Part shown: one piece after another, positions 1 to 64,000 of the stretch
Layout: each line of letters begins with the position of its first letter
How positions within the stretch are numbered: the first letter of the stretch is position 1
Origin: Halorubrum sp. BOL3-1
Lineage (GTDB): Archaea > Halobacteriota > Halobacteria > Halobacteriales > Haloferacaceae
Length of the DNA stretch: 64,000 nt
NCBI RefSeq assembly: GCF_004114375.1
Contig: NZ_CP034692.1
Coordinates: 1,860,001 to 1,924,000, forward strand
Direction: 5' to 3'
Notes under the pieces: generated by a model
What the model saw: the letters and a program-made list of their open reading frames with translations, nothing else
Told to the model about the DNA's origin: nothing
The model's database searches: none
Made by a program: the position numbers and the translations under genes

Positions 1-506
1 ATCACACGGGGCTACGGCGAGGTGAACTGGCAGAAACCCGTCTGAAAGACATAGATACAGAGGAACGGGCTATCAATATTCATGCTTCAAAAACTCATCT
101 GAACCGCACCGTCTACTACCAGTCATCTCTTGATACTCTAATGAATCGGTGGGTCAATGTTAAGCGGAAAGCGTTGGCGACAGCTGGAAGTGAGTACCTA
201 TTTCCGACATACAAGACAGAGCAAATCAAGCCAAAACAGATTAACAGAACCGTGCGAAAAGCGGCAGACAACGCGGGGCTTCAGGAACAAGTCTACACCA
301 ATGCGGAGGGTAACGAACAAATGAAAGTCACCGCTCACGTTCTCCGCCACAGTTTCGCAGTACAGAGTCTCAAGAACGGCATGGACACACGGACGTTACA
401 GAAGCTATTGGGTCATGCTAAGATTGAGACAACCGAGCGGTATCTTCGGCTGGCAAAGTCAGACGTGAGAGACGCCGCACGGAAGTATGGGGCAGGGACA
501 GAGTAG
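1..506 (+). CDS. Tyrosine recombinase (XerC/XerD-like integrase), 3' part
   Basis: The reading frame is open from the left edge (first full codon at 3), so the N-terminus lies outside the window. About 167 residues of the catalytic domain are visible. The motifs come in the expected order: TGLRRGE with the first catalytic Arg, a Lys within HASKT, HVLRHSFA (the HxxR box), GHAKIETTERY with the last His, and the nucleophile Tyr. The family cuts and rejoins DNA at att sites. The gene sits in a stretch with much lower GC than the DNA after 2540, next to an HNH endonuclease, and close to a truncated host gene. It is therefore probably the integrase of an integrated element or its remnant. The visible catalytic part looks intact. 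Confidence 0.9.
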   Translation, partial: HTGLRRGELAETRLKDIDTEERAINIHASKTHLNRTVYYQSSLDTLMNRWVNVKRKALATAGSEYLFPTYKTEQIKPKQINRTVRKAADNAGLQEQVYTNAEGNEQMKVTAHVLRHSFAVQSLKNGMDTRTLQKLLGHAKIETTERYLRLAKSDVRDAARKYGAGTE

Positions 507-590
507 GACTAACGCGGGTCAGATTATGTTCGCCAATAATGGGTTCTAAGCAGTAGAGTTCAACCGAGCCAGTAAGCAGTATAAATCTGG

Positions 591-1214
591 TTAAGAATTA
601 AGAAAATCGTACAGTCTTATCGTCTGCTTTGGATGGTTATACAGTACCTTTCTCTGTATTTGGCCCACAAATGTACCGTCTCCATCCCCCAACAACTCAC
701 GATACCCTTCGATAAAGTGTTTCTCACCAAGCCTTTGTAGAGTGTGGTAATCTGCTATGCTTTCTTCAATTCGAAGAGCAATCAAAAAGCCAGTAAATGA
801 CAAAATGAAGGGCCATAGAAGCTCAACCAGTATCATAGGAGACGCTCTCCCAAGGACAATGCCAAGAGCTAATTGAAAAATATTATACAAAACTAAGAGT
901 AAAATCGCAAGTAGTCCCCAAAGAATAGTCTTCCATATTATATTCCTATTTTTGTGGCTCAGCTCATGTGACAGAAGCAGTTGCTGCGCCCGAGGAGAGA
1001 GAGATTCAGTTTTGGATAGGTTCCAAAGAATTGTGCCGAACGGAGTTGCCTGCGCAAATGCTGGGCAATCTTTATCGAAGGTGTACACTTGGATAGTCTC
1101 GTTGAGTAGCGTAATCTCTTTTTTTCCTTGTAAGGTGGTACGTTTTGTAAATATCGCATATATCCACGTTAGGACATATTTAAAGAACTCTACAGGGTTG
1201 TAGTTGGGACTCAT
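591..1214 (-). CDS. Membrane-bound M48-like zinc metallopeptidase
   Basis: The protein has 207 residues. HELSH at residues 83-87 is the zinc-binding HExxH motif. It is followed by hydrophobic segments at about 95-122 and 127-147, then RIEESIAD (about 148-155), which matches the M48 third-ligand region with Glu151. The layout, a peptidase motif followed by a membrane hairpin, resembles the HtpX/BlaR-type M48 group. The substrate is unknown. Codon use is AT-rich, as in the flanking integrase, and unlike the genes after 2540. A TATA-like box lies about 25 nt upstream of the ATG. The gene is probably cargo of the mobile element; a role in membrane protein turnover is inference. Confidence 0.75.
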   Translation of the reverse strand: MSPNYNPVEFFKYVLTWIYAIFTKRTTLQGKKEITLLNETIQVYTFDKDCPAFAQATPFGTILWNLSKTESLSPRAQQLLLSHELSHKNRNIIWKTILWGLLAILLLVLYNIFQLALGIVLGRASPMILVELLWPFILSFTGFLIALRIEESIADYHTLQRLGEKHFIEGYRELLGDGDGTFVGQIQRKVLYNHPKQTIRLYDFLNS

Positions 1215-1236
1215 ATAGTAATGGTATGTTTTTAAC

Positions 1237-1243
1237 TATAAAC
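1237..1243 (-). promoter_or_regulatory. TATA-like box for the M48-like peptidase gene
   Basis: On the minus strand the sequence reads gtttatagtt, centred about 26 nt upstream of the ATG at 1214. This is the usual spacing for a leaderless or nearly leaderless haloarchaeal transcript. Confidence 0.5.
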
Positions 1244-1313
1244 TATTTCTGGAAATTTACAACAGCGGCCCCACGCACCGCAGCGGCCGCCCACACCTTC
1301 TCGATGTTCTCCT

Positions 1314-1736
1314 TCAGACTGTTTGTTCTGCTGAGCCGTCGCCCGCGTGACGTTTCCTGTGTTCCGCCGGCGTTAGTACCTCAACGTTCTCAAGCGTGTT
1401 GTGCCACTCTACGCCGCTCTTGTGGTGTACGTGCTTGTCTTCCAACTCGGCCAATTCATCTACTTTCAACGTTGCCAGTAGCCGGTGAACCCGTACTTCA
1501 TCGTACCTCCCGCTGGCCCGACACCGCCAACGTTCGTAGCCGCTTGGGTTCATGTCGAACGCGGCTGTATCAGGCTTCTCAATATCGAACTTGTTACGCC
1601 AGCGGTTGATTGTGGAACTACTAACTCCACACTCAGCGGCTATCTCTGCCTGAGAACGGTCTTCCGCAACGTATTGCTGTTCGAGCCACTCTGCGTTTTT
1701 GTACTGTTCGTCGGTCGTGTTCTGCGTAATGCTCAT
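1314..1736 (-). CDS. HNH endonuclease with N-terminal helix-turn-helix
   Basis: The protein has 140 residues. Residues about 10-50 form a helix-turn-helix of the homeodomain-like/transposase type (SQAEIAAECGVSSSTINRW). The C-terminal half has the HNH core HVHHKSG...WHNTLENVEVLTPAEH. The first pair of His, the central Asn and the last His are present. The family nicks or cuts DNA and is common in haloviruses and as free-standing homing enzymes. It lies between the integrase remnant and the element edge, so it is probably part of the same mobile DNA. Its target cannot be read from the sequence. Confidence 0.8.
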   Translation of the reverse strand: MSITQNTTDEQYKNAEWLEQQYVAEDRSQAEIAAECGVSSSTINRWRNKFDIEKPDTAAFDMNPSGYERWRCRASGRYDEVRVHRLLATLKVDELAELEDKHVHHKSGVEWHNTLENVEVLTPAEHRKRHAGDGSAEQTV

Positions 1737-1861
1737 TTAGAAATTGAGTGAAGGCATTACCGTCGAAGGGGGGACGGAAGCGGCTAACAGCCGCAGTCTC
1801 CCCCCTGAGACGGGTTACATCCATCAGCCGCGCCAGCGGTCCGGCTACTTCCTAAAGGCTC

Positions 1862-2050
1862 TTAGACGCGTAACACGGGCGCAGAAATCCGGGTTGTGTT
1901 CCCCGTCAGACTGCGTTCCCTCCCGTGGCGGCCTACCACCGAAAGCTGAGACGCGAGAGTCCTGCCTGATTGACATGGACCCATTACCTCAAACGGATGT
2001 GAGTACTTGGCCGGAATCCGCCGGCCATCGTTTGTCTGCGTTACCTCCAC
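1862..2050 (-). CDS. Possible small leaderless protein, 62 residues
   Basis: This is an open frame starting with GTG at 2050 and ending with TAA. No family is recognised. The protein is basic and polar (it starts VEVTQTNDGRRIPAKYS) and has no clear domain. The main support is position: a good TATA box (tttatata, 2070-2077) lies 20-27 nt before the GTG, as expected for a leaderless mRNA. The element's high A+T and the lack of similarity to known families leave open that the promoter drives a non-coding RNA instead. Confidence 0.3.
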   Translation of the reverse strand: MEVTQTNDGRRIPAKYSHPFEVMGPCQSGRTLASQLSVVGRHGRERSLTGNTTRISAPVLRV

Positions 2051-2069
2051 TACAATGAAAGCACAATCA

Positions 2070-2077
2070 TTTATATA
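2070..2077 (-). promoter_or_regulatory. Strong TATA-like box
   Basis: The minus strand reads ctatataaatg, a near-consensus archaeal TATA box, 20-27 nt upstream of the GTG at 2050. It shows that something is transcribed leftward from here. Confidence 0.5.
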
Positions 2078-2116
2078 GGGTGGAGGGGGAGAACGGCTAA
2101 ACAGCCAAGAGACAGC

Positions 2117-2340
2117 CTAAGATACCGGAACTGTTGGCCCACAATACCCGCAAATATTGCTCCTTCTTTTTCGGTGTCTCCGCAATTTCTACATCGGGAA
2201 GGGCGGGAAGAGGAGAAGAGGTGTTCTACAAGATTCTAAGCCTGTCTCTCGCGCGCACAAACTTACCCCCCAAACTCTGACTGAGACGGCTCTGTCAAAC
2301 AGGCCGGGTTACTAAAGAACGCGCTCACACGCTGTTCCAT
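2117..2340 (-). pseudogene. Decayed small zinc-ribbon gene, frameshifted
   Basis: Read leftward from ATG 2340, the first frame gives MEQRVSAFF and then stops at 2263. A second frame continues with GKFVRARDRLRIL. The first frame resumes with VEHLFSSSRPSRCRNCGDTEK, and a third frame ends with SNICGYCGPTVPVS and a stop at 2117. Joined, the pieces make a protein of about 73 residues with two CxxCG knuckles (CRNCG and CGYCG), a typical haloarchaeal zinc ribbon. At least two or three one-base shifts separate the pieces, so the gene is probably dead. A TATA-like stretch (aatattata on the minus strand) precedes the ATG by about 30 nt. Alternatively, only the N-terminal 25-residue peptide is made. The family is not named with certainty. 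Confidence 0.4.
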
Positions 2341-2540
2341 TGTAACAACCTGAGAGTATTTTTTAGCCTCTATAATATTTTCTTAGGTAGTCTCTATACT
2401 AGCGGTTTGTGATGCTGGTACAGCCGGCAGAATCGGGTCGCGCGTAACCAGATATTCATATTATCAGGACAGACAGAGAGACAAGTTCTCTCAATATCAC
2501 CTGATTTTGTTTGCGTTGTTAATACTGTATAGACTAAAAT
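2341..2540. other. AT-rich edge of the mobile element, no clear gene
   Basis: This stretch has many A/T runs and no convincing coding frame. A short open stretch on the minus strand (2394-2456, beginning MNIWLRATRF) has no recognisable features. The composition changes abruptly to high GC between about 2540 and 2555. I could not find a tRNA or a convincing att repeat, since the other end of the element lies outside the window. Confidence 0.45.
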
Positions 2541-3335
2541 TACCTCAACCCCGACGTGGAGGTGATAGCCGAGATCAACACCCCGGAGAGCTTCGAGACC
2601 TTCGCGGAGAGCCTGAACACCGGCCACGGCGTGATCGGCACGACGCACGCCGAGGACGTCGGGGCGCTGGCCAACCGCCTGCGGGAGCGGGACCTGCCCG
2701 CGCGCCTGCTCAGAGAGGTCGACCTCGTCGTCTTCCCCCGGCAGGTCGGCGGCGAGCGCTACGTCTCCCGGGCGATCGAACCGCTCTGCGAGGCCGCGTA
2801 CGAGGGACTCGACCCCGAGGCGAAGCGGAGTCCGACCGGCGACCCGAAGCGGGGGGGCGCCGGCGTCGTCGAGACCGGCGCCGAGTCCGTCCGGTACAAC
2901 ACGGTCGCGTGGCGCGACGGCGACGGGACCTTCCGGTTCCCGGGCGCGCCGGGCGCCTCCGGCGACGACGCGGCGGACGGGGACGGACCGACCGGCGCGG
3001 CGGCGGCCGGCGGGGACGACCGGCGACGCTTCCGCGTCTTCGACCGGATCGCGAGCCGGACCGACCGCGACCGCGAGGCCGTCGCCGCCGAGTTCGAGTC
3101 GAAGCGGCGGTACGTCGAGTACCTCGTGCGCGACGGCGTCGACGACCCCGACGAACTCTTCGAGTTCCTCGCCGACCTGCGCACCGACGAGGCGGCGACC
3201 GTCGAGCGCGCCGCCCGGACGATGGACCGGAGCGGAGACCGCGAGGGCGACGCGGCGAACGGCGGGAGAAAACCGACGAACTGCGGCGGTAGGCGGAACG
3301 ACGGGAGCGGGCCGGCGGGACGGAGGCGGTCGTGA
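2541..3335 (+). pseudogene. C-terminal fragment of a type IV pilus/secretion ATPase (PilB-like)
   Basis: The fragment matches the last part of the VirB11/PilB/FlaI ATPase family: EVIAEINTPESFETFAE, then the TGHGVIGTTHAEDV segment (His box) and the C-terminal helical region. The Walker A and most of the Walker B region, which must precede this, are missing. An in-frame TAA at 2535-2537 closes the frame on the element side. A GTG at 2556 could start a fragment of 259 residues, but it could not hydrolyse ATP. The stop overlaps the start of the PilC-like gene (GTGA at 3332), the normal arrangement for this pair. The upstream part was probably displaced by integration or recombination of the element on the left. 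Confidence 0.75.
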
Positions 3336-5314
3336 GCCGGCGGCGAGCGAGCGGCACGGCCGGGACGAACGCGGACGACGCGCTCGCGGCGGGCGGCCGG
3401 CTGGCGGTCGTCGACCGCGTCTGCTACGCGCTGTTCGCGCGCCACGCGAGCGACCGGCGGCACGACGCCGACCGGAAGCGGTACCGCGGGACCGCGCTCG
3501 ACACCGGCTTCGAGACGTACCTCGCGCGGGCGTACGGCCTCTCGTGGGTCGTCGCGGCCGCCGCCTTCCTCCCGGCGCTGGTCGTCGCGGCCGGCGCGGC
3601 CCCAGCGGTCGCGGCCGCGGTCGAGGCGCGGTTCGGCGCGGCGCTGCTCTCCGCGGGGTCGACCGCGTCGCCCGCGCCGACGCCCGACTCGGTCGGGCCG
3701 CTCCGCACGGACCGGGCCGCGGTGCTCGTCGCGGTCGCGGCCGCGCTCCTCGCGAAGCGCGTGACCGTGGCGGCCGCCGGTCTCCACCTCCGGTGGGTGG
3801 TCGCGACGCGGCGGACGGACATCGAGCGCACCCTCCCCGGGGCGGTGCGGTACCTCGAACTGCTCTCCTCTGGGAGCGACGAGCCGCGGGCGATGCTCCG
3901 GAAGGCGGCCGACGGCGACGCGTACGGCGGCACCGCGACCTCGCTGCGAAAGGCGCTCAACGCCGCCCGGCTCGCCGGGAGCCTCGACGAGGGACTGCGG
4001 CGCGTCGCCCGCGACACGCCCTCCCGAGAGCTGCTCGCGCCGTTCCTGCTCAAGTTCCGGAGGCACGCGGCCACGGGCGACGCGGCGCTCTCGGAGTTCC
4101 TCGCGACCGAGCGCCGAATGTTATCCCACCGCCGGGACCGCGCCCGAAAGCGCGCCCGGCGGTTCCTCGAACTGCTCACGGAGCTGTTCGTCGCCGTGTT
4201 GGTGTTGCCGGCGCTGCTCGTCATCGGCGCGACAGCGCTGTCGGTCGTCATCCCGGAACTGCTCCCGCCGGTGTCGACGCCCGTCGGCGTCGTGCCGACC
4301 CGCGCGGTCGTCCTCTACGGCGCGGTCGCGTTCCTCGTCGCGTTCGGACTCGCGGCCGCGGTCGCGGTCGGCACGCTCCGCCCGCCGAGCCAGCGGCCGA
4401 GCTACGAGGTCCCCGCGAACCCGCGGGCGGTTCTCGCGACCGCCGGCCGCAACCCCGCGAACACTGCGGTCGTCGCCGCGGGGCCGGCCGTCGCGCTCGC
4501 GCTCTGGCTCGCGGTCGCGGGATACACGCTCGTCAACGTCGCCCTCCTCGCGTACGCCGCCTTCGCGGTACCGGTCGGCGTCGTCGCCGCGCGGCGCACT
4601 CGGATCGACGACGCGAAGGACCGCGAGCTGGCGGACTTCGTCCACGCCGTCTCGGGGCACGTCGCGCAGGGGCGCCCGCTCGCCGAGGCGGTCGACGCGG
4701 TCGCGCGCGACGTCGACCTCGGCGTCCTCGACGACGACGTGGCCGACCTCGCGTTCGCGCTGCGGTCGACGACCGCGACCGGGGGAGCGCGGACGGGAGG
4801 AGACGAGACAGGGGAGTCGACCGACGTCCGGGCGGCCGCCGTCGAGCGGTTCGTCGACCGTGTTGGGACCCCGCTCGCGGCCGGGACGCTCGGTCTCGTC
4901 ACGGGGGCGCTGAACGCCGGCGGCGACGCCGACGCGGTCTTCGAGACGCTCCGGATCGAGGTCGGGCGGCTCTACAGCGAGCAGCGCGCGCTCCGGTCGT
5001 CGATGCAACCGTACATCGCGGTCGGCTGGGCCGCGGCGGTCCTCGTCGCGGGCGTCGTCGCGGTCGTGAACACGCAGGTGGTCGACGCCGCGCGGCTCGC
5101 GGAGATCGCGGCCGCGTCGGAGGCGGTGACGGAGCCGGAGGGAGTGTACCCCGAACTGGAGCGCTTCCGGCTGTACGTCGTCACGCAGGCGACCGTGCTC
5201 GCGTCCGGGTGGTTCGCTGGCACGGCGGCGCGCGGGAAGTACGCCGCGCTGCTCCACTCCGGCGCGCTGGTGGCGTGCTGTTACGTCGTGTTCACCGTGG
5301 GCGGGCTGGTGTGA
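3332..5314 (+). CDS. Type IV pilus/secretion membrane platform protein (PilC/FlaJ/TadC-like)
   Basis: The protein has 660 residues, with a GTG start overlapping the end of the pilB remnant. There are two T2SSF-type domains, at about 160-300 (LPGAVRYLELLSSG...) and 415-585 (LADFVHAVSGHVAQGRPLAEA...). Hydrophobic segments flank both, near 65-90, 125-150, 285-305, 325-345, 375-425, 565-585 and the C-terminus. The length and two-domain layout fit haloarchaeal PilC. It would form the inner platform on which the pilus ATPase acts. Its own ATPase partner gene is truncated here, so the pair cannot work unless another ATPase serves it. Confidence 0.85.
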   Translation: MSRRRASGTAGTNADDALAAGGRLAVVDRVCYALFARHASDRRHDADRKRYRGTALDTGFETYLARAYGLSWVVAAAAFLPALVVAAGAAPAVAAAVEARFGAALLSAGSTASPAPTPDSVGPLRTDRAAVLVAVAAALLAKRVTVAAAGLHLRWVVATRRTDIERTLPGAVRYLELLSSGSDEPRAMLRKAADGDAYGGTATSLRKALNAARLAGSLDEGLRRVARDTPSRELLAPFLLKFRRHAATGDAALSEFLATERRMLSHRRDRARKRARRFLELLTELFVAVLVLPALLVIGATALSVVIPELLPPVSTPVGVVPTRAVVLYGAVAFLVAFGLAAAVAVGTLRPPSQRPSYEVPANPRAVLATAGRNPANTAVVAAGPAVALALWLAVAGYTLVNVALLAYAAFAVPVGVVAARRTRIDDAKDRELADFVHAVSGHVAQGRPLAEAVDAVARDVDLGVLDDDVADLAFALRSTTATGGARTGGDETGESTDVRAAAVERFVDRVGTPLAAGTLGLVTGALNAGGDADAVFETLRIEVGRLYSEQRALRSSMQPYIAVGWAAAVLVAGVVAVVNTQVVDAARLAEIAAASEAVTEPEGVYPELERFRLYVVTQATVLASGWFAGTAARGKYAALLHSGALVACCYVVFTVGGLV

Positions 5315-5332
5315 ACGTCCTCGGCGTCCGGC

Positions 5333-7774
5333 TCACCGCCGCCGCAGCTCCGTCGACGGGTCGGCGTGTTCGTCCTCGTGACGGAGACAGCGGCTCCGGT
5401 GGTCCGCTCCGTCGACCGCGTGTGCGTCGACCTCGCCGTCCTCGCAGACGGAGCCGAACTCCTCTGCGAGGAGGTCTGCCGCCGCGCCCGGCGAGGAAGC
5501 TCCCCGTTCGACGGCAGCGTCGACCGTCGCCGCGACGTCGTCCGGGAGGTCGATGTCGCCGAACAGGTCCGTTGCGAGCGTTCGAATCGTGTCATCACCC
5601 CCGATCCCGAGCCGGCGTCGGACCGTCCGCGCCAGCGAGAACTGGGTCCGCGACCGCTCGCGGAGGACCGCTCGGAACGCCTCGATCGCCTCCCACGCCT
5701 CGGCCGACAGGTCGGCCGTCTCGGCCGCCCGGATATTCACCGGGCACCGCGTCGAGAACGGACATCCAGAGGGCGGATACCGCGGGTTCGGGGGTGACCC
5801 CCGGAGCGTGACCCGGTCCAACGACTCTGGCTTCGGCGTCGTCGACCCCGGGATCGCGGAGAGCAGCGACAGCGTGTACGGGTTCGCGGGCGCGTCGAAC
5901 ACCGCCTCGGTCGGGCCGATCTCAAGGAGGTTCCCGAGGTACATCACGGCGACGCGGTCGGTGATGTGGCGCACCACGGAAAGATCGTGGGCGATGAACA
6001 GCATCGTGATGTCGAGCGTCTCCTGGATCTCCCGTAGGAGGTTGATAATCCGGGCCTGTACCGAGACGTCGAGCGCGCTGACCGGCTCGTCCAAGACGAG
6101 GAATTCGGGGCTCAACGCGAGGGCCCGCGCGATCCCGACCCGCTGGCGTTGCCCACCGGAGAACTGGTGGGGATACCGGTAGAAGTGCTCTTCGAGCAGC
6201 CCGACCCGGTCGAGCAGTTCGAACACACGGTCTTCCCGTTCGCTCGGCGTCCCCCAGTCGTGTGCCTCCAGCGGCTCCTTGACGATCTGGCCGACGGTCA
6301 TCCGGTCGTTCAGGCTCTCTTCGGGGTCCTGAAACACGACGCCGACCTCACGCTGCCACTCCCGGAGTCCGCCCCCGGACAGCTCCGTCACGTCGCGGCC
6401 GTTGGCGATCACCGACCCGCCCGTCGCGGTTTCTAACCCGGCAAGCGTCCGCCCCAGCGTCGTCTTTCCGCAGCCGGACTCGCCGACGAGCCCGAGGATC
6501 TCGCCACGGCGGATCTCGAAGGAGACGCCGTCGACCGCGCGCACCGGCGGGTCCCTGTCGAGGACGCCGTCGTCCCCGTAGTACTTCCGCAGGCCGTCGA
6601 TCTCGACGAACGACTCGGAGCGGTCGGGTTCCGGCGACCGCGGGCCCGTCGCACCGTCGGACGCGTCGGTAGCGGCGGCCGCGTCGGTGACGGCTGTCGC
6701 GGTCGCGTCGGCACCCGCTTTCGCGTCTCCGCCCTCCTTCGCGTCGGTGACTGACGCCACGTCAGTAACGCTCGGCTCCGTGAGGTCGTGAACGAAACAC
6801 GCCACGGAGCCGTCGCCGTCGGCGCGCGCGACGTGCTCCGGGACGGCGTTCGAGCAGACCTCGCCCGCCGCCGGGCACCGGGGCGCGAACCGGCAGTTCG
6901 TCGCCTGCTCCGTCGGGGTCGGCACCTCGCCGTCGATCGTCGGAAGGGTCGCCGCCGCCGACGAGCGGCCGGGAACGCTCTCCAACAGCGCACGGGTGTA
7001 CGGGTGCTGCGGGTCCGCGAAGAGCGCGTCCGTCGAGGCCCGTTCGACGACGTTGCCCGCGTAGATCACGTTGACGCGGTCCGCCGTCTCCTCGATCACG
7101 CCCATGTCGTGGGTGATAAAGAGGATCGCGAGGTCCTCGCGGCGCTGTAGGTCGTCGAGGAGGTCGAGTATCTGCGCCTGGATCGTCACGTCGAGCGCGG
7201 TCGTCGGTTCGTCGCAGACGAGGAGGTCCGGGTCACAGGCCAACGCGATCGCGATCATCGCCCGTTGTTGCATCCCGCCGGAGAACTGGTGTGGATACTC
7301 GTCGACGCGGCGCGCGGCGTCGGGGATCCCCACGGATTCGAGCAGCTCGATCGCCCGCGACCGCGCCGCCGCCCCGGTGAGGTCCCGATGGATCCGGAGC
7401 GCCTCGCGGATCTGGTTGCCGACCGTGTACACCGGGTTGATGGAGTTTAATGGGTCCTGAAAGACGATCGCGATGTCGCCGCGGGCGTCCTCCCACCCGC
7501 GCTCGACGAGGTCGGTCCCGTCGAACCGGATCGAGCCCTCCTCGATCGCGCCCGGCGAGTCGACGAGTCCGAGAATCGAGCGCGCGGTGACCGACTTCCC
7601 GGACCCGGACTCGCCGACCAGACCGACGGTCTCGCCCGCTCGGATGTCGAACGAGACCCCGTCGACGGCGTGTATCGTCTCCTTACCGGTCCGGAACACG
7701 GTCCGGAGGTCGCGTACCTCTAAGAGCGCGTCCCCGTCGGCGTCCCGGTCGCGGGTGACGTCCGACCGACTCAT
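5333..7774 (-). CDS. Dipeptide/oligopeptide ABC transporter, two ATPases fused (DppD-DppF type)
   Basis: The protein has 813 residues. The first ATPase (about 15-330) has Walker A GESGSGKS, signature FSGGMQQR and Walker [13 protein letters not shown], followed by the oligopeptide-type Cys-rich tail (CRFAPRCP). A linker rich in Ala, Asp and Thr (about 335-395) joins the second ATPase, which has [16 protein letters not shown] and [12 protein letters not shown] plus its own CPFSTRCP tail. The ATG at 7774 overlaps the preceding gene by ATGA, and homology begins directly after it ([13 protein letters not shown]). It powers the permease pair encoded upstream in the same operon. The fusion is common in haloarchaea. 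Confidence 0.93.
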
Positions 7775-8223
7775 TCGAGACCACCCACGAAGGGCTCGAT
7801 GTCGTCGTGTTCCAAGCGGACTCCGACCCGTCCGTCGACGCCGCGGAGCCGCGTTCGGGCGCGCCCGGCGGCGTCGGCACAGTCCACGAGACGATCGCGA
7901 CCGACCCCGCCCGCGACGAGTACGACCGGTCCGTCGGTCGCGTGGACGGTGAGCAGGTACAGCCGATGGCCGACGGCGTCGCCGTACTGAATCTCGGTGC
8001 GGGAGATGTCCGCCCCGTCGACGCGGCGCCGGAGCGCGTCGACCGTGTCTCCCGGGACGGTGAAGACGAACTCGACCGGGCCGTCGCCCGGCGCGTGGAC
8101 GGTCCCGTGGTCGGCGACGGCCTCGATGACGGGCGTCCCGTCCGACCGGTGCGCCTCCGCGGCCGCTGCGAGCTGCTCTCGGATCCGATTCCACGCCGTC
8201 GTGAGCGGTGATTCGACCGTCAT
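7771..8223 (-). CDS. Small uncharacterised protein of the peptide transporter operon
   Basis: The protein has 150 residues and no family I can name. It is soluble, acidic and mixed alpha/beta in character (VEFVFTVPGDTVDALRRRVDGA, then HRLYLLTVHATDGPVVLVAGGV). It has no signal peptide or membrane segment. It lies 4 bp after the second permease gene, and its stop overlaps the ATG of the double ATPase gene. It is therefore almost certainly co-translated with the transporter. A regulatory or accessory role is inferred from this coupling only. Confidence 0.7.
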   Translation of the reverse strand: MTVESPLTTAWNRIREQLAAAAEAHRSDGTPVIEAVADHGTVHAPGDGPVEFVFTVPGDTVDALRRRVDGADISRTEIQYGDAVGHRLYLLTVHATDGPVVLVAGGVGRDRLVDCADAAGRARTRLRGVDGRVGVRLEHDDIEPFVGGLE

Positions 8224-8227
8224 GTGA

Positions 8228-9700
8228 TCAGCCTCCCGCGCCGCTGGCCGCGGCGCTCGCCTCCTCCTCGTTGCCGATGTCTGTCTCCGCGTCGATCGCG
8301 TCGCGGATGCCGTCTCCGAGCGCGTTAAATCCCGTGACGACGATCACGATCAGGACGCCGGGCATCACGGCGATGTGCCAGGAGACGGTCGTCAACAGCG
8401 GCTGTCCCACGTTGACGAGTCTGCCCCACTCCGGCGTCGGCGGGGTGATCCCGAGCCCGAGGAAAGAGAGTCCGGCGGCCGCGATGATGATTCCGCCGAG
8501 ACTCATCGAGGCGTAGACCAACAGGTAGCCGACGATGTACGGCAGGATGTGTCGGCGCATCGTCGTTCGCGGCGCGAGCCCGTAGCTGTCCGCTGCATCG
8601 ACCCACGTTCGTTCGGACACCTGTAAGGCCGGTCCGCGGACGGCGCGCCACAGCGACGGCCACCCGGTGAGCGCGAAGATGAGCGCGAGCAGGGCCGCGC
8701 CGCTGTACAGCTCGGCGATCCACGTCTGCGAGAGGACCACCGACAACAAGATTACGACGAGCAGCTGCGGCAGCGACTGCGTCGCGTCGCTCACCAAGAC
8801 GATCGCGAGGTCGACGAGTCCGCCGTAGTACGCGCTCACGAGCGCGAGGGTTATCGCGACGACCCCGCTGATGCCGATCGCGACGAGCCCGATGAAAAGC
8901 GAGACGCGCGCGCCGAGCGCGACCTGCGTGAACAGGTCCTGTCCCTCGGGGAGCGTTCCGAAGGGGTGGAACCGGTCGTAGTCGTCGTAAGTCATCGGCC
9001 CGACATTTCGGTCTTCGATCCCCTGTGACGTCGAGTCTCGATTCGCGGCGCCGACGGTGATCGTTTCGATCTCCCCGGTCGCCTCGTCGTGGTACTCCAG
9101 TTCGTGGCTGTACGGGTCGATGCTGTTCTGATCTAAGGTCGTCGGACCGAGCACCGGCGCGAAGACGGCGAGGATCAGGAACGCGAGCACGACGACCAGC
9201 CCGAACTGGCCCCACCGGTGGCGGCGGAACCGACGGATGACGTCGTCGAACGGCGTCCAGTCCGCGGTCCGGTACTGACTGCGATACAGCAGGTAGCCGC
9301 GCCAGAGCCAGTACAGTACGGCCGCGCCGTACAGGTACGTCACCGCGACCCGGAGCCCCCACGCGCGTGCCGGCGACAGCCCGAGGAACGTCCCCTGCCA
9401 GTTCAAGAACGTTCCCTGCCAGTCGAAGAACGTCCCCTGCCAGCCCGATCCGGGGATGTACGTACCCTGGTTCGGAATCGTCTCACGGCTGAGTAGTACG
9501 GGAATCTCCCCGGCCAACTGCGTGAGTCCACTCCCGAGCGGGAGTATCCCGGCCACGGACTGCAGGACGGTCCCGAGTTCGAGGAGTAACAGTACGGCCC
9601 CGGCGAGGAGCCAGGTTCGCGTCGGTGTCGCTGAGAACCGATCGCGCACTCGCGAGGCGAGCCGGCCGGAGTCGGGTCGTGTGGTGTCTGTGTCTGTCAT
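8228..9700 (-). CDS. Peptide ABC transporter permease (DppC type)
   Basis: The protein has 490 residues, longer than bacterial DppC (about 300) because of an N-terminal membrane extension and an insertion. A first hydrophobic segment lies near 30-50, then come a periplasm-facing loop, further helices, and the BPD_transp_1 core at about 260-470. The EAA-like loop is present (WVDAADSYGLAPRTTMRRHILP). The loop at about 87-107 contains three heptads of WQGTF-type sequence. The ATG overlaps the end of the DppB-type gene by 4 bp (ATGA). It forms the membrane channel together with that permease. Confidence 0.9.
   Translation of the reverse strand: MTDTDTTRPDSGRLASRVRDRFSATPTRTWLLAGAVLLLLELGTVLQSVAGILPLGSGLTQLAGEIPVLLSRETIPNQGTYIPGSGWQGTFFDWQGTFLNWQGTFLGLSPARAWGLRVAVTYLYGAAVLYWLWRGYLLYRSQYRTADWTPFDDVIRRFRRHRWGQFGLVVVLAFLILAVFAPVLGPTTLDQNSIDPYSHELEYHDEATGEIETITVGAANRDSTSQGIEDRNVGPMTYDDYDRFHPFGTLPEGQDLFTQVALGARVSLFIGLVAIGISGVVAITLALVSAYYGGLVDLAIVLVSDATQSLPQLLVVILLSVVLSQTWIAELYSGAALLALIFALTGWPSLWRAVRGPALQVSERTWVDAADSYGLAPRTTMRRHILPYIVGYLLVYASMSLGGIIIAAAGLSFLGLGITPPTPEWGRLVNVGQPLLTTVSWHIAVMPGVLIVIVVTGFNALGDGIRDAIDAETDIGNEEEASAAASGAGG
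9380..9442 (-). repeat. Three tandem 21-bp units inside the DppC-type gene
   Basis: The units encode WQGTFFD, WQGTFLN and WQGTFLG in direct succession, a seven-residue repeat that keeps the frame. The units differ at only a few bases, so the expansion looks recent. Confidence 0.85.
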
Positions 9701-10722
9701 CGGCGTTCAGCGTATCCGATCCGCGGGTCGATAATGGTGTACAACAGGTCCTGTGCGATGTTTATCGAGACGGTGAGCAGGATGAATACGAACATGAGCG
9801 AGCCCGCGAGCGGGAGGTCTCCGCTCGTCATCGCGTCGAAAAACAGCGTCCCGATGCCGTTGATCCCGAACACGACCTCGACTAACACCGACCCGCCGAC
9901 GAGCAGGTACGCCTCGCTCGTGACGATCGGGATCAGCGGGATCATGGCGTTCCTGAGCACGTGTTTTCCGACGAGTCGATACTTCGAGACGCCGACCGCG
10001 CGGGCCGTGTCGACGAAGTCTTCCGTAATGATCTCCAGTACCGCCGTCCGGGAGAGCCGGAGCTCGTTCCCCATCGAGGCCGATCCGAGGACGAACGCGG
10101 CCGGCAAGATCTGTTTCGTCGCGACAACGAATCCTTCGACGGTCCAGAGATTCGAGAGGTCTGGTGCGCCGATCAGTTGCGTCTCGACGAGGAACGACTC
10201 CCATCCCGTCCCGAAGAAGAGCGCGTCCGTCCGCGAGAGCAGCGCCAGCAGGATGACCGCGAGCCAGAAGTTCGGCATGGCCCGCCAGACGATCCCGGTG
10301 ATCGACGCCGCGTAGTCGCGGTTCGTGTTCACGTTGAGTCCAGCGTAGATCCCCAGTGGAATCCCGACGAAGATAGGGATCAGCACTGCCCAGAGCCCGA
10401 GCCAGATCGTCCGCGGCCCGAACTGTACGAGCAGCGCCACGGTGTCTTGACCGGGGTACAGCACCCACGACTGGCCGAGGTCGAACGTCACCAAGTCGAC
10501 GAGATACTCGGCGTACTGGACGTGGAACGGGTCTGTCAAGCCGAGCTGCTCTTCGATTCGGGCGAGCCGCTCCTGCGCCTGGGCGCTGTTCACCGGACCG
10601 ACGATCGCCGCGGCCGGGTTGAGTGGCCCGACCCGGATGATGAGAAACGTCGCGGTGACGCCGAGCCAGACCACCGGGATCGAGAGCGCGATCCGTCGAA
10701 GGAGGTATATTAGGCGGTTCAT
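9697..10722 (-). CDS. Peptide ABC transporter permease (DppB type)
   Basis: The protein has 341 residues. An N-terminal helix (LLRRIALSIPVVWLGVTATFLIIR) is typical of DppB/OppB, followed by the conserved loop and five further helices. The EAA-like motif is present at about 225-250 (FVDTARAVGVSKYRLVGKHVLR), and the C-terminus has the family motif for the last helix and Asp-Pro-Arg (IDPRIGYAERR). It pairs with the DppC-type permease, whose start overlaps its stop. The binding protein gene is 84 bp upstream. Confidence 0.93.
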   Translation of the reverse strand: MNRLIYLLRRIALSIPVVWLGVTATFLIIRVGPLNPAAAIVGPVNSAQAQERLARIEEQLGLTDPFHVQYAEYLVDLVTFDLGQSWVLYPGQDTVALLVQFGPRTIWLGLWAVLIPIFVGIPLGIYAGLNVNTNRDYAASITGIVWRAMPNFWLAVILLALLSRTDALFFGTGWESFLVETQLIGAPDLSNLWTVEGFVVATKQILPAAFVLGSASMGNELRLSRTAVLEIITEDFVDTARAVGVSKYRLVGKHVLRNAMIPLIPIVTSEAYLLVGGSVLVEVVFGINGIGTLFFDAMTSGDLPLAGSLMFVFILLTVSINIAQDLLYTIIDPRIGYAERR

Positions 10723-10806
10723 TTCGGGTCGATGTCCCGGCTCATTTCGGGTGGAATTCGCTTCGTCGGGGGTTGCTCGTTGCGCCCGAGATCCCCGATT
10801 TGACGC

Positions 10807-12642
10807 TCATTCAAACGTTACACCGTCGAACAGCCGATCGTGGAACCCGCTCGTCTGGAACGGCACGTCGACGTCGTCGTACCACCACTCTCGGCCGCGC
10901 GGGTGGTAGTTCGGCAGGTAGACTGCGTCTTCCCAGATCGCCTCCTCCATTTCGATAAACGCCTCGTTCCGGGCCTCCTGTTCGGCGTCCGTGGGTCCGA
11001 GATTGCCCTGGATCCGCTGCCAGGCCTCGTCCGCCTGTGCGGAGGCGTCGGACGGGTCCTCGCGCCAGCGCACGAGGTTCCCGTCGTACGGGCGGCCGAA
11101 CTTGAGCATGTCCATCGGGGACGGGTACTCCAATCCGTTACCGAGGGTGTACATGTCGAGGTTGCCGCTCACCGCCTCGTCGATGATCGTATTGAACGGC
11201 GCGCGGTTGATCTCTAAGTCGATGTAAATGGACTCGGCCTTCGACCGGATCAGGTCCGCGATCCGCGAGTACGCGTCCGGGTTCCGGTCGTTGTACAGCG
11301 ACAGCGTGATCGACGCCCGGTTGTCCTCACCGTACCCCGCGTCCTCCATGACGCTGCGCGCTTCGTCCAGCCGCGCCTCGCGGTAGCCGTACGGGAAGTT
11401 CTCCTCCGCGTGACGGTCGTACTCCTCCTTGCCGCCGGGATACACAGAGGGCGGGGCTTGGTGGTACGCGGGCTCGCCCACGCCGCGGAACCCCTGTTCG
11501 ACGAAGTTCTCCTGGTTCACCGCGTAGTTGAGCGCCTGTCGGATCGGCTTCTCGACCCGGGAGCAGTCGAAGATGAAGTACGCGGTGTACGCGTCGTCGA
11601 ACGTGGCGTAGTTGGCCGTCTCGCCGTTCTCCAGCGGGCCGTACGTCCCGACCTCCTGGCCCAACTCGCGCGTCTCCTCGATCGACACCTTGCTCGGGTC
11701 GAACCGGGAGTTCGGCAGCCGGAACACGTCGACGTTCCGATTCATCGCCCGTCGGAAGACCGCGTCAGTGTTAGTGACGACCTGCGCCGCGATCCGGTCC
11801 GGACCGGGTTCCTCGCCGTGGTACTCCTCGTCGGCCGTCAGCACGACTTCGGTCCCGGTCGAGACGGACTCAACGCGGTAGGGGCCTGTCCCGACCGGCT
11901 GCTGTGAGGAGAACTCCGAATACTCCATCTCGCCGTCGTAGCCCTCGACGTCGCCGACGATCCCCTCTGGAACCGGGCTCAACGACCCGTACGCGAACCA
12001 GAACAGCGCGTCGAAGAACGGGCTTTCAAGCGTCGTCTCGACCGTGTAGTCGTCGACCGCCTCGACGTCCAGACTGCCGGGCTCGTACACCTCCTGTTCC
12101 TCGCCCTCAACGGTCTCGGTCGTCGTGTCGTGTGCGATCTGGAAGCCGCCCTCCAGGATGTTCTCTCCCTCCTGGCTGTTCTCCGAGGCGGCCAGCCGCT
12201 CCCATGAGTACACGACGTCCTGTGCGGTCAGCTGGTCGCCGTTATGGAACGTGACGTCCTCCCGCAGCTCGAAGGTGTACGTCCGGCCGTCCTCGGAGAC
12301 CGAGTAGTCGGCGACGAGCTGTGCCGTCGGTTCGAGACTCCCCTCCGGGAGGGCGAACAGCTCGCTGAACACGTGGTCCGAGATGACCTGTGAGCCGTCG
12401 TCTTTGATCTGGACCGGATCAAAGTTCGACGCGTCCGGGATCGACAACGAGAGCGTGTTCCCGCTGGTCTCCTCGTTCGCTGCTCCGTCCGATCCGTCCG
12501 AGTCGCCGCCATCCGATCCGTCGCTGTCGCCTCCGTCACTCTGATTCCCGCTACACCCCGCGAGGCCGACCGTCCCAACGCTGCCGGCCACTTTCAGAAA
12601 CGTCCGTCGCGGCTGCCCATCGCCGTTGTCTGTTTCGGGCAC
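10807..12642 (-). CDS. Peptide ABC transporter substrate-binding lipoprotein (SBP_bac_5 family)
   Basis: The protein has 611 residues. The N-terminus carries a twin-arginine motif (RRTFLK), a hydrophobic stretch and the lipobox LAGC near residue 30, followed by a Ser/Asp/Gly-rich spacer. It is thus exported folded by Tat and lipid-anchored outside the cell. The mature part has family-5 signatures, including YTFELREDVTFHNGDQLTAQDVVYSW and the region around VSEDGRTY. It binds peptides or similar solutes and delivers them to the two permeases. It is first in the operon. Ligand specificity cannot be read from the sequence. Confidence 0.93.
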   Translation of the reverse strand: MPETDNGDGQPRRTFLKVAGSVGTVGLAGCSGNQSDGGDSDGSDGGDSDGSDGAANEETSGNTLSLSIPDASNFDPVQIKDDGSQVISDHVFSELFALPEGSLEPTAQLVADYSVSEDGRTYTFELREDVTFHNGDQLTAQDVVYSWERLAASENSQEGENILEGGFQIAHDTTTETVEGEEQEVYEPGSLDVEAVDDYTVETTLESPFFDALFWFAYGSLSPVPEGIVGDVEGYDGEMEYSEFSSQQPVGTGPYRVESVSTGTEVVLTADEEYHGEEPGPDRIAAQVVTNTDAVFRRAMNRNVDVFRLPNSRFDPSKVSIEETRELGQEVGTYGPLENGETANYATFDDAYTAYFIFDCSRVEKPIRQALNYAVNQENFVEQGFRGVGEPAYHQAPPSVYPGGKEEYDRHAEENFPYGYREARLDEARSVMEDAGYGEDNRASITLSLYNDRNPDAYSRIADLIRSKAESIYIDLEINRAPFNTIIDEAVSGNLDMYTLGNGLEYPSPMDMLKFGRPYDGNLVRWREDPSDASAQADEAWQRIQGNLGPTDAEQEARNEAFIEMEEAIWEDAVYLPNYHPRGREWWYDDVDVPFQTSGFHDRLFDGVTFE

Positions 12643-12706
12643 ACGTGGTGGTACGAGCGTCTCGTGAAAATGAATCGCTCACCGACAAATGTGACTCTCT
12701 CCCAAG

Positions 12707-12740
12707 CTTATTTGTGTCTTAGACGAGGGGATACATATCC
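12707..12740. promoter_or_regulatory. Promoter region with small inverted repeat between divergent genes
   Basis: The minus strand reads cacaaataagc (12707-12716), a TATA-like box for the peptide transporter operon. Next to it is ggatacatatcc (12729-12740), a palindrome with 5-bp arms and a 2-bp centre that could be an operator. Support is by position only. Confidence 0.3.
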
Positions 12741-12861
12741 GTACGGAGAGGTATTGAGATCTCCGTAGTCCGATCGTCGAGAGCGAGACGGGGTGGTTGG
12801 AGCGGACCGGTGCGTCCGTCTCGACACGGGGCTTTTCTACCGCGCTCACGTATCCACGCGT

Positions 12862-13530
12862 ATGAACGAAAAGACCGCCGAACTCCGCGACCTGTTCGTC
12901 GACGCCACCGGTGGCGACACGGCCACCGAGCGCCAGGACGCGAAGCGCGGGACCCTCGTCGACTCCGACGAGGAGTCGGTCGACGCGACCGCGCGCGACC
13001 TCGTCGCCGCGATGCGCGAGCGGTACGGCTTCTCGACGGACCTCGACGACGACGCGTACGTCCTCGTCGCCCGCGGCCGGTTCGACGACGACGGCGACGA
13101 GGCGGTCGCCGCGGCGCTCCGCGACGCGCTGGACGGGCGGGAGGAAGCCGACCTCGACCCCGACGCGGTCGACGCCGAGACGGTTCGCACGGCGCGACTC
13201 GACCTCCACCTCGTGCGCGAGTCGGATCGCGAGGCCGACGGTGACAGCGCGGACGCCGAGTTCGCGTACGCGGACCTGAAGCGGCTCACGGCCGCGGGCA
13301 ACTCGATCGTCGAGTGCGCGGAGGAACTCGGCGCGCCGCCGGACCGCGTCGCCCGCTACGCCGCGGTCGCGCGCACCGACATCGCCTCGACGCGGGCGAA
13401 CGACCGGTTCCACGACACGTTCCGCGACCTCCTCACCGACGCCGACATCGAGGGGTCGCTCGCGAGCGACGCCCGCGAGGACGGGCTGAAAGAGGCGACC
13501 GAGGACATCGAGACGGACGTCTCGTTATAG
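12862..13530 (+). CDS. Conserved haloarchaeal protein (conditioned medium-induced protein 4-like)
   Basis: The protein has 222 residues. The start MNEKTAELRDLFVDATG followed by a Thr/Glu-rich stretch resembles haloarchaeal proteins annotated as conditioned medium-induced protein 4. It is acidic and soluble. A helical C-terminal part (about 135-222, ADLKRLTAAGNSIVECAEELG...) looks like a possible DNA- or protein-binding helix bundle: NSIVECAEELGAPPDRVARYA could be a helix-turn-helix. Its biochemical function is not known to me. The ATG was chosen because the conserved start lies there and a TATA-like box (cttttctacc) sits about 28 nt upstream. Confidence 0.7.
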   Translation: MNEKTAELRDLFVDATGGDTATERQDAKRGTLVDSDEESVDATARDLVAAMRERYGFSTDLDDDAYVLVARGRFDDDGDEAVAAALRDALDGREEADLDPDAVDAETVRTARLDLHLVRESDREADGDSADAEFAYADLKRLTAAGNSIVECAEELGAPPDRVARYAAVARTDIASTRANDRFHDTFRDLLTDADIEGSLASDAREDGLKEATEDIETDVSL

Positions 13531-13610
13531 ATAGGGACGGACGGAGACGCAAGCGGTCCCGAAGTCCCGGTCGCTCGATACGACGCAGTCACTACTGGGG
13601 ACACGACCGC

Positions 13611-13850
13611 CGAAGCCCCAGCCGTGAGGCGGGCGCAGGCGACGTAAGCACCGCAGGAGCGAACGAAATGAGCGACGAGGAGCGCAGCGAGCGTGCGCCC
13701 GCCTCACGGCTGCCCCTTCGATTCCCGCCCCGCACAGCACAGCACAGCCTCACGCCTCCCCAGCCTCGCGGTTCGCGCTCTCCGAGCGCTCACCACTCCC
13801 TCGCGCGTGCGACTCGCGGCCTCCGGCCGCTCGTCGGCACGCGCCGTCCG
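13611..13850 (+). repeat. Dispersed intergenic hairpin repeat, copy A
   Basis: Perfect 19-bp arms lie at 13619-13637 and 13694-13712. The flanks cgaag/cttcg extend the stem beyond a cccc internal loop, giving about 27 nt per arm. The 20-bp family core ctcacgcctccccagcctcg lies at 13749-13768. It is followed by smaller hairpins with three-base loops (gcgctc-tcc-gagcgc and gcggcc-tcc-ggccgc). Apparent long open frames through it are not genes. Other copies are at 20330, 26228, 35882 and 38477. Confidence 0.85.
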
Positions 13851-13852
13851 GA

Positions 13853-13859
13853 TTTTATA
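13853..13859 (+). promoter_or_regulatory. TATA box of the Cas4-like gene
   Basis: The sequence ttttata lies 26-32 nt before the GTG at 13885, which fits a leaderless transcript and decides that start. Confidence 0.6.
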
Positions 13860-13884
13860 CCCGAAGCCGCGGCCATCCGGTCGC

Positions 13885-14553
13885 GTGACGCTCGTTCCCT
13901 TCAGCGATCTGGCTCGCGCGGCGTACTGTCCCCGACAGCTGTACTACGTCCGCCGCGACGGGGAGCGAAGCGTGCCCCCGGAGGCGCGCGAGCGGATCGA
14001 CCTGGCGTTCCGGTACGACGAGTTGGTCGACGCGACGGACCGGAGGCTCCGCCGGCTCCCGCTCCACCGGTCGCCGGCCGCGTACCGCCGGAACCTGACT
14101 CGGCTGCGCGGGCGGGACGAGTACGACGACCTCGTCGCTCCCGACCGCGAGCGCGCGTTCCTTTCCGGGAAGGACTGTCACGGGACCGTCCACAAGGTGT
14201 TGGAGTCGAACTCGTCGGACCCGACGCCCGTCCCCACGCTCGTCTCGTCGGGCGAGCCGCCGGAGACGGGCGTGTGGGAGCCGCAGGCGGTCCGGGCGGT
14301 CGGGATCGCGAAGGCGCTGGCGTGGGAGCGCGAACGGGAGGTCTCGCGGGCGCTCGTCGAGTACCCGGCGGTCGGTGTCGTCCGCGAGGTCCGGCTCACG
14401 CTCCGGAAGAAGGCGGCGTATCGCAAGGCCCTCCGGGCCGCTCGATCGGTCGACGGCCCGCCGCCGCGCGTCGACGACGGTCGCTGCGAGTCCTGCGAGT
14501 ACGCCGCGGAGTGCGGCACCCGGCGGCGGAGTCTCCGGTCGCTGCTGGGCTGA
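13885..14553 (+). CDS. Stand-alone Cas4-like iron-sulfur protein, nuclease motifs degenerate
   Basis: The protein has 222 residues. The N-terminal part has AAYCPRQLYY, the first cysteine of the Cas4 cluster, and the C-terminal part has CESCEYAAEC, giving four Cys in total as in the 4Fe-4S site of Cas4. The central region aligns in order with Cas4/RecB nucleases, but the Asp of the GxxD motif and the ExK motif are not evident (HGTVHKVLES and PTLVSSGEPP instead). The GTG start is supported by the TATA box at 13853. No cas genes or CRISPR array are nearby. Similar stand-alone proteins occur in many haloarchaea. A role in DNA repair is inference. Confidence 0.75.
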   Translation: MTLVPFSDLARAAYCPRQLYYVRRDGERSVPPEARERIDLAFRYDELVDATDRRLRRLPLHRSPAAYRRNLTRLRGRDEYDDLVAPDRERAFLSGKDCHGTVHKVLESNSSDPTPVPTLVSSGEPPETGVWEPQAVRAVGIAKALAWEREREVSRALVEYPAVGVVREVRLTLRKKAAYRKALRAARSVDGPPPRVDDGRCESCEYAAECGTRRRSLRSLLG

Positions 14554-14636
14554 TCCGAGACCGCTCACCGAGAGACCGCCGCCGCGACCCGGCGTCCGGC
14601 GACGGTCGCTCGGCCATACCTGACGCGACCCGGCAG

Positions 14637-14644
14637 TTTATAAG
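14637..14644 (+). promoter_or_regulatory. TATA box upstream of the leuA-like gene
   Basis: The sequence tttataag lies 27-34 nt before an ATG at 14671. That ATG opens a frame of only 26 codons (to 14751), which is not the frame of the downstream enzyme gene. Confidence 0.55.
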
Positions 14645-14821
14645 CGTGTGTGTCGTTCGCACGGGTACGAATGACGCGAGACGAACGCGTTCGTTCGGAG
14701 GATAGAGGAAGTCGCCTCGCGGCGGCTGGCCGCGAAATTCTCCGACGATAACGACGACGGGGCACGACCGCCCCGCGGCGGCACCGACCCCGAGACCACC
14801 GACGAGCCGACGGACTCCCTT

Positions 14822-16408
14822 TTGACCCGAACCACACTCACCGACCTCGACGAGGTACAGCTACTCGACACCACCTTACGCGACGGCGAGCAGATGCCGG
14901 GCGTCTCCCTGACGCCGGCCGAGAAGGTCGACGTCGCCCGCGAACTGGACGCCGCCGGCGTCCACCTGATCGAGGCCGGCTCGGCGTGCACCTCCGAGGG
15001 CGAGCGCGAGGCGATCCGACGGGTCGCCCGCGAGGGACTCGACGCGACCGTGACGAGCTTCGCCCGCGGGGTGAAGCGGGACGTCGACCACGCGCTCGAC
15101 TGCGGCGTCGACGGCGTGAACCTCGTCGTCCCCGCCTCGGACAAACACGTCGAGACGAAAGTGGGGTCGACCCGCGACGAGGTCGTCGAGACGACCGTCG
15201 AACTCGTCGAGTACGCGAAAGAGCACGGCCTGTGGGTCGAGGTGTTGGGCGAGGACGGCTCGCGGGCCGACCTCGACTACCTCGAACGCCTGCTCGGCGC
15301 CGGACTCGCCGCCGGCGCCGACCGGATCTGCTACTGCGACACGGTCGGCGCGGCCGACCCCGAGCGCACCGCCGAAGTCGTCTCGCGGCTCGCCGGACTC
15401 GGCCCGACGAGCCTCCACACCCACGACGACCTCGGGTTCGGGCTGGCGAACGTCCACGCCGGGCTGAAGGCGGGCGCCGACACCGTCCACGGCACCGTCC
15501 TCGGGGTTGGCGAGCGCGCCGGCAACGTCGCCCTCGAAGAGGTGGCGCTCGCGCTCGCGGAATCGTACGGCGTCGACACCGTCGAACTCGACCGGCTCTA
15601 CCGGCTCTGCCGGACCGTCTCGGAGGCGACCGGCGTCGCGCTCCCGCCGAACAAGGCGGTCTGCGGCGCCAACGCCTTCGCCCACGAGTCGGGCATCCAC
15701 ACCGACGGCACCCTCAAGGACGGGACGATGTACGAGCCGTACCCGCCGGAGACGGTCGGCCGCGAGCGCCGGCTCGTCTTGGGCAAGCACGCGGGCCGCG
15801 CCGGCGTGAAGGCCGCGCTCGCGGAACACGGCGTCGCGGTCACAGACGACGAGCTGCGCGAGGTCGTCGCCCGCGTGAAGGAGCTGGGAGAACGCGGCAA
15901 GCGCGTCACCGACGCCGACCTGCTGGCGATCGCGGACGACGTCCGCGGCCGCGAGCGCGAGCGCCACGTCGAGCTCGTCGACCTCTCCGCGACCTCCGGG
16001 GGGAACCTCCCGACCGCCTCGGTCCGACTCCGCGTCGGCGACGACGAGCGCGTCGCCGCCGGCACCGGGGCCGGCCCGGTCGACGCCGGACTGGAGGCGG
16101 TCCGCGCGGCGCTCGCGGGCGACGGCGACGCCGAGCGCGGCGACGGAAGCGGCGAGCGCGACGGCGGGAGCGACGGCGTCGCCTTCGAGCTCGACTCCTA
16201 CCACGTCGACGCGATCACGGGCGGCACCGACGCGGTCGTCACCGTCGAGGTCGACCTCTCGCGCGGCGACCGTTCCGTGAGCGTCTCGGCGTCGGACGCG
16301 GACATCACCCGCGCGAGCGTCGTCGGGATGGTCGACGGACTCGACCGCCTGCTGGCGGCGGAAGGTGACACCGCGGGCGCCGAACCGGGCGCCGTCGCCG
16401 ACGACTGA
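14822..16408 (+). CDS. 2-isopropylmalate/citramalate synthase family enzyme
   Basis: The protein has 528 residues from a TTG start. The HMGL-like TIM barrel begins with LLDTTLRDGEQMPG and contains the metal-binding HTHDD motif (SLHTHDDLGFG) and GERAGN. A linker and the LeuA dimerisation/allosteric domain follow (about 370-520). It condenses acetyl-CoA with a 2-oxoacid: 2-oxoisovalerate (leucine) or pyruvate (citramalate route to isoleucine). Which one cannot be decided here. The same coding frame stays open upstream to 14674 with haloarchaeal codon use, so the true N-terminus may be longer. ilvA lies 2.7 kb downstream. Confidence 0.85.
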   Translation: MTRTTLTDLDEVQLLDTTLRDGEQMPGVSLTPAEKVDVARELDAAGVHLIEAGSACTSEGEREAIRRVAREGLDATVTSFARGVKRDVDHALDCGVDGVNLVVPASDKHVETKVGSTRDEVVETTVELVEYAKEHGLWVEVLGEDGSRADLDYLERLLGAGLAAGADRICYCDTVGAADPERTAEVVSRLAGLGPTSLHTHDDLGFGLANVHAGLKAGADTVHGTVLGVGERAGNVALEEVALALAESYGVDTVELDRLYRLCRTVSEATGVALPPNKAVCGANAFAHESGIHTDGTLKDGTMYEPYPPETVGRERRLVLGKHAGRAGVKAALAEHGVAVTDDELREVVARVKELGERGKRVTDADLLAIADDVRGRERERHVELVDLSATSGGNLPTASVRLRVGDDERVAAGTGAGPVDAGLEAVRAALAGDGDAERGDGSGERDGGSDGVAFELDSYHVDAITGGTDAVVTVEVDLSRGDRSVSVSASDADITRASVVGMVDGLDRLLAAEGDTAGAEPGAVADD

Positions 16409-16489
16409 GCGGACCCGGGGCGGTCGACGGCGACCGAACCGCGCCCGCGTCTGACGAGGTTTTTATTCGAGGGCGCTCGATCGCCCGGT

Positions 16490-16801
16490 GTGAGCGTCGT
16501 CGTCGCGATCAAACCGTCCGCGCGCAAGCGGAACGCGAAGGTGGGGCGGCTCGTCTTCGAGGACGGGACCCGCCACGCCTTCGAGAGCCGCGCGGCCGCC
16601 GAGCGGTGGGCGGACGACCTCTCCGCCGGGGACGGCCACGTCTGGGTCGCGAGCGCCCATCCCACCGACCGCGGCGACGCCGACTGCTACCTCGTCTCCC
16701 GGGCGACGAACGCGAAGTTGGAGGCCGCCTACGACAAGCGCCGGCGGCGGCTCAGGGGCGACGCGGGCACCGAGCAGGAGTCGCTCGGCGGCGAGCCGTA
16801 G
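16490..16801 (+). CDS. Conserved haloarchaeal protein of unknown function, 103 residues
   Basis: The start is a GTG, with a TATA-like ttttattc about 25 nt upstream. The N-terminal part looks like a small beta-rich domain (VVVAIKPSARKRNAKVGRLVFEDG), and the middle includes FESRAAAERWADDLSA. There is no signal peptide or membrane segment, and the C-terminus is basic then polar. I recognise it only as a haloarchaeal protein without assigned function. Confidence 0.6.
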   Translation: MSVVVAIKPSARKRNAKVGRLVFEDGTRHAFESRAAAERWADDLSAGDGHVWVASAHPTDRGDADCYLVSRATNAKLEAAYDKRRRRLRGDAGTEQESLGGEP

Positions 16802-16853
16802 CCGGGAGGCCGGAACGGCCGTCGGGAGCCGTAGTCGTCCGCTCTCTCGTCGC

Positions 16854-18299
16854 CTACGAGGCGTCCCGATCCGAGACCGGATCGGAGTCGGCGTCCGGAA
16901 CCGGATCGGAGTCGGCGTCCGGCCCGGACCCCCGCGCGTCCATCATGTCGGCCGCGCGGGTCGCCCAGTCCGAGTACCGGAACCCGGCGGCGACGACGAG
17001 CGCCATCCAGGCGTAGGCGGCCGACACCCCGGCGTACGCGCCGACCGGACCGAACCCGGCGGTACGCCCGAGCAGCCACGACAGCCCGAGGAAGAGGCCG
17101 AACATCCCGGAGACGCGCGCGAGGAGAGGGATCCGCGTCTCGCTGGCGCCCTGGAGCGACCCGGAGAGCGCGGAGAAGCAGGCGAGGGCGGCGCCGGCGA
17201 CCCCGTACACCCGCGCGAAGTCGACCGCGTACGCGATCGTCGCCGCGTCGTCGGTGAAGACCGGGACGAGCCGCGGCGCGGCGACGACGAGCCCGATCCC
17301 GATCGTCCCGACCGTGAACACCCCGAGACCGGCGACCGCCCAGCCGTCGAACCGCGCGGCCTCCGGGTCGCCCTCACCGAGCGCCTGGCCGACCAACACC
17401 GACGCGGCGACGTTGTAGCCGCGGGAGAGCGGTCCGGTCACCTGCTGGTAGACCCGGCGGCCGATCTGGAAGCCGGCGTTGACCGCCTCGCCGAAGCCGA
17501 GGAGGAGCGCGTTGAAGGGGAACTCCGCGATCTCGGAGCCGAACCCCTCCAAGACGCGCGGGGCGCTCACGGCCAGAAGCTGTTTCGCGATAGTGAGGTC
17601 GCGCGGCCGGGCGAAATCCGCGTCGGTCCACGACCCCCAGATGGCGAAACAGAGCAGTCCGGCGGTGAGCACGTTGGCGCCCGCGGTCGCGAGGCCGACG
17701 CCGACGACGTCCAGCCGCGGGAAGCCGAACAGCCCCAAGCCGAGGGCGACGGAGCCGGCGATGTTGACGGAGTTGGCGGCGACGTTGACGTACATCGGCG
17801 TCCGGGTGTCGCCGGTCCCCTGGAGCGCGCGGGCGCCGACCAGGGCGACGTGGCGCGCGGGGGCGGTCGCGAACACGATCGCGAGGTACGTCGAGCCGAG
17901 GTCGACGACCGCGGGCGAGGTCTTCTCACCGACGATCCGGCCGAACACGTCGATCGCGAACTCACCGAAGAGGAAACCGAACAGGACGAACGGGATCCCG
18001 GCGAGGAAGCCGATCAGGATCGCCTGCGTCACCGCCTCGTCGCGGTTGCCCTCGGCGCCCGCACCGGTGTCCTGCGAGGAGAGCGCGATGGCGCCGCCGC
18101 CGAGACCCAGCCCGATCCGCAGCGGGAACCGGGCGTACAGGTCGGCGAGGCCGATCGCGACGACCGCGGCCGGCGAGAACAGCGCGGTGACGAGGACGTC
18201 GGTCGTCCGCATCGCGGTGCGAAACGTCTGCTCGGCCATGACGGGCCACGCGAGCGAGAACACGCGCCGCCAGACGCGCCGCAGCCGCGGGAAGTCCAT
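16854..18299 (-). CDS. MATE family multidrug/cation antiporter
   Basis: The protein has 481 residues. It has about twelve hydrophobic segments in two MatE halves, and the characteristic N-terminus (VFSLAWPVMAEQTFRTAMRTTDVLVTALFS). The segment ARALQGTGDTRTPMYVN in the middle and GSLQGASETRIPL in the second half are family signatures. It is expected to export organic cations or drugs in exchange for Na+ or H+. The ATG at 18299 is followed directly by homology and preceded by a TATA box. The C-terminal tail is acidic with a short repeat (DSDPVPDADSDPVSD). Confidence 0.92.
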   Translation of the reverse strand: MDFPRLRRVWRRVFSLAWPVMAEQTFRTAMRTTDVLVTALFSPAAVVAIGLADLYARFPLRIGLGLGGGAIALSSQDTGAGAEGNRDEAVTQAILIGFLAGIPFVLFGFLFGEFAIDVFGRIVGEKTSPAVVDLGSTYLAIVFATAPARHVALVGARALQGTGDTRTPMYVNVAANSVNIAGSVALGLGLFGFPRLDVVGVGLATAGANVLTAGLLCFAIWGSWTDADFARPRDLTIAKQLLAVSAPRVLEGFGSEIAEFPFNALLLGFGEAVNAGFQIGRRVYQQVTGPLSRGYNVAASVLVGQALGEGDPEAARFDGWAVAGLGVFTVGTIGIGLVVAAPRLVPVFTDDAATIAYAVDFARVYGVAGAALACFSALSGSLQGASETRIPLLARVSGMFGLFLGLSWLLGRTAGFGPVGAYAGVSAAYAWMALVVAAGFRYSDWATRAADMMDARGSGPDADSDPVPDADSDPVSDRDAS

Positions 18300-18329
18300 G
18301 CGTCGCCCCTGACGGCCGCCCGCGGTATT

Positions 18330-18337
18330 GATATATC
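18330..18337 (-). promoter_or_regulatory. TATA box of the MATE transporter gene
   Basis: The minus strand reads tcgatatatcaatacc, about 31-38 nt before the ATG at 18299. It also supports choosing that ATG over longer upstream starts. Confidence 0.5.
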
Positions 18338-18441
18338 GAAGGCGGTCGGCGTCGCCGGCGCTCGGCGCCGCGGGGAACCGGTCGGCCGCCGCGGGGCGGG
18401 GGCGCCCGAACGTTGAAATCCGCGAGCGACCCACACGTCGC

Positions 18442-18849
18442 ATGGACCTCTTCGTGTACGGCACGCTGACCGAGCCAGAGCGGGTCGCCGAGGTCGCGGA
18501 CTCGTTCGTCTTCGTCGGGTCCGCGACGCTCAGCGGCCTCCGACTCGTGGCGGGGCGGTACCCGACGCTCGCGCCGGGCGGCGAGACGGCCGGGCGGCTC
18601 CTCCGGACGGACGAGGTCGACGCGCTCGACACGTACGAGGACGTCGACGGCGGGCTGTACGTCCGCGGGGCCGTGCCGCTCGACGCGCCGGGCGACTACC
18701 CAGACACCGCCGCGGTGTACGTCGGTAACCCCGACCGGCTCAACGCGGCCGCGACGTGGCCGGGAACCGGACCGTTCGCCGTCCGAGTGCGATCGGTACT
18801 CGACGAGCGCGACGTCCGGGTGCGGCTGACTCCCCGAGATCCCGTCTGA
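18442..18849 (+). CDS. Gamma-glutamylcyclotransferase-like (AIG2/GGCT) protein
   Basis: The protein has 135 residues, the usual size. The start MDLFVYGTLTEPERV is the family's YGTL motif at the substrate-binding loop, and DTYEDVDGGLYVRGAV contains the conserved Glu and the Tyr/Arg strand. Family members open gamma-glutamyl amines or dipeptides to 5-oxoproline, or act as related cyclotransferases. The substrate here is unknown; haloarchaea use gamma-glutamylcysteine. The ATG follows a short spacer after the divergent MATE gene. Confidence 0.8.
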   Translation: MDLFVYGTLTEPERVAEVADSFVFVGSATLSGLRLVAGRYPTLAPGGETAGRLLRTDEVDALDTYEDVDGGLYVRGAVPLDAPGDYPDTAAVYVGNPDRLNAAATWPGTGPFAVRVRSVLDERDVRVRLTPRDPV

Positions 18850-18905
18850 CGGGCGGATGACGGCGCCGCAGTCGTGCGGTTACACTTTCACTTTGGTAGC
18901 CCCAC

Positions 18906-18914
18906 CTTTTTATG
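18906..18914 (+). promoter_or_regulatory. TATA-like box far upstream of ilvA
   Basis: The sequence ctttttatg lies 165 nt before the ilvA ATG. Just upstream is a near-repeat, actttcacttt (18889-18899). If this is the ilvA promoter, the mRNA would have an unusually long leader for a haloarchaeon. Confidence 0.3.
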
Positions 18915-19078
18915 TTCTCGTCGTCTCGGTTCACCCGCACGTCACACGCGTGCATTCCCCCTCTGATCACCGCGAGCCGCTCGCTCGTCGATCCGGACGG
19001 GCGCGGCGGCGGTTGATCGCCTCCGAGCGGCCGACACCGACCGGAACAGATTAGCGGCCGGCGCGGCGACGGCGGAGC

Positions 19079-20290
19079 ATGCTCAGTCTTGCCGACATCC
19101 GCGAGGCGCGCGAGCGGGTCTCGGGCGTCGCCCGACACACCCCCCTCCAGCGGTCGCGCTCGTTCTCCGAGATGAGCGGCGCCGACCTCCACCTCAAGTT
19201 GGAGAACTTTCAGCGCACCGGGGCGTTCAAGATCCGCGGGGCGATGAACCGGATCGAGACGCTCTCGGCGGCGGAGCGGGAGGCCGGCGTCGTCACCGCG
19301 AGCGCGGGCAACCACGCGCAGGGCGTCGCGCTGGCGGCCAGCCGCGCGGGCGTCGACGCCACGGTCGTGATGCCGAAGTTCGCCCCCGTCTCGAAGGTGA
19401 AAGCCACCCGGGGATACGGCGCCAGCGTCCGCCTGGAGGGCGTCGACTACGACGAGGCGCAGGCGTACGCACACAAGCTGGAACGGGAGGAGGACCGGAC
19501 CTACGTCCACGCGTTCGACGACCCCGTCGTGATGGCCGGCCAGGGGACGCTCGGCCTAGAGATCGTCGGCGACTGCCCCGAACTCGACACGGTCGTCGTT
19601 CCGATCGGCGGCGGCGGGCTGATCTCGGGGGTCGCGGTCGCGATCAAAGAACGGCTCCCGGACGTCCGCGTCGTCGGCGTCCAGGCCGAGGGGGCCGACT
19701 CGGCCGCGCAGTCGCTCGACGCCGGCGAGGTGCGGGAGATCGACAGCGTCGACACGATCGCCGACGGAATCGCGACGCGGTCGGTCGGGGATCGGACCCT
19801 CGACGTGATGGCCGAGTACGTCGACGAGGTCGTCACCGTCGACGACCGCGAGATCGCCTTGGCGCTCACGCTCCTCTTGGAGCGCGCCAAGACGCTCGTC
19901 GAGGGCGCGGGAGCGGTCGCGCTCGCCGCCGTCCTCTCGGAGGCGTTCGAGTACGACGACGGCGAGACGGTCGTCGCCGCGCTCTGCGGCGGCAACATCG
20001 ACCTCAACCGCCTCGGCACCGTGATCCGGCGCGGCCTCGTCCAGATGGGGCGGTACCTCAAGATCACGATCGATCTGAAAGACCGTCCGGGCGAACTCGA
20101 ACGGGTCTCCAGCATCGTCGCGCGCACCGGCGCGAACGTGTACGCGGTCCACCACGACCGCACCTCCCGCGACGTCGCCGTCAACGCCGCCGAACTCGAA
20201 CTCGAATTAGAGACGGACGACGCTGAACACGCCGCCGACATCGTCGACGCCTTAGAAGCCGAGGGGTACAATGTCGAGATCCAGTCGTAG
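19079..20290 (+). CDS. ilvA: Threonine dehydratase, biosynthetic type
   Basis: The protein has 403 residues. The PLP-dependent fold contains Lys51 in FKIRGA, the expected Schiff-base lysine, and the phosphate-binding glycine loop GGGGLISG (about 178-185). The C-terminal ACT domain (about 325-403, YLKITIDLKDRPGELERVSS) suggests control by an amino acid. It converts threonine to 2-oxobutyrate, the first step to isoleucine. With only one ACT domain it is like the archaeal/TdcB-plus-ACT form. It faces trxB, with repeat copy B between them. Confidence 0.92.
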   Translation: MLSLADIREARERVSGVARHTPLQRSRSFSEMSGADLHLKLENFQRTGAFKIRGAMNRIETLSAAEREAGVVTASAGNHAQGVALAASRAGVDATVVMPKFAPVSKVKATRGYGASVRLEGVDYDEAQAYAHKLEREEDRTYVHAFDDPVVMAGQGTLGLEIVGDCPELDTVVVPIGGGGLISGVAVAIKERLPDVRVVGVQAEGADSAAQSLDAGEVREIDSVDTIADGIATRSVGDRTLDVMAEYVDEVVTVDDREIALALTLLLERAKTLVEGAGAVALAAVLSEAFEYDDGETVVAALCGGNIDLNRLGTVIRRGLVQMGRYLKITIDLKDRPGELERVSSIVARTGANVYAVHHDRTSRDVAVNAAELELELETDDAEHAADIVDALEAEGYNVEIQS

Positions 20291-20329
20291 GCGGCCGCAA
20301 CGACGATTTAGACATGAACGAGCGGTCGG

Positions 20330-20570
20330 CGCGTGCCTGCGAGGCCGCATTGCGGCCGAGTAGCACGCGCGAGGGAGTCAGTCGGTCGGAGCGAAGCGGA
20401 GACCGACTGACGAGGCTGGGGAGGCGTGAGGTGCTGTGCGGTTGCGGTGGGCGGGAATCGAAGGGGCAGTCGCGAGGCGGCCGGAGGCGACATAAGCACC
20501 GCAGGAAGTGAACGGAGTGAACAACCGAGGAGCGCAGCGAGCGTCCGGCCGCCTCGCGACTGGGGCTTCG
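20330..20570 (-). repeat. Dispersed intergenic hairpin repeat, copy B
   Basis: This copy is inverted relative to copy A. The core lies at 20411-20430. The large hairpin has 27-nt arms at 20459-20485 and 20544-20570 that pair except at the cccc/gggg block. Smaller hairpins precede it: ggccgc-att-gcggcc (20343-20357) and an 11-bp pair gtcagtcggtc/gaccgactgac. It lies between the convergent ilvA and trxB genes. Confidence 0.85.
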
Positions 20571-20690
20571 GCAGTGGTCGCGTCGATCAGCGATTTATAA
20601 ACAACCAGATTACTATCCGACTGAGCGACTAGGGCTTCGGCGGTGGTCTCCGCCGGTCTACGAGTGACTATTTATAAATCGACAGTCGGG
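20556..20690. repeat. Second repeat module with TATA-like inverted arms
   Basis: A 24-nt block (gcgactggggcttcggcagtgg...) at 20556-20579 recurs at 20624-20647 with two changes. The perfect 11-bp inverted repeat cgatttataaa/tttataaatcg lies at 20591-20601 and 20671-20681. No coding frame is convincing. The TATA-like arms could act as outward or inward promoters. Confidence 0.6.
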
Positions 20691-20701
20691 CATTTGCGTG
20701 A

Positions 20702-21772
20702 TTAGTCGTCCGCGGTCGCGGCGTCGACCTGGCCCTCGTACAGCTCGCCGGCGCGCTCGCGCTCGGAGAGGTACTCGTCGGCGTCGAGCGCGGCCTTCAC
20801 GCCCATGCCACCGGCGGTGGCCGCCTGCTGGTAGTGGAAGTCGACCACGTCGCCCGCGCCGAACAGCCCTTCGACGCCGGTCTTCGTCTGCCCGCCGCCG
20901 CGGCCGCCCTCGGCAACGAGGTAGCCGTCGTCGTCGGTCTCGATCCCCGTTCCCTCCAGGAAGTCGGTGTTCGGGACGTGGCCGATGGCGTAGAACACCG
21001 CCCCCACGTCGAAGGCGTACTCGTCGACCGCGTCGGCGGTCGCGGGGTCGTCGAGCTTCTCCGTCGGGTGCCCGTCGGGGTGTTCGACGAGGGTCACGCG
21101 GTCGATCCCGTCGTCGCGGCTCCCGTGGATCTCCGTCAGCTCGGTGTTGAGGAGCAGTTCGATCTCGCCCTCGTCGACGGCGTCCATCGTGCGCTCGACC
21201 CAGACGTCCTCGGCGCGGAACTCCTCGCGGCGGTGGGCGACGTAGACGGTGTCCGCGAACTTCGTGAGGAAGTTCGCCTCCTCCATCGCGGCGTCGCCGC
21301 CGCCGACGACGAGCATGTCCTCGTCGCGGAAGAACGCGCCGTCGCAGGTCGCACAGGTCGAGAGACCGTACCCCATCAGCTCGTCCTCGCCGGGGACGCC
21401 GAGCGTCCGCGCCGAGGCCCCGGAGGCGACGATCACGGCGTCGGCGGTGTAGACGTCGCCGTCGGAGAGCGCGACGCGGAAGTGGCCCGCGGGCTCCTTC
21501 CGCACGTCCTCGATGACGCCGTTGCGCGCCTCGGCGCCGAACTTCGTCGCCTGTTCTTTCATGTCGTTGATCAGGCCCGGCCCGGAGATCCCCTCGGGGA
21601 AGCCGGGGTAGTTCTCCACCTCGCTCGTCAGCGTGAGCTGGCCGCCCGGCTCGTCGCCCTCGATGAGGAGGGGGTCGTTGTTCGAGCGCGCGGCGTAGAT
21701 GGCCGCGGAGAGGCCCGAGATGCCGGTACCGGCGATAATCAGTCGACGGTGGTCGACAGTGTCGTCTGTCAT
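20702..21772 (-). CDS. trxB: Thioredoxin-disulfide reductase
   Basis: The protein has 356 residues. An N-terminal FAD-binding glycine motif is present, slightly changed (IIAGTGISGLSAAIYAAR). The redox pair is Cys140 and Cys143 (CATC). The NADPH-site glycine motif is VVGGGDAAMEEA, and the C-terminal FAD motif is GLFGAGDVVD. It passes electrons from NAD(P)H to thioredoxin; a thioredoxin gene is at 36270. The ATG at 21772 was chosen since homology starts with MTDDTVDHRRLIIAG; longer upstream starts would run into the promoter. The C-terminal tail is extended and acidic. Confidence 0.93.
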   Translation of the reverse strand: MTDDTVDHRRLIIAGTGISGLSAAIYAARSNNDPLLIEGDEPGGQLTLTSEVENYPGFPEGISGPGLINDMKEQATKFGAEARNGVIEDVRKEPAGHFRVALSDGDVYTADAVIVASGASARTLGVPGEDELMGYGLSTCATCDGAFFRDEDMLVVGGGDAAMEEANFLTKFADTVYVAHRREEFRAEDVWVERTMDAVDEGEIELLLNTELTEIHGSRDDGIDRVTLVEHPDGHPTEKLDDPATADAVDEYAFDVGAVFYAIGHVPNTDFLEGTGIETDDDGYLVAEGGRGGGQTKTGVEGLFGAGDVVDFHYQQAATAGGMGVKAALDADEYLSERERAGELYEGQVDAATADD

Positions 21773-21861
21773 ACGTATCGGTTCGCCGTCGCGAAGTATG
21801 TAGGTTGCGCCCTCGGACGCGCGCGGCGGCAAACCGGGGGCCGCACTCGATCCGCTCCGTC

Positions 21862-23412
21862 TCAGTCGGTCGGGAACTCCGACACGGCCCCCGTCGGCGG
21901 CGAGGGGGCGTCGTCGAGCGCCTCGAAGAACCGTCCAGCGACGAACTCCTCGACCACGTCTTCGAGCGACTCCTCGTCGGACACCCCCTCCAAGAGGCCG
22001 AGCGGGACCTGCGCGCCGGCCATGGTCGCGTGGCCGCCGGCCGACCCCACGGGATCGAGCGCGTCGCGCAGTAGCTCGCCCGCGTCGAGGTCGGCGCCGC
22101 GAGCGCGGGCGGAGCCGTAGATCACCCCGTCCATGTAGCCGTAGACGAACGTCACCGTCACGCCGTCCAGATCGAGGAGCCGCTCGGCCGCCTGCGCGAG
22201 CGCGTCGCGGTCCGTGATCTCACCGACGCAGGAGCCGACCACCGAGCCGCGGACGTCGCGGTTCCCAATGGCGGTCGCGAGGACGCGCAGCGTCTCGGGG
22301 CTCACGCTCGGGCTCTCGACGCGTTCGAGCGTCGACTCGTCGGCGTACGCGAGCAGCGCGGCCGCGGCCCGGAAGTCGTCGATCGCGGTCGCCCGCGTGA
22401 AGTCCTTCGTGTCGATCCGGATCCCGTATAAAAGCGCCGTGGCGAGGTCGCGGTCCGGCGCGATCCCGAACCGCGAGAGGTACTCAGAGATTAGCGTGCT
22501 CGTCGCGCCGACCGCCGGGCGGATGTCCACGAACGACCCCGCGACCGGCCCCCGCGGCGGGTGGTGGTCGACGACGACGTCGACCGGGTGGCCCTCGGGG
22601 AGGCTGTCGTTGATCCCGGCGCGGGAGTGGTCGACAAGGGCGACGCCGGCGTAGTCGTCGAGGTCGATCTCGTCGAACGACCGGAGACCGATATCGAGGA
22701 GGTTCACCATCGCGCGGTTCTCCTGGTGGGCGATCTCCCCGCCGTAACAGGCGTCCGCGTCGACACCGATCGACGCCGCGACCCGCGCCAGACCGAGCGC
22801 GCTCGCGATGGCGTCCGGGTCGGGGTTGTCGTGTGCGACGATCAGGAGCGGCCCCGAAGACGCTCGGAGCGTGGCGAGGAGCCGAGCCGGCTTCTCGTCG
22901 TCGGGCGTCCGGGAGGGGTCGCCGGCGGGGTTCGCGACGACGCCCTCGTCGTTCGCACCATCCTCGTCGTCTGCGTCGCCCTCGCTGCCCGCGCCGCCGT
23001 CAGCGTCCGCGTCGCCGTCGAGACCGATCGCCTCACAGACGCGGCCGGTGACCGCCTCGACGGGGTCGATCACGCGGTCCGAGACCGCCGCGATCGCCGC
23101 CCGCTGCTCGTCGCTCGGCGCCGTTCCGAGGTACGCGACAATCATCGCGTCCGGGTATCGGTTCCGGGCCGCACGCGCGGCGGCGGCGTTCCGCGCGGCG
23201 TCGTCGCTCGCGACCAACACGATCGCCGCCGAGTCCGGGTACGTCTCGGGGGCGGTCGGGTCGGTCTCGACCGCGGCGACGTTGCGGTCGCGCAGCGTCG
23301 ACGCCCATCCCGCGTCGTCGGTGATCGCCACCAGCTCGCCGCGCTCCTCGCGGGTGCGCTCCGCGAGGGCGTTCCCGACCGCGCTACAGCCGAGCAGCAG
23401 GCGCCGGGTCAT
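21862..23412 (-). CDS. DHH/DHHA1 phosphoesterase with N-terminal TrkA-N-like domain
   Basis: The protein has 516 residues. Residues 1-115 form a Rossmann-like TrkA-N domain (LLLGCSAVGNALAERT), perhaps for nucleotide sensing. An acidic linker follows (about 130-175). The DHH domain (about 185-350) has AHDNPDPDAIAS and the VDHH motif (VVVDHHPPRG). The C-terminal DHHA1 domain has GSAGGHATMAGA. All metal-ligand motifs look intact. The family includes RecJ-like nucleases, nanoRNases and cyclic dinucleotide phosphodiesterases. Its exact substrate is unknown. Confidence 0.88.
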   Translation of the reverse strand: MTRRLLLGCSAVGNALAERTREERGELVAITDDAGWASTLRDRNVAAVETDPTAPETYPDSAAIVLVASDDAARNAAAARAARNRYPDAMIVAYLGTAPSDEQRAAIAAVSDRVIDPVEAVTGRVCEAIGLDGDADADGGAGSEGDADDEDGANDEGVVANPAGDPSRTPDDEKPARLLATLRASSGPLLIVAHDNPDPDAIASALGLARVAASIGVDADACYGGEIAHQENRAMVNLLDIGLRSFDEIDLDDYAGVALVDHSRAGINDSLPEGHPVDVVVDHHPPRGPVAGSFVDIRPAVGATSTLISEYLSRFGIAPDRDLATALLYGIRIDTKDFTRATAIDDFRAAAALLAYADESTLERVESPSVSPETLRVLATAIGNRDVRGSVVGSCVGEITDRDALAQAAERLLDLDGVTVTFVYGYMDGVIYGSARARGADLDAGELLRDALDPVGSAGGHATMAGAQVPLGLLEGVSDEESLEDVVEEFVAGRFFEALDDAPSPPTGAVSEFPTD

Positions 23413-23500
23413 GCGGACGCGACGAGGTCGCGAGGCAGAACGCTGCCGTCGGCGCGCCGGTGGCGACGCCCCGCCACCGCGGTCGCGCTTCGCGCCGCGG

Positions 23501-26113
23501 TCACTCCGCGTCCTCCGCGGGGTCGTCGGCGTCGCGGAGGGAGCCGTTCACCGCGGCCGCGACATCGACCGCCGCGCGGTTCTCCGCGACGTCGTGGACC
23601 CGGACGATATCGGCGCCGCGGTCGGCGGCGAGCGCGGTGCCCGCGACCGTCGCGTGCTCGCGGTCGTCGGCGTCGCGCCCGACCGCGCCGTACAGCGACT
23701 TGTGCGAGTGGCCGACGAGGACGGGGCAGCCGAGCGCCGCGAACTCCCCGCAGCGCGCGAGCAGCTCGAAGTCCTCCGCCGGCGACTTGCCGAAACCGAT
23801 GCCGGGGTCGACGACCACGCGGTCGCGGTCGATGCCGGCCGTGTCGGCGAGCGCGAGCCGCTCGCGCAACGCGTCGGTCACCTCGGCAACCACGTCGTCG
23901 TACTCGGGGTCCGCGTCCGGGTCTACCGGTGCGTCGAGGCTGTGCATCACGATCACCGGGCAGTCAGCGTCGGCGACGACCGACCGCATCTCCGGGTCCT
24001 CCAGCCCGGTCACGTCGTTGATGACGTCCGCGCCCGCGTCGAGCACCGCCGCCGCGACCTCGGGCTTCCGGGTGTCGACGGAGACGAGGACATCGCCCGA
24101 CCCCACCGCCGGCACCGACTGGATCGCCTCGACCGTCGGCACGACGCGCTCGGTCTCCTCGTCGACCGGGACCGGCTCCGCGCCGGGGCGGGTCGACTCC
24201 CCGCCGACATCGACGACGTCGACGCCGGCATCGACCATCCGCTCGACGCCCGCGACCGCGTCGTCGAGGTCCGCGTGGCGCCCGCCGTCGTGGAAGGAGT
24301 CCGGCGTGACGTTGAGAACCCCCATCACGGCGGTGCGCTCTGTCCAGGGGTAGTCGTCGGTCGAATCGGTGTCGCCGCCTTCGGCGTCGGTCTCGACCGC
24401 CGCGGCGAGGTCGTCGGCCACCCCGCCGAGTCCGCCCGGGCCGCCGCGGTCGTCCGCGGTCAGCCGGTCGACGAGCGCGTCGAGTTCCGCGACGGTCCCC
24501 GCGACGGTGACGGGCACCCGCTCGCCGCCGGCGCCGCGGTCCTCGTCCGCGCCGAATCCCCCGAGGGCCGCGTCGCCCCCGACGGTCCGGGCCTCGGCCG
24601 CGACCCGCTCGGCGCGGTCACCGCGCAGCCGGAGCGTGAGGACGCGGTGATCGACGCCGTCGCGGTGGCTCTCGACGCCCGCCGGCGGGACGCCGGCCGT
24701 GTCGAGCGCGTGGGCGGCGTCCCCCGCGTCGCGGACCGTTCGCTCGCGGACCGTCCGGGTGCGGGCGGCCCGAACCTCCGCGACCGCGAACAGCGACCCG
24801 ACCAGCAGCACGCAGTCGTCCGGGTCGGCGCGGTCGACCGCGACCGCGAGCGCGTCCGACACGTCGTCGCCCTCGGTGACGCGGTCGACCCCGGCGGATC
24901 GGAGCGCGACGGCGAGGACCTCGGGATCCTCCGCGCGGTCGACCGCGGGCCGACAGGTGACCGCCGTCGCCGCGTCGGGGAGCGCCGCGGCCGTCTCCGC
25001 GTGGTCCTTGTCGTACATCGCGGCATAGACGAGGTGGAGGTCGTCGTAGTCGTACTCGTCGAGCGTCGCGGTGAGGGTCCGGGCGGCCGCGGGGTTGTGC
25101 GCGCCGTCGAGGACGGTCAGCGGCGCGGTGTCGACCACATCGAACCGGCCCGGCCACGTCGCCCGCGCGAGGCCGTCGCGGACCGCGCGGTCGGGGAGAC
25201 CGGCCTCCGGTGACACCGCCGCGGTCCGGTCCGCAAGCGAACCGTCCGCGAGCGCGTCGACCGTCCGGTCCGCGAGCGCGACGGCGACCGCCGCGTTCGT
25301 CGCCTGGTGGGCGCCGACGAGCGGGATCCGGTAGGTCCCCTCGCGCTCGCCGGCGAGGGTGATCTCGGCGTCGGTGGCGCTGACCCGGCCCTCGTGAGTC
25401 ACCGCGAACGCCGGCGGGTCGGCGGAATCTCTGTCGCCGGGATCGCGCTCCCCGGTCACCCGCGTCACGGGCGCCCCGACCTCGCCCGCGACCTCGCGGA
25501 CCACGTCGAGCGCCTCGCCCTCGCAGGCGGTGACGAACGGCGCGTCGGGGCGAGCGATCCGGGCCTTCGTGCGGGCGATCTCCTGGAGCGTGTCGCCGAG
25601 GACCGCGGTGTGTTCTAAAGAGACGTTCGTGATCGCGGTCGCGACCGGGTCGACCGCGCTCGTCGCGTCGTACTCGCCGCCGAGACCGACCTCCAGGACC
25701 GCGACATCGACGTCGCGCCGCGCGAACTCGTGGACCGCCATCGCGGTGACGACCTCGAAGAAGGTGAGCGGCTCGCCGGCGGCCGCCCGGTCGACCAGCC
25801 ACGGGCGGACTTCCTTCACGAAGTCAGCGACCGCGGCGTCGGTCATCTCCCGGCCGTCGACGCGGACGCGTTCGGTGAGCGCCGAGAGGTGCGGCGAGGT
25901 GTACAGTCCGACCGAGAGACCGGCCTCTCGCAGGACCGACTCCGTCATCCGCGCCGTGCTGCCCTTCCCGTTCGACCCGGCGACCTGGACGAACGAGACC
26001 TCCTCCTCCGGCGAGTCGAGGTGCGCGAGGAGGGCCTCGACGCGCTCCGTGCCGGGCTTGACCGAGAAGCGGCGGAGGTCGAAGAGGAACGCCGCCGCCT
26101 CGTGGTAATCCAT
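23501..26113 (-). CDS. Bifunctional folylpolyglutamate synthase/dihydropteroate synthase (FolC-FolP fusion)
   Basis: The protein has 870 residues. The FolC half (about 1-430) has the P-loop GSNGKGST, SPHLSALTERVRVDG and LDGAHNPAAA. The middle (about 430-610) is an Arg/Asp-rich linker region with a possible extra domain. The FolP half (about 610-860) has GVLNVTPDSFHDGG, GGESTRPGAEP and the C-terminal VRVHDV. It joins pterin and p-aminobenzoate and adds glutamate in folate synthesis. This fusion is known from Haloferax. The ATG at 26113 fits the FolC start MDYHEAAAFLFDLRRF; longer in-frame extensions upstream look non-coding. Confidence 0.92.
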   Translation of the reverse strand: MDYHEAAAFLFDLRRFSVKPGTERVEALLAHLDSPEEEVSFVQVAGSNGKGSTARMTESVLREAGLSVGLYTSPHLSALTERVRVDGREMTDAAVADFVKEVRPWLVDRAAAGEPLTFFEVVTAMAVHEFARRDVDVAVLEVGLGGEYDATSAVDPVATAITNVSLEHTAVLGDTLQEIARTKARIARPDAPFVTACEGEALDVVREVAGEVGAPVTRVTGERDPGDRDSADPPAFAVTHEGRVSATDAEITLAGEREGTYRIPLVGAHQATNAAVAVALADRTVDALADGSLADRTAAVSPEAGLPDRAVRDGLARATWPGRFDVVDTAPLTVLDGAHNPAAARTLTATLDEYDYDDLHLVYAAMYDKDHAETAAALPDAATAVTCRPAVDRAEDPEVLAVALRSAGVDRVTEGDDVSDALAVAVDRADPDDCVLLVGSLFAVAEVRAARTRTVRERTVRDAGDAAHALDTAGVPPAGVESHRDGVDHRVLTLRLRGDRAERVAAEARTVGGDAALGGFGADEDRGAGGERVPVTVAGTVAELDALVDRLTADDRGGPGGLGGVADDLAAAVETDAEGGDTDSTDDYPWTERTAVMGVLNVTPDSFHDGGRHADLDDAVAGVERMVDAGVDVVDVGGESTRPGAEPVPVDEETERVVPTVEAIQSVPAVGSGDVLVSVDTRKPEVAAAVLDAGADVINDVTGLEDPEMRSVVADADCPVIVMHSLDAPVDPDADPEYDDVVAEVTDALRERLALADTAGIDRDRVVVDPGIGFGKSPAEDFELLARCGEFAALGCPVLVGHSHKSLYGAVGRDADDREHATVAGTALAADRGADIVRVHDVAENRAAVDVAAAVNGSLRDADDPAEDAE

Positions 26114-26555
26114 ATGCTGTGGGTCGGCGCCGCGTCGCTTAGGCGTAACGGACCGGAACGATCGGAGTCCGACCGGGCGTGTTTCCACGACGGTCCTCGT
26201 CGTATGCGACGTTCCGACCGAGACTATCGAAGCCCCGGCCGCCCCTTCGAGTCCCACCCCGCGACCGTCCCGCACCTCACGCCTCCCCGGCCTCGTCACC
26301 GGCGCTACGCGCCGGTTGCAAGCGAGAGCTTCGCTCTCGCCCTGTCGCTGGCACCCTCCGCTTCGCTCCGGGGCCAGCGACTCCCTCGCGCGGCGCTGTC
26401 GCCGGCGGCTTCTCCGCCGGCTATCAGAGAGGCCTTCGGTCTCTCCCTACTCGCGGTCGCCGAGGGCGACCGCTCGCAGGCGCGGGCCGGAGGAATGGAC
26501 CGGGGACAGGATTCGAAGAGCAACCCTTACGCGCGCGGCTCCCGGACCGGTTCTC
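26114..26555. repeat. Intergenic region with hairpin repeat copy C (26228-26495)
   Basis: The large hairpin is reduced to about 23 nt (cgaagccccggccgccccttcg). The family core, with one change, lies at 26276-26295. After it come at least six hairpins with short loops within 175 bp: 26298-26316, 26322-26340, 26345-26380, 26401-26421, 26426-26445 and 26455-26471. Between the divergent folC-folP and ABC exporter genes I see no other gene. Confidence 0.8.
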
Positions 26556-27623
26556 ATGGACGAAACGACAGCCGAAGCGGGCGCGTCGACCGCCTCGGCC
26601 GCGGCGTCGTCGACGCCGGGCGACGGCGGGAGTTCCGGTACCGACCCCGTCGTCGTCGGCGAGGGCGTCGCGAAGGCGTACGGCGACGTCGTCGCGCTCG
26701 GCGGGGTCGACCTTGACGTCGCCGCGGGCGAGGTGTTCAGTCTCATCGGCCCCAACGGCGCCGGGAAGACGACCCTAGTCCGCGCGCTCACGGGCACGAC
26801 CGAGGCGGACGGCGACCTGCGCGTCTTCGGTGAGCCGCCGCGAGCGGTCGACCCCGCCCGGATCGGGCTGCTCCCGCAGTCGTTCGACCCGCCCGCGCGG
26901 CTCACGGCGCGCGAGCTGGTCGACTACTACGGCGGGCTGTACGACGCGGCGCGCGACACCGAGTCGGTCCTCGACGACGTGGGAATGGCCGACGACGCCG
27001 ACGCCTGGTACGAGACGCTCTCTGGCGGCCAGAAGCGCCGGACCTGCGTCGCGACCGCCGTCGTCAACGACCCCGACCTGCTCTTCCTCGACGAGCCGAC
27101 GACCGGGATCGACCCCGCCGGGCGCCGGGCGATCCACCGGCTGATCGAGCGGCTCGCCGCGGGCGGCACGACCGTCTTCCTCACGAGCCACGCGATGGAC
27201 GAGGTCGAGCGGCTCGCGGACCGGGTCGCCCTCCTGCGCGACGGCGAGGTCGTCGCCGGCGGCGCGCCGGACCGCCTCGTCGCGGACCACGGCGGCGCCC
27301 CGCGGCTCGACGCGACGACCGCGGAGCCGGCGACCGCCGGGGTCGTCGAGACCGTCGCCGCCGGCGTCCGCGAGCGCCTCGGGACCGACCCGACGGTCGA
27401 GGCGACGGACGACGGGATCCGGGTGCGGGGCGTGCGCCCGGAGGCCATCGGTGACGCGGTCGACGCGCTCGACGGCGCCGGCGTCGCCTTCGAGTCGCTC
27501 TCGTGGTCGGAGCCGTCGCTTGAAGACGTGTACCTGCGTCTCACCGGCGAGGAGTACGCCCGGCGCGGCGGGGACGCGGACGTCGAGTCGGTCGAAGCGG
27601 GCGACGCGGAGGGCAACCGATGA
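26556..27623 (+). CDS. ABC exporter ATP-binding protein
   Basis: The protein has 355 residues. A low-complexity Ala/Thr/Ser N-terminus (about 30 residues) precedes the ATPase domain, which has Walker A GPNGAGKT, signature LSGGQKRR, Walker B LLFLDEPTTGID and switch His (LTSHAMDE). A C-terminal extension of about 100 residues ends with SLEDVYLRLTGEEY, as in DrrA/CcmA/NatA-like exporters. The next gene, the permease, overlaps by ATGA, so they form one exporter. The substrate is unknown. Confidence 0.9.
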   Translation: MDETTAEAGASTASAAASSTPGDGGSSGTDPVVVGEGVAKAYGDVVALGGVDLDVAAGEVFSLIGPNGAGKTTLVRALTGTTEADGDLRVFGEPPRAVDPARIGLLPQSFDPPARLTARELVDYYGGLYDAARDTESVLDDVGMADDADAWYETLSGGQKRRTCVATAVVNDPDLLFLDEPTTGIDPAGRRAIHRLIERLAAGGTTVFLTSHAMDEVERLADRVALLRDGEVVAGGAPDRLVADHGGAPRLDATTAEPATAGVVETVAAGVRERLGTDPTVEATDDGIRVRGVRPEAIGDAVDALDGAGVAFESLSWSEPSLEDVYLRLTGEEYARRGGDADVESVEAGDAEGNR

Positions 27624-28375
27624 CCCGACTCGGCCGGATCCGAACGGAGGCGCTCGCGGCGTCGCGCTCGTTCGCCCGCCGCCGGACGGCGGTGTTTTTC
27701 ACGTTCTTTTTCCCCGTCATCCTGGTCGTCATCTTCGGCGCGCTGGTGCGGACCCAGCCGACCGGGGGCGGCCTCTTCGCGGAGCCGGCGGGCTACTACA
27801 TCCCGGGCTACCTCGCGGTCGTCGTCCTGTTCACGCCGCTGTCGCGGGTCGGCTCCGAGATCGCGCGTCACCGCGACGGCGGGCGGTTCGAGAAGCTGGC
27901 GACGACGCCGCTGTCGCGCGCCGAGTGGCTCCTCGCGCACACGCTCGTCAACGTCGCGATCATCGGCGCCGCGAGCCTGCTCATCCTCGGTCTCGTGTTA
28001 GCAGTGACGGACGCGACGCTGATCGTCTCGTCCGCGCTGGCCGTGCTCCCGGTCTTCGTCGCGGTCGGGGTCGCGCTCTTCTGCGGGCTCGGCGCCGTCC
28101 TCGGCGCGGTCGCGGACTCGCAGGACGGCGTGATCGCCGCGAGCAACACGGTCGCGCTCCCCCTCCTCTTCCTCTCCGAGACGTTCGTCACCCCGTCGCT
28201 GCTGCCGGAGTGGTTCCTGCCGGCGGTCGCCGCCTCGCCGCTGACGTACTTCGCGCGCGGGACCCGAGCGGTCACCTTCGAGGGCGGCGCGTGGGGCGGC
28301 GACCTGCTCGTGTTGACCGCGCTCGCCGCCGGCTTCCTCGCGGTCGGCGCGTACGCGGTGCCGCGGACGGAGTGA
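27620..28375 (+). CDS. ABC-2 type exporter permease
   Basis: The protein has 251 residues and six hydrophobic segments. The N-terminal helix (about 20-45) includes FFTFFFPVILVVIFGAL. The core contains GGRFEKLATTPLSRAEWLLAH, the ABC-2 coupling region, and the C-terminal half has the LPLLFLSETFVTPSLLPEWF motif of DrrB/NodJ-like proteins. Its start overlaps the ATPase gene by 4 bp. It forms the membrane pore, probably as a homodimer. Confidence 0.9.
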   Translation: MTRLGRIRTEALAASRSFARRRTAVFFTFFFPVILVVIFGALVRTQPTGGGLFAEPAGYYIPGYLAVVVLFTPLSRVGSEIARHRDGGRFEKLATTPLSRAEWLLAHTLVNVAIIGAASLLILGLVLAVTDATLIVSSALAVLPVFVAVGVALFCGLGAVLGAVADSQDGVIAASNTVALPLLFLSETFVTPSLLPEWFLPAVAASPLTYFARGTRAVTFEGGAWGGDLLVLTALAAGFLAVGAYAVPRTE

Positions 28376-28437
28376 CCGGAACGGAACCGTCCTTTTATAC
28401 CCGCAGCCCGCGTGCCAGCGGACAGAGAGGAAGAGCG

Positions 28438-28596
28438 TTGACTACCGTTCACTTCACCTGTACGGACTGCGCGCAGACCATCGAGGTCAACGACGCGATG
28501 CGCGAGACGATACTCGACGCCGGCTGCCCGGTGTGTACCGCGACCGCGGCCGAGGAGGACTTCGCCGCGACCTGCGAGTCAGTGACCCACGACTGA
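28438..28596 (+). CDS. Small zinc-ribbon protein (DUF7560-like)
   Basis: The protein has 52 residues from a TTG start: TTVHFTCTDCAQTIEV, then CPVCTATAAEEDFAA. Two CxxC knuckles form a zinc site. A TATA-like ttttatac lies at 28393-28400. The last four codons, giving VTHD and the TGA, lie inside a 20-nt hairpin of IS200/IS605 type, so the original C-terminus was probably replaced. The function is unknown; related short haloarchaeal proteins are common. The DUF name is my best match and may be wrong. Confidence 0.65.
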   Translation: MTTVHFTCTDCAQTIEVNDAMRETILDAGCPVCTATAAEEDFAATCESVTHD

Positions 28597-28690
28597 AGTC
28601 GTGGGCCTTCGCCTCGTAGCTGTTTGAGCGTCGCGATCGCCGTCGAACCCGTGCCAGTCGTTACACGTTGACACACCGCGTCCGGTTGCT
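28586..28690 (-). mobile_element. Right-end scar of an IS200/IS605 (TnpB-type) element
   Basis: The sequence 28586-28605 is a perfect hairpin with 9-bp arms and a ga loop (cccacgact/agtcgtggg), which I recognise as the hallmark right end of haloarchaeal IS1341/TnpB elements. On its inner side the minus strand carries an open stretch (TGTGSTAIATLKQLRGEG) resembling the end of such a tnpB gene. The rest of the element is absent. Confidence 0.55.
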
Positions 28691-28726
28691 GAGGCTTTTT
28701 GCGTCGACCGCGACAACCCTTCGACG

Positions 28727-29740
28727 ATGGCTCCCGAACTCGACGAGATCGACCTCGGAACCGTGCCGCTCGGCCGGACCGGGCTGCGGACGAGCGAACT
28801 CCAGTTCGGCACGTGGCGGTTCGGCCGCGTGACCGAGGAAGGCAACGTGGAGATCGACGAGGACCGCGCCCGCGAGCTGCTCGACGCCTACGAGACCGCC
28901 GGCGGCCGGTATATCGACACCGCCGACGTGTACGGCGGCGGCGACTGCGAGCGCTGGATCGGTGACTGGCTCGCGGACCGCGACCGCGAGCGCTACACGA
29001 TCGCCTCGAAGGTGTACTGGCAGATCCGCGACGGCGACCCGAACAGCCGGGGCACGAACCGGAAGAACGTCCGCCACCGCGTCGACGCCCTGCTCGACCG
29101 GCTCGACACCGACTACCTCGACGTGCTCTACATCCACCGCTGGGACGACGAGACTCCCGCCCGCGAGCTGATGAAGACGCTGAACTGCCTCGTCGAGTCC
29201 GGCAAGGTCCACTACCTCGGCGCGTCGACGCTCCGCCCGAACGCCTGGAAGGTCGCTCGCGCAAACGCGATCGCGCGCAGCGAGGGGTGGGAGCCGTTCA
29301 GCGTGCTCCAGCCGCGGTACAACCTCGTCGACCGCGAGGTCGAGGGCGACTACCTGGAGTTCGCGCGCCAGCGCGACCTCGCCGTCTCCCCGTGGAGTCC
29401 GCTCGGGCAGGGCTTCCTGACCGGGAAGTACGACCGCGACGCCGACCTCCCCGACGACTCGAAGGCCGCCGAGTCGAGCCGCTTCCAGGAAGCGTACCTC
29501 ACCGGGGAGAACTTCGACGTTCACGACGAGCTGGACGCGGTCGCCGACGAGGTCGACGCCTCGCCCGCGCAGACCGCGCTCGCGTGGCTCGCCGGCCGCG
29601 ACGGCGTCACCGCGCCCATCGTCGGCGCGCGAACCGTCGACCAGCTCCGCGAGAACCTCGCGGCCGCGACGGTCGACCTCTCCGACGAGCGGGTCGAGCG
29701 CCTGACCGCCGCGAAGCCCGGCCCGTACGACGTTTTATAA
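28727..29740 (+). CDS. Aldo/keto reductase
   Basis: The protein has 337 residues. An (alpha/beta)8 barrel is indicated by the family motifs: FIDTADVYGGG-like YIDTADVYGGGDCE with the catalytic Asp and Tyr, IASKVYW with the Lys, and DVLYIHRWD with the His. NADPH-binding residues sit in the C-terminal GARTVDQLRENL. It reduces or oxidises a carbonyl compound; the substrate is unknown. It resembles the voltage-gated K+ channel beta/YghZ group. It converges with hisH, with about 14 bp between stops. Confidence 0.9.
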   Translation: MAPELDEIDLGTVPLGRTGLRTSELQFGTWRFGRVTEEGNVEIDEDRARELLDAYETAGGRYIDTADVYGGGDCERWIGDWLADRDRERYTIASKVYWQIRDGDPNSRGTNRKNVRHRVDALLDRLDTDYLDVLYIHRWDDETPARELMKTLNCLVESGKVHYLGASTLRPNAWKVARANAIARSEGWEPFSVLQPRYNLVDREVEGDYLEFARQRDLAVSPWSPLGQGFLTGKYDRDADLPDDSKAAESSRFQEAYLTGENFDVHDELDAVADEVDASPAQTALAWLAGRDGVTAPIVGARTVDQLRENLAAATVDLSDERVERLTAAKPGPYDVL

Positions 29741-29754
29741 GTCGACCGCGGCGC

Positions 29755-30414
29755 CTACCGCTCGGCGCAGTACTCGACGAAGTTCCGCAGAATCCGCAGC
29801 CCCGTCTCGCCGCTCTTCTCGGGGTGGAACTGCGTGCCGAACACGTTGCCGGCCTCGTTGGCGACGACCGCCGGGAAGTCGACGCCGTAGTCCGCGGTCG
29901 CGACGACCGCCTCCGGGTCCGAAGGCTCGGCGTAGTAGGAGTGGACGAAGTAGGCGTACTCGCCCTCAACGCCCTCGACGATCGGGTGGTCGCGCGTGAC
30001 CTCCAGCTCGTTCCAGCCCATGTGGGGCACCTTGCGGTCCACCCCGAACCGGACGTTGGTGCCGGGGACCAGATCCAGTCCCGTCACCTCGCCTTCGCCC
30101 TCGTGGTCCGCCTCCTCGCTCGTGGTGAGCAGCATCTGCATCCCGAGGCAGATCCCGAACAGGGGGCGGCCGGCGTCGGCGTGTTCGGTCAGCGCCTCGC
30201 GGAGCGGGCCGGCGTTCTCCATCCCCTCGCGGAACGCGCCGACGCCGGGAAGGACGACGCCGTCGGCCGCCGCGAACGCCTCCGGGTCGTCGGTGATCTC
30301 GACCGACGCGCCCGCGCGTTCGAGCCCGCGGGTCGCGGACCGGAGGTTTCCGAGGCCGTAGTCGACCAAGACGACGTCCGCCAGCGTCTCCGCGGGCGGC
30401 TCGAAGGTACTCAT
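29755..30414 (-). CDS. hisH: Imidazole glycerol phosphate synthase glutaminase subunit
   Basis: The protein has 219 residues, slightly long because of an N-terminal extension (MSTFEPPAET). The triad is visible: Cys89 in GICLGMQ, and His197 and Glu199 in QFHPEKS. It supplies ammonia from glutamine to HisF in histidine synthesis. There is no hisF in the window, so the his genes are scattered, as is usual in haloarchaea; hisE is at 37608. Confidence 0.95.
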   Translation of the reverse strand: MSTFEPPAETLADVVLVDYGLGNLRSATRGLERAGASVEITDDPEAFAAADGVVLPGVGAFREGMENAGPLREALTEHADAGRPLFGICLGMQMLLTTSEEADHEGEGEVTGLDLVPGTNVRFGVDRKVPHMGWNELEVTRDHPIVEGVEGEYAYFVHSYYAEPSDPEAVVATADYGVDFPAVVANEAGNVFGTQFHPEKSGETGLRILRNFVEYCAER

Positions 30415-30499
30415 GCTCCCGTTTCGGAGGGGGACGGGAAAATCGGTTTCCTTTTTTGACCCCGCCCGTCGGCGTCGACGCGGTGGCGGGTCGCGTCCG

Positions 30500-31648
30500 C
30501 TACTTCAGGAACGACCGCACCAACCGCTCGGGGAATCCCAAGATCAGTTGTACCGCGGCCATGGGTTCATCTTCCGCTCGGAGGTGGGCGCGCGTCCGCT
30601 GGGAGATCATCTCGACGGAGACGATGAGCAGGAAGATGACGATGATGGTCGCCATCATGTTCGTGTACGCGAACAGGCCCTGCTGGACTGAGAGGACGAG
30701 TCCGAGCCCGCCGGCGCCGATGATCCCCAGCCCGACGGCGATCCGGACGTTGATTTCGAAGACGTACAGCGTCCACGCAATAAACGAGTTCCGGACCTGC
30801 GCGAGCATCCCGAAGACGATTATCTGCGTCTTGCTCGCACCGGTGGTTCGCATCGCCTCGACCGGTCCGTCGCCGATCTCCTCGAGCTCGTCGGTGAACA
30901 GCCGACCGAGGTTGCCGATCGTGTCGGTCGCAACCGCCAGCGTCGCCGTCGTGGGGCTGATACCGCCAAGCGGGACGTATATCAGCACCCACACCAGCGC
31001 CGGAATGGACCGAATCGCCGACATCATTCCCCGGAAGAAGAAATTAAACGGGAACGGGGTAACGCGTCCGGAACCGAGGATGCTGAAAAGCAACGCGAGC
31101 GGGAACGCCATGATCGTTCCGGCGAAGCCTATCGCGAGGGTCTCTCCGGCGGCGCCGAACAGCTGTACCGGGCCGCCGGTCTGCGTGAACAGCAGGATGG
31201 GGTACTCGAACACGCTGTCCGCGCCGGCGAAGAACCCGCTGTCGTACAGCAGGTTCCGCTGTCGAATGAACGTCACGTACTCAGAGAATCCGCCCGGCAC
31301 GAATGCGACCCCGACCGGTCCTTCGCCGAACACGAGAAACGGGAAGTAATCCTGGAGCGCCTCGGCGAACGTCCCGAGGTACGACGGGAGGTCCGCCCGG
31401 AACCACTCGACCGTTTCGAGGGCCATCAAAAATAGGTACGTGACCACCGCGGCGACGAGCGCGTACCCGAGCCAGCGGCCTTTCCGCGCGATCGAGATCT
31501 CGTCGAACTGGCGCTCGACATCGTCGGACGCCGTCGACTCGCCTAACGAGTCGGACGCGGTGCCACCGTCCGGTTTCGCGGCGCCATCGTCAGCAGCCGC
31601 GTCACCGTTCTCGGGGGTAGATCGGCCGGAATCGGCATCTCGGTTCAT
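30500..31648 (-). CDS. phnE: Phosphonate/phosphate-type ABC transporter permease
   Basis: The protein has 382 residues. The polar N-terminus is about 70 residues long and acidic, then come a first helix near 75-95 and five further helices. The C-terminal region matches PhnE, including RTTGASKTQIIVFGMLAQVRNSFIAWTLYVFEINVRIA, the EAA-like loop. The gene starts with an ATG that overlaps the stop of the ATPase gene by 4 bp. It forms the membrane channel for a phosphonate or related oxyanion; which one is not known. Confidence 0.88.
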   Translation of the reverse strand: MNRDADSGRSTPENGDAAADDGAAKPDGGTASDSLGESTASDDVERQFDEISIARKGRWLGYALVAAVVTYLFLMALETVEWFRADLPSYLGTFAEALQDYFPFLVFGEGPVGVAFVPGGFSEYVTFIRQRNLLYDSGFFAGADSVFEYPILLFTQTGGPVQLFGAAGETLAIGFAGTIMAFPLALLFSILGSGRVTPFPFNFFFRGMMSAIRSIPALVWVLIYVPLGGISPTTATLAVATDTIGNLGRLFTDELEEIGDGPVEAMRTTGASKTQIIVFGMLAQVRNSFIAWTLYVFEINVRIAVGLGIIGAGGLGLVLSVQQGLFAYTNMMATIIVIFLLIVSVEMISQRTRAHLRAEDEPMAAVQLILGFPERLVRSFLK

Positions 31649-32442
31649 GGCGCCGCCTCCTCTTCGGTCGATTCGACGACATCGCCTTCGTCCCTCCTCT
31701 CGTCTGAAACGAACATTCCTTCGGTGTCGATATCGCCGTATATATCGTCAATGGCGTCTATCGTGAGCTCGTCGCGGTATCCGTCGAACACTTTTCGTCC
31801 CTCGTGGAGCCCGATGAATCGGGTCCCGAACTTCCGGGCAATGTTGACCTGATGAAGGCTCGTCAGGGTCGTGAGTCCCCGGTCTTCGGTCGTCTGTTTG
31901 AGGTATCGCATCACCTCCTGTGCGGAACCCGGGTCGAGACTCGACACGGGCTCGTCCGCGAGCATCACGCCGGGCTCTTGAACGAGAGCGCGGGCGATAC
32001 CGACGCGCTGTTGTTGGCCGCCGCTCATCTGTCGGACCTCGGAACGCGCCTCCCCGAGCAGTCCGACGGTGTCGAGCGCCTCCAACGAGCGGAGCTTCTC
32101 GTCTTCGCTCTGGAGTTGGAGGAGACTCGTCGGGAGTCCGTTCCGGCCGAGTGAGCCGGACAGGGCGTTCGAGTACGCCGTCATCTCCTCGATGAGGTTG
32201 TGCTGTTGGAAAATGAACGCGACGTCGCCGTCGTCGCTGGTGACCGGTCGGCCGTCGATCCGGACAGATCCCTCGGTCGGTTCCAGCAAGCCCCCGATAC
32301 AACGGAGCAGCGTCGACTTACCCGATCCGGAGACGCCCATGATGATGACGAACTCTCCTTCGGGGACTTCAAAGGAAACGTCTTCGAGCGCGACGGTGTC
32401 CCCGAACCGCTTCGTGAGGCCGTCGATAGTTATTTTTGACAT
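31645..32442 (-). CDS. phnC: Phosphonate-type ABC transporter ATP-binding protein
   Basis: The protein has 265 residues. Walker A is GVSGSGKS, the signature is QMSGGQQQRVG, Walker B is VMLADEPVSSLD and the switch His lies in TLTSLHQVN. The LHQV and the DEPVSSLDP box are typical of PhnC. It energises uptake through PhnE. It is preceded by phnD (about 120 bp upstream) and overlaps phnE. Confidence 0.9.
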   Translation of the reverse strand: MSKITIDGLTKRFGDTVALEDVSFEVPEGEFVIIMGVSGSGKSTLLRCIGGLLEPTEGSVRIDGRPVTSDDGDVAFIFQQHNLIEEMTAYSNALSGSLGRNGLPTSLLQLQSEDEKLRSLEALDTVGLLGEARSEVRQMSGGQQQRVGIARALVQEPGVMLADEPVSSLDPGSAQEVMRYLKQTTEDRGLTTLTSLHQVNIARKFGTRFIGLHEGRKVFDGYRDELTIDAIDDIYGDIDTEGMFVSDERRDEGDVVESTEEEAAP

Positions 32443-32563
32443 TCGATTGTGGTGACGTGATTGTGGTGTGTTGTCTGACCGCTAGAACCGTCGTTCGGTT
32501 CCGTTTTGGCCGCTTCGAGCCCGTTGCCCGGCGTCGACGAACGTCAGCTGACGTCCGCGGTCG

Positions 32564-33568
32564 TCAGCTGATGTCTTCGAACTCGATGGCGAGGTTGTCG
32601 ATGACGTCCTGAATCGGGGCGTAGTCGGAGCGGCCCGCCTCTTCGATCCCGGAGAACCACAGCTCTTCGTTGTCACCGACGTCGGAGGTGTCCTCGTGTT
32701 GGAACGCCTCTTCCGGCGCGTTCAGCATCGTGCTCTCGACCTCTTCGCGAACCGAGTCGTCCCAGTCGGCCCGCGAGACCATCGGCGCACGCGGAAGCGG
32801 GTCCGACACCGCGAGCAGCCGGAGCTCGCCGTGTTCGTCGCCGATGTTCTCGCCGGCGCTCGGGTACTCCGAGGAGGTCTCGGCGAACTCGGGGCTCATT
32901 TCGTCGAACTGCTCTTGGCTGATCCAGGACGCGGACTGGAACGCCCCCTGTCCGGCAGCGACGACCTCGTCGCGCTCGACCATGTTCGTTCGAGAGGTCT
33001 CGTGGTCCGAGTAGTTCGGTTCGAAGTCCGGCGGCTCGCCGTCGGGGGCCTCGCCGACATCGAGCCCGGCGTCCTGAAGCGTCGACAGCGGGACGAGCGT
33101 GCCGGACACCGACAGCGGGTCGGAGAAGTTGATCTGCGGGTTATCGAGGTCGGCGAGGTCCGAGAGCTCCTCGACGCCGCTGTCCATCGTCGTCGTGATT
33201 GTCGAGAAGTACTGTGCGGCGCCGAACGCGATCCGCATCCCGATGATGTCGAAGACGCTCTCGTCCGTCGCCGGTACGGCACCGGGCGAGACGCCGGATA
33301 TCTCCGCCTGCCCGTCGCGGAGCGCGGTTACCGTTTCGGTGTAACTCGCCGTGCGGGTCGTATTGATCGTGACGCCCACCTCTGACTCGATGTGTTCGAT
33401 GATCGGACGATACTGCGTCTGGATGTCAACGCTGGCTTCCGCGGGGTTCAACACCAGTTCGATGTCGGCCGCCTCGCCGCCGAGGCACCCAGCCGCCCCA
33501 ACAGCACTAGCGGCACCAGCTGTTTTCAAGAACGTACGCCGGTTCGCCGACCACCTGTTGTCGGACAT
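32564..33568 (-). CDS. phnD: Phosphonate-type ABC transporter substrate-binding lipoprotein
   Basis: The protein has 334 residues. The N-terminus has a Tat motif (RRTFLKTAG) and lipobox AAGC near residue 28, so it is lipid-anchored outside the membrane. The mature part belongs to the PhnD/phosphonate-binding group (VLNPAEASVDIQTQYRPIIEHIE; ADLDNPQINFSDPLSVSGTLVPL). It is first in the phnDCE operon. The ligand could be phosphonate, phosphite or phosphate. No C-P lyase genes are near. Confidence 0.88.
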   Translation of the reverse strand: MSDNRWSANRRTFLKTAGAASAVGAAGCLGGEAADIELVLNPAEASVDIQTQYRPIIEHIESEVGVTINTTRTASYTETVTALRDGQAEISGVSPGAVPATDESVFDIIGMRIAFGAAQYFSTITTTMDSGVEELSDLADLDNPQINFSDPLSVSGTLVPLSTLQDAGLDVGEAPDGEPPDFEPNYSDHETSRTNMVERDEVVAAGQGAFQSASWISQEQFDEMSPEFAETSSEYPSAGENIGDEHGELRLLAVSDPLPRAPMVSRADWDDSVREEVESTMLNAPEEAFQHEDTSDVGDNEELWFSGIEEAGRSDYAPIQDVIDNLAIEFEDIS

Positions 33569-33664
33569 ACAGACGGTACTTTCGCTCGCGTGACTAATCG
33601 TTTTCTATGTTTTCTATATAGATCATGAGCGACGGTCGCGGTCGCTGGCCGTCCGATCAGTGGA

Positions 33665-34297
33665 TCAGAACTCGCCCAACCGCGACTGTCCGTCACCGCC
33701 GTCACCCTCTCGACTGCCGACACCGCTCAGCTCGGCCGCCTGAGCGATCGTCTCGAAGAAGCCGTCGCGTTGGCTCCGGTCGTACAGCGTCGCCGCCGGG
33801 TGGACGGACAGCAGCACGCGCCGCGACTCCCCCGCGAGCCGGGCGTCGACCACGCCGCCCGACTCGGACGTTATCGCAACCGAGCGGTCGAGGAGGTGCT
33901 CGCTCGGCACCTTCCCGAGCGTCACGATCAGCGCCGGGTCGAGCCGGTCGACCTCGCACTCGAGGTGACCCCGGCAGTTCGCCAGCTCCTCGGTCGTCGG
34001 GTCGCGGTTGTCCGGCGGGCGGCAGCGCACGCAGTTCGTGATCCGCACGTCTGCGCGACCGAGCCCGGCGTCACGCAGCGCCTCGTCGAGCACGTCGCCC
34101 GAGCGCCCGACGAACGGCTCGCCCTCCTCGTCCTCGGTCGCGCCCGGTCCCTCCCCGACGAACAGCAGCTCCGCGTCCGTCGGCCCGACGCCGTCGACGA
34201 TTCGACTCCGGGACTCGACCAACGCCGGGCACCGCTCGCAGGCCGAAAGGCGCAGGTCCCCGTCGAGGGCGGAGCCGTCGCCGCCGTGTTCGCTCAT
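33665..34297 (-). CDS. Uracil-DNA glycosylase, family 4/5 type (4Fe-4S)
   Basis: The protein has 210 residues. The cluster cysteines are in CERCP near residues 20-23 and in TNCVRCRPPDN with ANCRGHL in the middle. The active-site motif is GEGPGATEDEEGEPFVG, and the second motif is HPAATLYD. It removes uracil from DNA, for instance after cytosine deamination. The C-terminal tail is Gly/Asp-rich. The exact subfamily (4 or 5) is not certain. Confidence 0.9.
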   Translation of the reverse strand: MSEHGGDGSALDGDLRLSACERCPALVESRSRIVDGVGPTDAELLFVGEGPGATEDEEGEPFVGRSGDVLDEALRDAGLGRADVRITNCVRCRPPDNRDPTTEELANCRGHLECEVDRLDPALIVTLGKVPSEHLLDRSVAITSESGGVVDARLAGESRRVLLSVHPAATLYDRSQRDGFFETIAQAAELSGVGSREGDGGDGQSRLGEF

Positions 34298-34360
34298 ACG
34301 AACGGATGGGGCGCGGTCGTCTAAGTAGCGTCGGTCGGTCCGAACAGGGGGTCGGCGCCG

Positions 34361-34945
34361 CTACGCCGTCGCCGCCGCCTCGCGATGGGCGCTTGCCGCG
34401 AGCGCCGCGATCCGAAGCGGTTCGCAGCGCCGGCGCCCGTCGCGGGTGAGCGCCCTGACCGCGGCGGCCGCCGCCTCGGCGTCGACGCCGACCGCGCGGA
34501 CGAACCGGGGTTCCGCGTCGGCGTCGCCCGCTTCGCCCTCACCCGGTGCGGCCGGAACGCGGGGCGGCAGCGACCGGTACGCGGCGAGGCGAGCGGCGAG
34601 CGCGTCGCCGTCGAACGCGTCCCGCAGGGCCGGTTCGAGTCCGGGGCTGTCCTCGTAGCTCACGGCGTACACCGGTCGGTCGAGCGTCTCGCGGAGTCGG
34701 TCGAGGTCGAGGAGGTTGAACCAGGCCGGCGCGACGCCCGCGCAGGCGACGTGGCGGACGTCCTCGCGGTCGAGCGCGCGCCAGCAGCGGATCACCGCGT
34801 CGGTCGCGTCGGTCCCGCCGACGGTACACCGCGCGAACGCGAAGCCGTCGGGGGTCCCGTCGGCGCGGACGACGACGCCGGCCGCGTGGCTCGCGTTGCG
34901 GGCGTCAGAGAAGGCGATACCGAGCGTGCGGCTCGGCGGCGTCAC
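34361..34945 (-). CDS. DUF99 (UPF0215) family protein, endonuclease V-like fold
   Basis: The protein has 194 residues from a GTG start. Family features are the start TLGIAFSDARNASHAAGVVVRADG, a central CAGVAPAWFNLLDLDRLRETLDRPVYAVSYE, and a basic C-terminus. The DUF99 fold is related to RNase H/endonuclease V, but its activity is not established. The GTG directly follows the stop of the DUF5786 gene (34946-34948), so they are co-transcribed. Confidence 0.8.
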   Translation of the reverse strand: MTPPSRTLGIAFSDARNASHAAGVVVRADGTPDGFAFARCTVGGTDATDAVIRCWRALDREDVRHVACAGVAPAWFNLLDLDRLRETLDRPVYAVSYEDSPGLEPALRDAFDGDALAARLAAYRSLPPRVPAAPGEGEAGDADAEPRFVRAVGVDAEAAAAAVRALTRDGRRRCEPLRIAALAASAHREAAATA

Positions 34946-35128
34946 TCACGTCTCCTCGGATTTGATCTCCTGGAGCCGGTCGAGGAGTTCGTCGTTCGAG
35001 GCGCCGGGCTCGTAGTCGACGGACCCCTCGTGAGTCTCCTCGGCAGCCTGGACGCCCTCGTCGTCGTCGAAGTCCGCGTCCAAGTCCTGATTCTCCTGTT
35101 CGGACTCATCGTAGCTGCCAAAGCCCAT
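34946..35128 (-). CDS. DUF5786 family small acidic protein
   Basis: The protein has 60 residues, and the start MGFGSYDESEQENQ is the family's signature. The middle is strongly acidic (ADFDDDEG), and the end is a helix (NDELLDRLQEIKSEE). It is a small soluble haloarchaeal protein of unknown function, often next to housekeeping genes. A TATA-like box (minus strand gatttatgac, about 35152-35160) precedes it by roughly 27 nt. Confidence 0.85.
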   Translation of the reverse strand: MGFGSYDESEQENQDLDADFDDDEGVQAAEETHEGSVDYEPGASNDELLDRLQEIKSEET

Positions 35129-35241
35129 ATGTGTGTGAGAATAACAGGGGGCGAGTCATAAATCCACGGGCGAGGGCGGACCCGAACCCGGCCGCGCGGT
35201 CGCGGCTGTACCCTTTTGTCGCTCCGCGAGCGAGTACTGGC

Positions 35242-35883
35242 ATGGAACCGATCGCCGTCACCGCGGACGCGGAGGAGTTCACCTGTAACGCGTACCTCGT
35301 CGCGGGGGACGCGACGACGCTCGTCGACGCCGGAACGATGCCGGGCGTCGACGACGCCATCGCCGGCGCGCTCGACGACGCCGGCGCCGACGGACTCGAC
35401 CGCGTGGTGTTGACCCACCAGCACTACGACCACGTCGAGGAACTCGACGCCGTCGTCGACCGCTTCGACCCAAGGGTGTTGGCGTACGCAGATCACCCGC
35501 ACCGCGACGTCGCCCTCGAAGACGGCGACGATGTCCTCGTCGGGGACGAGGCCTGCGAGGTCGTCTACACGCCGGGCCACGCGGACGACCACGTCTCGCT
35601 CGTCGGGAACGAGCGGCTGTACTCGGGCGATGTCGTCGTCCACGACGACGGCGCGTTTTCGGACGGCTCGTTCGGCCGGACCGACATGGCGGGCCAGTCC
35701 AGGGAGCGCCTGATCGAGAGCCTCCGCGACCTGCTCGACCGGCTGCCGGACGCCGTCGAGGCGATGTTCCCCGGCCACGGCGGCGTCTACCGCGCCGCCG
35801 ACGGGCCGGACACGGTCCGAGAAGTCATCGAGCGCGCGACGGAGCGTGCCGAGCGCCGCGAGCCGAAGTACCCCGACGAGTGA
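35242..35883 (+). CDS. Metallo-beta-lactamase fold hydrolase
   Basis: The protein has 213 residues. The zinc-binding motif is HQHYDH at residues 59-64, with further ligands in TPGHADDHVS and SGDVVVHDD and in FPGHGGV. This is the glyoxalase II-like branch. The substrate is unknown. The ATG is followed at once by the conserved N-terminal strands (CNAYLVAGDATTLVDAG). Confidence 0.88.
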   Translation: MEPIAVTADAEEFTCNAYLVAGDATTLVDAGTMPGVDDAIAGALDDAGADGLDRVVLTHQHYDHVEELDAVVDRFDPRVLAYADHPHRDVALEDGDDVLVGDEACEVVYTPGHADDHVSLVGNERLYSGDVVVHDDGAFSDGSFGRTDMAGQSRERLIESLRDLLDRLPDAVEAMFPGHGGVYRAADGPDTVREVIERATERAERREPKYPDE

Positions 35884-36040
35884 GGGAGTGACGAGCGGTC
35901 GGACTCGCCCACGGAACGGCACGGGCGGGCCGCCCGAACCGGCTCGACCGCGCCGGTCCGACGAGGCTGGGGAGGCGCGAGGCCCGCGCTCGGCCGGCCG
36001 TCGGCGGCGCCGTCGCTCGGCGAGAGCGAGGATACGCGAA
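35882..36040 (-). repeat. Dispersed intergenic hairpin repeat, copy D (partial)
   Basis: The core lies at 35962-35981, inverted and with one change, after the stop of the hydrolase gene. It is followed by short stems around 35990-36035. The large hairpin of copies A and B is missing. It lies between convergent genes. Confidence 0.65.
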
Positions 36041-36057
36041 GGAACGCTCCTGACCGA

Positions 36058-36207
36058 TTACGCGGCGCGGCGCTCGGTCGCCTTCGGACGGAGATTGGTG
36101 TAGCCGCACTTGCGGCAGCGCTCGGCCTCGGAGGCGTTCCGGGCGTTACAGCGCATACAGATCTGTCGGTCGAGCATCCGGCGTTCCGCGGCGTCAAATT
36201 TGGCCAT
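36058..36207 (-). CDS. rpl40e: 50S ribosomal protein L40e
   Basis: The protein has 49 residues: [20 protein letters not shown], then [21 protein letters not shown]. The four zinc cysteines lie in CMRC and CRKC. The length and sequence match archaeal L40e very well. A TATA-like box (minus strand cttttacag, about 36231-36239) lies about 27 nt before the ATG. Confidence 0.95.
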
Positions 36208-36269
36208 ACGACTGTTGTGCGAGCGGTGCTGTAAAAGGTTGCGAGACGCCGCGACGCTGGACGGGCCGG

Positions 36270-36539
36270 TCAGGCGCCGGCTTCCGTGAGGGCGGCCTCG
36301 ATGTCCTCCCGCTGCGTGACGCCGACGAAGCGGTCGACGACGCCGTCGCCGTTCTCGACGATGAGCGTCGGGAGCGAGCGGACCTGGTACTCGTTGGCGA
36401 CGTCCTGCTCCTCGTCGACGTCGACCTTCTGGAGCTCGAACGCGTCGCCGAGGTCCTCCTGAATCTCCTCTAAGATGGGGTCTTGGGTCTTACACGGGCC
36501 GCACCACTCGGCGTGGAAATCCAGCAGTCGAACGGTCAT
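36270..36539 (-). CDS. Thioredoxin
   Basis: The protein has 89 residues. The active site is WCGPC at residues 12-16, in [16 protein letters not shown]. The cis-proline site is [11 protein letters not shown]. It is short but complete for a minimal thioredoxin. An ATG four codons further upstream exists, but the TATA-like box (minus strand ccttatgcg, about 36567-36575) fits the ATG at 36539. It is a likely partner of the reductase at 20702. Confidence 0.92.
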
Positions 36540-36758
36540 AATCGCGCTCAACTACCGCCGGCCCGCGCATAAGGGTTTCCCACTCGTGTGTGTGCGTTCG
36601 GGCCAGCCGACCCGACGACGACGGACCGGAAGCGGTGGTGACCGGTCCGACAGCGGAAGTCGGAGCGGTCGACGACGGAACTCCGAACGGTCGACGGTCG
36701 ACGGCGGTCGGCGGACGCGAGCGAAACGTTTAGAATGCGGCGACGCACACGTGTGGTT

Positions 36759-36920
36759 ATGAGTAGCTCCGACTCCGGCGGGCTGATGTCCAGCGCGGGA
36801 CTGGTCCGCTACTTCGATAACGAGGACCGGAACGCCATCTCGATCGACCCCAAGACGGTCATCGCGTTCTGCGTCCTCTTCGGCGTGTTCGTCCAGATCC
36901 TCTCGCTGACCGTCGCGTAG
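36759..36920 (+). CDS. Preprotein translocase subunit Sec61-beta
   Basis: The protein has 53 residues. A polar N-terminus ([19 protein letters not shown]-like) is followed by one membrane helix (about 30-52, [18 protein letters not shown]). This is the archaeal Sec61-beta/SecG pattern. It belongs to the SecYEG channel. A TATA-like tttagaat lies about 25-31 nt upstream. Confidence 0.92.
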
Positions 36921-37017
36921 TCCGGCACGTCGGTCCGTCGCGTCGCTCCGTGCCGCCGGTGCGGTGAACCGACCGCGTAGCGCGCCCTTTTTTTACGCGC
37001 CCGCCCCATCGATCCGT

Positions 37018-37611
37018 ATGAAAGCAGGCGTCATCGCCGTCCAAGGCGACGTGGCCGAACACGCCGCCGCCGTCCGCAACGCCGCCGCCGCCCACGACGA
37101 GTCCGCGGCGGTCGTCGAGGTCCGGGATTCGGGGATCGTACCCGACTGCGACGTCCTCCTGATGCCGGGCGGGGAGTCGACGACGATCTCGCGGCTGATC
37201 GAGCGCGAGGGGATCGCCGCCGAGGTCCGAGACCACGTCGCGGCCGGCAAGCCCGTCCTCGCAACCTGCGCCGGGCTCATCGTCTGCTCGAACGACGCGA
37301 AAGACGACCGGGTCGACGCGTTGGGACTGGTCGACGTCTCGGTCGACCGCAACGCGTTCGGGCGACAGAAGGACTCCTTCGAGGCGAAGGTCCCCGTCAC
37401 CGGACTCGACGACCCCTTCCACGCCGTGTTCATCCGCGCGCCGGCCATCGACGACGTCGGCGCGGGCGTCGAGACGCTCGCGACGGTCGACGGGCGGCCG
37501 GTCGCGGTGCGCGACGGTCCCGTGGTCGCCACCGCGTTCCACCCGGAACTCACCGACGACCCGCGGATCCACGACCTCGCGTTCTTCCCCGGACGAGAGG
37601 TGGTCGCGTGA
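37018..37611 (+). CDS. pdxT: Pyridoxal 5'-phosphate synthase glutaminase subunit
   Basis: The protein has 197 residues. The catalytic triad is Cys84 in ATCAGLI, His175 and Glu177 in FHPEL. GGESTT near residues 51-56 is the family's oxyanion region. It feeds ammonia to PdxS for vitamin B6 synthesis; pdxS is not in the window. A T-rich TATA-like stretch lies about 25 nt upstream. The stop codon overlaps the hisE start (GTGA). Confidence 0.95.
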   Translation: MKAGVIAVQGDVAEHAAAVRNAAAAHDESAAVVEVRDSGIVPDCDVLLMPGGESTTISRLIEREGIAAEVRDHVAAGKPVLATCAGLIVCSNDAKDDRVDALGLVDVSVDRNAFGRQKDSFEAKVPVTGLDDPFHAVFIRAPAIDDVGAGVETLATVDGRPVAVRDGPVVATAFHPELTDDPRIHDLAFFPGREVVA

Positions 37612-37960
37612 GCGATCCGGCCGAGGGGGCGATAGCGGGGGAGACGCCGAAGCCGACGAGAACCCGGAGGTCCCGCCCGAGGCGGTCCTCGACGAGCTGT
37701 TCGCCACCATCGAGTCGCGGAAGGCGGAGCTGCCGGAGGGGTCGTACACGGCCTCGCTTTTCACCCACGAGAAGGGCGAGAACGCCGTCTTAGAGAAGGT
37801 AGGCGAGGAAGCGACGGAGGCCATCCTCGCGGCGAAAGACGACGACCGCGAAGAGGTCACCGCGGAGAGCGCCGACCTCGTCTACCACCTGCTCGTGTTG
37901 CTCGCGATGAAGGACATCGACGTCGACGACCTGCGCGCGGAGCTTCGGGACCGCTTTTGA
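37608..37960 (+). pseudogene. hisE: Phosphoribosyl-ATP pyrophosphohydrolase gene with a frameshift
   Basis: The GTG at 37608 overlaps the pdxT stop and reads MSDPAEGAIAGETPK before going out of frame. The remaining gene is intact in another frame: NPEVPPEAVLDELFATIESR, TASLFTHEKGENAVLEKVGE, AADLVYHLLV-like SADLVYHLLVLLAM, ending at TGA 37958. The whole is 353 bp, one base short of a multiple of three. Adding one G in the run 37625-37629 or 37637-37641 gives MSDPAEGGDSGGDAEADENP joined smoothly to the rest, about 117 residues. It acts in the second step of histidine synthesis. It is real decay, a sequence error, or programmed frameshifting. Confidence 0.85.
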
Positions 37961-38353
37961 TCACCGCTCGCGTTCGAGTTCGCGGTCGATGTCGTCGACG
38001 TCCGCGGTCTCCAGCTCGTCGGCGATCCGGCGCTCGAACTCCGCCTCGCTGATCTGTCCCTCGACGTACTGGCGGCGGAGCCGGTCCTGCCGGCTCTCGG
38101 CGGTGTCGGCCGTCGACGAGGTCGACGACGACCCGATCGAATCGAGCGAGGGGGAGTCGTCGTCGCCGAGTAGCCACGAGCCGGTCTTGTACGCGACGTA
38201 GACGAGTCCCGCCAGCACGGCGAGCGAGACGATACCGGAGACGATCGCCCACGCAAGGCTCAGGAGCGCCGAGACCACGGAGACGACGACGCTGATCCCG
38301 ATCAGCACCGCGATCGCGATCGCCGCGTAATAGAGGGCTTTCTTCCCGTCCAT
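37961..38353 (-). CDS. Small membrane protein with C-terminal SHOCT-like motif
   Basis: The protein has 130 residues. Two hydrophobic helices lie at about 7-35 and 36-56. A Ser/Asp-rich linker follows, then a short helical motif RQYVEGQISEAEFERRIADELE that matches the SHOCT domain. SHOCT proteins are often membrane-linked and of unknown function. The stop lies directly next to the hisE stop, so the genes converge tail-to-tail. Confidence 0.75.
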   Translation of the reverse strand: MDGKKALYYAAIAIAVLIGISVVVSVVSALLSLAWAIVSGIVSLAVLAGLVYVAYKTGSWLLGDDDSPSLDSIGSSSTSSTADTAESRQDRLRRQYVEGQISEAEFERRIADELETADVDDIDRELERER

Positions 38354-38647
38354 GTCCCGGCGTCGGGCGGCCGACCGCAAATATCTTCTCCCGCGGCCCC
38401 GATGGACGTATCCAAAGCTCCGGTCGGTCGGCTGTACGTGTCCGGTTCCGTCGGGGTCGACTCTCGGACCGAGACCGCCGAATCCCCTGCCGGGAGGCTG
38501 CCCCTTTGGGCCCACCCATCGCGACCGCACGGCACCTCACGCCTCCCCAGCCTCGTCGCTCACTCCGTTCGCGACTCCCTCGCGCGCGCCACCGCGTACC
38601 GTTTTCATACACTCGTCGCTACCGCTGGGAGTCGCTGGGAGCGCGAG
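38354..38647 (+). repeat. Hairpin repeat copy E (38477-38590) in the intergenic region
   Basis: The core lies at 38536-38555, in forward orientation. Before it stand remnants of the large hairpin (gccgaatcccctgccggg...ctgcccctttggg). After it lies a short stem (gtcgc...gcgac) and gcgcgcgcc. It lies between divergent genes; no coding frame is convincing. Confidence 0.75.
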
Positions 38648-40914
38648 ATGCGGGCGCGGACGAGACCGGTTCGAGCGAGGAGCCGGACGGGACGGTCTCG
38701 GACCGCGTCGACCGCCGAACCGTGCTCGGCGCGCTCGCCGGTGCCGGAAGCGCCGCGGTCGCCGGCTGTTCCGGCTCGGACCCGGACGACGCAACGACAA
38801 CGGCGTTCGACCCGGACCGGCTCGACGGGCTCGCGGCGCGGTTCGCGCCGACGGTGTAGTTCGACGCCGCGGAGCCGTGGTTCCCGACCGTACGCGACCG
38901 AGGAGGACGGCGAGACCGTCGTCAACGGCTTCGCCGCGTTCGACGGTACCACGAGCGCTACGACGAAGCGGGCGAGCCGCCGAACCCGACCGTCTTCTAC
39001 AGCGGGGTGCGGTGCGAGGACTCGCCGCTCGCGGTCGTCCAGTTCTGGATGTACTCCGCGTTCGACCAGTTCACCGCCAGCTTCCACTGGCACGACTGGG
39101 TGGTGCTCCACGTCTTCGTCGACCTCGACTCGGGCGACCCGCAGCTGTACGTCGCCAGCTCGCACTCCCGGAGCGTCCCGAACAACGAGTTCCTCGACCC
39201 GGATCCCGACCGGGTCCCGCGGATCCTCACCGAACTCGGCTCCCACTCGAGCGCGCTGCCGGTCAACGAGGACCTCGATAGCTTCCAGCGCGTGGGCGAG
39301 GACGGGCTGCTGGCGGACATCACCAACGCGACGATCGACACGGCCGAAGACCTCCTCGGGATCCCGATCGCGTACGGGCTCCCGCGCGACGAGGGAGCGC
39401 GGCTCCCCTCCGTCGTCCCCGAGTACGAGGGCGAACCGATCTACGAACATCCCGACCTCCCGTCGGTGTCCGCGGAGTCGCTCGTCGACGGCGCGCTTAC
39501 CGTGCGATCGCTCGGCTCGCTGTCGTCCCCGTCGACCGACCTCCCGACGCGGGGGACCGGGATCGCCCTCCGCCACCGCGAGCGCCCGGACGACGGCGAC
39601 GACGCCGCGTTCGCCGACGAGGCCGCCGAGTCGGTCGTCGAGTACGACCTCGTTCCGAGCGCGGAGCTGGAACACATCTCCGCGTTCGCCGGCCCGCAGC
39701 TGAGCTTCGAGTTCGACGTGCCCGGGGCCGTCGAGGACGCGGTCGCCGGCCACATCACGACCACCGGCGTCCCGTGGGAACAGCCCCGCTACGAGAACCC
39801 CGCGCTCGACGTCAGCGCCGGGAACCACCGGTCCGAGCTCGCGTCCCGCTACGACGCGATCGCCGACGACCCGTCGTTCGGCGCCGACGCCGCGGAGGCG
39901 CTCGACGGCGTCGTCGCCCGCGTCACGGGGGCGACGGAGACCGACGAGGCGCCGGACGGCGAGGGGCTGACGACGACCCGGACCGACGTCGAGTCGTTCG
40001 TGCTGATCGAGAGCGACCCCGAGGCGGTGCCGACGTTCGCCGGCGGGGTCGCGGTCGCCAACGGAGTCCCGGAGGGAGACCACCGGCTGACGGTCAACGG
40101 CGCCGGGCGGGCGCCCCACAGCGAGACGGTGACCGTCTCGGCGGACGAGTCGGTGACGACCGCGGGCGTCGACGGCGAGATCCCGCTCGTCGCGCGCGAG
40201 AACGCGCGGAAGGTCGAGCTCTCGGACGCGGAGAGCGACGCCGACCTGACGCGGACGACGATCGAGGACGACTTCGCCGGACGGGTCTACGACTCCGCGA
40301 TCGACGGGAGCGACGCGGCCTACGTCCACGCGGGCGGCGCGTACACGACCGAGGTCCGCGACGCCGACGACGAGGTGGGCGCGTACCGCGTCAACCCGGA
40401 CCCGACGGGGGAGGGGGGTGACGACGGCGAGACCGGCGCGGCCGACCCGATCCGGATCGAGCGGCCGGAGACCGGAGCCGCCCCGCTCGCCGGGTACGTG
40501 GCCGACGTGGCCGAGGAGACGCGCGCCGCGGTCGCGGCCGCGGCGGCCGAGAGGGACGGCGAGGGTGACGACGACGACGACGGCGGGGGCGGCGGGGGCG
40601 GCGGGGGATCCGAGGGGGGCGGCTCGGGTGGGGGCGGCTCCGGCGGCGGGGCGTCAAACGCGGTCAACGGGTTAGAGCGGGCCCTCGCCGCCGCGGTCGA
40701 TACCGCGGAACGGGCCGAGGAGCGCGCCCGCGAGGGCGACGGCGAGGGGACGGAGCGGCGGCTGGCGAGCGTGCTCGACCGGATCGCTCGGATCGAAGAG
40801 CGGCTCGCGGCCGCCCGGGAGGGGCTCCCGCCCGGCCTCGCGAACGCGACCGGAAGGCGGGTCGAGCAGGCGATTCGGCGGGTCGAGCAGGCGCGAAACT
40901 CGGAGAAGCCGTAG
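38648..40914 (+). pseudogene. Decayed Tat lipoprotein gene with large acidic C-terminal part
   Basis: The first part has a twin-arginine motif (DRRTVLGALAG) and lipobox VAGC, so the gene once made an exported lipoprotein. An in-frame TAG at 38857-38859 comes where ALA...FAPTV should continue with FDAAEPWFP. The frame shifts near 38885-38895 (YATEEDGETVVNGFAAFDG is in another frame) and back near 38943 (YHERYDEAGEPPNPTVFYSG). From there a frame of over 600 residues is open. It has a domain with HWHDW, reminiscent of the NPP1/Vps62 type, a Gly/Asp-rich linker and a helical C-terminus. A start with one more lost base at ATG 38648 is likely. Residues 39007-40914 may still be made from an internal start. 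Confidence 0.7.
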
Positions 40915-41025
40915 GCGGCGACTTCCTTCCTCCCGTTTCGGTTCCCGTCCGCGGGGCGGTGTGCCACGCCACACCAACGGATGGAAAGCTATACGACGCC
41001 GAATCGACCACGCGTATATAAGCAG

Positions 41026-43764
41026 ATGTCTCAGGAGGGATACGACCACGCGACGGTGGAGGAACGCTGGCAGGAGGCGTGGGACGACGCCGCCGTCTAC
41101 CACGTCCCGGACGACGCCGCCGACCCGACGTACGTCCTCGGGATGTACCCGTACCCGTCCGGGAAGCTCCACATGGGTCACGTCCGAAACTACACGATCA
41201 CGGACGCGTACGCCCGCTACCGGCGGATGCGCGGCGACGACGTGCTCCACCCGATGGGGTGGGACGCGTTCGGCCTGCCGGCCGAGAACGCCGCGAAGGA
41301 GCGCGACACCAACCCCCGCGACTGGACGTTCGACTGTATCGACACGATGCGCGGACAGATGAAGTCGATGGGGTTCGGCTACGACTGGGACCGGGAGGTC
41401 ACCACCTGTACCCCGGAGTACTACCGGTGGAACCAGTGGCTGTTCTCCCGCTTCCGCGAGGCCGGCCTCGTCGAGCGCCGCGACGCCGAGGTGAACTGGT
41501 GTCCCTCCTGTGAGACGGTCCTCGCGGACGAGCAGGTCGAGGGCGACGACGAGCTGTGCTGGCGCTGTGACACGCCCGTCGAGGACCGCGAACTCGACCA
41601 GTGGTTCCTGAAGATAACCGAGTACGCGGACGAGCTGTTGGAGGCCATCGACGGGCTGGAGGGGTGGCCCGACTCCGTCCGACAGATGCAGCGCAACTGG
41701 ATCGGTCGGCAGTACGGGGCGGAGGTCGAGTTCGGGATTGGCGAGGCGCAGAGCGCCCCGGACGGACGCGGCGAGGGGACCGAGCCGCGGGAGTACGGTG
41801 CCGTCACCGCCTTCACCACCCGCGTCGACACGGTCCACGGCGCGACGTTCTTCGCGCTCGCTCCCGACCACCCGATCGCGGAGGAGCTGGCAGAAGAGGA
41901 CGAGGCGGTCCACGAGTTCGTCCACCACGAGGCCGACCCCGACGGCGACGAGCCGAACGGCGTCGAGACGGACCTGACCGCCACTAATCCCGTCACCGGC
42001 GAGGAGATCCCCGTCTTCGTCGCGGACTTCGTCCTCTCGGACGTGGGGACTGGCGCGCTGATGGCCGTGCCCGCTCACGACGAGCGCGACCACGCGTTCG
42101 CGGAGAAGAAGGGCGTCGAGGTTCGGCCGGTGATCGCGCCGGAACCGGACGACTGGAACGGCGAGACGGTCCCCGACACCCCTGACGTGGAGGGTGAGGC
42201 CTTCACCGACGACGGGATTGTGGTCGACTCCGGCGAGTACGCCGGCCTCGACAGCGAGACCGCGCGCGAGCGGATCACGGCCGATGTCGACGGCGCGAGC
42301 GAGGCGACCCAGTACCGCCTGCGCGACTGGGGCATCTCCCGCCAGCGCTACTGGGGGACGCCGATCCCGGTCGTCCACTGCGACGACTGCGGGGCGGTGC
42401 CGGTGCCCGACGAGGACCTGCCCGTCGAGCTGCCGGAGTTTATCAACACGACCGGGAATCCGCTTGACGCCGCCGAGGAGTGGAAGGAGGCGACCTGCCC
42501 GGAGTGCGGCGGGCCGGCGACCCGCGAGACCGACACGATGGACACGTTCGTCGATTCCTCGTGGTACTTCCTGCGGTACGTCTCGCCCGACCTCGACGAC
42601 GCTCCCTTCGACCTCGACCGGGCGAACGACTGGATGCCGGTCGACCAGTACGTGGGCGGCATCGAACACGCCGTGATGCACCTGCTGTACTCGCGCTTCT
42701 TCACCAAGGTGCTGGCCGACGAGGAGGGGCTCGACGGCCGCGAGCCGTTCACGAACCTGCTGGCGCAGGGGATGGTCCAGCTGGACGGCGAGAAGATGTC
42801 GAAGTCGGTGGGGAACACGGTCTCCCCGCAGCGGATCGTCGACGAGTACGGCGCCGACACCGCGCGGCTGTTCATGATGGAGGCCGCCCAGCCCGAGCGC
42901 GACTTCGACTGGTCGGAGGAGGGCGTCAGGTCCACCTACCGCTTTTTGACCCGCCTGAACGACCTCGTCGAGGAGTACGCCGCGGGTGACGTGGCGCTCG
43001 CTGGGGACGGCGACGGAGACGCGGCGGCCGCGGACCGCGATGAGATCGACGACTACGTCGCCGACGAGACCGACGCCGCGGTCGCCATCGCGGGCGCGGA
43101 GTACGACGACCTGACCTTCAACGTCGCGCTGCGGGAGGCCCAGGGACTGGTCCGGACCCTCCGGATCTACCGCGAGTACGCCGACCCGCACCCCGCCGTC
43201 TTCGAGCGCGGCGTCGGCGTCGCGGTCCGCCTGCTCGCGCCGGTCGCACCCCACCTCACCGAGGAGCTGTGGGAGACGCTCGACCGGGACGAGTTCGTCG
43301 CCGAGGCCGAGTGGCCGACCGCGACCGTCGACCGCGACACCGTCGAGCGCCGCCGCCGGCTGGTGGCCAACACCCGCGAGGACGTGCGCGACATCGTCGA
43401 GGTCGCCGGCATCGACGACCCCGAGCGGATCGACGTCGTCGTCGCCCCCGACTGGAAGTACGACGCGCTGGCGATCGCGGTCGACAGCGACGCCGACAAC
43501 CTCATTCCGGAGCTGATGGCCGAGAGCCACATCCGGGAGCGGGGAGACGCGGCCGCCTCGTACGGGCAGGACCTCCAGGCGAACCGCGAGGCGCTTCAAG
43601 AGACCATGTCCGGCGACGCCGAGTACGACGCGTTGCGCGCGGCCGCGTGGCTGATCGAGCGCGAGTTCGACGCGCCGGTCCGCGTCGAGCGCGCCGCGGA
43701 CGCCGACGAGAGCGTGGTCCGCAAGGCGGAGCCGGGTCGCCCCGCCATCGACATCGTCGAGTGA
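41026..43764 (+). CDS. leuS: Leucine--tRNA ligase
   Basis: The protein has 912 residues. The HIGH motif is HMGH at residues 49-52, and KMSKS is at 590-594. The CP1 editing domain with TTRVDTVHGATFFALAPDHP is present, and Zn-type cysteine pairs CPSCET...CWRCDT and CDDCG...CPECGG are in place. It charges tRNA-Leu. The ATG at 41026 fits homologues (MSQEGYDHATVEERWQ); an earlier in-frame ATG at 40981 seems too long. A TATA-like gtatataa lies only 5-12 nt before it, so a further promoter upstream, for instance ctatacg at 40989, must be used. Confidence 0.95.
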   Translation: MSQEGYDHATVEERWQEAWDDAAVYHVPDDAADPTYVLGMYPYPSGKLHMGHVRNYTITDAYARYRRMRGDDVLHPMGWDAFGLPAENAAKERDTNPRDWTFDCIDTMRGQMKSMGFGYDWDREVTTCTPEYYRWNQWLFSRFREAGLVERRDAEVNWCPSCETVLADEQVEGDDELCWRCDTPVEDRELDQWFLKITEYADELLEAIDGLEGWPDSVRQMQRNWIGRQYGAEVEFGIGEAQSAPDGRGEGTEPREYGAVTAFTTRVDTVHGATFFALAPDHPIAEELAEEDEAVHEFVHHEADPDGDEPNGVETDLTATNPVTGEEIPVFVADFVLSDVGTGALMAVPAHDERDHAFAEKKGVEVRPVIAPEPDDWNGETVPDTPDVEGEAFTDDGIVVDSGEYAGLDSETARERITADVDGASEATQYRLRDWGISRQRYWGTPIPVVHCDDCGAVPVPDEDLPVELPEFINTTGNPLDAAEEWKEATCPECGGPATRETDTMDTFVDSSWYFLRYVSPDLDDAPFDLDRANDWMPVDQYVGGIEHAVMHLLYSRFFTKVLADEEGLDGREPFTNLLAQGMVQLDGEKMSKSVGNTVSPQRIVDEYGADTARLFMMEAAQPERDFDWSEEGVRSTYRFLTRLNDLVEEYAAGDVALAGDGDGDAAAADRDEIDDYVADETDAAVAIAGAEYDDLTFNVALREAQGLVRTLRIYREYADPHPAVFERGVGVAVRLLAPVAPHLTEELWETLDRDEFVAEAEWPTATVDRDTVERRRRLVANTREDVRDIVEVAGIDDPERIDVVVAPDWKYDALAIAVDSDADNLIPELMAESHIRERGDAAASYGQDLQANREALQETMSGDAEYDALRAAAWLIEREFDAPVRVERAADADESVVRKAEPGRPAIDIVE

Positions 43765-43834
43765 CGTTCGCGGGGGTCCCGGGGAATCGGGCCGGCCCCG
43801 GAAACGATTAGTCGCCTGCGGGGCGCCCTTTCGT

Positions 43835-45271
43835 ATGGACGACCCGTACGCTCCCGCGCGCGGCGCGCTCGCAGGCGAGGGCCTCGACGGCGCGGGCGAT
43901 ACAGGCGACGACGCCGACACCGATCCCGCCGTTTTGGCCGCCCGGCTCGACGACGCCGACCCGCTCTCAGAGTTCGCGGACCGATACCGGCTCCCGGACG
44001 ACCGCCTCTACATGGACGGTAACTCGCTCGGTCCGGCCAGCGACGCCGCGCTCGCGAGCCTCGACCGCGTCGTCGACGAGTGGCGCGAGCAGCTGATCTC
44101 CGGGTGGACCGACGCCGACCCGGCGTGGTTCGAGGTCGGCGAGCGGCTCGGCGCGGCGCTCGCCCCGCTCGTCGGCGCCGAACCGGGCGAGGTCGTCGTC
44201 GGCAACTCGATCACGGTGAACATCCACACGCTCGTCGGGACGTTCCTCGACGAGCTGTCGGACGGCAACGGACCGGAGCGCGAGGGGGTCGCGGCCGCGG
44301 ACGGAACGTGGACGCCGGACGGCGACCCCGACGCCGACCCCGACGCCGACCCCGCGGTTCTCGTCAACGAGCTCGACTTCCCCTCCGACCACTACGCGAT
44401 CCGGGCGCAGCTCCGTCAGCGCGGGATCGACCCCGACGAGAAGCTCCGAGCCGTTCCGAGCCGGGACGGGCGGACGATCGACCCCCGAGACGTCGAGGCC
44501 GCGCTGGCGGCGCACGGCGACGTGGGGATCGTCTTCATGCCGACCGCGCTGTACCGCTCCGGCCAGCTGTTCGACGTTGAACGGATCGCGGCGGCCGCCC
44601 ACGAGGCGGGCGCGTACGCCGGGTTCGACGCGGCCCACTCCGCGGGGGCCGTTCCACACGCGTTCGACGAGGCGGGCGTCGACTTCGCGGTGTGGTGCAC
44701 CTACAAGTACCTCAACGCCGGGCCGGGGTCGATCGGCGCGCTGTACGTCGCCGAGCGCCACCACGGACTCACGCCCTCGCTGGCGGGGTGGTGGGGTCAC
44801 GAGAAGGCGACGCAGTTCGAGATGAACACCGAGTACACGCCCGCCGACTCCGCGGGCGCGTGGCAGATCGGGACGCCGCCGCTGCTCTCTGCCGCGCCCC
44901 TCGAAGGCTCGGTCGAACTCCTGCGAGAGGCGGGGATCGACCGCCTGCGCGCCAAGTCGCTCGCCCTGACCGACTTCCTGATCGCGCTCGTCGACGACAG
45001 ACTCCCGGCGGTCTCGGTCGGAACCCCCAGAGAGCACGCGGCCCGCGGGGGCCACGCCGCCCTGGAACACCCCGACGCCGAACGACTGAGCGAGTCGCTG
45101 ACCGACCGCGGCGTCGTCGTCGACTTCCGGCCGCCGAACGTGGTCCGGGTGTGCCCCGCGGCGCCGTACACCTCGTTTGCCGACGTACTCGAAGTCGTCG
45201 ACGAAATCGAGGCGATCCTCGAATCCGGCGCACACGAGGCCTACGCGACGAACGGCGGCGGCGTGACGTAG
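43835..45271 (+). CDS. kynU: Kynureninase
   Basis: The protein has 478 residues. It is a PLP enzyme of the aminotransferase fold: MDGNSLGPASDAAL, FDAAHSAGAVPHAFD, and the lysine Lys291 in CTYKYLNAGPGS. GWWGHEKATQFEM is strongly typical of kynureninase. It splits kynurenine or hydroxykynurenine into anthranilate and alanine. A short Asp/Pro/Ala repeat (DADPDADPDADP, around 44326-44355) is inserted in the middle. No other genes of the kynurenine route are near. Confidence 0.92.
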   Translation: MDDPYAPARGALAGEGLDGAGDTGDDADTDPAVLAARLDDADPLSEFADRYRLPDDRLYMDGNSLGPASDAALASLDRVVDEWREQLISGWTDADPAWFEVGERLGAALAPLVGAEPGEVVVGNSITVNIHTLVGTFLDELSDGNGPEREGVAAADGTWTPDGDPDADPDADPAVLVNELDFPSDHYAIRAQLRQRGIDPDEKLRAVPSRDGRTIDPRDVEAALAAHGDVGIVFMPTALYRSGQLFDVERIAAAAHEAGAYAGFDAAHSAGAVPHAFDEAGVDFAVWCTYKYLNAGPGSIGALYVAERHHGLTPSLAGWWGHEKATQFEMNTEYTPADSAGAWQIGTPPLLSAAPLEGSVELLREAGIDRLRAKSLALTDFLIALVDDRLPAVSVGTPREHAARGGHAALEHPDAERLSESLTDRGVVVDFRPPNVVRVCPAAPYTSFADVLEVVDEIEAILESGAHEAYATNGGGVT

Positions 45272-45351
45272 TCGTCACGGTCGAGAACGGTGCGCTTACG
45301 CTCGACGGACGGACGGGTTTTCATCGATATCCACAGAATTATCAGCCGGAT

Positions 45352-45369
45352 TTGCGTATATAAACGCAA
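45352..45369. promoter_or_regulatory. Palindrome over a TATA box before the histidine kinase gene
   Basis: The sequence ttgcgt-atataa-acgcaa has perfect 6-bp arms around the TATA element. It ends 9 nt before the ATG at 45378. This is where a repressor dimer could block transcription. Confidence 0.5.
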
Positions 45370-45377
45370 GAGAGACG

Positions 45378-47240
45378 ATGCGAGGAGAATCAAACAACGA
45401 CGCCGACGAGTTTGAAGCGGCGGGCAGAGAGGTGGAAACCGTATACGAGGCGATGTTTCTGGAGATGGACGACGCAGTTTTTCTGGTCGAAGTCGCGGAG
45501 ACGGACGACGGATACGAGTTCGCGTTTCGACAGAACAACGCCGCGTATCAGGAACAGACGGGGTTTTCCGAGGACAAGATGCGGGGTCAGACGCCGCGGG
45601 AACTCCTCGGCGAGGAGCAGGGAGCGGCCGTGGCAGCGAACTACCGTCGCTGCGTCGAACGGGGGACCACGATCGAGTACGAAGAGCGGCTCGAGTTCCC
45701 GGGGGGGACGACCGACTGGCAGACGAAACTGACGCCGATCACCGAGGACGGAGCGATAACCCGTATCGTCGGCGTCGCTCGGGACGTTACGGAAAAAAAG
45801 GAGCGGGAACGAGAGTACCGGCGCACGCACCGCCGGTTCCAGACGGTGTTAGAGACGATGTCGGCGGCGGCGTTTCTGAAAGACACCGACGGTCGGTATC
45901 TCCTGATGAACCGGGCGTGCCGCGACCTGTTCGGTGCCGACGCGGATCCCGTCGGAATGACCGACGAGGAGCTCTTTCCGCGATCGGTTGCCGAGCGGGC
46001 CCGGGCGGACGACCTCCAGGTAATCAACGGCGGAGAGACGGTGGAAGTCGAAGAGACGATCCCGACATCCGCGGGCGAGACGAGCCGGCTGACTCGGAAG
46101 TCACCCGTGTACGACGGCGAAGGCGATGTTCGGGCGATCTGTGGCGTTTCGACCGATATCACCGAGCAGAAACGGCACGAGGAGGAGATCGAAGCGACCC
46201 GGAAGGAGCTTCGACAGATCATCGACCTCGTGCCGGACCTCGTGTTCGTGAAGAACCACGACGGCGAATACCTTCTGGCCAACGAGGCGACCGCGGAGGC
46301 GTACGGGAAGACGCCCGAAGAGGTCGAGGGGAACTCCGAGGCGGAGATCATCCCGAGCGCCGAGGACTCGGCGGCGTTCCGGCAGGACGACATCGAGGTG
46401 ATCGAGTCGGGCGAACCGAAGGCGGTCGGCGAGGAGACGCTGACGACGGCAGCCGGCGAAACGCGAATCCTACAGACGACGAAGATCCCGTACCGGAACC
46501 CGAAGACGGGCGAAGACGCCGTCTTGGGGTACGCCCGCGACGTGACCGATCTGAAGGCGTACGAGGAGACGCTCGAACGGCAGCGGGACAGTCTCACCCT
46601 GCTCAATCAGGTCGTCCGCCACGACATCCGGAACCAGCTGATGGTCGTAGAGTCGTACACGGAGCTACTCGAAGGCTCGCTTCCTGACGACCAGAGCCGA
46701 ACGCACGCACGGACCGTCATCGAAGCGGCCAAACAGGCGAGGGAGATCACGGAGACGGCCAGAGACGTCACGGACGTGCTGCTACAGGTCGGAGCCGACC
46801 CGTCTCCGATGAGTCTCCGCGACGAACTCTCCGAGCAGATAGCACAGCTACGGTCGGATCAGGACCGCACGACGGTGTCCGTCGACGGGTCGATCCCCGA
46901 CGTGACCGTGCTGGCCGACGAGCTGTTAGAAGCAGTGTTCCGGAACCTGCTGACGAACGCGGTCGTCCACAACGACAAGGACGTGGCCGAGATCGCCGTC
47001 TCGACACGCGTGTCGGACGATTCCGTGCGGGTATCGATCGCTGACAACGGTCCCGGAATCGCGGACGATCACAAGGGAGACATCTTTCAGGAGGGAGAGA
47101 AGGGCCTCGAAAGCGGCGGAACGGGCGTCGGCCTGTACCTCGTCAAGACGCTCGTCGACAAGTACGAGGGCGACATCTGGGTCGAGGACAACGAACCGAC
47201 GGGTAGCGTGTTCGTCGTCGAGCTGTCGATCGTCGACTGA
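45378..47240 (+). CDS. Sensor histidine kinase with three PAS domains
   Basis: The protein has 620 residues. Three PAS/PAC units lie at about 20-145, 150-270 and 280-395 (YRRTHRRFQTVLETMSAAAFLKD; IIDLVPDLVFVKNHDGEYLLANE; each ending in a DVTE/DITEQ-like motif). The H-box has His415 in VVRHDIRNQLM. The catalytic domain has NAVVHND (N box) and DNGPGIADDHKGDIF (G1), with GTGVGLYLVK. There are no membrane helices, so it is cytoplasmic. The signal and partner response regulator are unknown. Confidence 0.92.
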   Translation: MRGESNNDADEFEAAGREVETVYEAMFLEMDDAVFLVEVAETDDGYEFAFRQNNAAYQEQTGFSEDKMRGQTPRELLGEEQGAAVAANYRRCVERGTTIEYEERLEFPGGTTDWQTKLTPITEDGAITRIVGVARDVTEKKEREREYRRTHRRFQTVLETMSAAAFLKDTDGRYLLMNRACRDLFGADADPVGMTDEELFPRSVAERARADDLQVINGGETVEVEETIPTSAGETSRLTRKSPVYDGEGDVRAICGVSTDITEQKRHEEEIEATRKELRQIIDLVPDLVFVKNHDGEYLLANEATAEAYGKTPEEVEGNSEAEIIPSAEDSAAFRQDDIEVIESGEPKAVGEETLTTAAGETRILQTTKIPYRNPKTGEDAVLGYARDVTDLKAYEETLERQRDSLTLLNQVVRHDIRNQLMVVESYTELLEGSLPDDQSRTHARTVIEAAKQAREITETARDVTDVLLQVGADPSPMSLRDELSEQIAQLRSDQDRTTVSVDGSIPDVTVLADELLEAVFRNLLTNAVVHNDKDVAEIAVSTRVSDDSVRVSIADNGPGIADDHKGDIFQEGEKGLESGGTGVGLYLVKTLVDKYEGDIWVEDNEPTGSVFVVELSIVD

Positions 47241-47346
47241 GCGGATCGGGGGCTTCGGACGGGCACGCGGGCGAGACCGCTCGCGTCTCGACTTCGCACA
47301 GCGACGGGCTTAATCGCCCGAGCGCCCAACAACAGACGATCAGAGA

Positions 47347-50316
47347 ATGCCGGAACAGTCGGGCATGGACGCGTTCGCGCACCTCGGGACCGAGGTCCGC
47401 GAGGCGCTCTCCGAACGGGGGTTCACGACGCCCACCGAACCCCAACGCGAGGCGATCCCGCCGCTTTCCGCGGGAAAAAACGCCCTCGTCTTAGCCCCCA
47501 CGGGCACCGGGAAAACGGAGACCGCGATGCTTCCCGTCTTCGACGCGCTCGTCGACGCCCGCGACGCCCCGGGTGACCCGCCCCGCGAGGGCATTTCCAC
47601 GCTGTACATCACCCCGCTCCGCGCGCTCAACCGCGACATGATGGACCGGCTGGAGTGGTGGGGCGACCGGCTCGACGTCGAGGTCGCGGTGCGCCACGGC
47701 GACACCACGCGGTACGAGCGGAGCCAGCAGGCCGACGACCCGCCCGACGTGCTGATCACGACGCCGGAGAGCCTCCAAGCGGTCTTGACCGGCTCGAAGA
47801 TGCGGGTCGCGCTCGAATCGGTCGAACACGTCGTGATAGACGAGGTCCACGAACTCGCGTCGGCGAAGCGGGGCGCCCAGCTCACGGTCGGCCTCGAACG
47901 GCTCCGACGCGTCGCGGGCCCGTTCCAGCGGGTCGGTCTCTCCGCGACGGTCGGCGACCCCGAGGAGGTCGGGCGGTTCCTCGTCGGCGTCGGGAAGCGC
48001 GACCCGGACCGGCCGGGCGACCGCGCGTTCGAGACCGTCGAGGTCGCGGCGGGGACGCGGACCGACGTGCGGGTGCTCGACCCGGAGATAACGGACGCTG
48101 ACTCGCGGCTCGCCGGCGAGCTGGCGGTCGACGAGACGACCGCGAGCCACGTCCGGACGATCCGCGAGATCGTCGCGGAACACGAGTCGACGCTGGTCTT
48201 CGTCAACACGCGCCAGACCGCGGAGGCGCTCGGCTCGCGGTTCAAGACGCTCGCGGAGAAGGAACGCGAAGCGGCCGAGAGCGGAAGCAGGGAGCGCGGC
48301 GGCGACACCGCCGACCCCGACGAGGTCACCGAGATCGAACTCCACCACGGCTCGCTGTCGAAGGAGGTCCGGATCGACGTGGAAGACCGGTTTAAATCGG
48401 GCGACCTCGACGGCCTGGTCTGCACGTCCTCGATGGAGCTCGGCATCGACGTGGGCCGCGTCGACCACGTGGTCCAGTACGGGAGCCCCCGCGAGGTCGC
48501 TCGCCTGCTCCAGCGCGTCGGGCGCGCGGGCCACCGCCGCGACCTGGTCTCAGAAGGGACCGTCGTGACGCAGGGAGGCGACGACACGCTCGAAGCGATG
48601 GCGATCGCGCGGCGCGCCGGCGACGAACTCGTCGAGCCGGCGAACATCCACCACGGCAGCCTCGATACGGTCGCCAACCAGATCGTCGGGGTCGTGATGG
48701 ACGGGGGCGACGTTCACGCCCGCGAGGCGTACGCGACCGTCACGAGCGCCTACCCGTTCGAGGACCTCTCCGAGCCGGAGTTCCAAGAGGTCGTCCGCGA
48801 ACTCGACGGCAACCGGCTGCTGTGGCTCGACGAGGAGACGGACATCCTCGAGAAGTCGGGCGGCACCTGGCAGTACTTCTACGCGAACCTCTCGATGATC
48901 CCCGACGAGTCCACCTACGAGGTGTACGATATGTCCTCGCGGCGGGGTATCGGAACCTTAGACGAGCAGTTCGTCGTCAACTTCGCCGGTCCCGGTGAGA
49001 CGTTCGTCCAGCGCGGCGAGATGTGGCGGATCACGGAGGTCGACGAGGAGGAGGAGCGCGTGAACGTCACGCCGATCCCCGACCCCACGGGCGAGGTGCC
49101 CTCGTGGGTCGGTCAGGAGATCCCCGTCCCGAGGCCCGTCGCCGAGGAGGTGGGGGAGATTCGCGGCGAGGCCGCGACCGCCCTCGACGCCGGCTCGACC
49201 CCGGGAGCGGTCGCGGCCGACCTCGCGGAGCGGTACCCCGCCGACGAGGCGACGGTCGCCGCCGCCCTGGAGACGGTCGTCGACCACGTCGACGCCGGCC
49301 ATCCGGTTCCGACCGACGAGCGGGTCGTGATCGAGGGGAGCGCCCGCACCGTCGCGGTCGACGCCGCCTTCGGGCACGAGGTCAACGAGACGCTCGCGCG
49401 CCTGCTCGCGGCGCTCGTCGGCCAGCGCGCCGGGTCGTCGGTCGGGATGGACGTGGACCCGTACCGGATCGAGTTCGAGGTCCCGCACGGCGTCACCCCC
49501 GGAACCTTCCGCGAGGTACTGGAGACGACCGACGCCGACCGGCTGGAGGCGTACCTCGAACTCGCGGTCAAGAAGTCGGACGCGCTGAAGTTCACGCTCG
49601 CGCAGGTCGCCGCGAAGTTCGGCGCCGTCAAGCGCTACCGGGAGGGCAGGGGAAAGTTCGGCGGCGACCGCCTGCTCGCGGCCCTGGAGGACACGCCCGT
49701 CTACGACGAGGCGCTCCGCGAGGTGTTCCACGCCGACCTCGCGGCCCCGGAGACGGCCGAACTGCTCGCCGCGATTCAGTCGGCGGCGAGCGGCGGCGAC
49801 GGCGTCGCGGTCGAGATCGCCCGCGAGCGCACCCCGCTCGGCACCGCCGGACGCTCGGCCGGCACGGAGTTCCTCGTGCCCGACAACGCCGACGCCGACG
49901 TGATCGAGACGGTCAGAGAGCGAATTCAAGACGACCGGGTGATCCTCTTCTGTCTCCACTGTACGGACTGGCGGCACACGACGAAGGTCAGGCGCGTCCG
50001 CGACCAGCCCGAGTGTCCCGACTGCGGGTCCACCCGGATCGCCGCGCTGAACCCGTGGGACGACGAGACGGTCACAGCGGTGCGAGCGACGGAGAAGGAC
50101 GACGAGCAGGAGCGCCGCACCGAGCGCGCCCACCGCGCCGCGAGCCTCGTCCAGACGCACGGGAAGCGGGCGGTGATCGCCTTGGCTGCCCGCGGCGTCG
50201 GCCCGCACAACGCCGCGCGGATCATCAACAAGCTCCGCGAGGACGAAGACGAGTTCTACCGCGACGTGCTCCGGCAGGAGCGCGAGTATGCCCGCACACA
50301 GTCGTTCTGGGACTGA
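47347..50316 (+). CDS. Lhr-like DEAD/DEAH box helicase
   Basis: The protein has 989 residues. The Walker A is APTGTGKTE, the DEVH box is IDEVHELAS, and the motif VI is QRVGRAGHRRD. A winged-helix and Lhr core follow (about 430-820). The end has a zinc knuckle (CLHCTDW and CPDCGS). It belongs to the large Lhr family of ATP-dependent DNA/RNA helicases; the exact role in haloarchaea is unclear. The ATG is followed by the typical start (FAHLGTEVREALSERGFTTPTEPQ). Confidence 0.9.
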   Translation: MPEQSGMDAFAHLGTEVREALSERGFTTPTEPQREAIPPLSAGKNALVLAPTGTGKTETAMLPVFDALVDARDAPGDPPREGISTLYITPLRALNRDMMDRLEWWGDRLDVEVAVRHGDTTRYERSQQADDPPDVLITTPESLQAVLTGSKMRVALESVEHVVIDEVHELASAKRGAQLTVGLERLRRVAGPFQRVGLSATVGDPEEVGRFLVGVGKRDPDRPGDRAFETVEVAAGTRTDVRVLDPEITDADSRLAGELAVDETTASHVRTIREIVAEHESTLVFVNTRQTAEALGSRFKTLAEKEREAAESGSRERGGDTADPDEVTEIELHHGSLSKEVRIDVEDRFKSGDLDGLVCTSSMELGIDVGRVDHVVQYGSPREVARLLQRVGRAGHRRDLVSEGTVVTQGGDDTLEAMAIARRAGDELVEPANIHHGSLDTVANQIVGVVMDGGDVHAREAYATVTSAYPFEDLSEPEFQEVVRELDGNRLLWLDEETDILEKSGGTWQYFYANLSMIPDESTYEVYDMSSRRGIGTLDEQFVVNFAGPGETFVQRGEMWRITEVDEEEERVNVTPIPDPTGEVPSWVGQEIPVPRPVAEEVGEIRGEAATALDAGSTPGAVAADLAERYPADEATVAAALETVVDHVDAGHPVPTDERVVIEGSARTVAVDAAFGHEVNETLARLLAALVGQRAGSSVGMDVDPYRIEFEVPHGVTPGTFREVLETTDADRLEAYLELAVKKSDALKFTLAQVAAKFGAVKRYREGRGKFGGDRLLAALEDTPVYDEALREVFHADLAAPETAELLAAIQSAASGGDGVAVEIARERTPLGTAGRSAGTEFLVPDNADADVIETVRERIQDDRVILFCLHCTDWRHTTKVRRVRDQPECPDCGSTRIAALNPWDDETVTAVRATEKDDEQERRTERAHRAASLVQTHGKRAVIALAARGVGPHNAARIINKLREDEDEFYRDVLRQEREYARTQSFWD

Positions 50317-50398
50317 CTCCAAACCGACCCGAAACCGGATCGGAACCGACTCGCAGAGACTCCCGTTTTTTAAATATCGGACGAACGAACAGAGCGAT

Positions 50399-51904
50399 AT
50401 GGACCTCTCCGCCGCCGTCGCGGCCATGACAGCGACCCTCCGCCGGCGCCCCGCCGACCTTCTGCCCTTCTACCTCCTCGGCACCGCAGTGCCCGTGATC
50501 GCTCGGCTCGGAACGTTCGCCGCGCTGGCGGGCATCTACGTCCACCTCGAACTGACCGGGCGGCTCGCGACGGTCCGCGACGCGCTGGCCGGGATCGAAC
50601 CGCCGCCGGAGACGCAGGACCCGGAGGCGCTCCGAGCGTGGGTCGATGGGGTGGCTCCCGCGTTCGAACCGCTGTTGACGCCGACCGTCGGCGCGCTGTT
50701 CGTCGCCGGGGTACTCGTCACGGCCGTCCTCGCGGTTCTCTCGTACGCCGTCGTCTCGGCCGGCCAGCTCTCGACGGTCATCGCCGCCCTCCGCGACGAG
50801 CGGGGACTCGTCGGGGGAATCGCGGGCGCTCGGTCCCGCTGGCTCACGTTCCTCGGGCTGTACGCCGCCGAACTCCTGTTGTGGGCCGGGGTGGTCGCAC
50901 TCGGGTCGATCGCGGTCGGGGCGGCGTTCCTCGCGAACCCGTTCCTCGGCGCCGCGCTCGCGGTCGTCGCCCTCCTCGTCGGCTTCGTCGTCCTCCTGCT
51001 CGTGCGGATCCTGTTCGCGTTCGCGCCGGTGGCCGTCGTCGTCGACGACGCCGGCGTGGTCGGGGGCGTGGAGGGCGCGGGCGGCTTCGTGCGGTCGAAT
51101 CCCGTCGACGCGGCCGCGTACCTCGTCGTCGCCGTCGGGACGCTGGTCGCCGTCGCGTCCGTCGCTTCGGGGGTCGCGTTCCTCGGCGGCGGCGCCGTCG
51201 TCGCACTCGCCAGCGCGGTCGTCGTCGCGCCCGCGCTCGACCTGTTGAAGACCGCCCTCTACGGCGACTACCGCGGAACGGTCGACCCCGTCTCGCCGCC
51301 CCAGGCCGGCGTCGGGACGCAGTTCGTCGGCGGTCTCCGTCGCGGGTGGCGCGAACTGACCGGGTTCGTCCGAGCGACGCCGGGCCACCACGCGCTCGCG
51401 GTCGCCGTCGCCGTCGGGTTCGGCGCGGTCGGCTGGCTGGCCGCCGGTCCCTTCGTCGGGACGGTATCGACGTCGATCGAGGGGCGGCTGGTCGGACACG
51501 TCCCGCCCGTGGCGGCACTGACGTTCTTCGGGAACAACTGGGGGGTCGCGATCGCGACCGCCTTCTCCGGGGTCGGACTCGTCGTCCCCGCGCTGTCGTC
51601 GCTCGGGTTCAACGGGCTCGCGCTCGGCGCCACCGCTGCCTTAGAGGAGAATCTCCCGGCGCTCGTCGCGTTCGTTGTCCCTCACGGGATCTTCGAGATC
51701 CCGGCGCTCGTCATTTCGGGGGCGCTCGGGATCCGGCTCGGCGCCGTCTCGTGGCGGACGTTCCGCGGCCGCGAGACCCGCGAGCGGTTCGCTGACGCCT
51801 TAGAGACCGCGTTCTGGGTGACCGTCGGACTCGGGGTCCTGCTCGGCGTCGCCGCCGTCGTCGAGGGGTTCGTCAGCCCGTACTACTGGCGGCCGTTCCT
51901 GTGA
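50399..51904 (+). CDS. Integral membrane protein with C-terminal SpoIIM-like domain
   Basis: The protein has 501 residues and about ten hydrophobic helices. The N-terminal half (to about 300) is a polytopic region of unknown type. The C-terminal half from about 340 carries the SpoIIM/DUF95-like pattern, including FFGNNWGVAIATAFSG and EIPALVISGALGIRLG. SpoIIM-like proteins outside spore formers are of unknown function. A T-rich tttttaaatatc stretch lies about 25-35 nt before the ATG. Confidence 0.8.
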   Translation: MDLSAAVAAMTATLRRRPADLLPFYLLGTAVPVIARLGTFAALAGIYVHLELTGRLATVRDALAGIEPPPETQDPEALRAWVDGVAPAFEPLLTPTVGALFVAGVLVTAVLAVLSYAVVSAGQLSTVIAALRDERGLVGGIAGARSRWLTFLGLYAAELLLWAGVVALGSIAVGAAFLANPFLGAALAVVALLVGFVVLLLVRILFAFAPVAVVVDDAGVVGGVEGAGGFVRSNPVDAAAYLVVAVGTLVAVASVASGVAFLGGGAVVALASAVVVAPALDLLKTALYGDYRGTVDPVSPPQAGVGTQFVGGLRRGWRELTGFVRATPGHHALAVAVAVGFGAVGWLAAGPFVGTVSTSIEGRLVGHVPPVAALTFFGNNWGVAIATAFSGVGLVVPALSSLGFNGLALGATAALEENLPALVAFVVPHGIFEIPALVISGALGIRLGAVSWRTFRGRETRERFADALETAFWVTVGLGVLLGVAAVVEGFVSPYYWRPFL

Positions 51905-51962
51905 ACGCTCCCGGTGCGACGGGCCGCCCGCAGCCTTATTACCGCGCACCCGAAGCGACGGT

Positions 51963-52316
51963 ATGGAGCCGTTCGTCGCCGTCATCCTGATCGGTGTCCC
52001 GCTCGCGTGGCTCGTCGGCTTCGCGACCTACGCGTACGTCGACGCGCCGAAGCACGGAATGAACCCGCGAAAGTGGGCGCTGATCGCCTTCGCCCTCCCG
52101 CTTTTCGGCCTCCTCGCGTACGTCTTCGAGCGCGACGAGCAGGGGTACGACCACGAAAGCGACCCGTACGCCGAGGGGAGCGACGAGCGGACGGGCGGCT
52201 TCGCGGTTCACGAGTCGCGCCAAGGCGAGAAGCGTCTCGGCCCGGCGGGGACCGAGGCGGAGGAGGGCGACGACGGGGACGACGAGTGGAACGACCCGGA
52301 CGGCGTCGACCTGTGA
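51963..52316 (+). CDS. Small haloarchaeal membrane protein
   Basis: The protein has 117 residues. Two helices lie near 5-27 and 40-56 (VILIGVPLAWLVGFATYAYVD and ALIAFALPLFGLLAYVFERDE). It is followed by an acidic cytoplasmic tail (EGDDGDDEWNDPDG). The pair of helices resembles PLDc_N-type or similar short membrane proteins. The function is unknown. Confidence 0.7.
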   Translation: MEPFVAVILIGVPLAWLVGFATYAYVDAPKHGMNPRKWALIAFALPLFGLLAYVFERDEQGYDHESDPYAEGSDERTGGFAVHESRQGEKRLGPAGTEAEEGDDGDDEWNDPDGVDL

Positions 52317-52318
52317 GC

Positions 52319-52708
52319 TCAGAGCGCGTCGATCAGCGCCGCCCGGCGGCGGTCGAGGTCGAACGCGGCGTCGGCCGCGTCCAGTCGACCGAGGAACGCG
52401 AAGACGTCGGCGCCCGCCCGTTCGGCGTGACCGATCAGGGCCTCGATCGATTCGCGGTTCAGCGCGAACGACTCCAGCTTGCCGCAACAGAGCGCCAAGG
52501 CGATCCCCGCCTCACCGGACGGAAACGCGGGGTCGACCGCGGAGAGGTCCGGGTCGGCGGTCGCGCGACCGTCGACGCCCGTCTCGCTCGCGGGGACGAC
52601 GCGGAGACAGCGGGTACAGATCGCGGCCGCGTCGGCCGGGGCGTGCTCGCGGAGCGCGGACGGCACCGCGAACGCGACGACGTCGGCGTCGCAGTGAGGA
52701 CAGGACAC
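52319..52708 (-). CDS. DUF6276-like zinc-ribbon protein
   Basis: The protein has 129 residues. The start CPHC and a second CTRC pair give a zinc ribbon, followed by helical repeats (GEAGIALALCCGKLESFALNRESIEALIGH). It matches a haloarchaeal family I know as DUF6276, of unknown function. It converges with the membrane protein gene, with two bases between the stops. Confidence 0.75.
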   Translation of the reverse strand: MSCPHCDADVVAFAVPSALREHAPADAAAICTRCLRVVPASETGVDGRATADPDLSAVDPAFPSGEAGIALALCCGKLESFALNRESIEALIGHAERAGADVFAFLGRLDAADAAFDLDRRRAALIDAL

Positions 52709-52829
52709 GACCGGAGTAGGGTCGCTCGAAAGTAAAAACGGTCGTCTCGTGTGGCCGACAGACGCCGCAAACGGACCCGCAAACGAGGTCGACGACCGGA
52801 GAGATCGCAGAGACCGACGCGCGGCGGTC

Positions 52830-53522
52830 TCAGTCGGCGGCCTCCGATTCCTCGGTCTCGGCGGCCGTGGCCTCTTCGGCCTCTTCGGCGGCCTCCTCTT
52901 CCTCTTTTTTCGCTTTGATCTTCTTCATGCGGAAGATCTCCTCGCGCTCCTGCTCTTCGAGCTTCTGTTCGATGTACTCTTGGTTCTCGTACAGGGTCGG
53001 GAGCAGCGTGAACTCCAGGGCGTTCACGCGGCGCTTGGTCGTCTCGATCTCCGTGAGCATCTTCTTCATCGCCGTCTCGACCTCGGCGGCGAGGATGATC
53101 GATTCGAGCAGCCGCTCGTAGGCGTCGGCGGCCTCGTCGATCCGCGCCGAGGAGCCGAGCAAGCCGTATCCCCGCTCGTCGAGGCTCTTCTGGACCTTCG
53201 AGGATTCGATCTGCGGGACCACGACGCCCATGATGTTCTTCGACTGGGTCGTGATCTCGGGGTGTTCCTTCAGCGCCGCGGCCGCGCCGCGGACGGCGAC
53301 GTCGCCCTCCATCGCTCGGGCCATGTCGATCTTGCGCTGGGCCGTCTCGTAGTTCTCGGACACCTCCGACCGAACGTCCTGCGCCTGGTCGAGAATGTCC
53401 ATGAACTCCATGATGAGGCCGTCGCGCTTCTGTTCGAGCGTGTCGTGACCGCGCTCGGAGAGATCGATCCGGTCTTCGATCGCCATCAGGTTCTTGCGCG
53501 TCGGTTTGACATCCTCGGCCAT
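52830..53522 (-). CDS. atpD: A-type ATP synthase subunit D
   Basis: The protein has 230 residues. A long alpha-helical protein ([15 protein letters not shown]... and ...[34 protein letters not shown]) forms the central stalk. The family signature NALE is present. The C-terminus is charged ([19 protein letters not shown]). In related genomes it lies directly behind atpB; here three genes lie between. Confidence 0.95.
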
Positions 53523-53810
53523 CTTGGGGACAGGTTCCGCTCCGAGGGGGTTAATTCTTTTCAGACGCGGCGGATCGGCGGCCTGACAGGGACGGAGCCG
53601 TCGGCTGCGGCCGGGACAAAAAGAAAAAAGGACGGATCGCGTGCCTCTGACAGCGGCGGGCGATCGCTCCCGACGGCCGAGGTCGAGACGGCGACTCCCG
53701 TTCGGGTCCGGTGGGGCCGACAGCGGGGACGTGACCCGTCGGGACCCGTGGTGATCCGTCGTGTCGGTCGGTCCGGTGCCGGTCGCTACAGTTCGTGCGG
53801 CTCGCTCCGC
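53523..53810. other. Intergenic region with a T-rich stretch
   Basis: This holds the atpD promoter area: the minus strand reads aaaagaattaacc near 53545-53560, about 30 nt before the ATG. It also contains a minus-strand T-rich run (53620-53638, ttttttctttttgtc) that may end transcription of the gene at 53811. No further gene is seen. Confidence 0.4.
53620..53638 (-). terminator. T-rich terminator candidate
   Basis: The minus strand reads ttttttctttttgt following a GC-rich region downstream of the gene ending at 53811. Archaeal termination often needs only such a T-rich tract. It lies some 175 nt behind the stop codon. Confidence 0.35.
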
Positions 53811-54542
53811 TTACGTCCGTCGCCAACCGGCGTAGGTGAGGAGTCCGGCGACGAGGAGCGCCAGCGTCGGTGCCAGCGGGGTCGGCAGCGGGCCGTCGGT
53901 AACTCCTCCGGCCTCCGCGGGCGCGAGCGTGGCCGAGAACCCCGACAGGTCTGTACCGGGGCTCCACTCGGCGCCCGCGGCGCCGCCCTCGTCTGTCGCG
54001 ACCGTCGCGTCCGGCTCGACTGTCGCGTCGGCCAGCGCGTATCCGTTGGGTGCGACGAGCACGAACGGCCGATCCGGCCGGAATTCGCTTACGAACGGTT
54101 CGCTCACGACTAGCCGGTCGCCGTCAACCGCGGCGAGGTTCAACCACGACGCTGAGAGGCGAACGACGCCGGTCCCGTCCGTCGACTCAATTTCGGTCCG
54201 CACGTCGGAGACGCGCATCTCTCGTCCCGTCTCGGTCGCGGTCCGCTCGGCGATCCGCGTCACCCGGTCGTCGAACCGAGACGTGACGTTCCCGGACCGT
54301 CCGCGCAGCTCCTCGAACGCCGCCTCGTCGGCGTCGTCAGCGAGGTCGTACGTCAGTACGAGCGTGACCGTCGCGTCGCCGTCCGCGTCGAGCGCGACGA
54401 CGAACGACGGCCTTTCCTCGACTGCCGGCTCCGCCTCCGAGCCGTCGAGCGCCGCGACGCTCGGAGCGAGGAACGTAGCGATCACCGCGAGCGCCGCAAC
54501 GGAGGCGACAACGACGACGATCCGACCGCGAGAACGAGTCAC
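53811..54542 (-). CDS. Membrane-anchored extracellular domain protein (DUF7345-like)
   Basis: The protein has 243 residues. A signal/anchor helix lies at about 7-30, and the C-terminal helix near 220-240 (LAPTLALLVAGLLTYAGW) anchors it. The domain between (VALDADGDATVTLVLTYDLADDADEAAFEEL...) is shared with the extracellular part of the regulator at 56740: the pattern of a Ser/Val strand, EYERFQGR-like helix and WLNLAAVDGDRLVVSEPF strands aligns. The gene overlaps the end of the acidic surface protein gene by ATGA. The function is unknown. Confidence 0.75.
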   Translation of the reverse strand: MTRSRGRIVVVVASVAALAVIATFLAPSVAALDGSEAEPAVEERPSFVVALDADGDATVTLVLTYDLADDADEAAFEELRGRSGNVTSRFDDRVTRIAERTATETGREMRVSDVRTEIESTDGTGVVRLSASWLNLAAVDGDRLVVSEPFVSEFRPDRPFVLVAPNGYALADATVEPDATVATDEGGAAGAEWSPGTDLSGFSATLAPAEAGGVTDGPLPTPLAPTLALLVAGLLTYAGWRRT

Positions 54543-56560
54543 TCGTCGTCCTCCTCGTCGTCATCGTCGTCTCCCTCCTCGTCGTCATCGTCGTCGGTAT
54601 CGTCTTCGGCCTCGTCGTCGCTCTCGTCTTCGGTCTCGGCGTTATCACCCTCAGACTCGTCGCTCTCGTCTTCGGCATCGTCATCGTCCGCGGCGAACTC
54701 GAACTCGAGTTCGCCCTCGCGGTCGCCGTCTTCGACTTCGATCCCGACCTCGTCGTCGTCGGGCAGCGTCACGTCGATCCGCCCGTCCGCATCGGTCGTT
54801 CCGGCAGCCTCGCCTCCGACCTCGACGGTCGCGCCCTCGACGGGCTCGCCGGCGGCGTCGGTCACTTCGACCGTCGCCGTCGCGCCGGGAGCGGGGTCGC
54901 CGGAGACGACGGCGATCGAGAGGTTCTCGTCGTCCGCGTCGTCGCCGCTCTCGTCGTCCACGTCGGCTTCGTCGCCGCTCTCGTCGTCCACGTCGATGTC
55001 TCCGGTCGCGATCGTCCCGTCCGAACCGACCTCGAACTCGATCTCGGCCTCGAAGTCGCCCTTGACCAGCGTCACGTCGAACTCGTCCTCGGTAGGCGCG
55101 TCGAACGAGAGCGTTCCGTTCGCGCCGGTCGTTCCGACTCGGTCGCCGTCGACGGAGACGGAGACGTCCTCGACCGCTTCACTGTCGTAGGTCACCGAGA
55201 CGTCAACGGTCCCGTTCTCGACGGAGCCGCTGACGGAGAACCGCTCTGCGAAGTCGTCGTCGCGGTCGTCGCGGTCGTCGTCCGCGCCGAGCGTGAGCTC
55301 CAGTTCGCCCTCGCGCTCGCCGTCCGCGACTTCGATGTCGACCTCGTCGTCGTCGGGCAACGTCACTTCGATTCGGCCGTCCGCGTCGGTCGTCCCGGCG
55401 GCTCGGTCACCCAGTTCGACCGTCGCGCCCTCGACGGGCTCGGCGGCGGCGGTCACGCGGAGCGTCACCGTCGCGTTCGGCTCGGCCGTGCCGTTGGCGA
55501 TCGAGATCGAGAGGGGAGTCTCGTCGGCGGCGTCGTCACCGTCGTCCCGCTCGCGCGGTTCGGTCTCTTCCTCGAACTCGAAGACCTCGCCGGTCTGGCC
55601 GTCGACGCTCACGTCGGCCTCGCCGGTCGTCTCAGGGCCGAAGAAGGTGAACTCGAACTCGTAGTAGCCGTCGTCCTCGTCGCGGTCGGTGGACCGAAGC
55701 GTCCACTCGCCGTCTGCGTCGGTCGACAACTGCTCCGTGGCGGCGGTGAGCGCCTCGCTCTGGTTCACCTCGAAGGTGCCGTCGCCGGGCTGTTCGCGCT
55801 CGATCTCTCGTGACCGCTCGCCGTCGTCACTCTCGACCTCGATGGAGACGCCGCCGTCGACCTCCAGCGAGAACTCGCCGGCGCTCTCACCGGTGTACTG
55901 CGCGAGCAGGGCGCTCGCGCCGGTTCCGGTCACGCGGGTGAGCCGCTCTCTGGCGTCCGCGTTCGCGCTCTGATTGTAGCCGGCCGCCCGGAGCTCGATC
56001 CCGGAGACGTCGTCCGCGCCGTCCGCGACCCGTTCGAAGCCGCGGTCGACCGTCCGAGCCTGTCCAGAGAGGACCGCGAGCCGCTGGGCGAACTCGCCGC
56101 GGTCGATCTCGGCGTCCTCGTAGGCGACGCGGGCCTCGCGCTGGTCGGCGACGACCCCGTCGGCGCGCTCGCGGAGCGCCGCCGACCGCTCCGCGAGGAT
56201 CGCCGCGCGTTCGGACTCGTTCGCGTCTTCGAGCGCCGCGTCGAAAGACGAGGCGTCCACGTCACCCGACACCTCGTCGTCGGTAACTGCGATGATCGTC
56301 GCGAGCTGCTGTCCGACCGTCGCTCGCGAAGCGCCGTCGGTCGCGTTTCCGTCGTCGGAACCGCTCGCGTTTCCGTTCGTCGTGTTTCCGTCGGTCTGTG
56401 CGGAGACGGTCGACGCGTCGATACCGGTCGGCGCCGCTCCGTCCGTTCCAATGTCCGTCGCGTCCCCGCCGGTCGACGCGCTCGCCAGCGCGCCGCCGGG
56501 CACGGCGCCCACGACGAGCCCCAATGCCACGAGAACGGTCAGGATTTGTGTGCCTCGCAT
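54539..56560 (-). CDS. Large acidic surface protein with repeated Ig/carboxypeptidase-regulatory-like domains
   Basis: The protein has 673 residues. The signal sequence (TQILTVLVALGLVVGAVPGGALA) suggests export by Sec. A helical domain of about 100-260 and a PepSY-like stretch (YYEFEFTFFGPETTGEADVSVDGQTGEVFEFEEE) follow. Two near-identical repeats with GTTDADGRI-VTLPDDDEV lie at about 390-460 and 560-630, with a related region between. A highly acidic C-terminus (mostly D and E) ends the protein. It is a haloarchaeal DUF7096-like or similar surface protein of unknown function. It shares a divergent promoter region with the regulator. Confidence 0.7.
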   Translation of the reverse strand: MRGTQILTVLVALGLVVGAVPGGALASASTGGDATDIGTDGAAPTGIDASTVSAQTDGNTTNGNASGSDDGNATDGASRATVGQQLATIIAVTDDEVSGDVDASSFDAALEDANESERAAILAERSAALRERADGVVADQREARVAYEDAEIDRGEFAQRLAVLSGQARTVDRGFERVADGADDVSGIELRAAGYNQSANADARERLTRVTGTGASALLAQYTGESAGEFSLEVDGGVSIEVESDDGERSREIEREQPGDGTFEVNQSEALTAATEQLSTDADGEWTLRSTDRDEDDGYYEFEFTFFGPETTGEADVSVDGQTGEVFEFEEETEPRERDDGDDAADETPLSISIANGTAEPNATVTLRVTAAAEPVEGATVELGDRAAGTTDADGRIEVTLPDDDEVDIEVADGEREGELELTLGADDDRDDRDDDFAERFSVSGSVENGTVDVSVTYDSEAVEDVSVSVDGDRVGTTGANGTLSFDAPTEDEFDVTLVKGDFEAEIEFEVGSDGTIATGDIDVDDESGDEADVDDESGDDADDENLSIAVVSGDPAPGATATVEVTDAAGEPVEGATVEVGGEAAGTTDADGRIDVTLPDDDEVGIEVEDGDREGELEFEFAADDDDAEDESDESEGDNAETEDESDDEAEDDTDDDDDEEGDDDDDEEDDE

Positions 56561-56585
56561 GACGATCGCAACAAAAGTCCCTACC

Positions 56586-56714
56586 CTCATATACTGGGAC
56601 GACCGTGGTACTCCGTTCCGCCGAGTTTCGATGTCTTGGGTCCACGAGACGGACCGTTTCACCGAGTTTCACCGCGTTTCTCGGCACCGTCACGAGACGA
56701 TCTGTGGGTTTAAT
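56586..56714. promoter_or_regulatory. Divergent promoter region
   Basis: For the surface protein the minus strand reads gtatatgagg (56586-56595), about 27-35 nt before the ATG at 56560. For the regulator, gtttaattc (56706-56714) lies about 26-34 nt before the ATG at 56740. Both spacings fit leaderless transcripts. Confidence 0.5.
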
Positions 56715-56739
56715 TCCGGCGGCGAAGAACTATCTATCA

Positions 56740-57888
56740 ATGAAACGACGCGGCCGGACGACCGGTTCGATCGCCGCCCTCCTCCTCGCCGTCTGCTGCG
56801 TGGCGGCTCTCGGCGTCGCCGTCCCCGCCGGTGCGCAGTCCGTCGCGGTCCCCCAGACCGACGATCAGCCCGCCCCGGACAACACGATCACGCGGATCGA
56901 CCTCGCTGCCGACGGCTCGGCGACGTGGGAGATCACCCTCCGGACGCGACTCGAAAACGACTCCGACGTCGCGGAGTACGAGCGGTTCCAAGGCCGGTTC
57001 CGGTCGAACACGAGCCGCTACCTCGATCCCTTCTCCGAACGGATGTCCGGCGTCGTCGCGGCCGCGAACGACTCGTCGGACCGCGAGATGCGCGCGACCG
57101 ACTTCGCGGCCGACACCGCGATACAGGAGGTCCCGCGGCGGTGGGGCGTCGTTCGCTTCCGGTTCACGTGGACCGGCTTCGCCGCGGTCGACGGCGACGC
57201 CGTGGTCGCCGGGGACGTCTTCGCTGGGGGGTTCTTTATCACCGACGACGACTCGCTGGCCGTCTCGGTGCCGGACGGGTACGCGGTCGAGTCGGTCTCC
57301 CCGGACCCGGACGAGGTCGGCGACGGCGTCGTCGAGTGGCGCGGCCGCGAGGACTTCGACGACGGCCGGCCGAGCGTCCGCGCCGTGCCGGCGGCGAGAG
57401 GCGGCGGCGACGCCGGCGGCGACGGCGCGGGCGGAGGGGCGGACTCGGGCGGGGTCGGGAACGCAACTCTCCTCGCCGCGCTCGCACTCGTCTTCGGGGC
57501 GGCCGGACTCGCCGCATACGCCGTGCGGACCGGTCGGCTCGGACTCGGCGGCGAGCAGACCGATCACGGGAGAGGCTCCACGGCCACAGACCGCAACGAC
57601 GCCGTCGACGATGACGGCGGGGCCGCCACTACGACCGAGCCCGGCACCGGCAACGAGTCCGACGCGGTCGATCCCGAACTCCTCACCGACGAGGACCGGA
57701 TCAGGCGGACCCTCCGCGAGCGCGATGGACGGATGAAGCAGTCCGACGTAGTCGAGGAACTCGGCTGGTCGAAATCAAAGACCTCGCGCGTGCTCTCGCG
57801 GATGGCTGAGGAGGGTGATATCGAGAAGCTGCGGATCGGCCGCGAGAACGTGATCGATCTCGCCGCCGACCCGGCCGACGAGGACTGA
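56740..57888 (+). CDS. Membrane-bound regulator: extracellular domain, one helix, winged helix
   Basis: The protein has 382 residues. A signal helix lies at about 8-32. An extracellular part (about 45-215) is similar to the domain encoded at 53811. A Gly/Ala-rich linker leads to one membrane helix (about 245-265, LLAALALVFGAAGLAAYAV), then an acidic linker and a cytoplasmic winged helix (about 310-380: LTDEDRIRRTLRERDGRMKQ, VVEELGWSKSKTSRVLSRMAEEGD). It is built like a one-component membrane regulator that passes an outside signal to DNA. It probably controls the divergent genes; this is inference. Confidence 0.75.
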   Translation: MKRRGRTTGSIAALLLAVCCVAALGVAVPAGAQSVAVPQTDDQPAPDNTITRIDLAADGSATWEITLRTRLENDSDVAEYERFQGRFRSNTSRYLDPFSERMSGVVAAANDSSDREMRATDFAADTAIQEVPRRWGVVRFRFTWTGFAAVDGDAVVAGDVFAGGFFITDDDSLAVSVPDGYAVESVSPDPDEVGDGVVEWRGREDFDDGRPSVRAVPAARGGGDAGGDGAGGGADSGGVGNATLLAALALVFGAAGLAAYAVRTGRLGLGGEQTDHGRGSTATDRNDAVDDDGGAATTTEPGTGNESDAVDPELLTDEDRIRRTLRERDGRMKQSDVVEELGWSKSKTSRVLSRMAEEGDIEKLRIGRENVIDLAADPADED

Positions 57889-57939
57889 CCGGCGCGACCG
57901 CTGGCCGGAATCAGTGCGAAAGAGAAGGGCGAGGTCGGA

Positions 57940-59364
57940 TCAGTCCGCCGCTTCGACGGCTTCGCGCTCGGCGTCGTCCTCGCGGTAGTACTCCTCGATG
58001 AACTCCTCGTCGACCCGGTTGAGGGCCTCCTTCGGGAGCGTCGAGAGGAGGTCCCAGCCGATAGAGAGGGTCTCCTCGATGTCACGGTTCGTCTCGAAGC
58101 CCTGGTCGATGAACTCCGACTCGAACGCGTCCGCGAAGTCGAGATACTTGTTGTCGAGCTCCGAGAGCGCCTCGCGGCCGACGATGTTCACGAGGTCGCG
58201 GAGGTCTTCGCCCTCCGCGTACGCCGCGAACATCTGGTTCGCGACGTCCTCGTGGTCGGCGCGGGTGAGGCCCTCACCGATCCCGTCGTCCATCAGCCGG
58301 GAGAGGCTGGGAAGGACGTTGACGGGAGGTTCGAGCCCCTGACTGTTGAGATCGGGGTCGACGTAGATCTGTCCTTCGGTGATGTACCCGGTCAGGTCCG
58401 GGATCGGGTGGGTGTCGTCGTCGCCCGGCATCGTGAGGATCGGGATCTGCGTGACCGACCCCTCACGACCCTGTATCCGGCCCGCGCGCTCGTACAGCTG
58501 CGCCAGGTCGGTGTACATGTACCCGGGGTATCCGCGGCGACCGGGCACCTCCTCGCGGGCCGCGCCGATCTCGCGGAGCGCCTCGCAGTAGTTGGTCATG
58601 TCCGTCAGGATGACGAGGACGTGGTAGTCCTTCTCGAAGGCGAGGTACTCGGCCGTGGTGAGCACCATCCGCGGCGTGACCGTCCGCTCGACGGCGGGGT
58701 CGTCCGCGAGGTTCATGAAGACGACGGAGCGCTCCAAGGCGCCGGTGCGCTCGAAGTCCTCCATGAACTCGTTCGCCTCCTCTTGGGTGATCCCCATCGC
58801 GCCGAAGATGACGGCGAACTCGGAGCCGTCCTCGTCGTCGTCGCCCTCCTCCTCTTCGGGCACGCTGGCCTGCCGCGCGATCTGCATCGCCAGCTCGCTG
58901 TGCGGCTGGCCCGAGCTGGAGAAGATCGGGAGCTTCTGGCCCCGCACCAGGGTGTTCATCCCGTCGATGGCGGAGACGCCCGTCTCGATGAACTCCTCGG
59001 GGTACTCCCGGGAGTACGGGTTGATCGCCGCGCCGACGATGTCCCGTCGCTCCTCGGGGACGATCTCCGGACCGTCGTCGATCGGCCGACCGGAGCCGTC
59101 CATCACCCGCCCGAGGAGGTCCTCGGTGACGGGCATCTTCATCGTCTCGCCCAAGAAGCGGACGGACGCGTCTCTGTCGATACCGCTCGTCCCCTCGAAG
59201 ACCTGGATGGCGACGACGCCCTCCGAGGACTCGAGCACCTGACCGCGCAGCGTCTCGCCCTGTGCCGTCTCGATCTCGACGATCTCGTCGTAGCCGATCG
59301 CCTCGTCGACCTCGGCGTACACGAGGGGACCGCTGATCTCGGTGATGGTTTGGTACTCTTTCAT
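57940..59364 (-). CDS. atpB: A-type ATP synthase subunit B
   Basis: The protein has 474 residues. It contains the nucleotide-binding-like core with [20 protein letters not shown], in place of a P-loop, and the family signature [19 protein letters not shown]. The start [20 protein letters not shown] is typical. It is the non-catalytic subunit in the A3B3 ring. The gene follows atpA with only a one-base gap. Its acidic C-terminal tail is [13 protein letters not shown]-like. Confidence 0.97.
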
Positions 59365-59365
59365 G

Positions 59366-61141
59366 TTAGTAGAGGCTCCGGAGTTCCTCGGCGATGTCCG
59401 CTTTGAGCTCCTCGACGTACTCCTCGTAGTCCTCCTGGACGCCGATCCGGTTGATCCGGGGGGCGGCCTCGGTGTCGACGATCTCTTCGACCGGCACGCC
59501 GGCGTCGAGCGCGTCGAACGCCTCGTCGTTGAACTTCTGGATCGTCGTCAACATGAGGTACGTCTTCTCCGGCGGGCAGTACGTGTCCACCGGGTGGAAC
59601 GCGTTCTGCTGGAGGTACGCCTCGCGCAGGTAGCGCGCGACCTCCAAGGTGAGCTGCTGGTCGTCCGGGAGCGCGTCCTTCCCGACGAGCTGGACGATCT
59701 CCTGCAGCTCCGTCTCCTCGTCGAGCACGTCGACCGCCCACTGGCGCCGCTCCGCCCAGTCGTCTGCGACCTCGTCTTCGAACCACGGGTCCAGCTGGTC
59801 TTTGTACAGCGAGTACGACTCGTTCCAGTTGATCGACGGGAAGTGGCGGCGCTCCGCCAGATCCGCGTCGAGCGCCCAGAACGTCTTCACGATACGCAGC
59901 GTGTTCTGGGTGACGGGCTCGGAGAAGTCGCCGCCGGGCGGCGACACCGCACCGATCGCGGACACCGACCCCTCGGTCCCGTTGACGTTCTCGAAGTAGC
60001 CGGCTCGCTCGTAGAACTGCGCCAGACGTGCGGCGAGGTACGCGGGGTACCCCTCCTCGCCGGGCATCTCCTCCAGCCGGGAGGAGATCTCGCGCATGGC
60101 CTCCGCCCACCGCGAGGTGGAGTCGGCCATCAGCGCCACGTCGTACCCCATGTCGCGGTAGAACTCCGCGATCGTGATCCCCGTGTAGATACAGGACTCG
60201 CGCGCCGCGACGGGCATGTTCGAGGTGTTCGCGATGAGCGAGGTCCGGGCCATCAGCGGGTTGCCGTTGGCCGGGTCCTCCAGCTCGGGGAAGTCCTCGA
60301 TAACCTCGGTCATCTCGTTGCCGCGCTCGCCGCAGCCGACGTAGACGATGATGTCCGCGTCGGCGTACTTCGCGAGCTGGTGTTGCGTGACGGTCTTCCC
60401 GGACCCGAACGGTCCGGGAATCGCCGCCGTTCCGCCCTTCGCGATGGGGAACAGGCCGTCGAGGATGCGCTGTCCGGACACCAGCGGCGTCCGGGGCGTC
60501 TTCTTGTCGTTCGCGGGACGCGCCTGACGCACCGGCCACTCCTGGTGCATCGTGACATCCGTCCCGTCGGCCAGCTCGGCCACCGTCTCGGTGACATCGA
60601 ACGAGCCGGACTCGACGGCGGTGACCTCGGTGGTCTCGTCCGCGTCGAGGGCGTCCGGCGGCACCATCACCTTGTGGTCGATGGTGACCGTCTCCTCGAC
60701 GACGCCGACGATGTCGCCGCGGCCGACCTCGTCACCGACCTCGACCGTGGGCTCGAACTCCCACTCCTTTTCGAGGTCGATGCCGGGCGCGTCGACCCCG
60801 CGGTCGAGGTACGGACTGCCCATCTTGCCCTCCAGCACGTCCAGGGGACGCTGAACGCCGTCATAGATGGCGTCCAGCACGCCCGGGCCGAGGTCGACCG
60901 ACAGCGGCTCGCCCGTGTTCTCGACGGGTTCGCCGGGGCCGACACCGGAGGTCTCCTCGTACACCTGGACGGTCGTGAGGTCGCCTTCGATCTCGATCAC
61001 TTCCCCCATGAGCCCTTCGTCGCCGACGTAGACGACGTCGTTCATGCGGGCGTTGAGATCGCGGGCGGTCACGACCGGACCGCTCACGCTCTGAATGACG
61101 CCGTTGTCTGTCTCGGCGTCGGTTGTGTCTGCTTTGCTCAT
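59366..61141 (-). CDS. atpA: A-type ATP synthase catalytic subunit A
   Basis: The protein has 591 residues. The P-loop is GPFGSGKT, followed by [15 protein letters not shown] and [15 protein letters not shown] with the catalytic Glu region. It is the usual length and contains no intein, although inteins are known in some archaeal atpA genes. It is the ATP-forming subunit. It is tightly packed between atpF and atpB. Confidence 0.97.
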
Positions 61142-61142
61142 G

Positions 61143-61472
61143 TTAGTCTTCGTCCTCCATCAGGTCGATGCCGATGGCGCGTTTGATCTGGTCGCGCAGC
61201 CCGCCGCTGCCGGCGCCGGAGCCGCCCAGCGTCACGAGGACCGGCTCGATGCTCCCCTCGACCGCGTCGCGGGTCCCCCGCGAGAGGTGGTCGAGGTCGT
61301 CGTCGTGCATCACGACGATACCGACGCCCTCGTCGTCAAGCGTCCGCTCGACGGCGTCGTCGAGCTTCTCGTCTTTCTCGTCGTCCGGCACGTTCTCGAA
61401 CTCTCGGACGCCGGCGAGGCGGAACCCGGTCGTGAACTCCGGGCTACCGACGACCGCTATCTCCTGGCTCAT
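61143..61472 (-). CDS. atpF: A-type ATP synthase subunit F
   Basis: The protein has 109 residues. The start [21 protein letters not shown] is characteristic of subunit F, and [16 protein letters not shown] is the middle part. It is part of the central stalk. Its start overlaps the end of atpC by 4 bp. Confidence 0.95.
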
Positions 61473-62515
61473 GTTATCACCAGCTCCGATTCGATCTCGT
61501 CGGGCGAGAGACCGGCCTCCTTCCCGCGGGCGATCGCACGGATGTTCTCCGTCTCGCGCTCCTTGGCGAGGATGTACGAGATCACCGGGGTGACCGACAC
61601 GGGGTGGATCGTGCCGAGCCGGTCGCCGTACGCCAACAGCGCGGCGTCGACCGCGTGCTCGAACGCGATGAGGCTGTCCGCCTCCTCGAGCTCGCGCAGC
61701 GCGGGACCGAGCTCCTCGTCGTACTGGCTGTCGCCGATGTACTCGACCAGCTCGTCGACGTCCTGTGCCAACCGCGCGAGCGACGAGCGGGTGAACAGGT
61801 CACCGCCCTCGATGAAGTACGCCGCGGGGTCGATGTCCGCGCCCGAGCGGGCGAGCCGGAGCGCGTTCGTCGCGTTCCGGAAGTCGACCTCGGCTCTGAG
61901 GAACGCCTCGTACTGCCGGGTCGGCTCGTCGCCGCCGAGCCCGGAGAGGAGCCGCTCGTAGAACGCGCGGTCGACCGCATTTTCGAGGGGGACCAGCACG
62001 TCGGTCTCCGCGTACTCGGCGTACGCCTCCCGCAGCGGCTCCCCGTAGATCGTGTCTTCGAGGATCTCGGTCACGCCGTCGATCGAGTCCGCTTCCAGCA
62101 GCCGGCGGATCCGGCGGTCGTCGAACTCGCCGGCGCGGATCAGGTCGACCTCGACGGCCGACTGGTCCGCGTCGGTGTAGACGCCGCGGATAACCGTCTT
62201 CACGTTCCACGCGTCGAACTTCCGGAGGTACCGGGCGATCAGGTCGTACAGCGACCCCTCGCTCCAGTCGAGGATGGCGTCGAACTGCTCCGCGAGGTTC
62301 CGGTTCAACGCGTACTCGATCAGGTCGACGCCGCCGTGGCGGCTCCCCAGGGCGTTGATCTCCGCGCCGTAGCTCGACTCCTCCATGAACCGGGCGATCT
62401 CGGCCGGACCCATGCGGGTGAGCTTGCGGTACTCCTCGTCTCCGAAGAGACCGCCGCGGCGGGCACGAACCCGCGCGACGACGTACTCGGGGTTCGAGCT
62501 GCCGGCGGCGCTCAT
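61469..62515 (-). CDS. atpC: A-type ATP synthase subunit C
   Basis: The protein has 348 residues. It is a largely helical protein with three similar helical units (VARVRARRGGLFGDEEYRKL..., ...FDAWNVKTVIRGVYT, ...HPVSVTPVISYILAKERETENIRAIARGKEAGL) as in V-type C/d subunits. It links the central stalk with the membrane ring. It overlaps atpE by 4 bp. Confidence 0.95.
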   Translation of the reverse strand: MSAAGSSNPEYVVARVRARRGGLFGDEEYRKLTRMGPAEIARFMEESSYGAEINALGSRHGGVDLIEYALNRNLAEQFDAILDWSEGSLYDLIARYLRKFDAWNVKTVIRGVYTDADQSAVEVDLIRAGEFDDRRIRRLLEADSIDGVTEILEDTIYGEPLREAYAEYAETDVLVPLENAVDRAFYERLLSGLGGDEPTRQYEAFLRAEVDFRNATNALRLARSGADIDPAAYFIEGGDLFTRSSLARLAQDVDELVEYIGDSQYDEELGPALRELEEADSLIAFEHAVDAALLAYGDRLGTIHPVSVTPVISYILAKERETENIRAIARGKEAGLSPDEIESELVIT

Positions 62516-63087
62516 TGGTCGAACAGCCGCTCCGAGGTGTTCTTCAACTCGTCGTCCCAGACGGACGCTAAGATCGAGTCGAACGTGTTGTTCACGCGAA
62601 CGCGGGAGGTGTCGCTCTCGGCGACGACGCCGCCGAGGCAGTCGACCTCGCCGTCGACCTCGGCGTTGCGGTCCGCGACGAGGTCTTCGAGCAGCTCGAC
62701 GTCCTCGGCGCGGGTGTAGACGGCGACGTCCTCGTCGTCGAACTCCGCGAGGCTCGCGTCGAGCAGAGCCACGGTGAGCTCGCGGCGGTCGTCGCCGTCG
62801 AGGCCCTCGATGGCGGCCTCGACCTCGTCGTGAACGTCCTCCAAGACGTCGCGACGGGCGCCGAGCCGCTCCTGTTTGGCCTCGAGCTTCGCCGAGGAGA
62901 GCGTCTGTTCGCGCTCCTGGTCGATCTGGTCGTCGACCTCGGCGAGCCGCTCTTCGCGGATGCGCTCCGCGTCGGTCTCCGCCTCGGCGACGATCTCGTC
63001 GGCCTCCGCCTCGGCCGCCTCGCGTATCTCCTCCGCACGCGCGCGGGCCTCATCTTCGACATCCTCAACGACAGTGTCCAGACTCAT
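62512..63087 (-). CDS. atpE: A-type ATP synthase subunit E
   Basis: The protein has 191 residues. The N-terminal half is a long charged helix (VEDVEDEARARAEEIREAAEAEADEIV), the C-terminal half a globular part (LLEDLVADRNAEVDG...). It makes the peripheral stalk. It lies 18 bp behind atpK. Confidence 0.95.
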   Translation of the reverse strand: MSLDTVVEDVEDEARARAEEIREAAEAEADEIVAEAETDAERIREERLAEVDDQIDQEREQTLSSAKLEAKQERLGARRDVLEDVHDEVEAAIEGLDGDDRRELTVALLDASLAEFDDEDVAVYTRAEDVELLEDLVADRNAEVDGEVDCLGGVVAESDTSRVRVNNTFDSILASVWDDELKNTSERLFDQ

Positions 63088-63105
63088 AGTATGAAAGACG
63101 CGTTA

Positions 63106-63354
63106 TCAGACGATGAACACGACAACCAGCGCGAGGATGACGAGCGTTTCGGGCAGCACCGTCAGGATGAGACCGTTAACGAAGAGGTCCTCGTCCTCGG
63201 CCATCGCCCCGACGGCAGCGGCGCCGATTCCGCCTTCCGCATAGCCGGCACCGAGTGCCGCGAGACCGACCGCCAGCGCGGCAGCGGCCGGGGCGTTGTT
63301 GAGTGCTCCTCCCGTCGTCAGTACAGCGTCTGCGAATGTAGTGGGTTCAAGCAT
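63106..63354 (-). CDS. atpK: A-type ATP synthase proteolipid subunit K
   Basis: The protein has 82 residues. Two membrane helices form a hairpin: residues about 15-45 (AAAALAVGLAALGAGYAEGGIGAAAVGA) and 55-80 (GLILTVLPETLVILALVVVFIV). The Glu in LPETL is the ion-binding residue of the c ring. Confidence 0.95.
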   Translation of the reverse strand: MLEPTTFADAVLTTGGALNNAPAAAALAVGLAALGAGYAEGGIGAAAVGAMAEDEDLFVNGLILTVLPETLVILALVVVFIV

Positions 63355-63410
63355 TGGTAGTGGTGTGTAGTGCTCGTTTCCGAACGAATTGATATTCGAC
63401 CTACCACAGT

Positions 63411-63418
63411 CATAAAGG
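63411..63418 (-). promoter_or_regulatory. Internal promoter before atpK
   Basis: The minus strand reads cctttatgactg about 57-64 nt before the atpK ATG, in the 209-bp gap between atpI and atpK. Extra transcription from here would fit the need for many copies of the ring subunit K. Confidence 0.4.
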
Positions 63419-63563
63419 TTCTCAAAACGTCCGACAGCGGATCGCTACGACGGTATTAAACACGTGGAAGCGGGACCCGCGGCGTGCCGTCGAGACGGTG
63501 AGACGACGCTCGTCGAGCGCGGCGAAACGGACGGTCAAAAACGGACCTCGAGGGTCGGAGCCG

Positions 63564-64000
63564 CTACTGTTCGTCGGTGTACTGCCGGTCGTATCCGAAC
63601 GGCAGGTACGAGTCGCCGCCGCCCTCGTAGAACTTCCCGAAGAACTCCACGTACTCGAGACGAACCCCCTGAATGCCGGCGGCCGTGATGCCGAGCAAGA
63701 GCACGACGACGTGACCGATCACCGCGACCACGATGGCCGCGACGAGGCCGAGAACGCCGATGAGACCGATAGCGCCCGGGTCGAAGGCGGTCGACATGCC
63801 GGCGAAGACCAGTTCCTCGCTGCCGGTCTCTCGGACGTGAGCGAGGTGGTCGGCGGTGAAGATGAAGTGGAAGCTCCCCTCGCCGCCCTCGTCGATGTAC
63901 GCGCCGAACGCGAGCAGATTGACGGCCAGCGCCATCCCGCCCTTCGCGAGCAGCACCGCCATGATCCGGGCGTACGAGACGACGTTGACGATGGGCTCGA
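63564..64000 (-). CDS. atpI: A-type ATP synthase membrane subunit I, C-terminal part
   Basis: The frame is open to the right edge, so only the last about 145 residues are in the window. Visible are helices with ARIMAVLLAKGGMALAVNLLAFG and GLIGVLGLVAAIVVAVIGHVVVLLLGITAAGIQGVRLEYVEFFGKFYEGG, the typical C-terminus of subunit I/a with the conserved Arg/Glu region. It forms the stator half channel. Confidence 0.95.
   Translation of the reverse strand, partial: EPIVNVVSYARIMAVLLAKGGMALAVNLLAFGAYIDEGGEGSFHFIFTADHLAHVRETGSEELVFAGMSTAFDPGAIGLIGVLGLVAAIVVAVIGHVVVLLLGITAAGIQGVRLEYVEFFGKFYEGGGDSYLPFGYDRQYTDEQ

Follow-up and report, generated by a model that had tools for sequence, protein, structure and literature searches.

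Among one-component regulators of the ToxR/CadC type, ToxR has direct repeats at a pitch of about 10 bp close to its regulated promoter. Little is known of surface-layer-to-genome signalling in haloarchaea. The proteins encoded by HVO_0306/0307 and HVO_1944/1945 of Haloferax volcanii have been reported from proteomics as exported glycoproteins (PMC8241124), and as the Haloferax members of both pairs are glycosylated, their outer domains face outwards; the literature that we searched held no description of what these pairs do. Based on synteny, annotation and adjacency, we infer that they are the core and second pairs of a regulator/surface-protein system, in which a DUF7096 protein accompanies a DUF7345-DUF7343 regulator, and of 116 haloarchaeal genomes tested, essentially all have this pairing. 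The core pair is divergent, its two genes being adjacent in 111 of 115 genomes (among those listed), and a second, co-directional pair also recurs. The pairing turned up in virtually every haloarchaeal genome examined and its Haloferax members have already been observed as glycoproteins, which makes it a ready test case.

The locus considered here lies in a window of 64 kb (the whole stretch of Halorubrum sp. BOL3-1 DNA that was analysed), between atpB (57940-59364, minus strand) and atpD (52830-53522, minus strand). The three genes that a preliminary description had placed there, referred to below as A, B and C, are all real, and the features of the region are as follows.

53551..53556, minus strand: TATA-like element of atpD's own promoter, retained in empty and occupied sites
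53619..53766, minus strand: conserved non-coding block downstream of A, present in Halorubrum atp-locus cassettes
53811..54542, minus strand: gene A, with a signal peptide, a free DUF7345 domain and a C-terminal membrane anchor (PTPLAPTLALLVAGLLTYAGWRRT)
54539..56560, minus strand: gene B, with a Sec signal, a DUF7096 helical bundle, a PepSY-like alpha-beta region, three Ig/Fn3-like domains and a disordered acidic tail
56588..56593, minus strand: putative TATA-like box of B, read from the sequence as a leaderless architecture
56615..56629, plus strand: cluster 1 of the phased array, GTTCC-N5-GTTTC, by the B promoter
56656..56680, plus strand: cluster 2 of the phased array, GTTTC-N5-GTTTC-N5-GTTTC, by the C promoter
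56709..56713, plus strand: putative TATA-like box of C, TTTAA, -31 to -27 of the ATG, likewise read as leaderless
56740..57888, plus strand: gene C, with a signal/TM1, a DUF7345 ectodomain, a single transmembrane segment (residues 240-263), a disordered linker and a DUF7343 winged helix
56893..57282, plus strand: DUF7345 ectodomain of C, residues 52-181, pLDDT mostly above 95
57679..57861, plus strand: DUF7343 winged helix of C, residues 314-374, with a MarR/ArsR/Zalpha-like fold

The product of C contains both domains of the DUF7345-DUF7343 regulators (PF24036 and PF24034), at 113.1 and 101.6 bits against cut-offs of 27.5 and 27.6 (E=1.4e-32 and E=2.1e-29 in the Pfam profile search), and both hydropathy and the structural model place one transmembrane segment between ectodomain and winged helix. 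These three parts are all confident in the AlphaFold2 model, and a long disordered linker (residues 268-310) joins the membrane segment to the winged helix. An alignment of the A and C ectodomains covers 185 aa at 31% (E=6e-17), which bears out the earlier proposal of a divergent regulator with an A-like outer part and a winged helix inside. The recognition helices differ by clade, reading WSKSKTSRVLS in the cassettes and WSnAKVSQLLS in the core regulators. No histidine kinase or receiver domain of a two-component system was found in A, B or C, and C has no N-terminal cytoplasmic OmpR-type winged helix, its C-terminal domain matching HTH_IclR/MarR-like models. PADLOC returned no anti-phage defence system, the one match being a weak one (18.3 bits) of the C wHTH to CARF_TM, and a D7096 match to the regulators after profile iteration was dismissed as profile drift. 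No solved homologue of C was found by sequence, and FMO proteins, the best Foldseek rows for its model, were discounted as fold relatives at a TM of about 0.17. LppM (2nc8) also matched the model, with an E of 1.4e-4 and a target TM of 0.44, and is a hint at most. As no solved structure is a convincing relative of the DUF7345 fold, the case for a sensing role is one of architecture.

The description of B as a large acidic repeat protein overlapping A holds as well. It matches DUF7096 (PF23379) at 42.4 bits against a cut-off of 27 (E=9.6e-11) and Fn3_arc at E=2.6e-12, begins with a hydrophobic Sec signal, carries 11 N-glycosylation sequons, and ends in a tail in which D and E make up 67% of the last 70 aa. 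Its domain layout was drawn from an AlphaFold2 model and fold matches. Residues ~265-335 are predicted to form one helix and then four strands, their sequence pattern is like that of PepSY-domain secreted proteins, and one B orthologue gives a weak YPEB_PepSY match; the B of the window has no significant PepSY match, and DUF7094 takes the place of this region in the core homologues. The start of B was chosen because the TATA-like box then falls at -28 to -33. The stop of B and the start of A overlap by 4 nt (GTGA), which makes translational coupling plausible; among orthologues the junction runs from the same 4-nt overlap to genes standing ~200 nt apart.

A has a DUF7345 match (E=1.6e-21), and no DNA-binding domain was found in it. 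It had been taken previously for a secreted, free copy of the regulator's own sensor, and neither part of this has survived: free DUF7345 proteins form a clade of their own (32 rows, 99% support), which rules out a recent copy of the C sensor, and A has a C-terminal membrane anchor, with a PGF-CTERM sorting signal in several orthologues. By its sequence and its position in the tree, A is an ancient, membrane-anchored paralogue of the sensor domain of C. The likeness to PGF-CTERM/archaeosortase ArtA substrates lies in four A orthologues that exceed the TIGR04126 cut-off, and the Halobaculum roseum A carries a PGF-CTERM annotation; the A of the window differs in that it has no PGF motif and no NCBIfam match, its tail being PTPLxP-TM-WRR. 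The conserved block 3' of A gave a covariation term of ~0 in a test of RNA structure, and an Rfam scan of 52.7-58.2 kb returned sub-threshold chance matches only.

The array in the B-C promoter region is a new finding here. This intergenic region (179 bp) contains two clusters of RTTBC units at an exact 10-bp pitch; the three-unit form matches exactly once in the genome of 3.67 Mb, at cluster 2 itself, and all three of the two-unit matches in the window fall within the same region. The chance expectation of a three-unit RTTBC array genome-wide is below one yet not negligible, and as such its uniqueness alone is modest evidence. Across the cassette intergenic regions the autocorrelation at lags 10 and 20 reaches z = 15 and 14 against dinucleotide shuffles, values to be read with the array having been found post hoc and the related loci not being independent. 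This signal is absent from the core pairs, whose regulators have instead a conserved GGAAAGCGTTTTCC element near -38, a core-promoter position. Divergent cassettes retain the pitch while the RTTBC core drifts; three plasmid-type cassettes show two clear units only, and in one further cassette the array is weak. A genome-wide regulon defined by the array was rejected, since the exact match occurs at the cassette site only and relaxed matches are at the level of controls. We regard the array as a candidate operator.

The explanation that we favor, and to which we give about even chances, is that C is a transmembrane one-component regulator acting locally on the operon of its own surface protein, and that A modulates the outer domain of C. 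With DUF7345 outside and the winged helix inside, C would bind the array between the B and C promoters and set the transcription both of its own gene and of the B-A operon, which is leaderless, as sequence and synteny suggest. B would be exported, glycosylated and part of the surface layer, and A, which has no DNA-binding end, would most likely modulate C through contact between their ectodomains, either as a decoy or as a co-receptor, such that the output of C may depend on the state of the surface or on B itself. An unlikely but credible alternative is that C is a plain autoregulator holding a surface protein at a fixed dose, in which case DUF7345 would be a structural surface module in both A and C, not a sensor, and the trio a mobile surface-coat island. 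The long, acidic, Ig-rich and sequon-rich B, the anchoring of A orthologues by PGF-CTERM as in S-layer proteins, and an array unique to the trio's own promoter region would all suit such a role; however, pure dose control has no need for a regulator to span the membrane and to keep a highly conserved outer domain, as it does in 116 of 116 genomes.

Trios of this kind occur in seven genera of Haloferacaceae, both at the atp locus and away from it, with one lying on a plasmid of Halobaculum roseum; occurrence outside the atp locus, the check that had been proposed, was thus observed. One Halorubrum genome and a genome of another genus carry near-identical trios (84% for each of the three proteins). 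No relatives were found in viral contigs, and viral carriage was rejected. Across 17 trios, the pairwise distances measured for A, B and C correlate with one another at r = 0.95-0.96 (Mantel), and B lies within two genes of A at 32 of 34 A loci, C at 22 of 34. Independent occurrence, which had been named as grounds for refutation, is half borne out: at several loci A and B have no C next to them, and B and C without A are the rule, and A is therefore accessory to a B-C core. These loci, together with core pairs that work without A, count against the explanation we favor. That the three genes work together draws support from co-occurrence, tracking distances, the B-C pairing and the promoter array, and none from the atp position. 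On the best reading, the trio is a mobile version of the pan-haloarchaeal regulator/surface-protein system; "undescribed", as the preliminary description had it, applies to that system but not to its proteins, which are named as Pfam DUFs and, in Haloferax, as "transmembrane glycoprotein/HTH domain protein".

The gap between atpB and atpD is empty in many Halorubrum and elsewhere holds rhodopsin, carotenoid, ABC-transporter or nucleotidase genes, and insertion there is tolerated because atpD keeps its own promoter. Insertions have gone into this slot repeatedly, and for the trio it carries no regulatory meaning; a functional meaning of the location was rejected in view of these gaps and of the non-atp cassettes. 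As such, it is improbable that the system senses membrane energetics and regulates the ATP synthase or respiratory genes, even though this cassette sits inside the atp cluster and, in 77 of 106 genomes, a distance of 3.3-5.4 kb separates atpI from the core pair, which is flanked by etfBA on one side and by a methyltransferase gene (menG) adjoining atpH on the other: the core linkage is lost in Halorubrum, the atpD promoter is present with or without the cassette, and no array match lies near the atp promoters. Also improbable, last, is regulated proteolysis, in which the winged helix would be freed by cleavage in the membrane segment or linker once the ectodomain encountered its signal and A would compete for the protease, as the long disordered linker would allow it but no protease gene is linked, membrane-tethered regulators are able to work uncleaved, and phased arrays fit a tethered protein equally well.

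Returning to local control by C, we put forward tentatively a more specific form: C would read the surface through contact with the surface protein that it is paired with, tuned by a separately anchored DUF7345 decoy, and would act from the membrane on a phased array confined to the region of its own promoter, with all haloarchaea keeping the core B-C version. The mobile trio is a compact, separable version of the system with a visible candidate operator, so that Haloferax volcanii can serve for direct tests of binding, of topology and of what a decoy ectodomain does.

The Haloferax pairs have the same domains as the trio, a DUF7345-TM-DUF7343 regulator beside a DUF7096 surface protein, and differ from it in having, as a rule, no adjacent free DUF7345 gene, in the element near -38 that stands in place of the array, and in the recognition helix. 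With regulators of the ToxR/CadC type, C shares a single-pass topology with an extracytoplasmic domain and a cytoplasmic winged helix, and the candidate array by its promoter resembles direct repeats at ~10-bp pitch near a regulated promoter. It differs from them in that the winged helix is C-terminal and MarR/ArsR-like, whereas theirs is N-terminal and OmpR-like, and in being an archaeal protein whose ectodomain has no known relative by sequence.

The three genes that the preliminary description had assigned to the space between atpB and atpD are all present, as listed here, and the stop of B and the start of A overlap by 4 nt.

53811-54542, minus strand: gene A, signal peptide, free DUF7345 domain and C-terminal membrane anchor
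54539-56560, minus strand: gene B, DUF7096, PepSY-like region, three Ig/Fn3-like domains and acidic tail
56588-56593: TATA-like box about 30 nt from the ATG of B (start 56560), read from sequence
56709-56713: TATA-like box about 30 nt from the ATG of C (start 56740), read from sequence
56740-57888, plus strand: gene C, DUF7345, one TM, disordered linker and DUF7343 winged helix

Both TATA-like boxes would fit leaderless starts, at 56560 for B and at 56740 for C. The last 70 residues of B are 67% D/E and the protein carries 11 sequons; structure matches of the DUF7345 and DUF7096 parts were weak at best. A had been taken for a plain secreted protein, a description that we revise given its C-terminal membrane anchor and the PGF-CTERM signal that scores above the NCBIfam cut-off in several orthologues (loci L048, L049, L053 and L056). 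Among archaeosortase substrates, PGF-CTERM marks a protein that is processed by ArtA and anchored to lipid. The A proteins of the window clade carry a PTPLxP-TM-WRR tail in its place, and as such a membrane anchor is likely for them while ArtA processing is not implied.

Free A proteins occur in 27 of 170 Haloferacaceae genomes, as well as in other families and beyond Haloarchaea. The trio occupies the atpB/atpD gap in Halorubrum and two other genera and is found elsewhere at unrelated sites, one copy being carried by a Halobaculum roseum plasmid, and thus the three genes do co-occur outside the atp locus. At the 34 A loci examined, B lies within two genes of A at 32 and C at 22 (gene calls in relatives come from a simple composition-based caller that can miss or mis-start genes, and which overlooked the C of L039 seen by tblastn). 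At L049 and L057, the neighbour of A and B, which lack an adjacent C there, encodes a multicopper (nitrite reductase-like) protein. Across 17 trios the A, B and C distances correlate at 0.953-0.961 (0 of 2000 permutations as high), a result also expected from common descent along one species tree, but L048 and L052, which belong to different genera, show 84% agreement in all three proteins. A divergent trio-like set (free DUF7345, DUF7096-like by profile match, and DUF7345-DUF7343) at L130 3132-5713, from a genome outside Haloarchaea (G267), suggests that the trio is older than Haloarchaea. The proposal that A is a free copy of C's own sensor is contradicted by the DUF7345 tree, in which core regulators, second-locus regulators, cassette regulators (support 99) and free A proteins (32 rows, support 99) form separate groups, albeit by a quick method over 137 columns with many weak forks; on this basis we regard A as an ancient paralogue that has stayed with B.

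The gap itself is a recurrent insertion slot within the ATP synthase cluster. atpB directly neighbours atpD in many Halorubrum and other genera (L148-L150, L152, L161, L165, L166 and others), and elsewhere the cargo is bacteriorhodopsin with bat and lycopene cyclase, blh, an ABC transporter or a nucleotidase; with the gap empty or otherwise filled in relatives, we reject a functional meaning of the atp position for the trio. A conserved TATA-like element about 30 nt before atpD is kept with or without cargo, so that atpD is apparently transcribed from a promoter of its own and insertions would be tolerated. Rhodopsin-type cargo (L151 3484-7025, L163, L167, L154, L042, L035) sets a light-driven proton pump beside the ATP synthase, and L042 and L035 hold both the DUF7345 trio and rhodopsin-associated genes. 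In Halorubrum cassettes a non-coding stretch of about 120 bp is conserved downstream of A (window 53619-53766 and L035-L041), with unconserved spacer around it; this stretch can fold, with covariation that is not significant.

The B-C arrangement is general. DUF7345 and DUF7096 matches were found in 116 of 116 haloarchaeal genomes searched (45 genera), and among the matches listed the best DUF7096 gene is adjacent and divergent to a DUF7345 regulator in 111 of 115 genomes. This core pair lies 3.3-5.4 kb from atpI in 77 of 106 genomes, again among the matches listed; Halorubrum genomes have the pair without this linkage, which in other genera is a fact apart from the trio's location. In most haloarchaea the pair has a fixed place with etfBA on one side and the menG-atp genes on the other (e.g. 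L065 4391-10594); at L065, etfA and etfB come first, followed by the regulator and the DUF7096 gene, then genes for a pilin-like protein and a menG-like methyltransferase, and finally the atp genes starting with atpH. This genome (L063) and many others have a second regulator locus, where a DUF7096-like gene runs in the same direction as the regulator. The exported proteins HVO_0307 and HVO_1945 of Haloferax volcanii are N-glycosylated, and glycopeptides are also reported for its HVO_0306 and HVO_1944, annotated as "transmembrane glycoprotein/HTH domain" proteins (PMC8241124); we match HVO_0306/0307 and HVO_1944/1945 to the two pairs by their adjacency, their annotation and the identity of HVO_0309 as menG (PMC8305020). 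The region upstream of HVO_1944 is bound by CdrS in vivo (PMC8406309).

Cassette B-C intergenic regions share RTTBC units at an exact 10-bp pitch, the best-preserved having two clusters of three units, 20-21 bp apart, each closer to one promoter. Against dinucleotide shuffles, exact 5-mer repeats at cassette loci gave z = 15.4 at lag 10 and 14.4 at lag 20, values that are not probabilities since the loci are related, and core pairs gave 1.3 and 1.4. Individually (300 shuffles), 10 divergent cassettes including that of the window reached p of about 0.01 or less, and L045 and L047 retain the pitch though the core sequence of the array has drifted. All 3 matches to RTTBC-N5-RTTBC in the 64-kb window fall within this intergenic region of 179 bp (shuffled sequence averages 1.64 per 64 kb), and the three-unit form has 1 match in 3.67 Mb; a relaxed search for further array sites returned matches at control level only. 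A very strong lag-10 signal at about 2585 of L136, upstream of a gene of 218 aa (score 221 vs a 99th percentile of 8.5), is probably a tandem repeat. Instead of the array, core regulators (e.g. L074, L092, L062) have a near-palindromic GGAAAGCGTTTTCC-like element, conserved across the class, at about -38 of the ATG, present with <=3 mismatches in 38 of 48 of them vs 6 of 574 control upstream regions, which could represent either a conserved BRE/TATA or an overlapping operator. Recognition helices vary correspondingly among the three regulator clades.

Architecture, co-inheritance and array are established here, and the glycosylated exported paralogues by published work (PMC8241124). We propose that C is a membrane-bound one-component regulator of the divergent surface-protein operon, which would bind the RTTBC array and regulate both the B-side and C-side promoters, with A as a putative modulator of C and a stimulus that is presumably surface-related. 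We hold this mechanism as a whole to be evenly poised between right and wrong, and have higher confidence in local autoregulation alone. In its proposed mode of working C would resemble regulators of the ToxR/CadC type; however, it does not have their defining N-terminal OmpR-type domain, and as such we do not class it among them.
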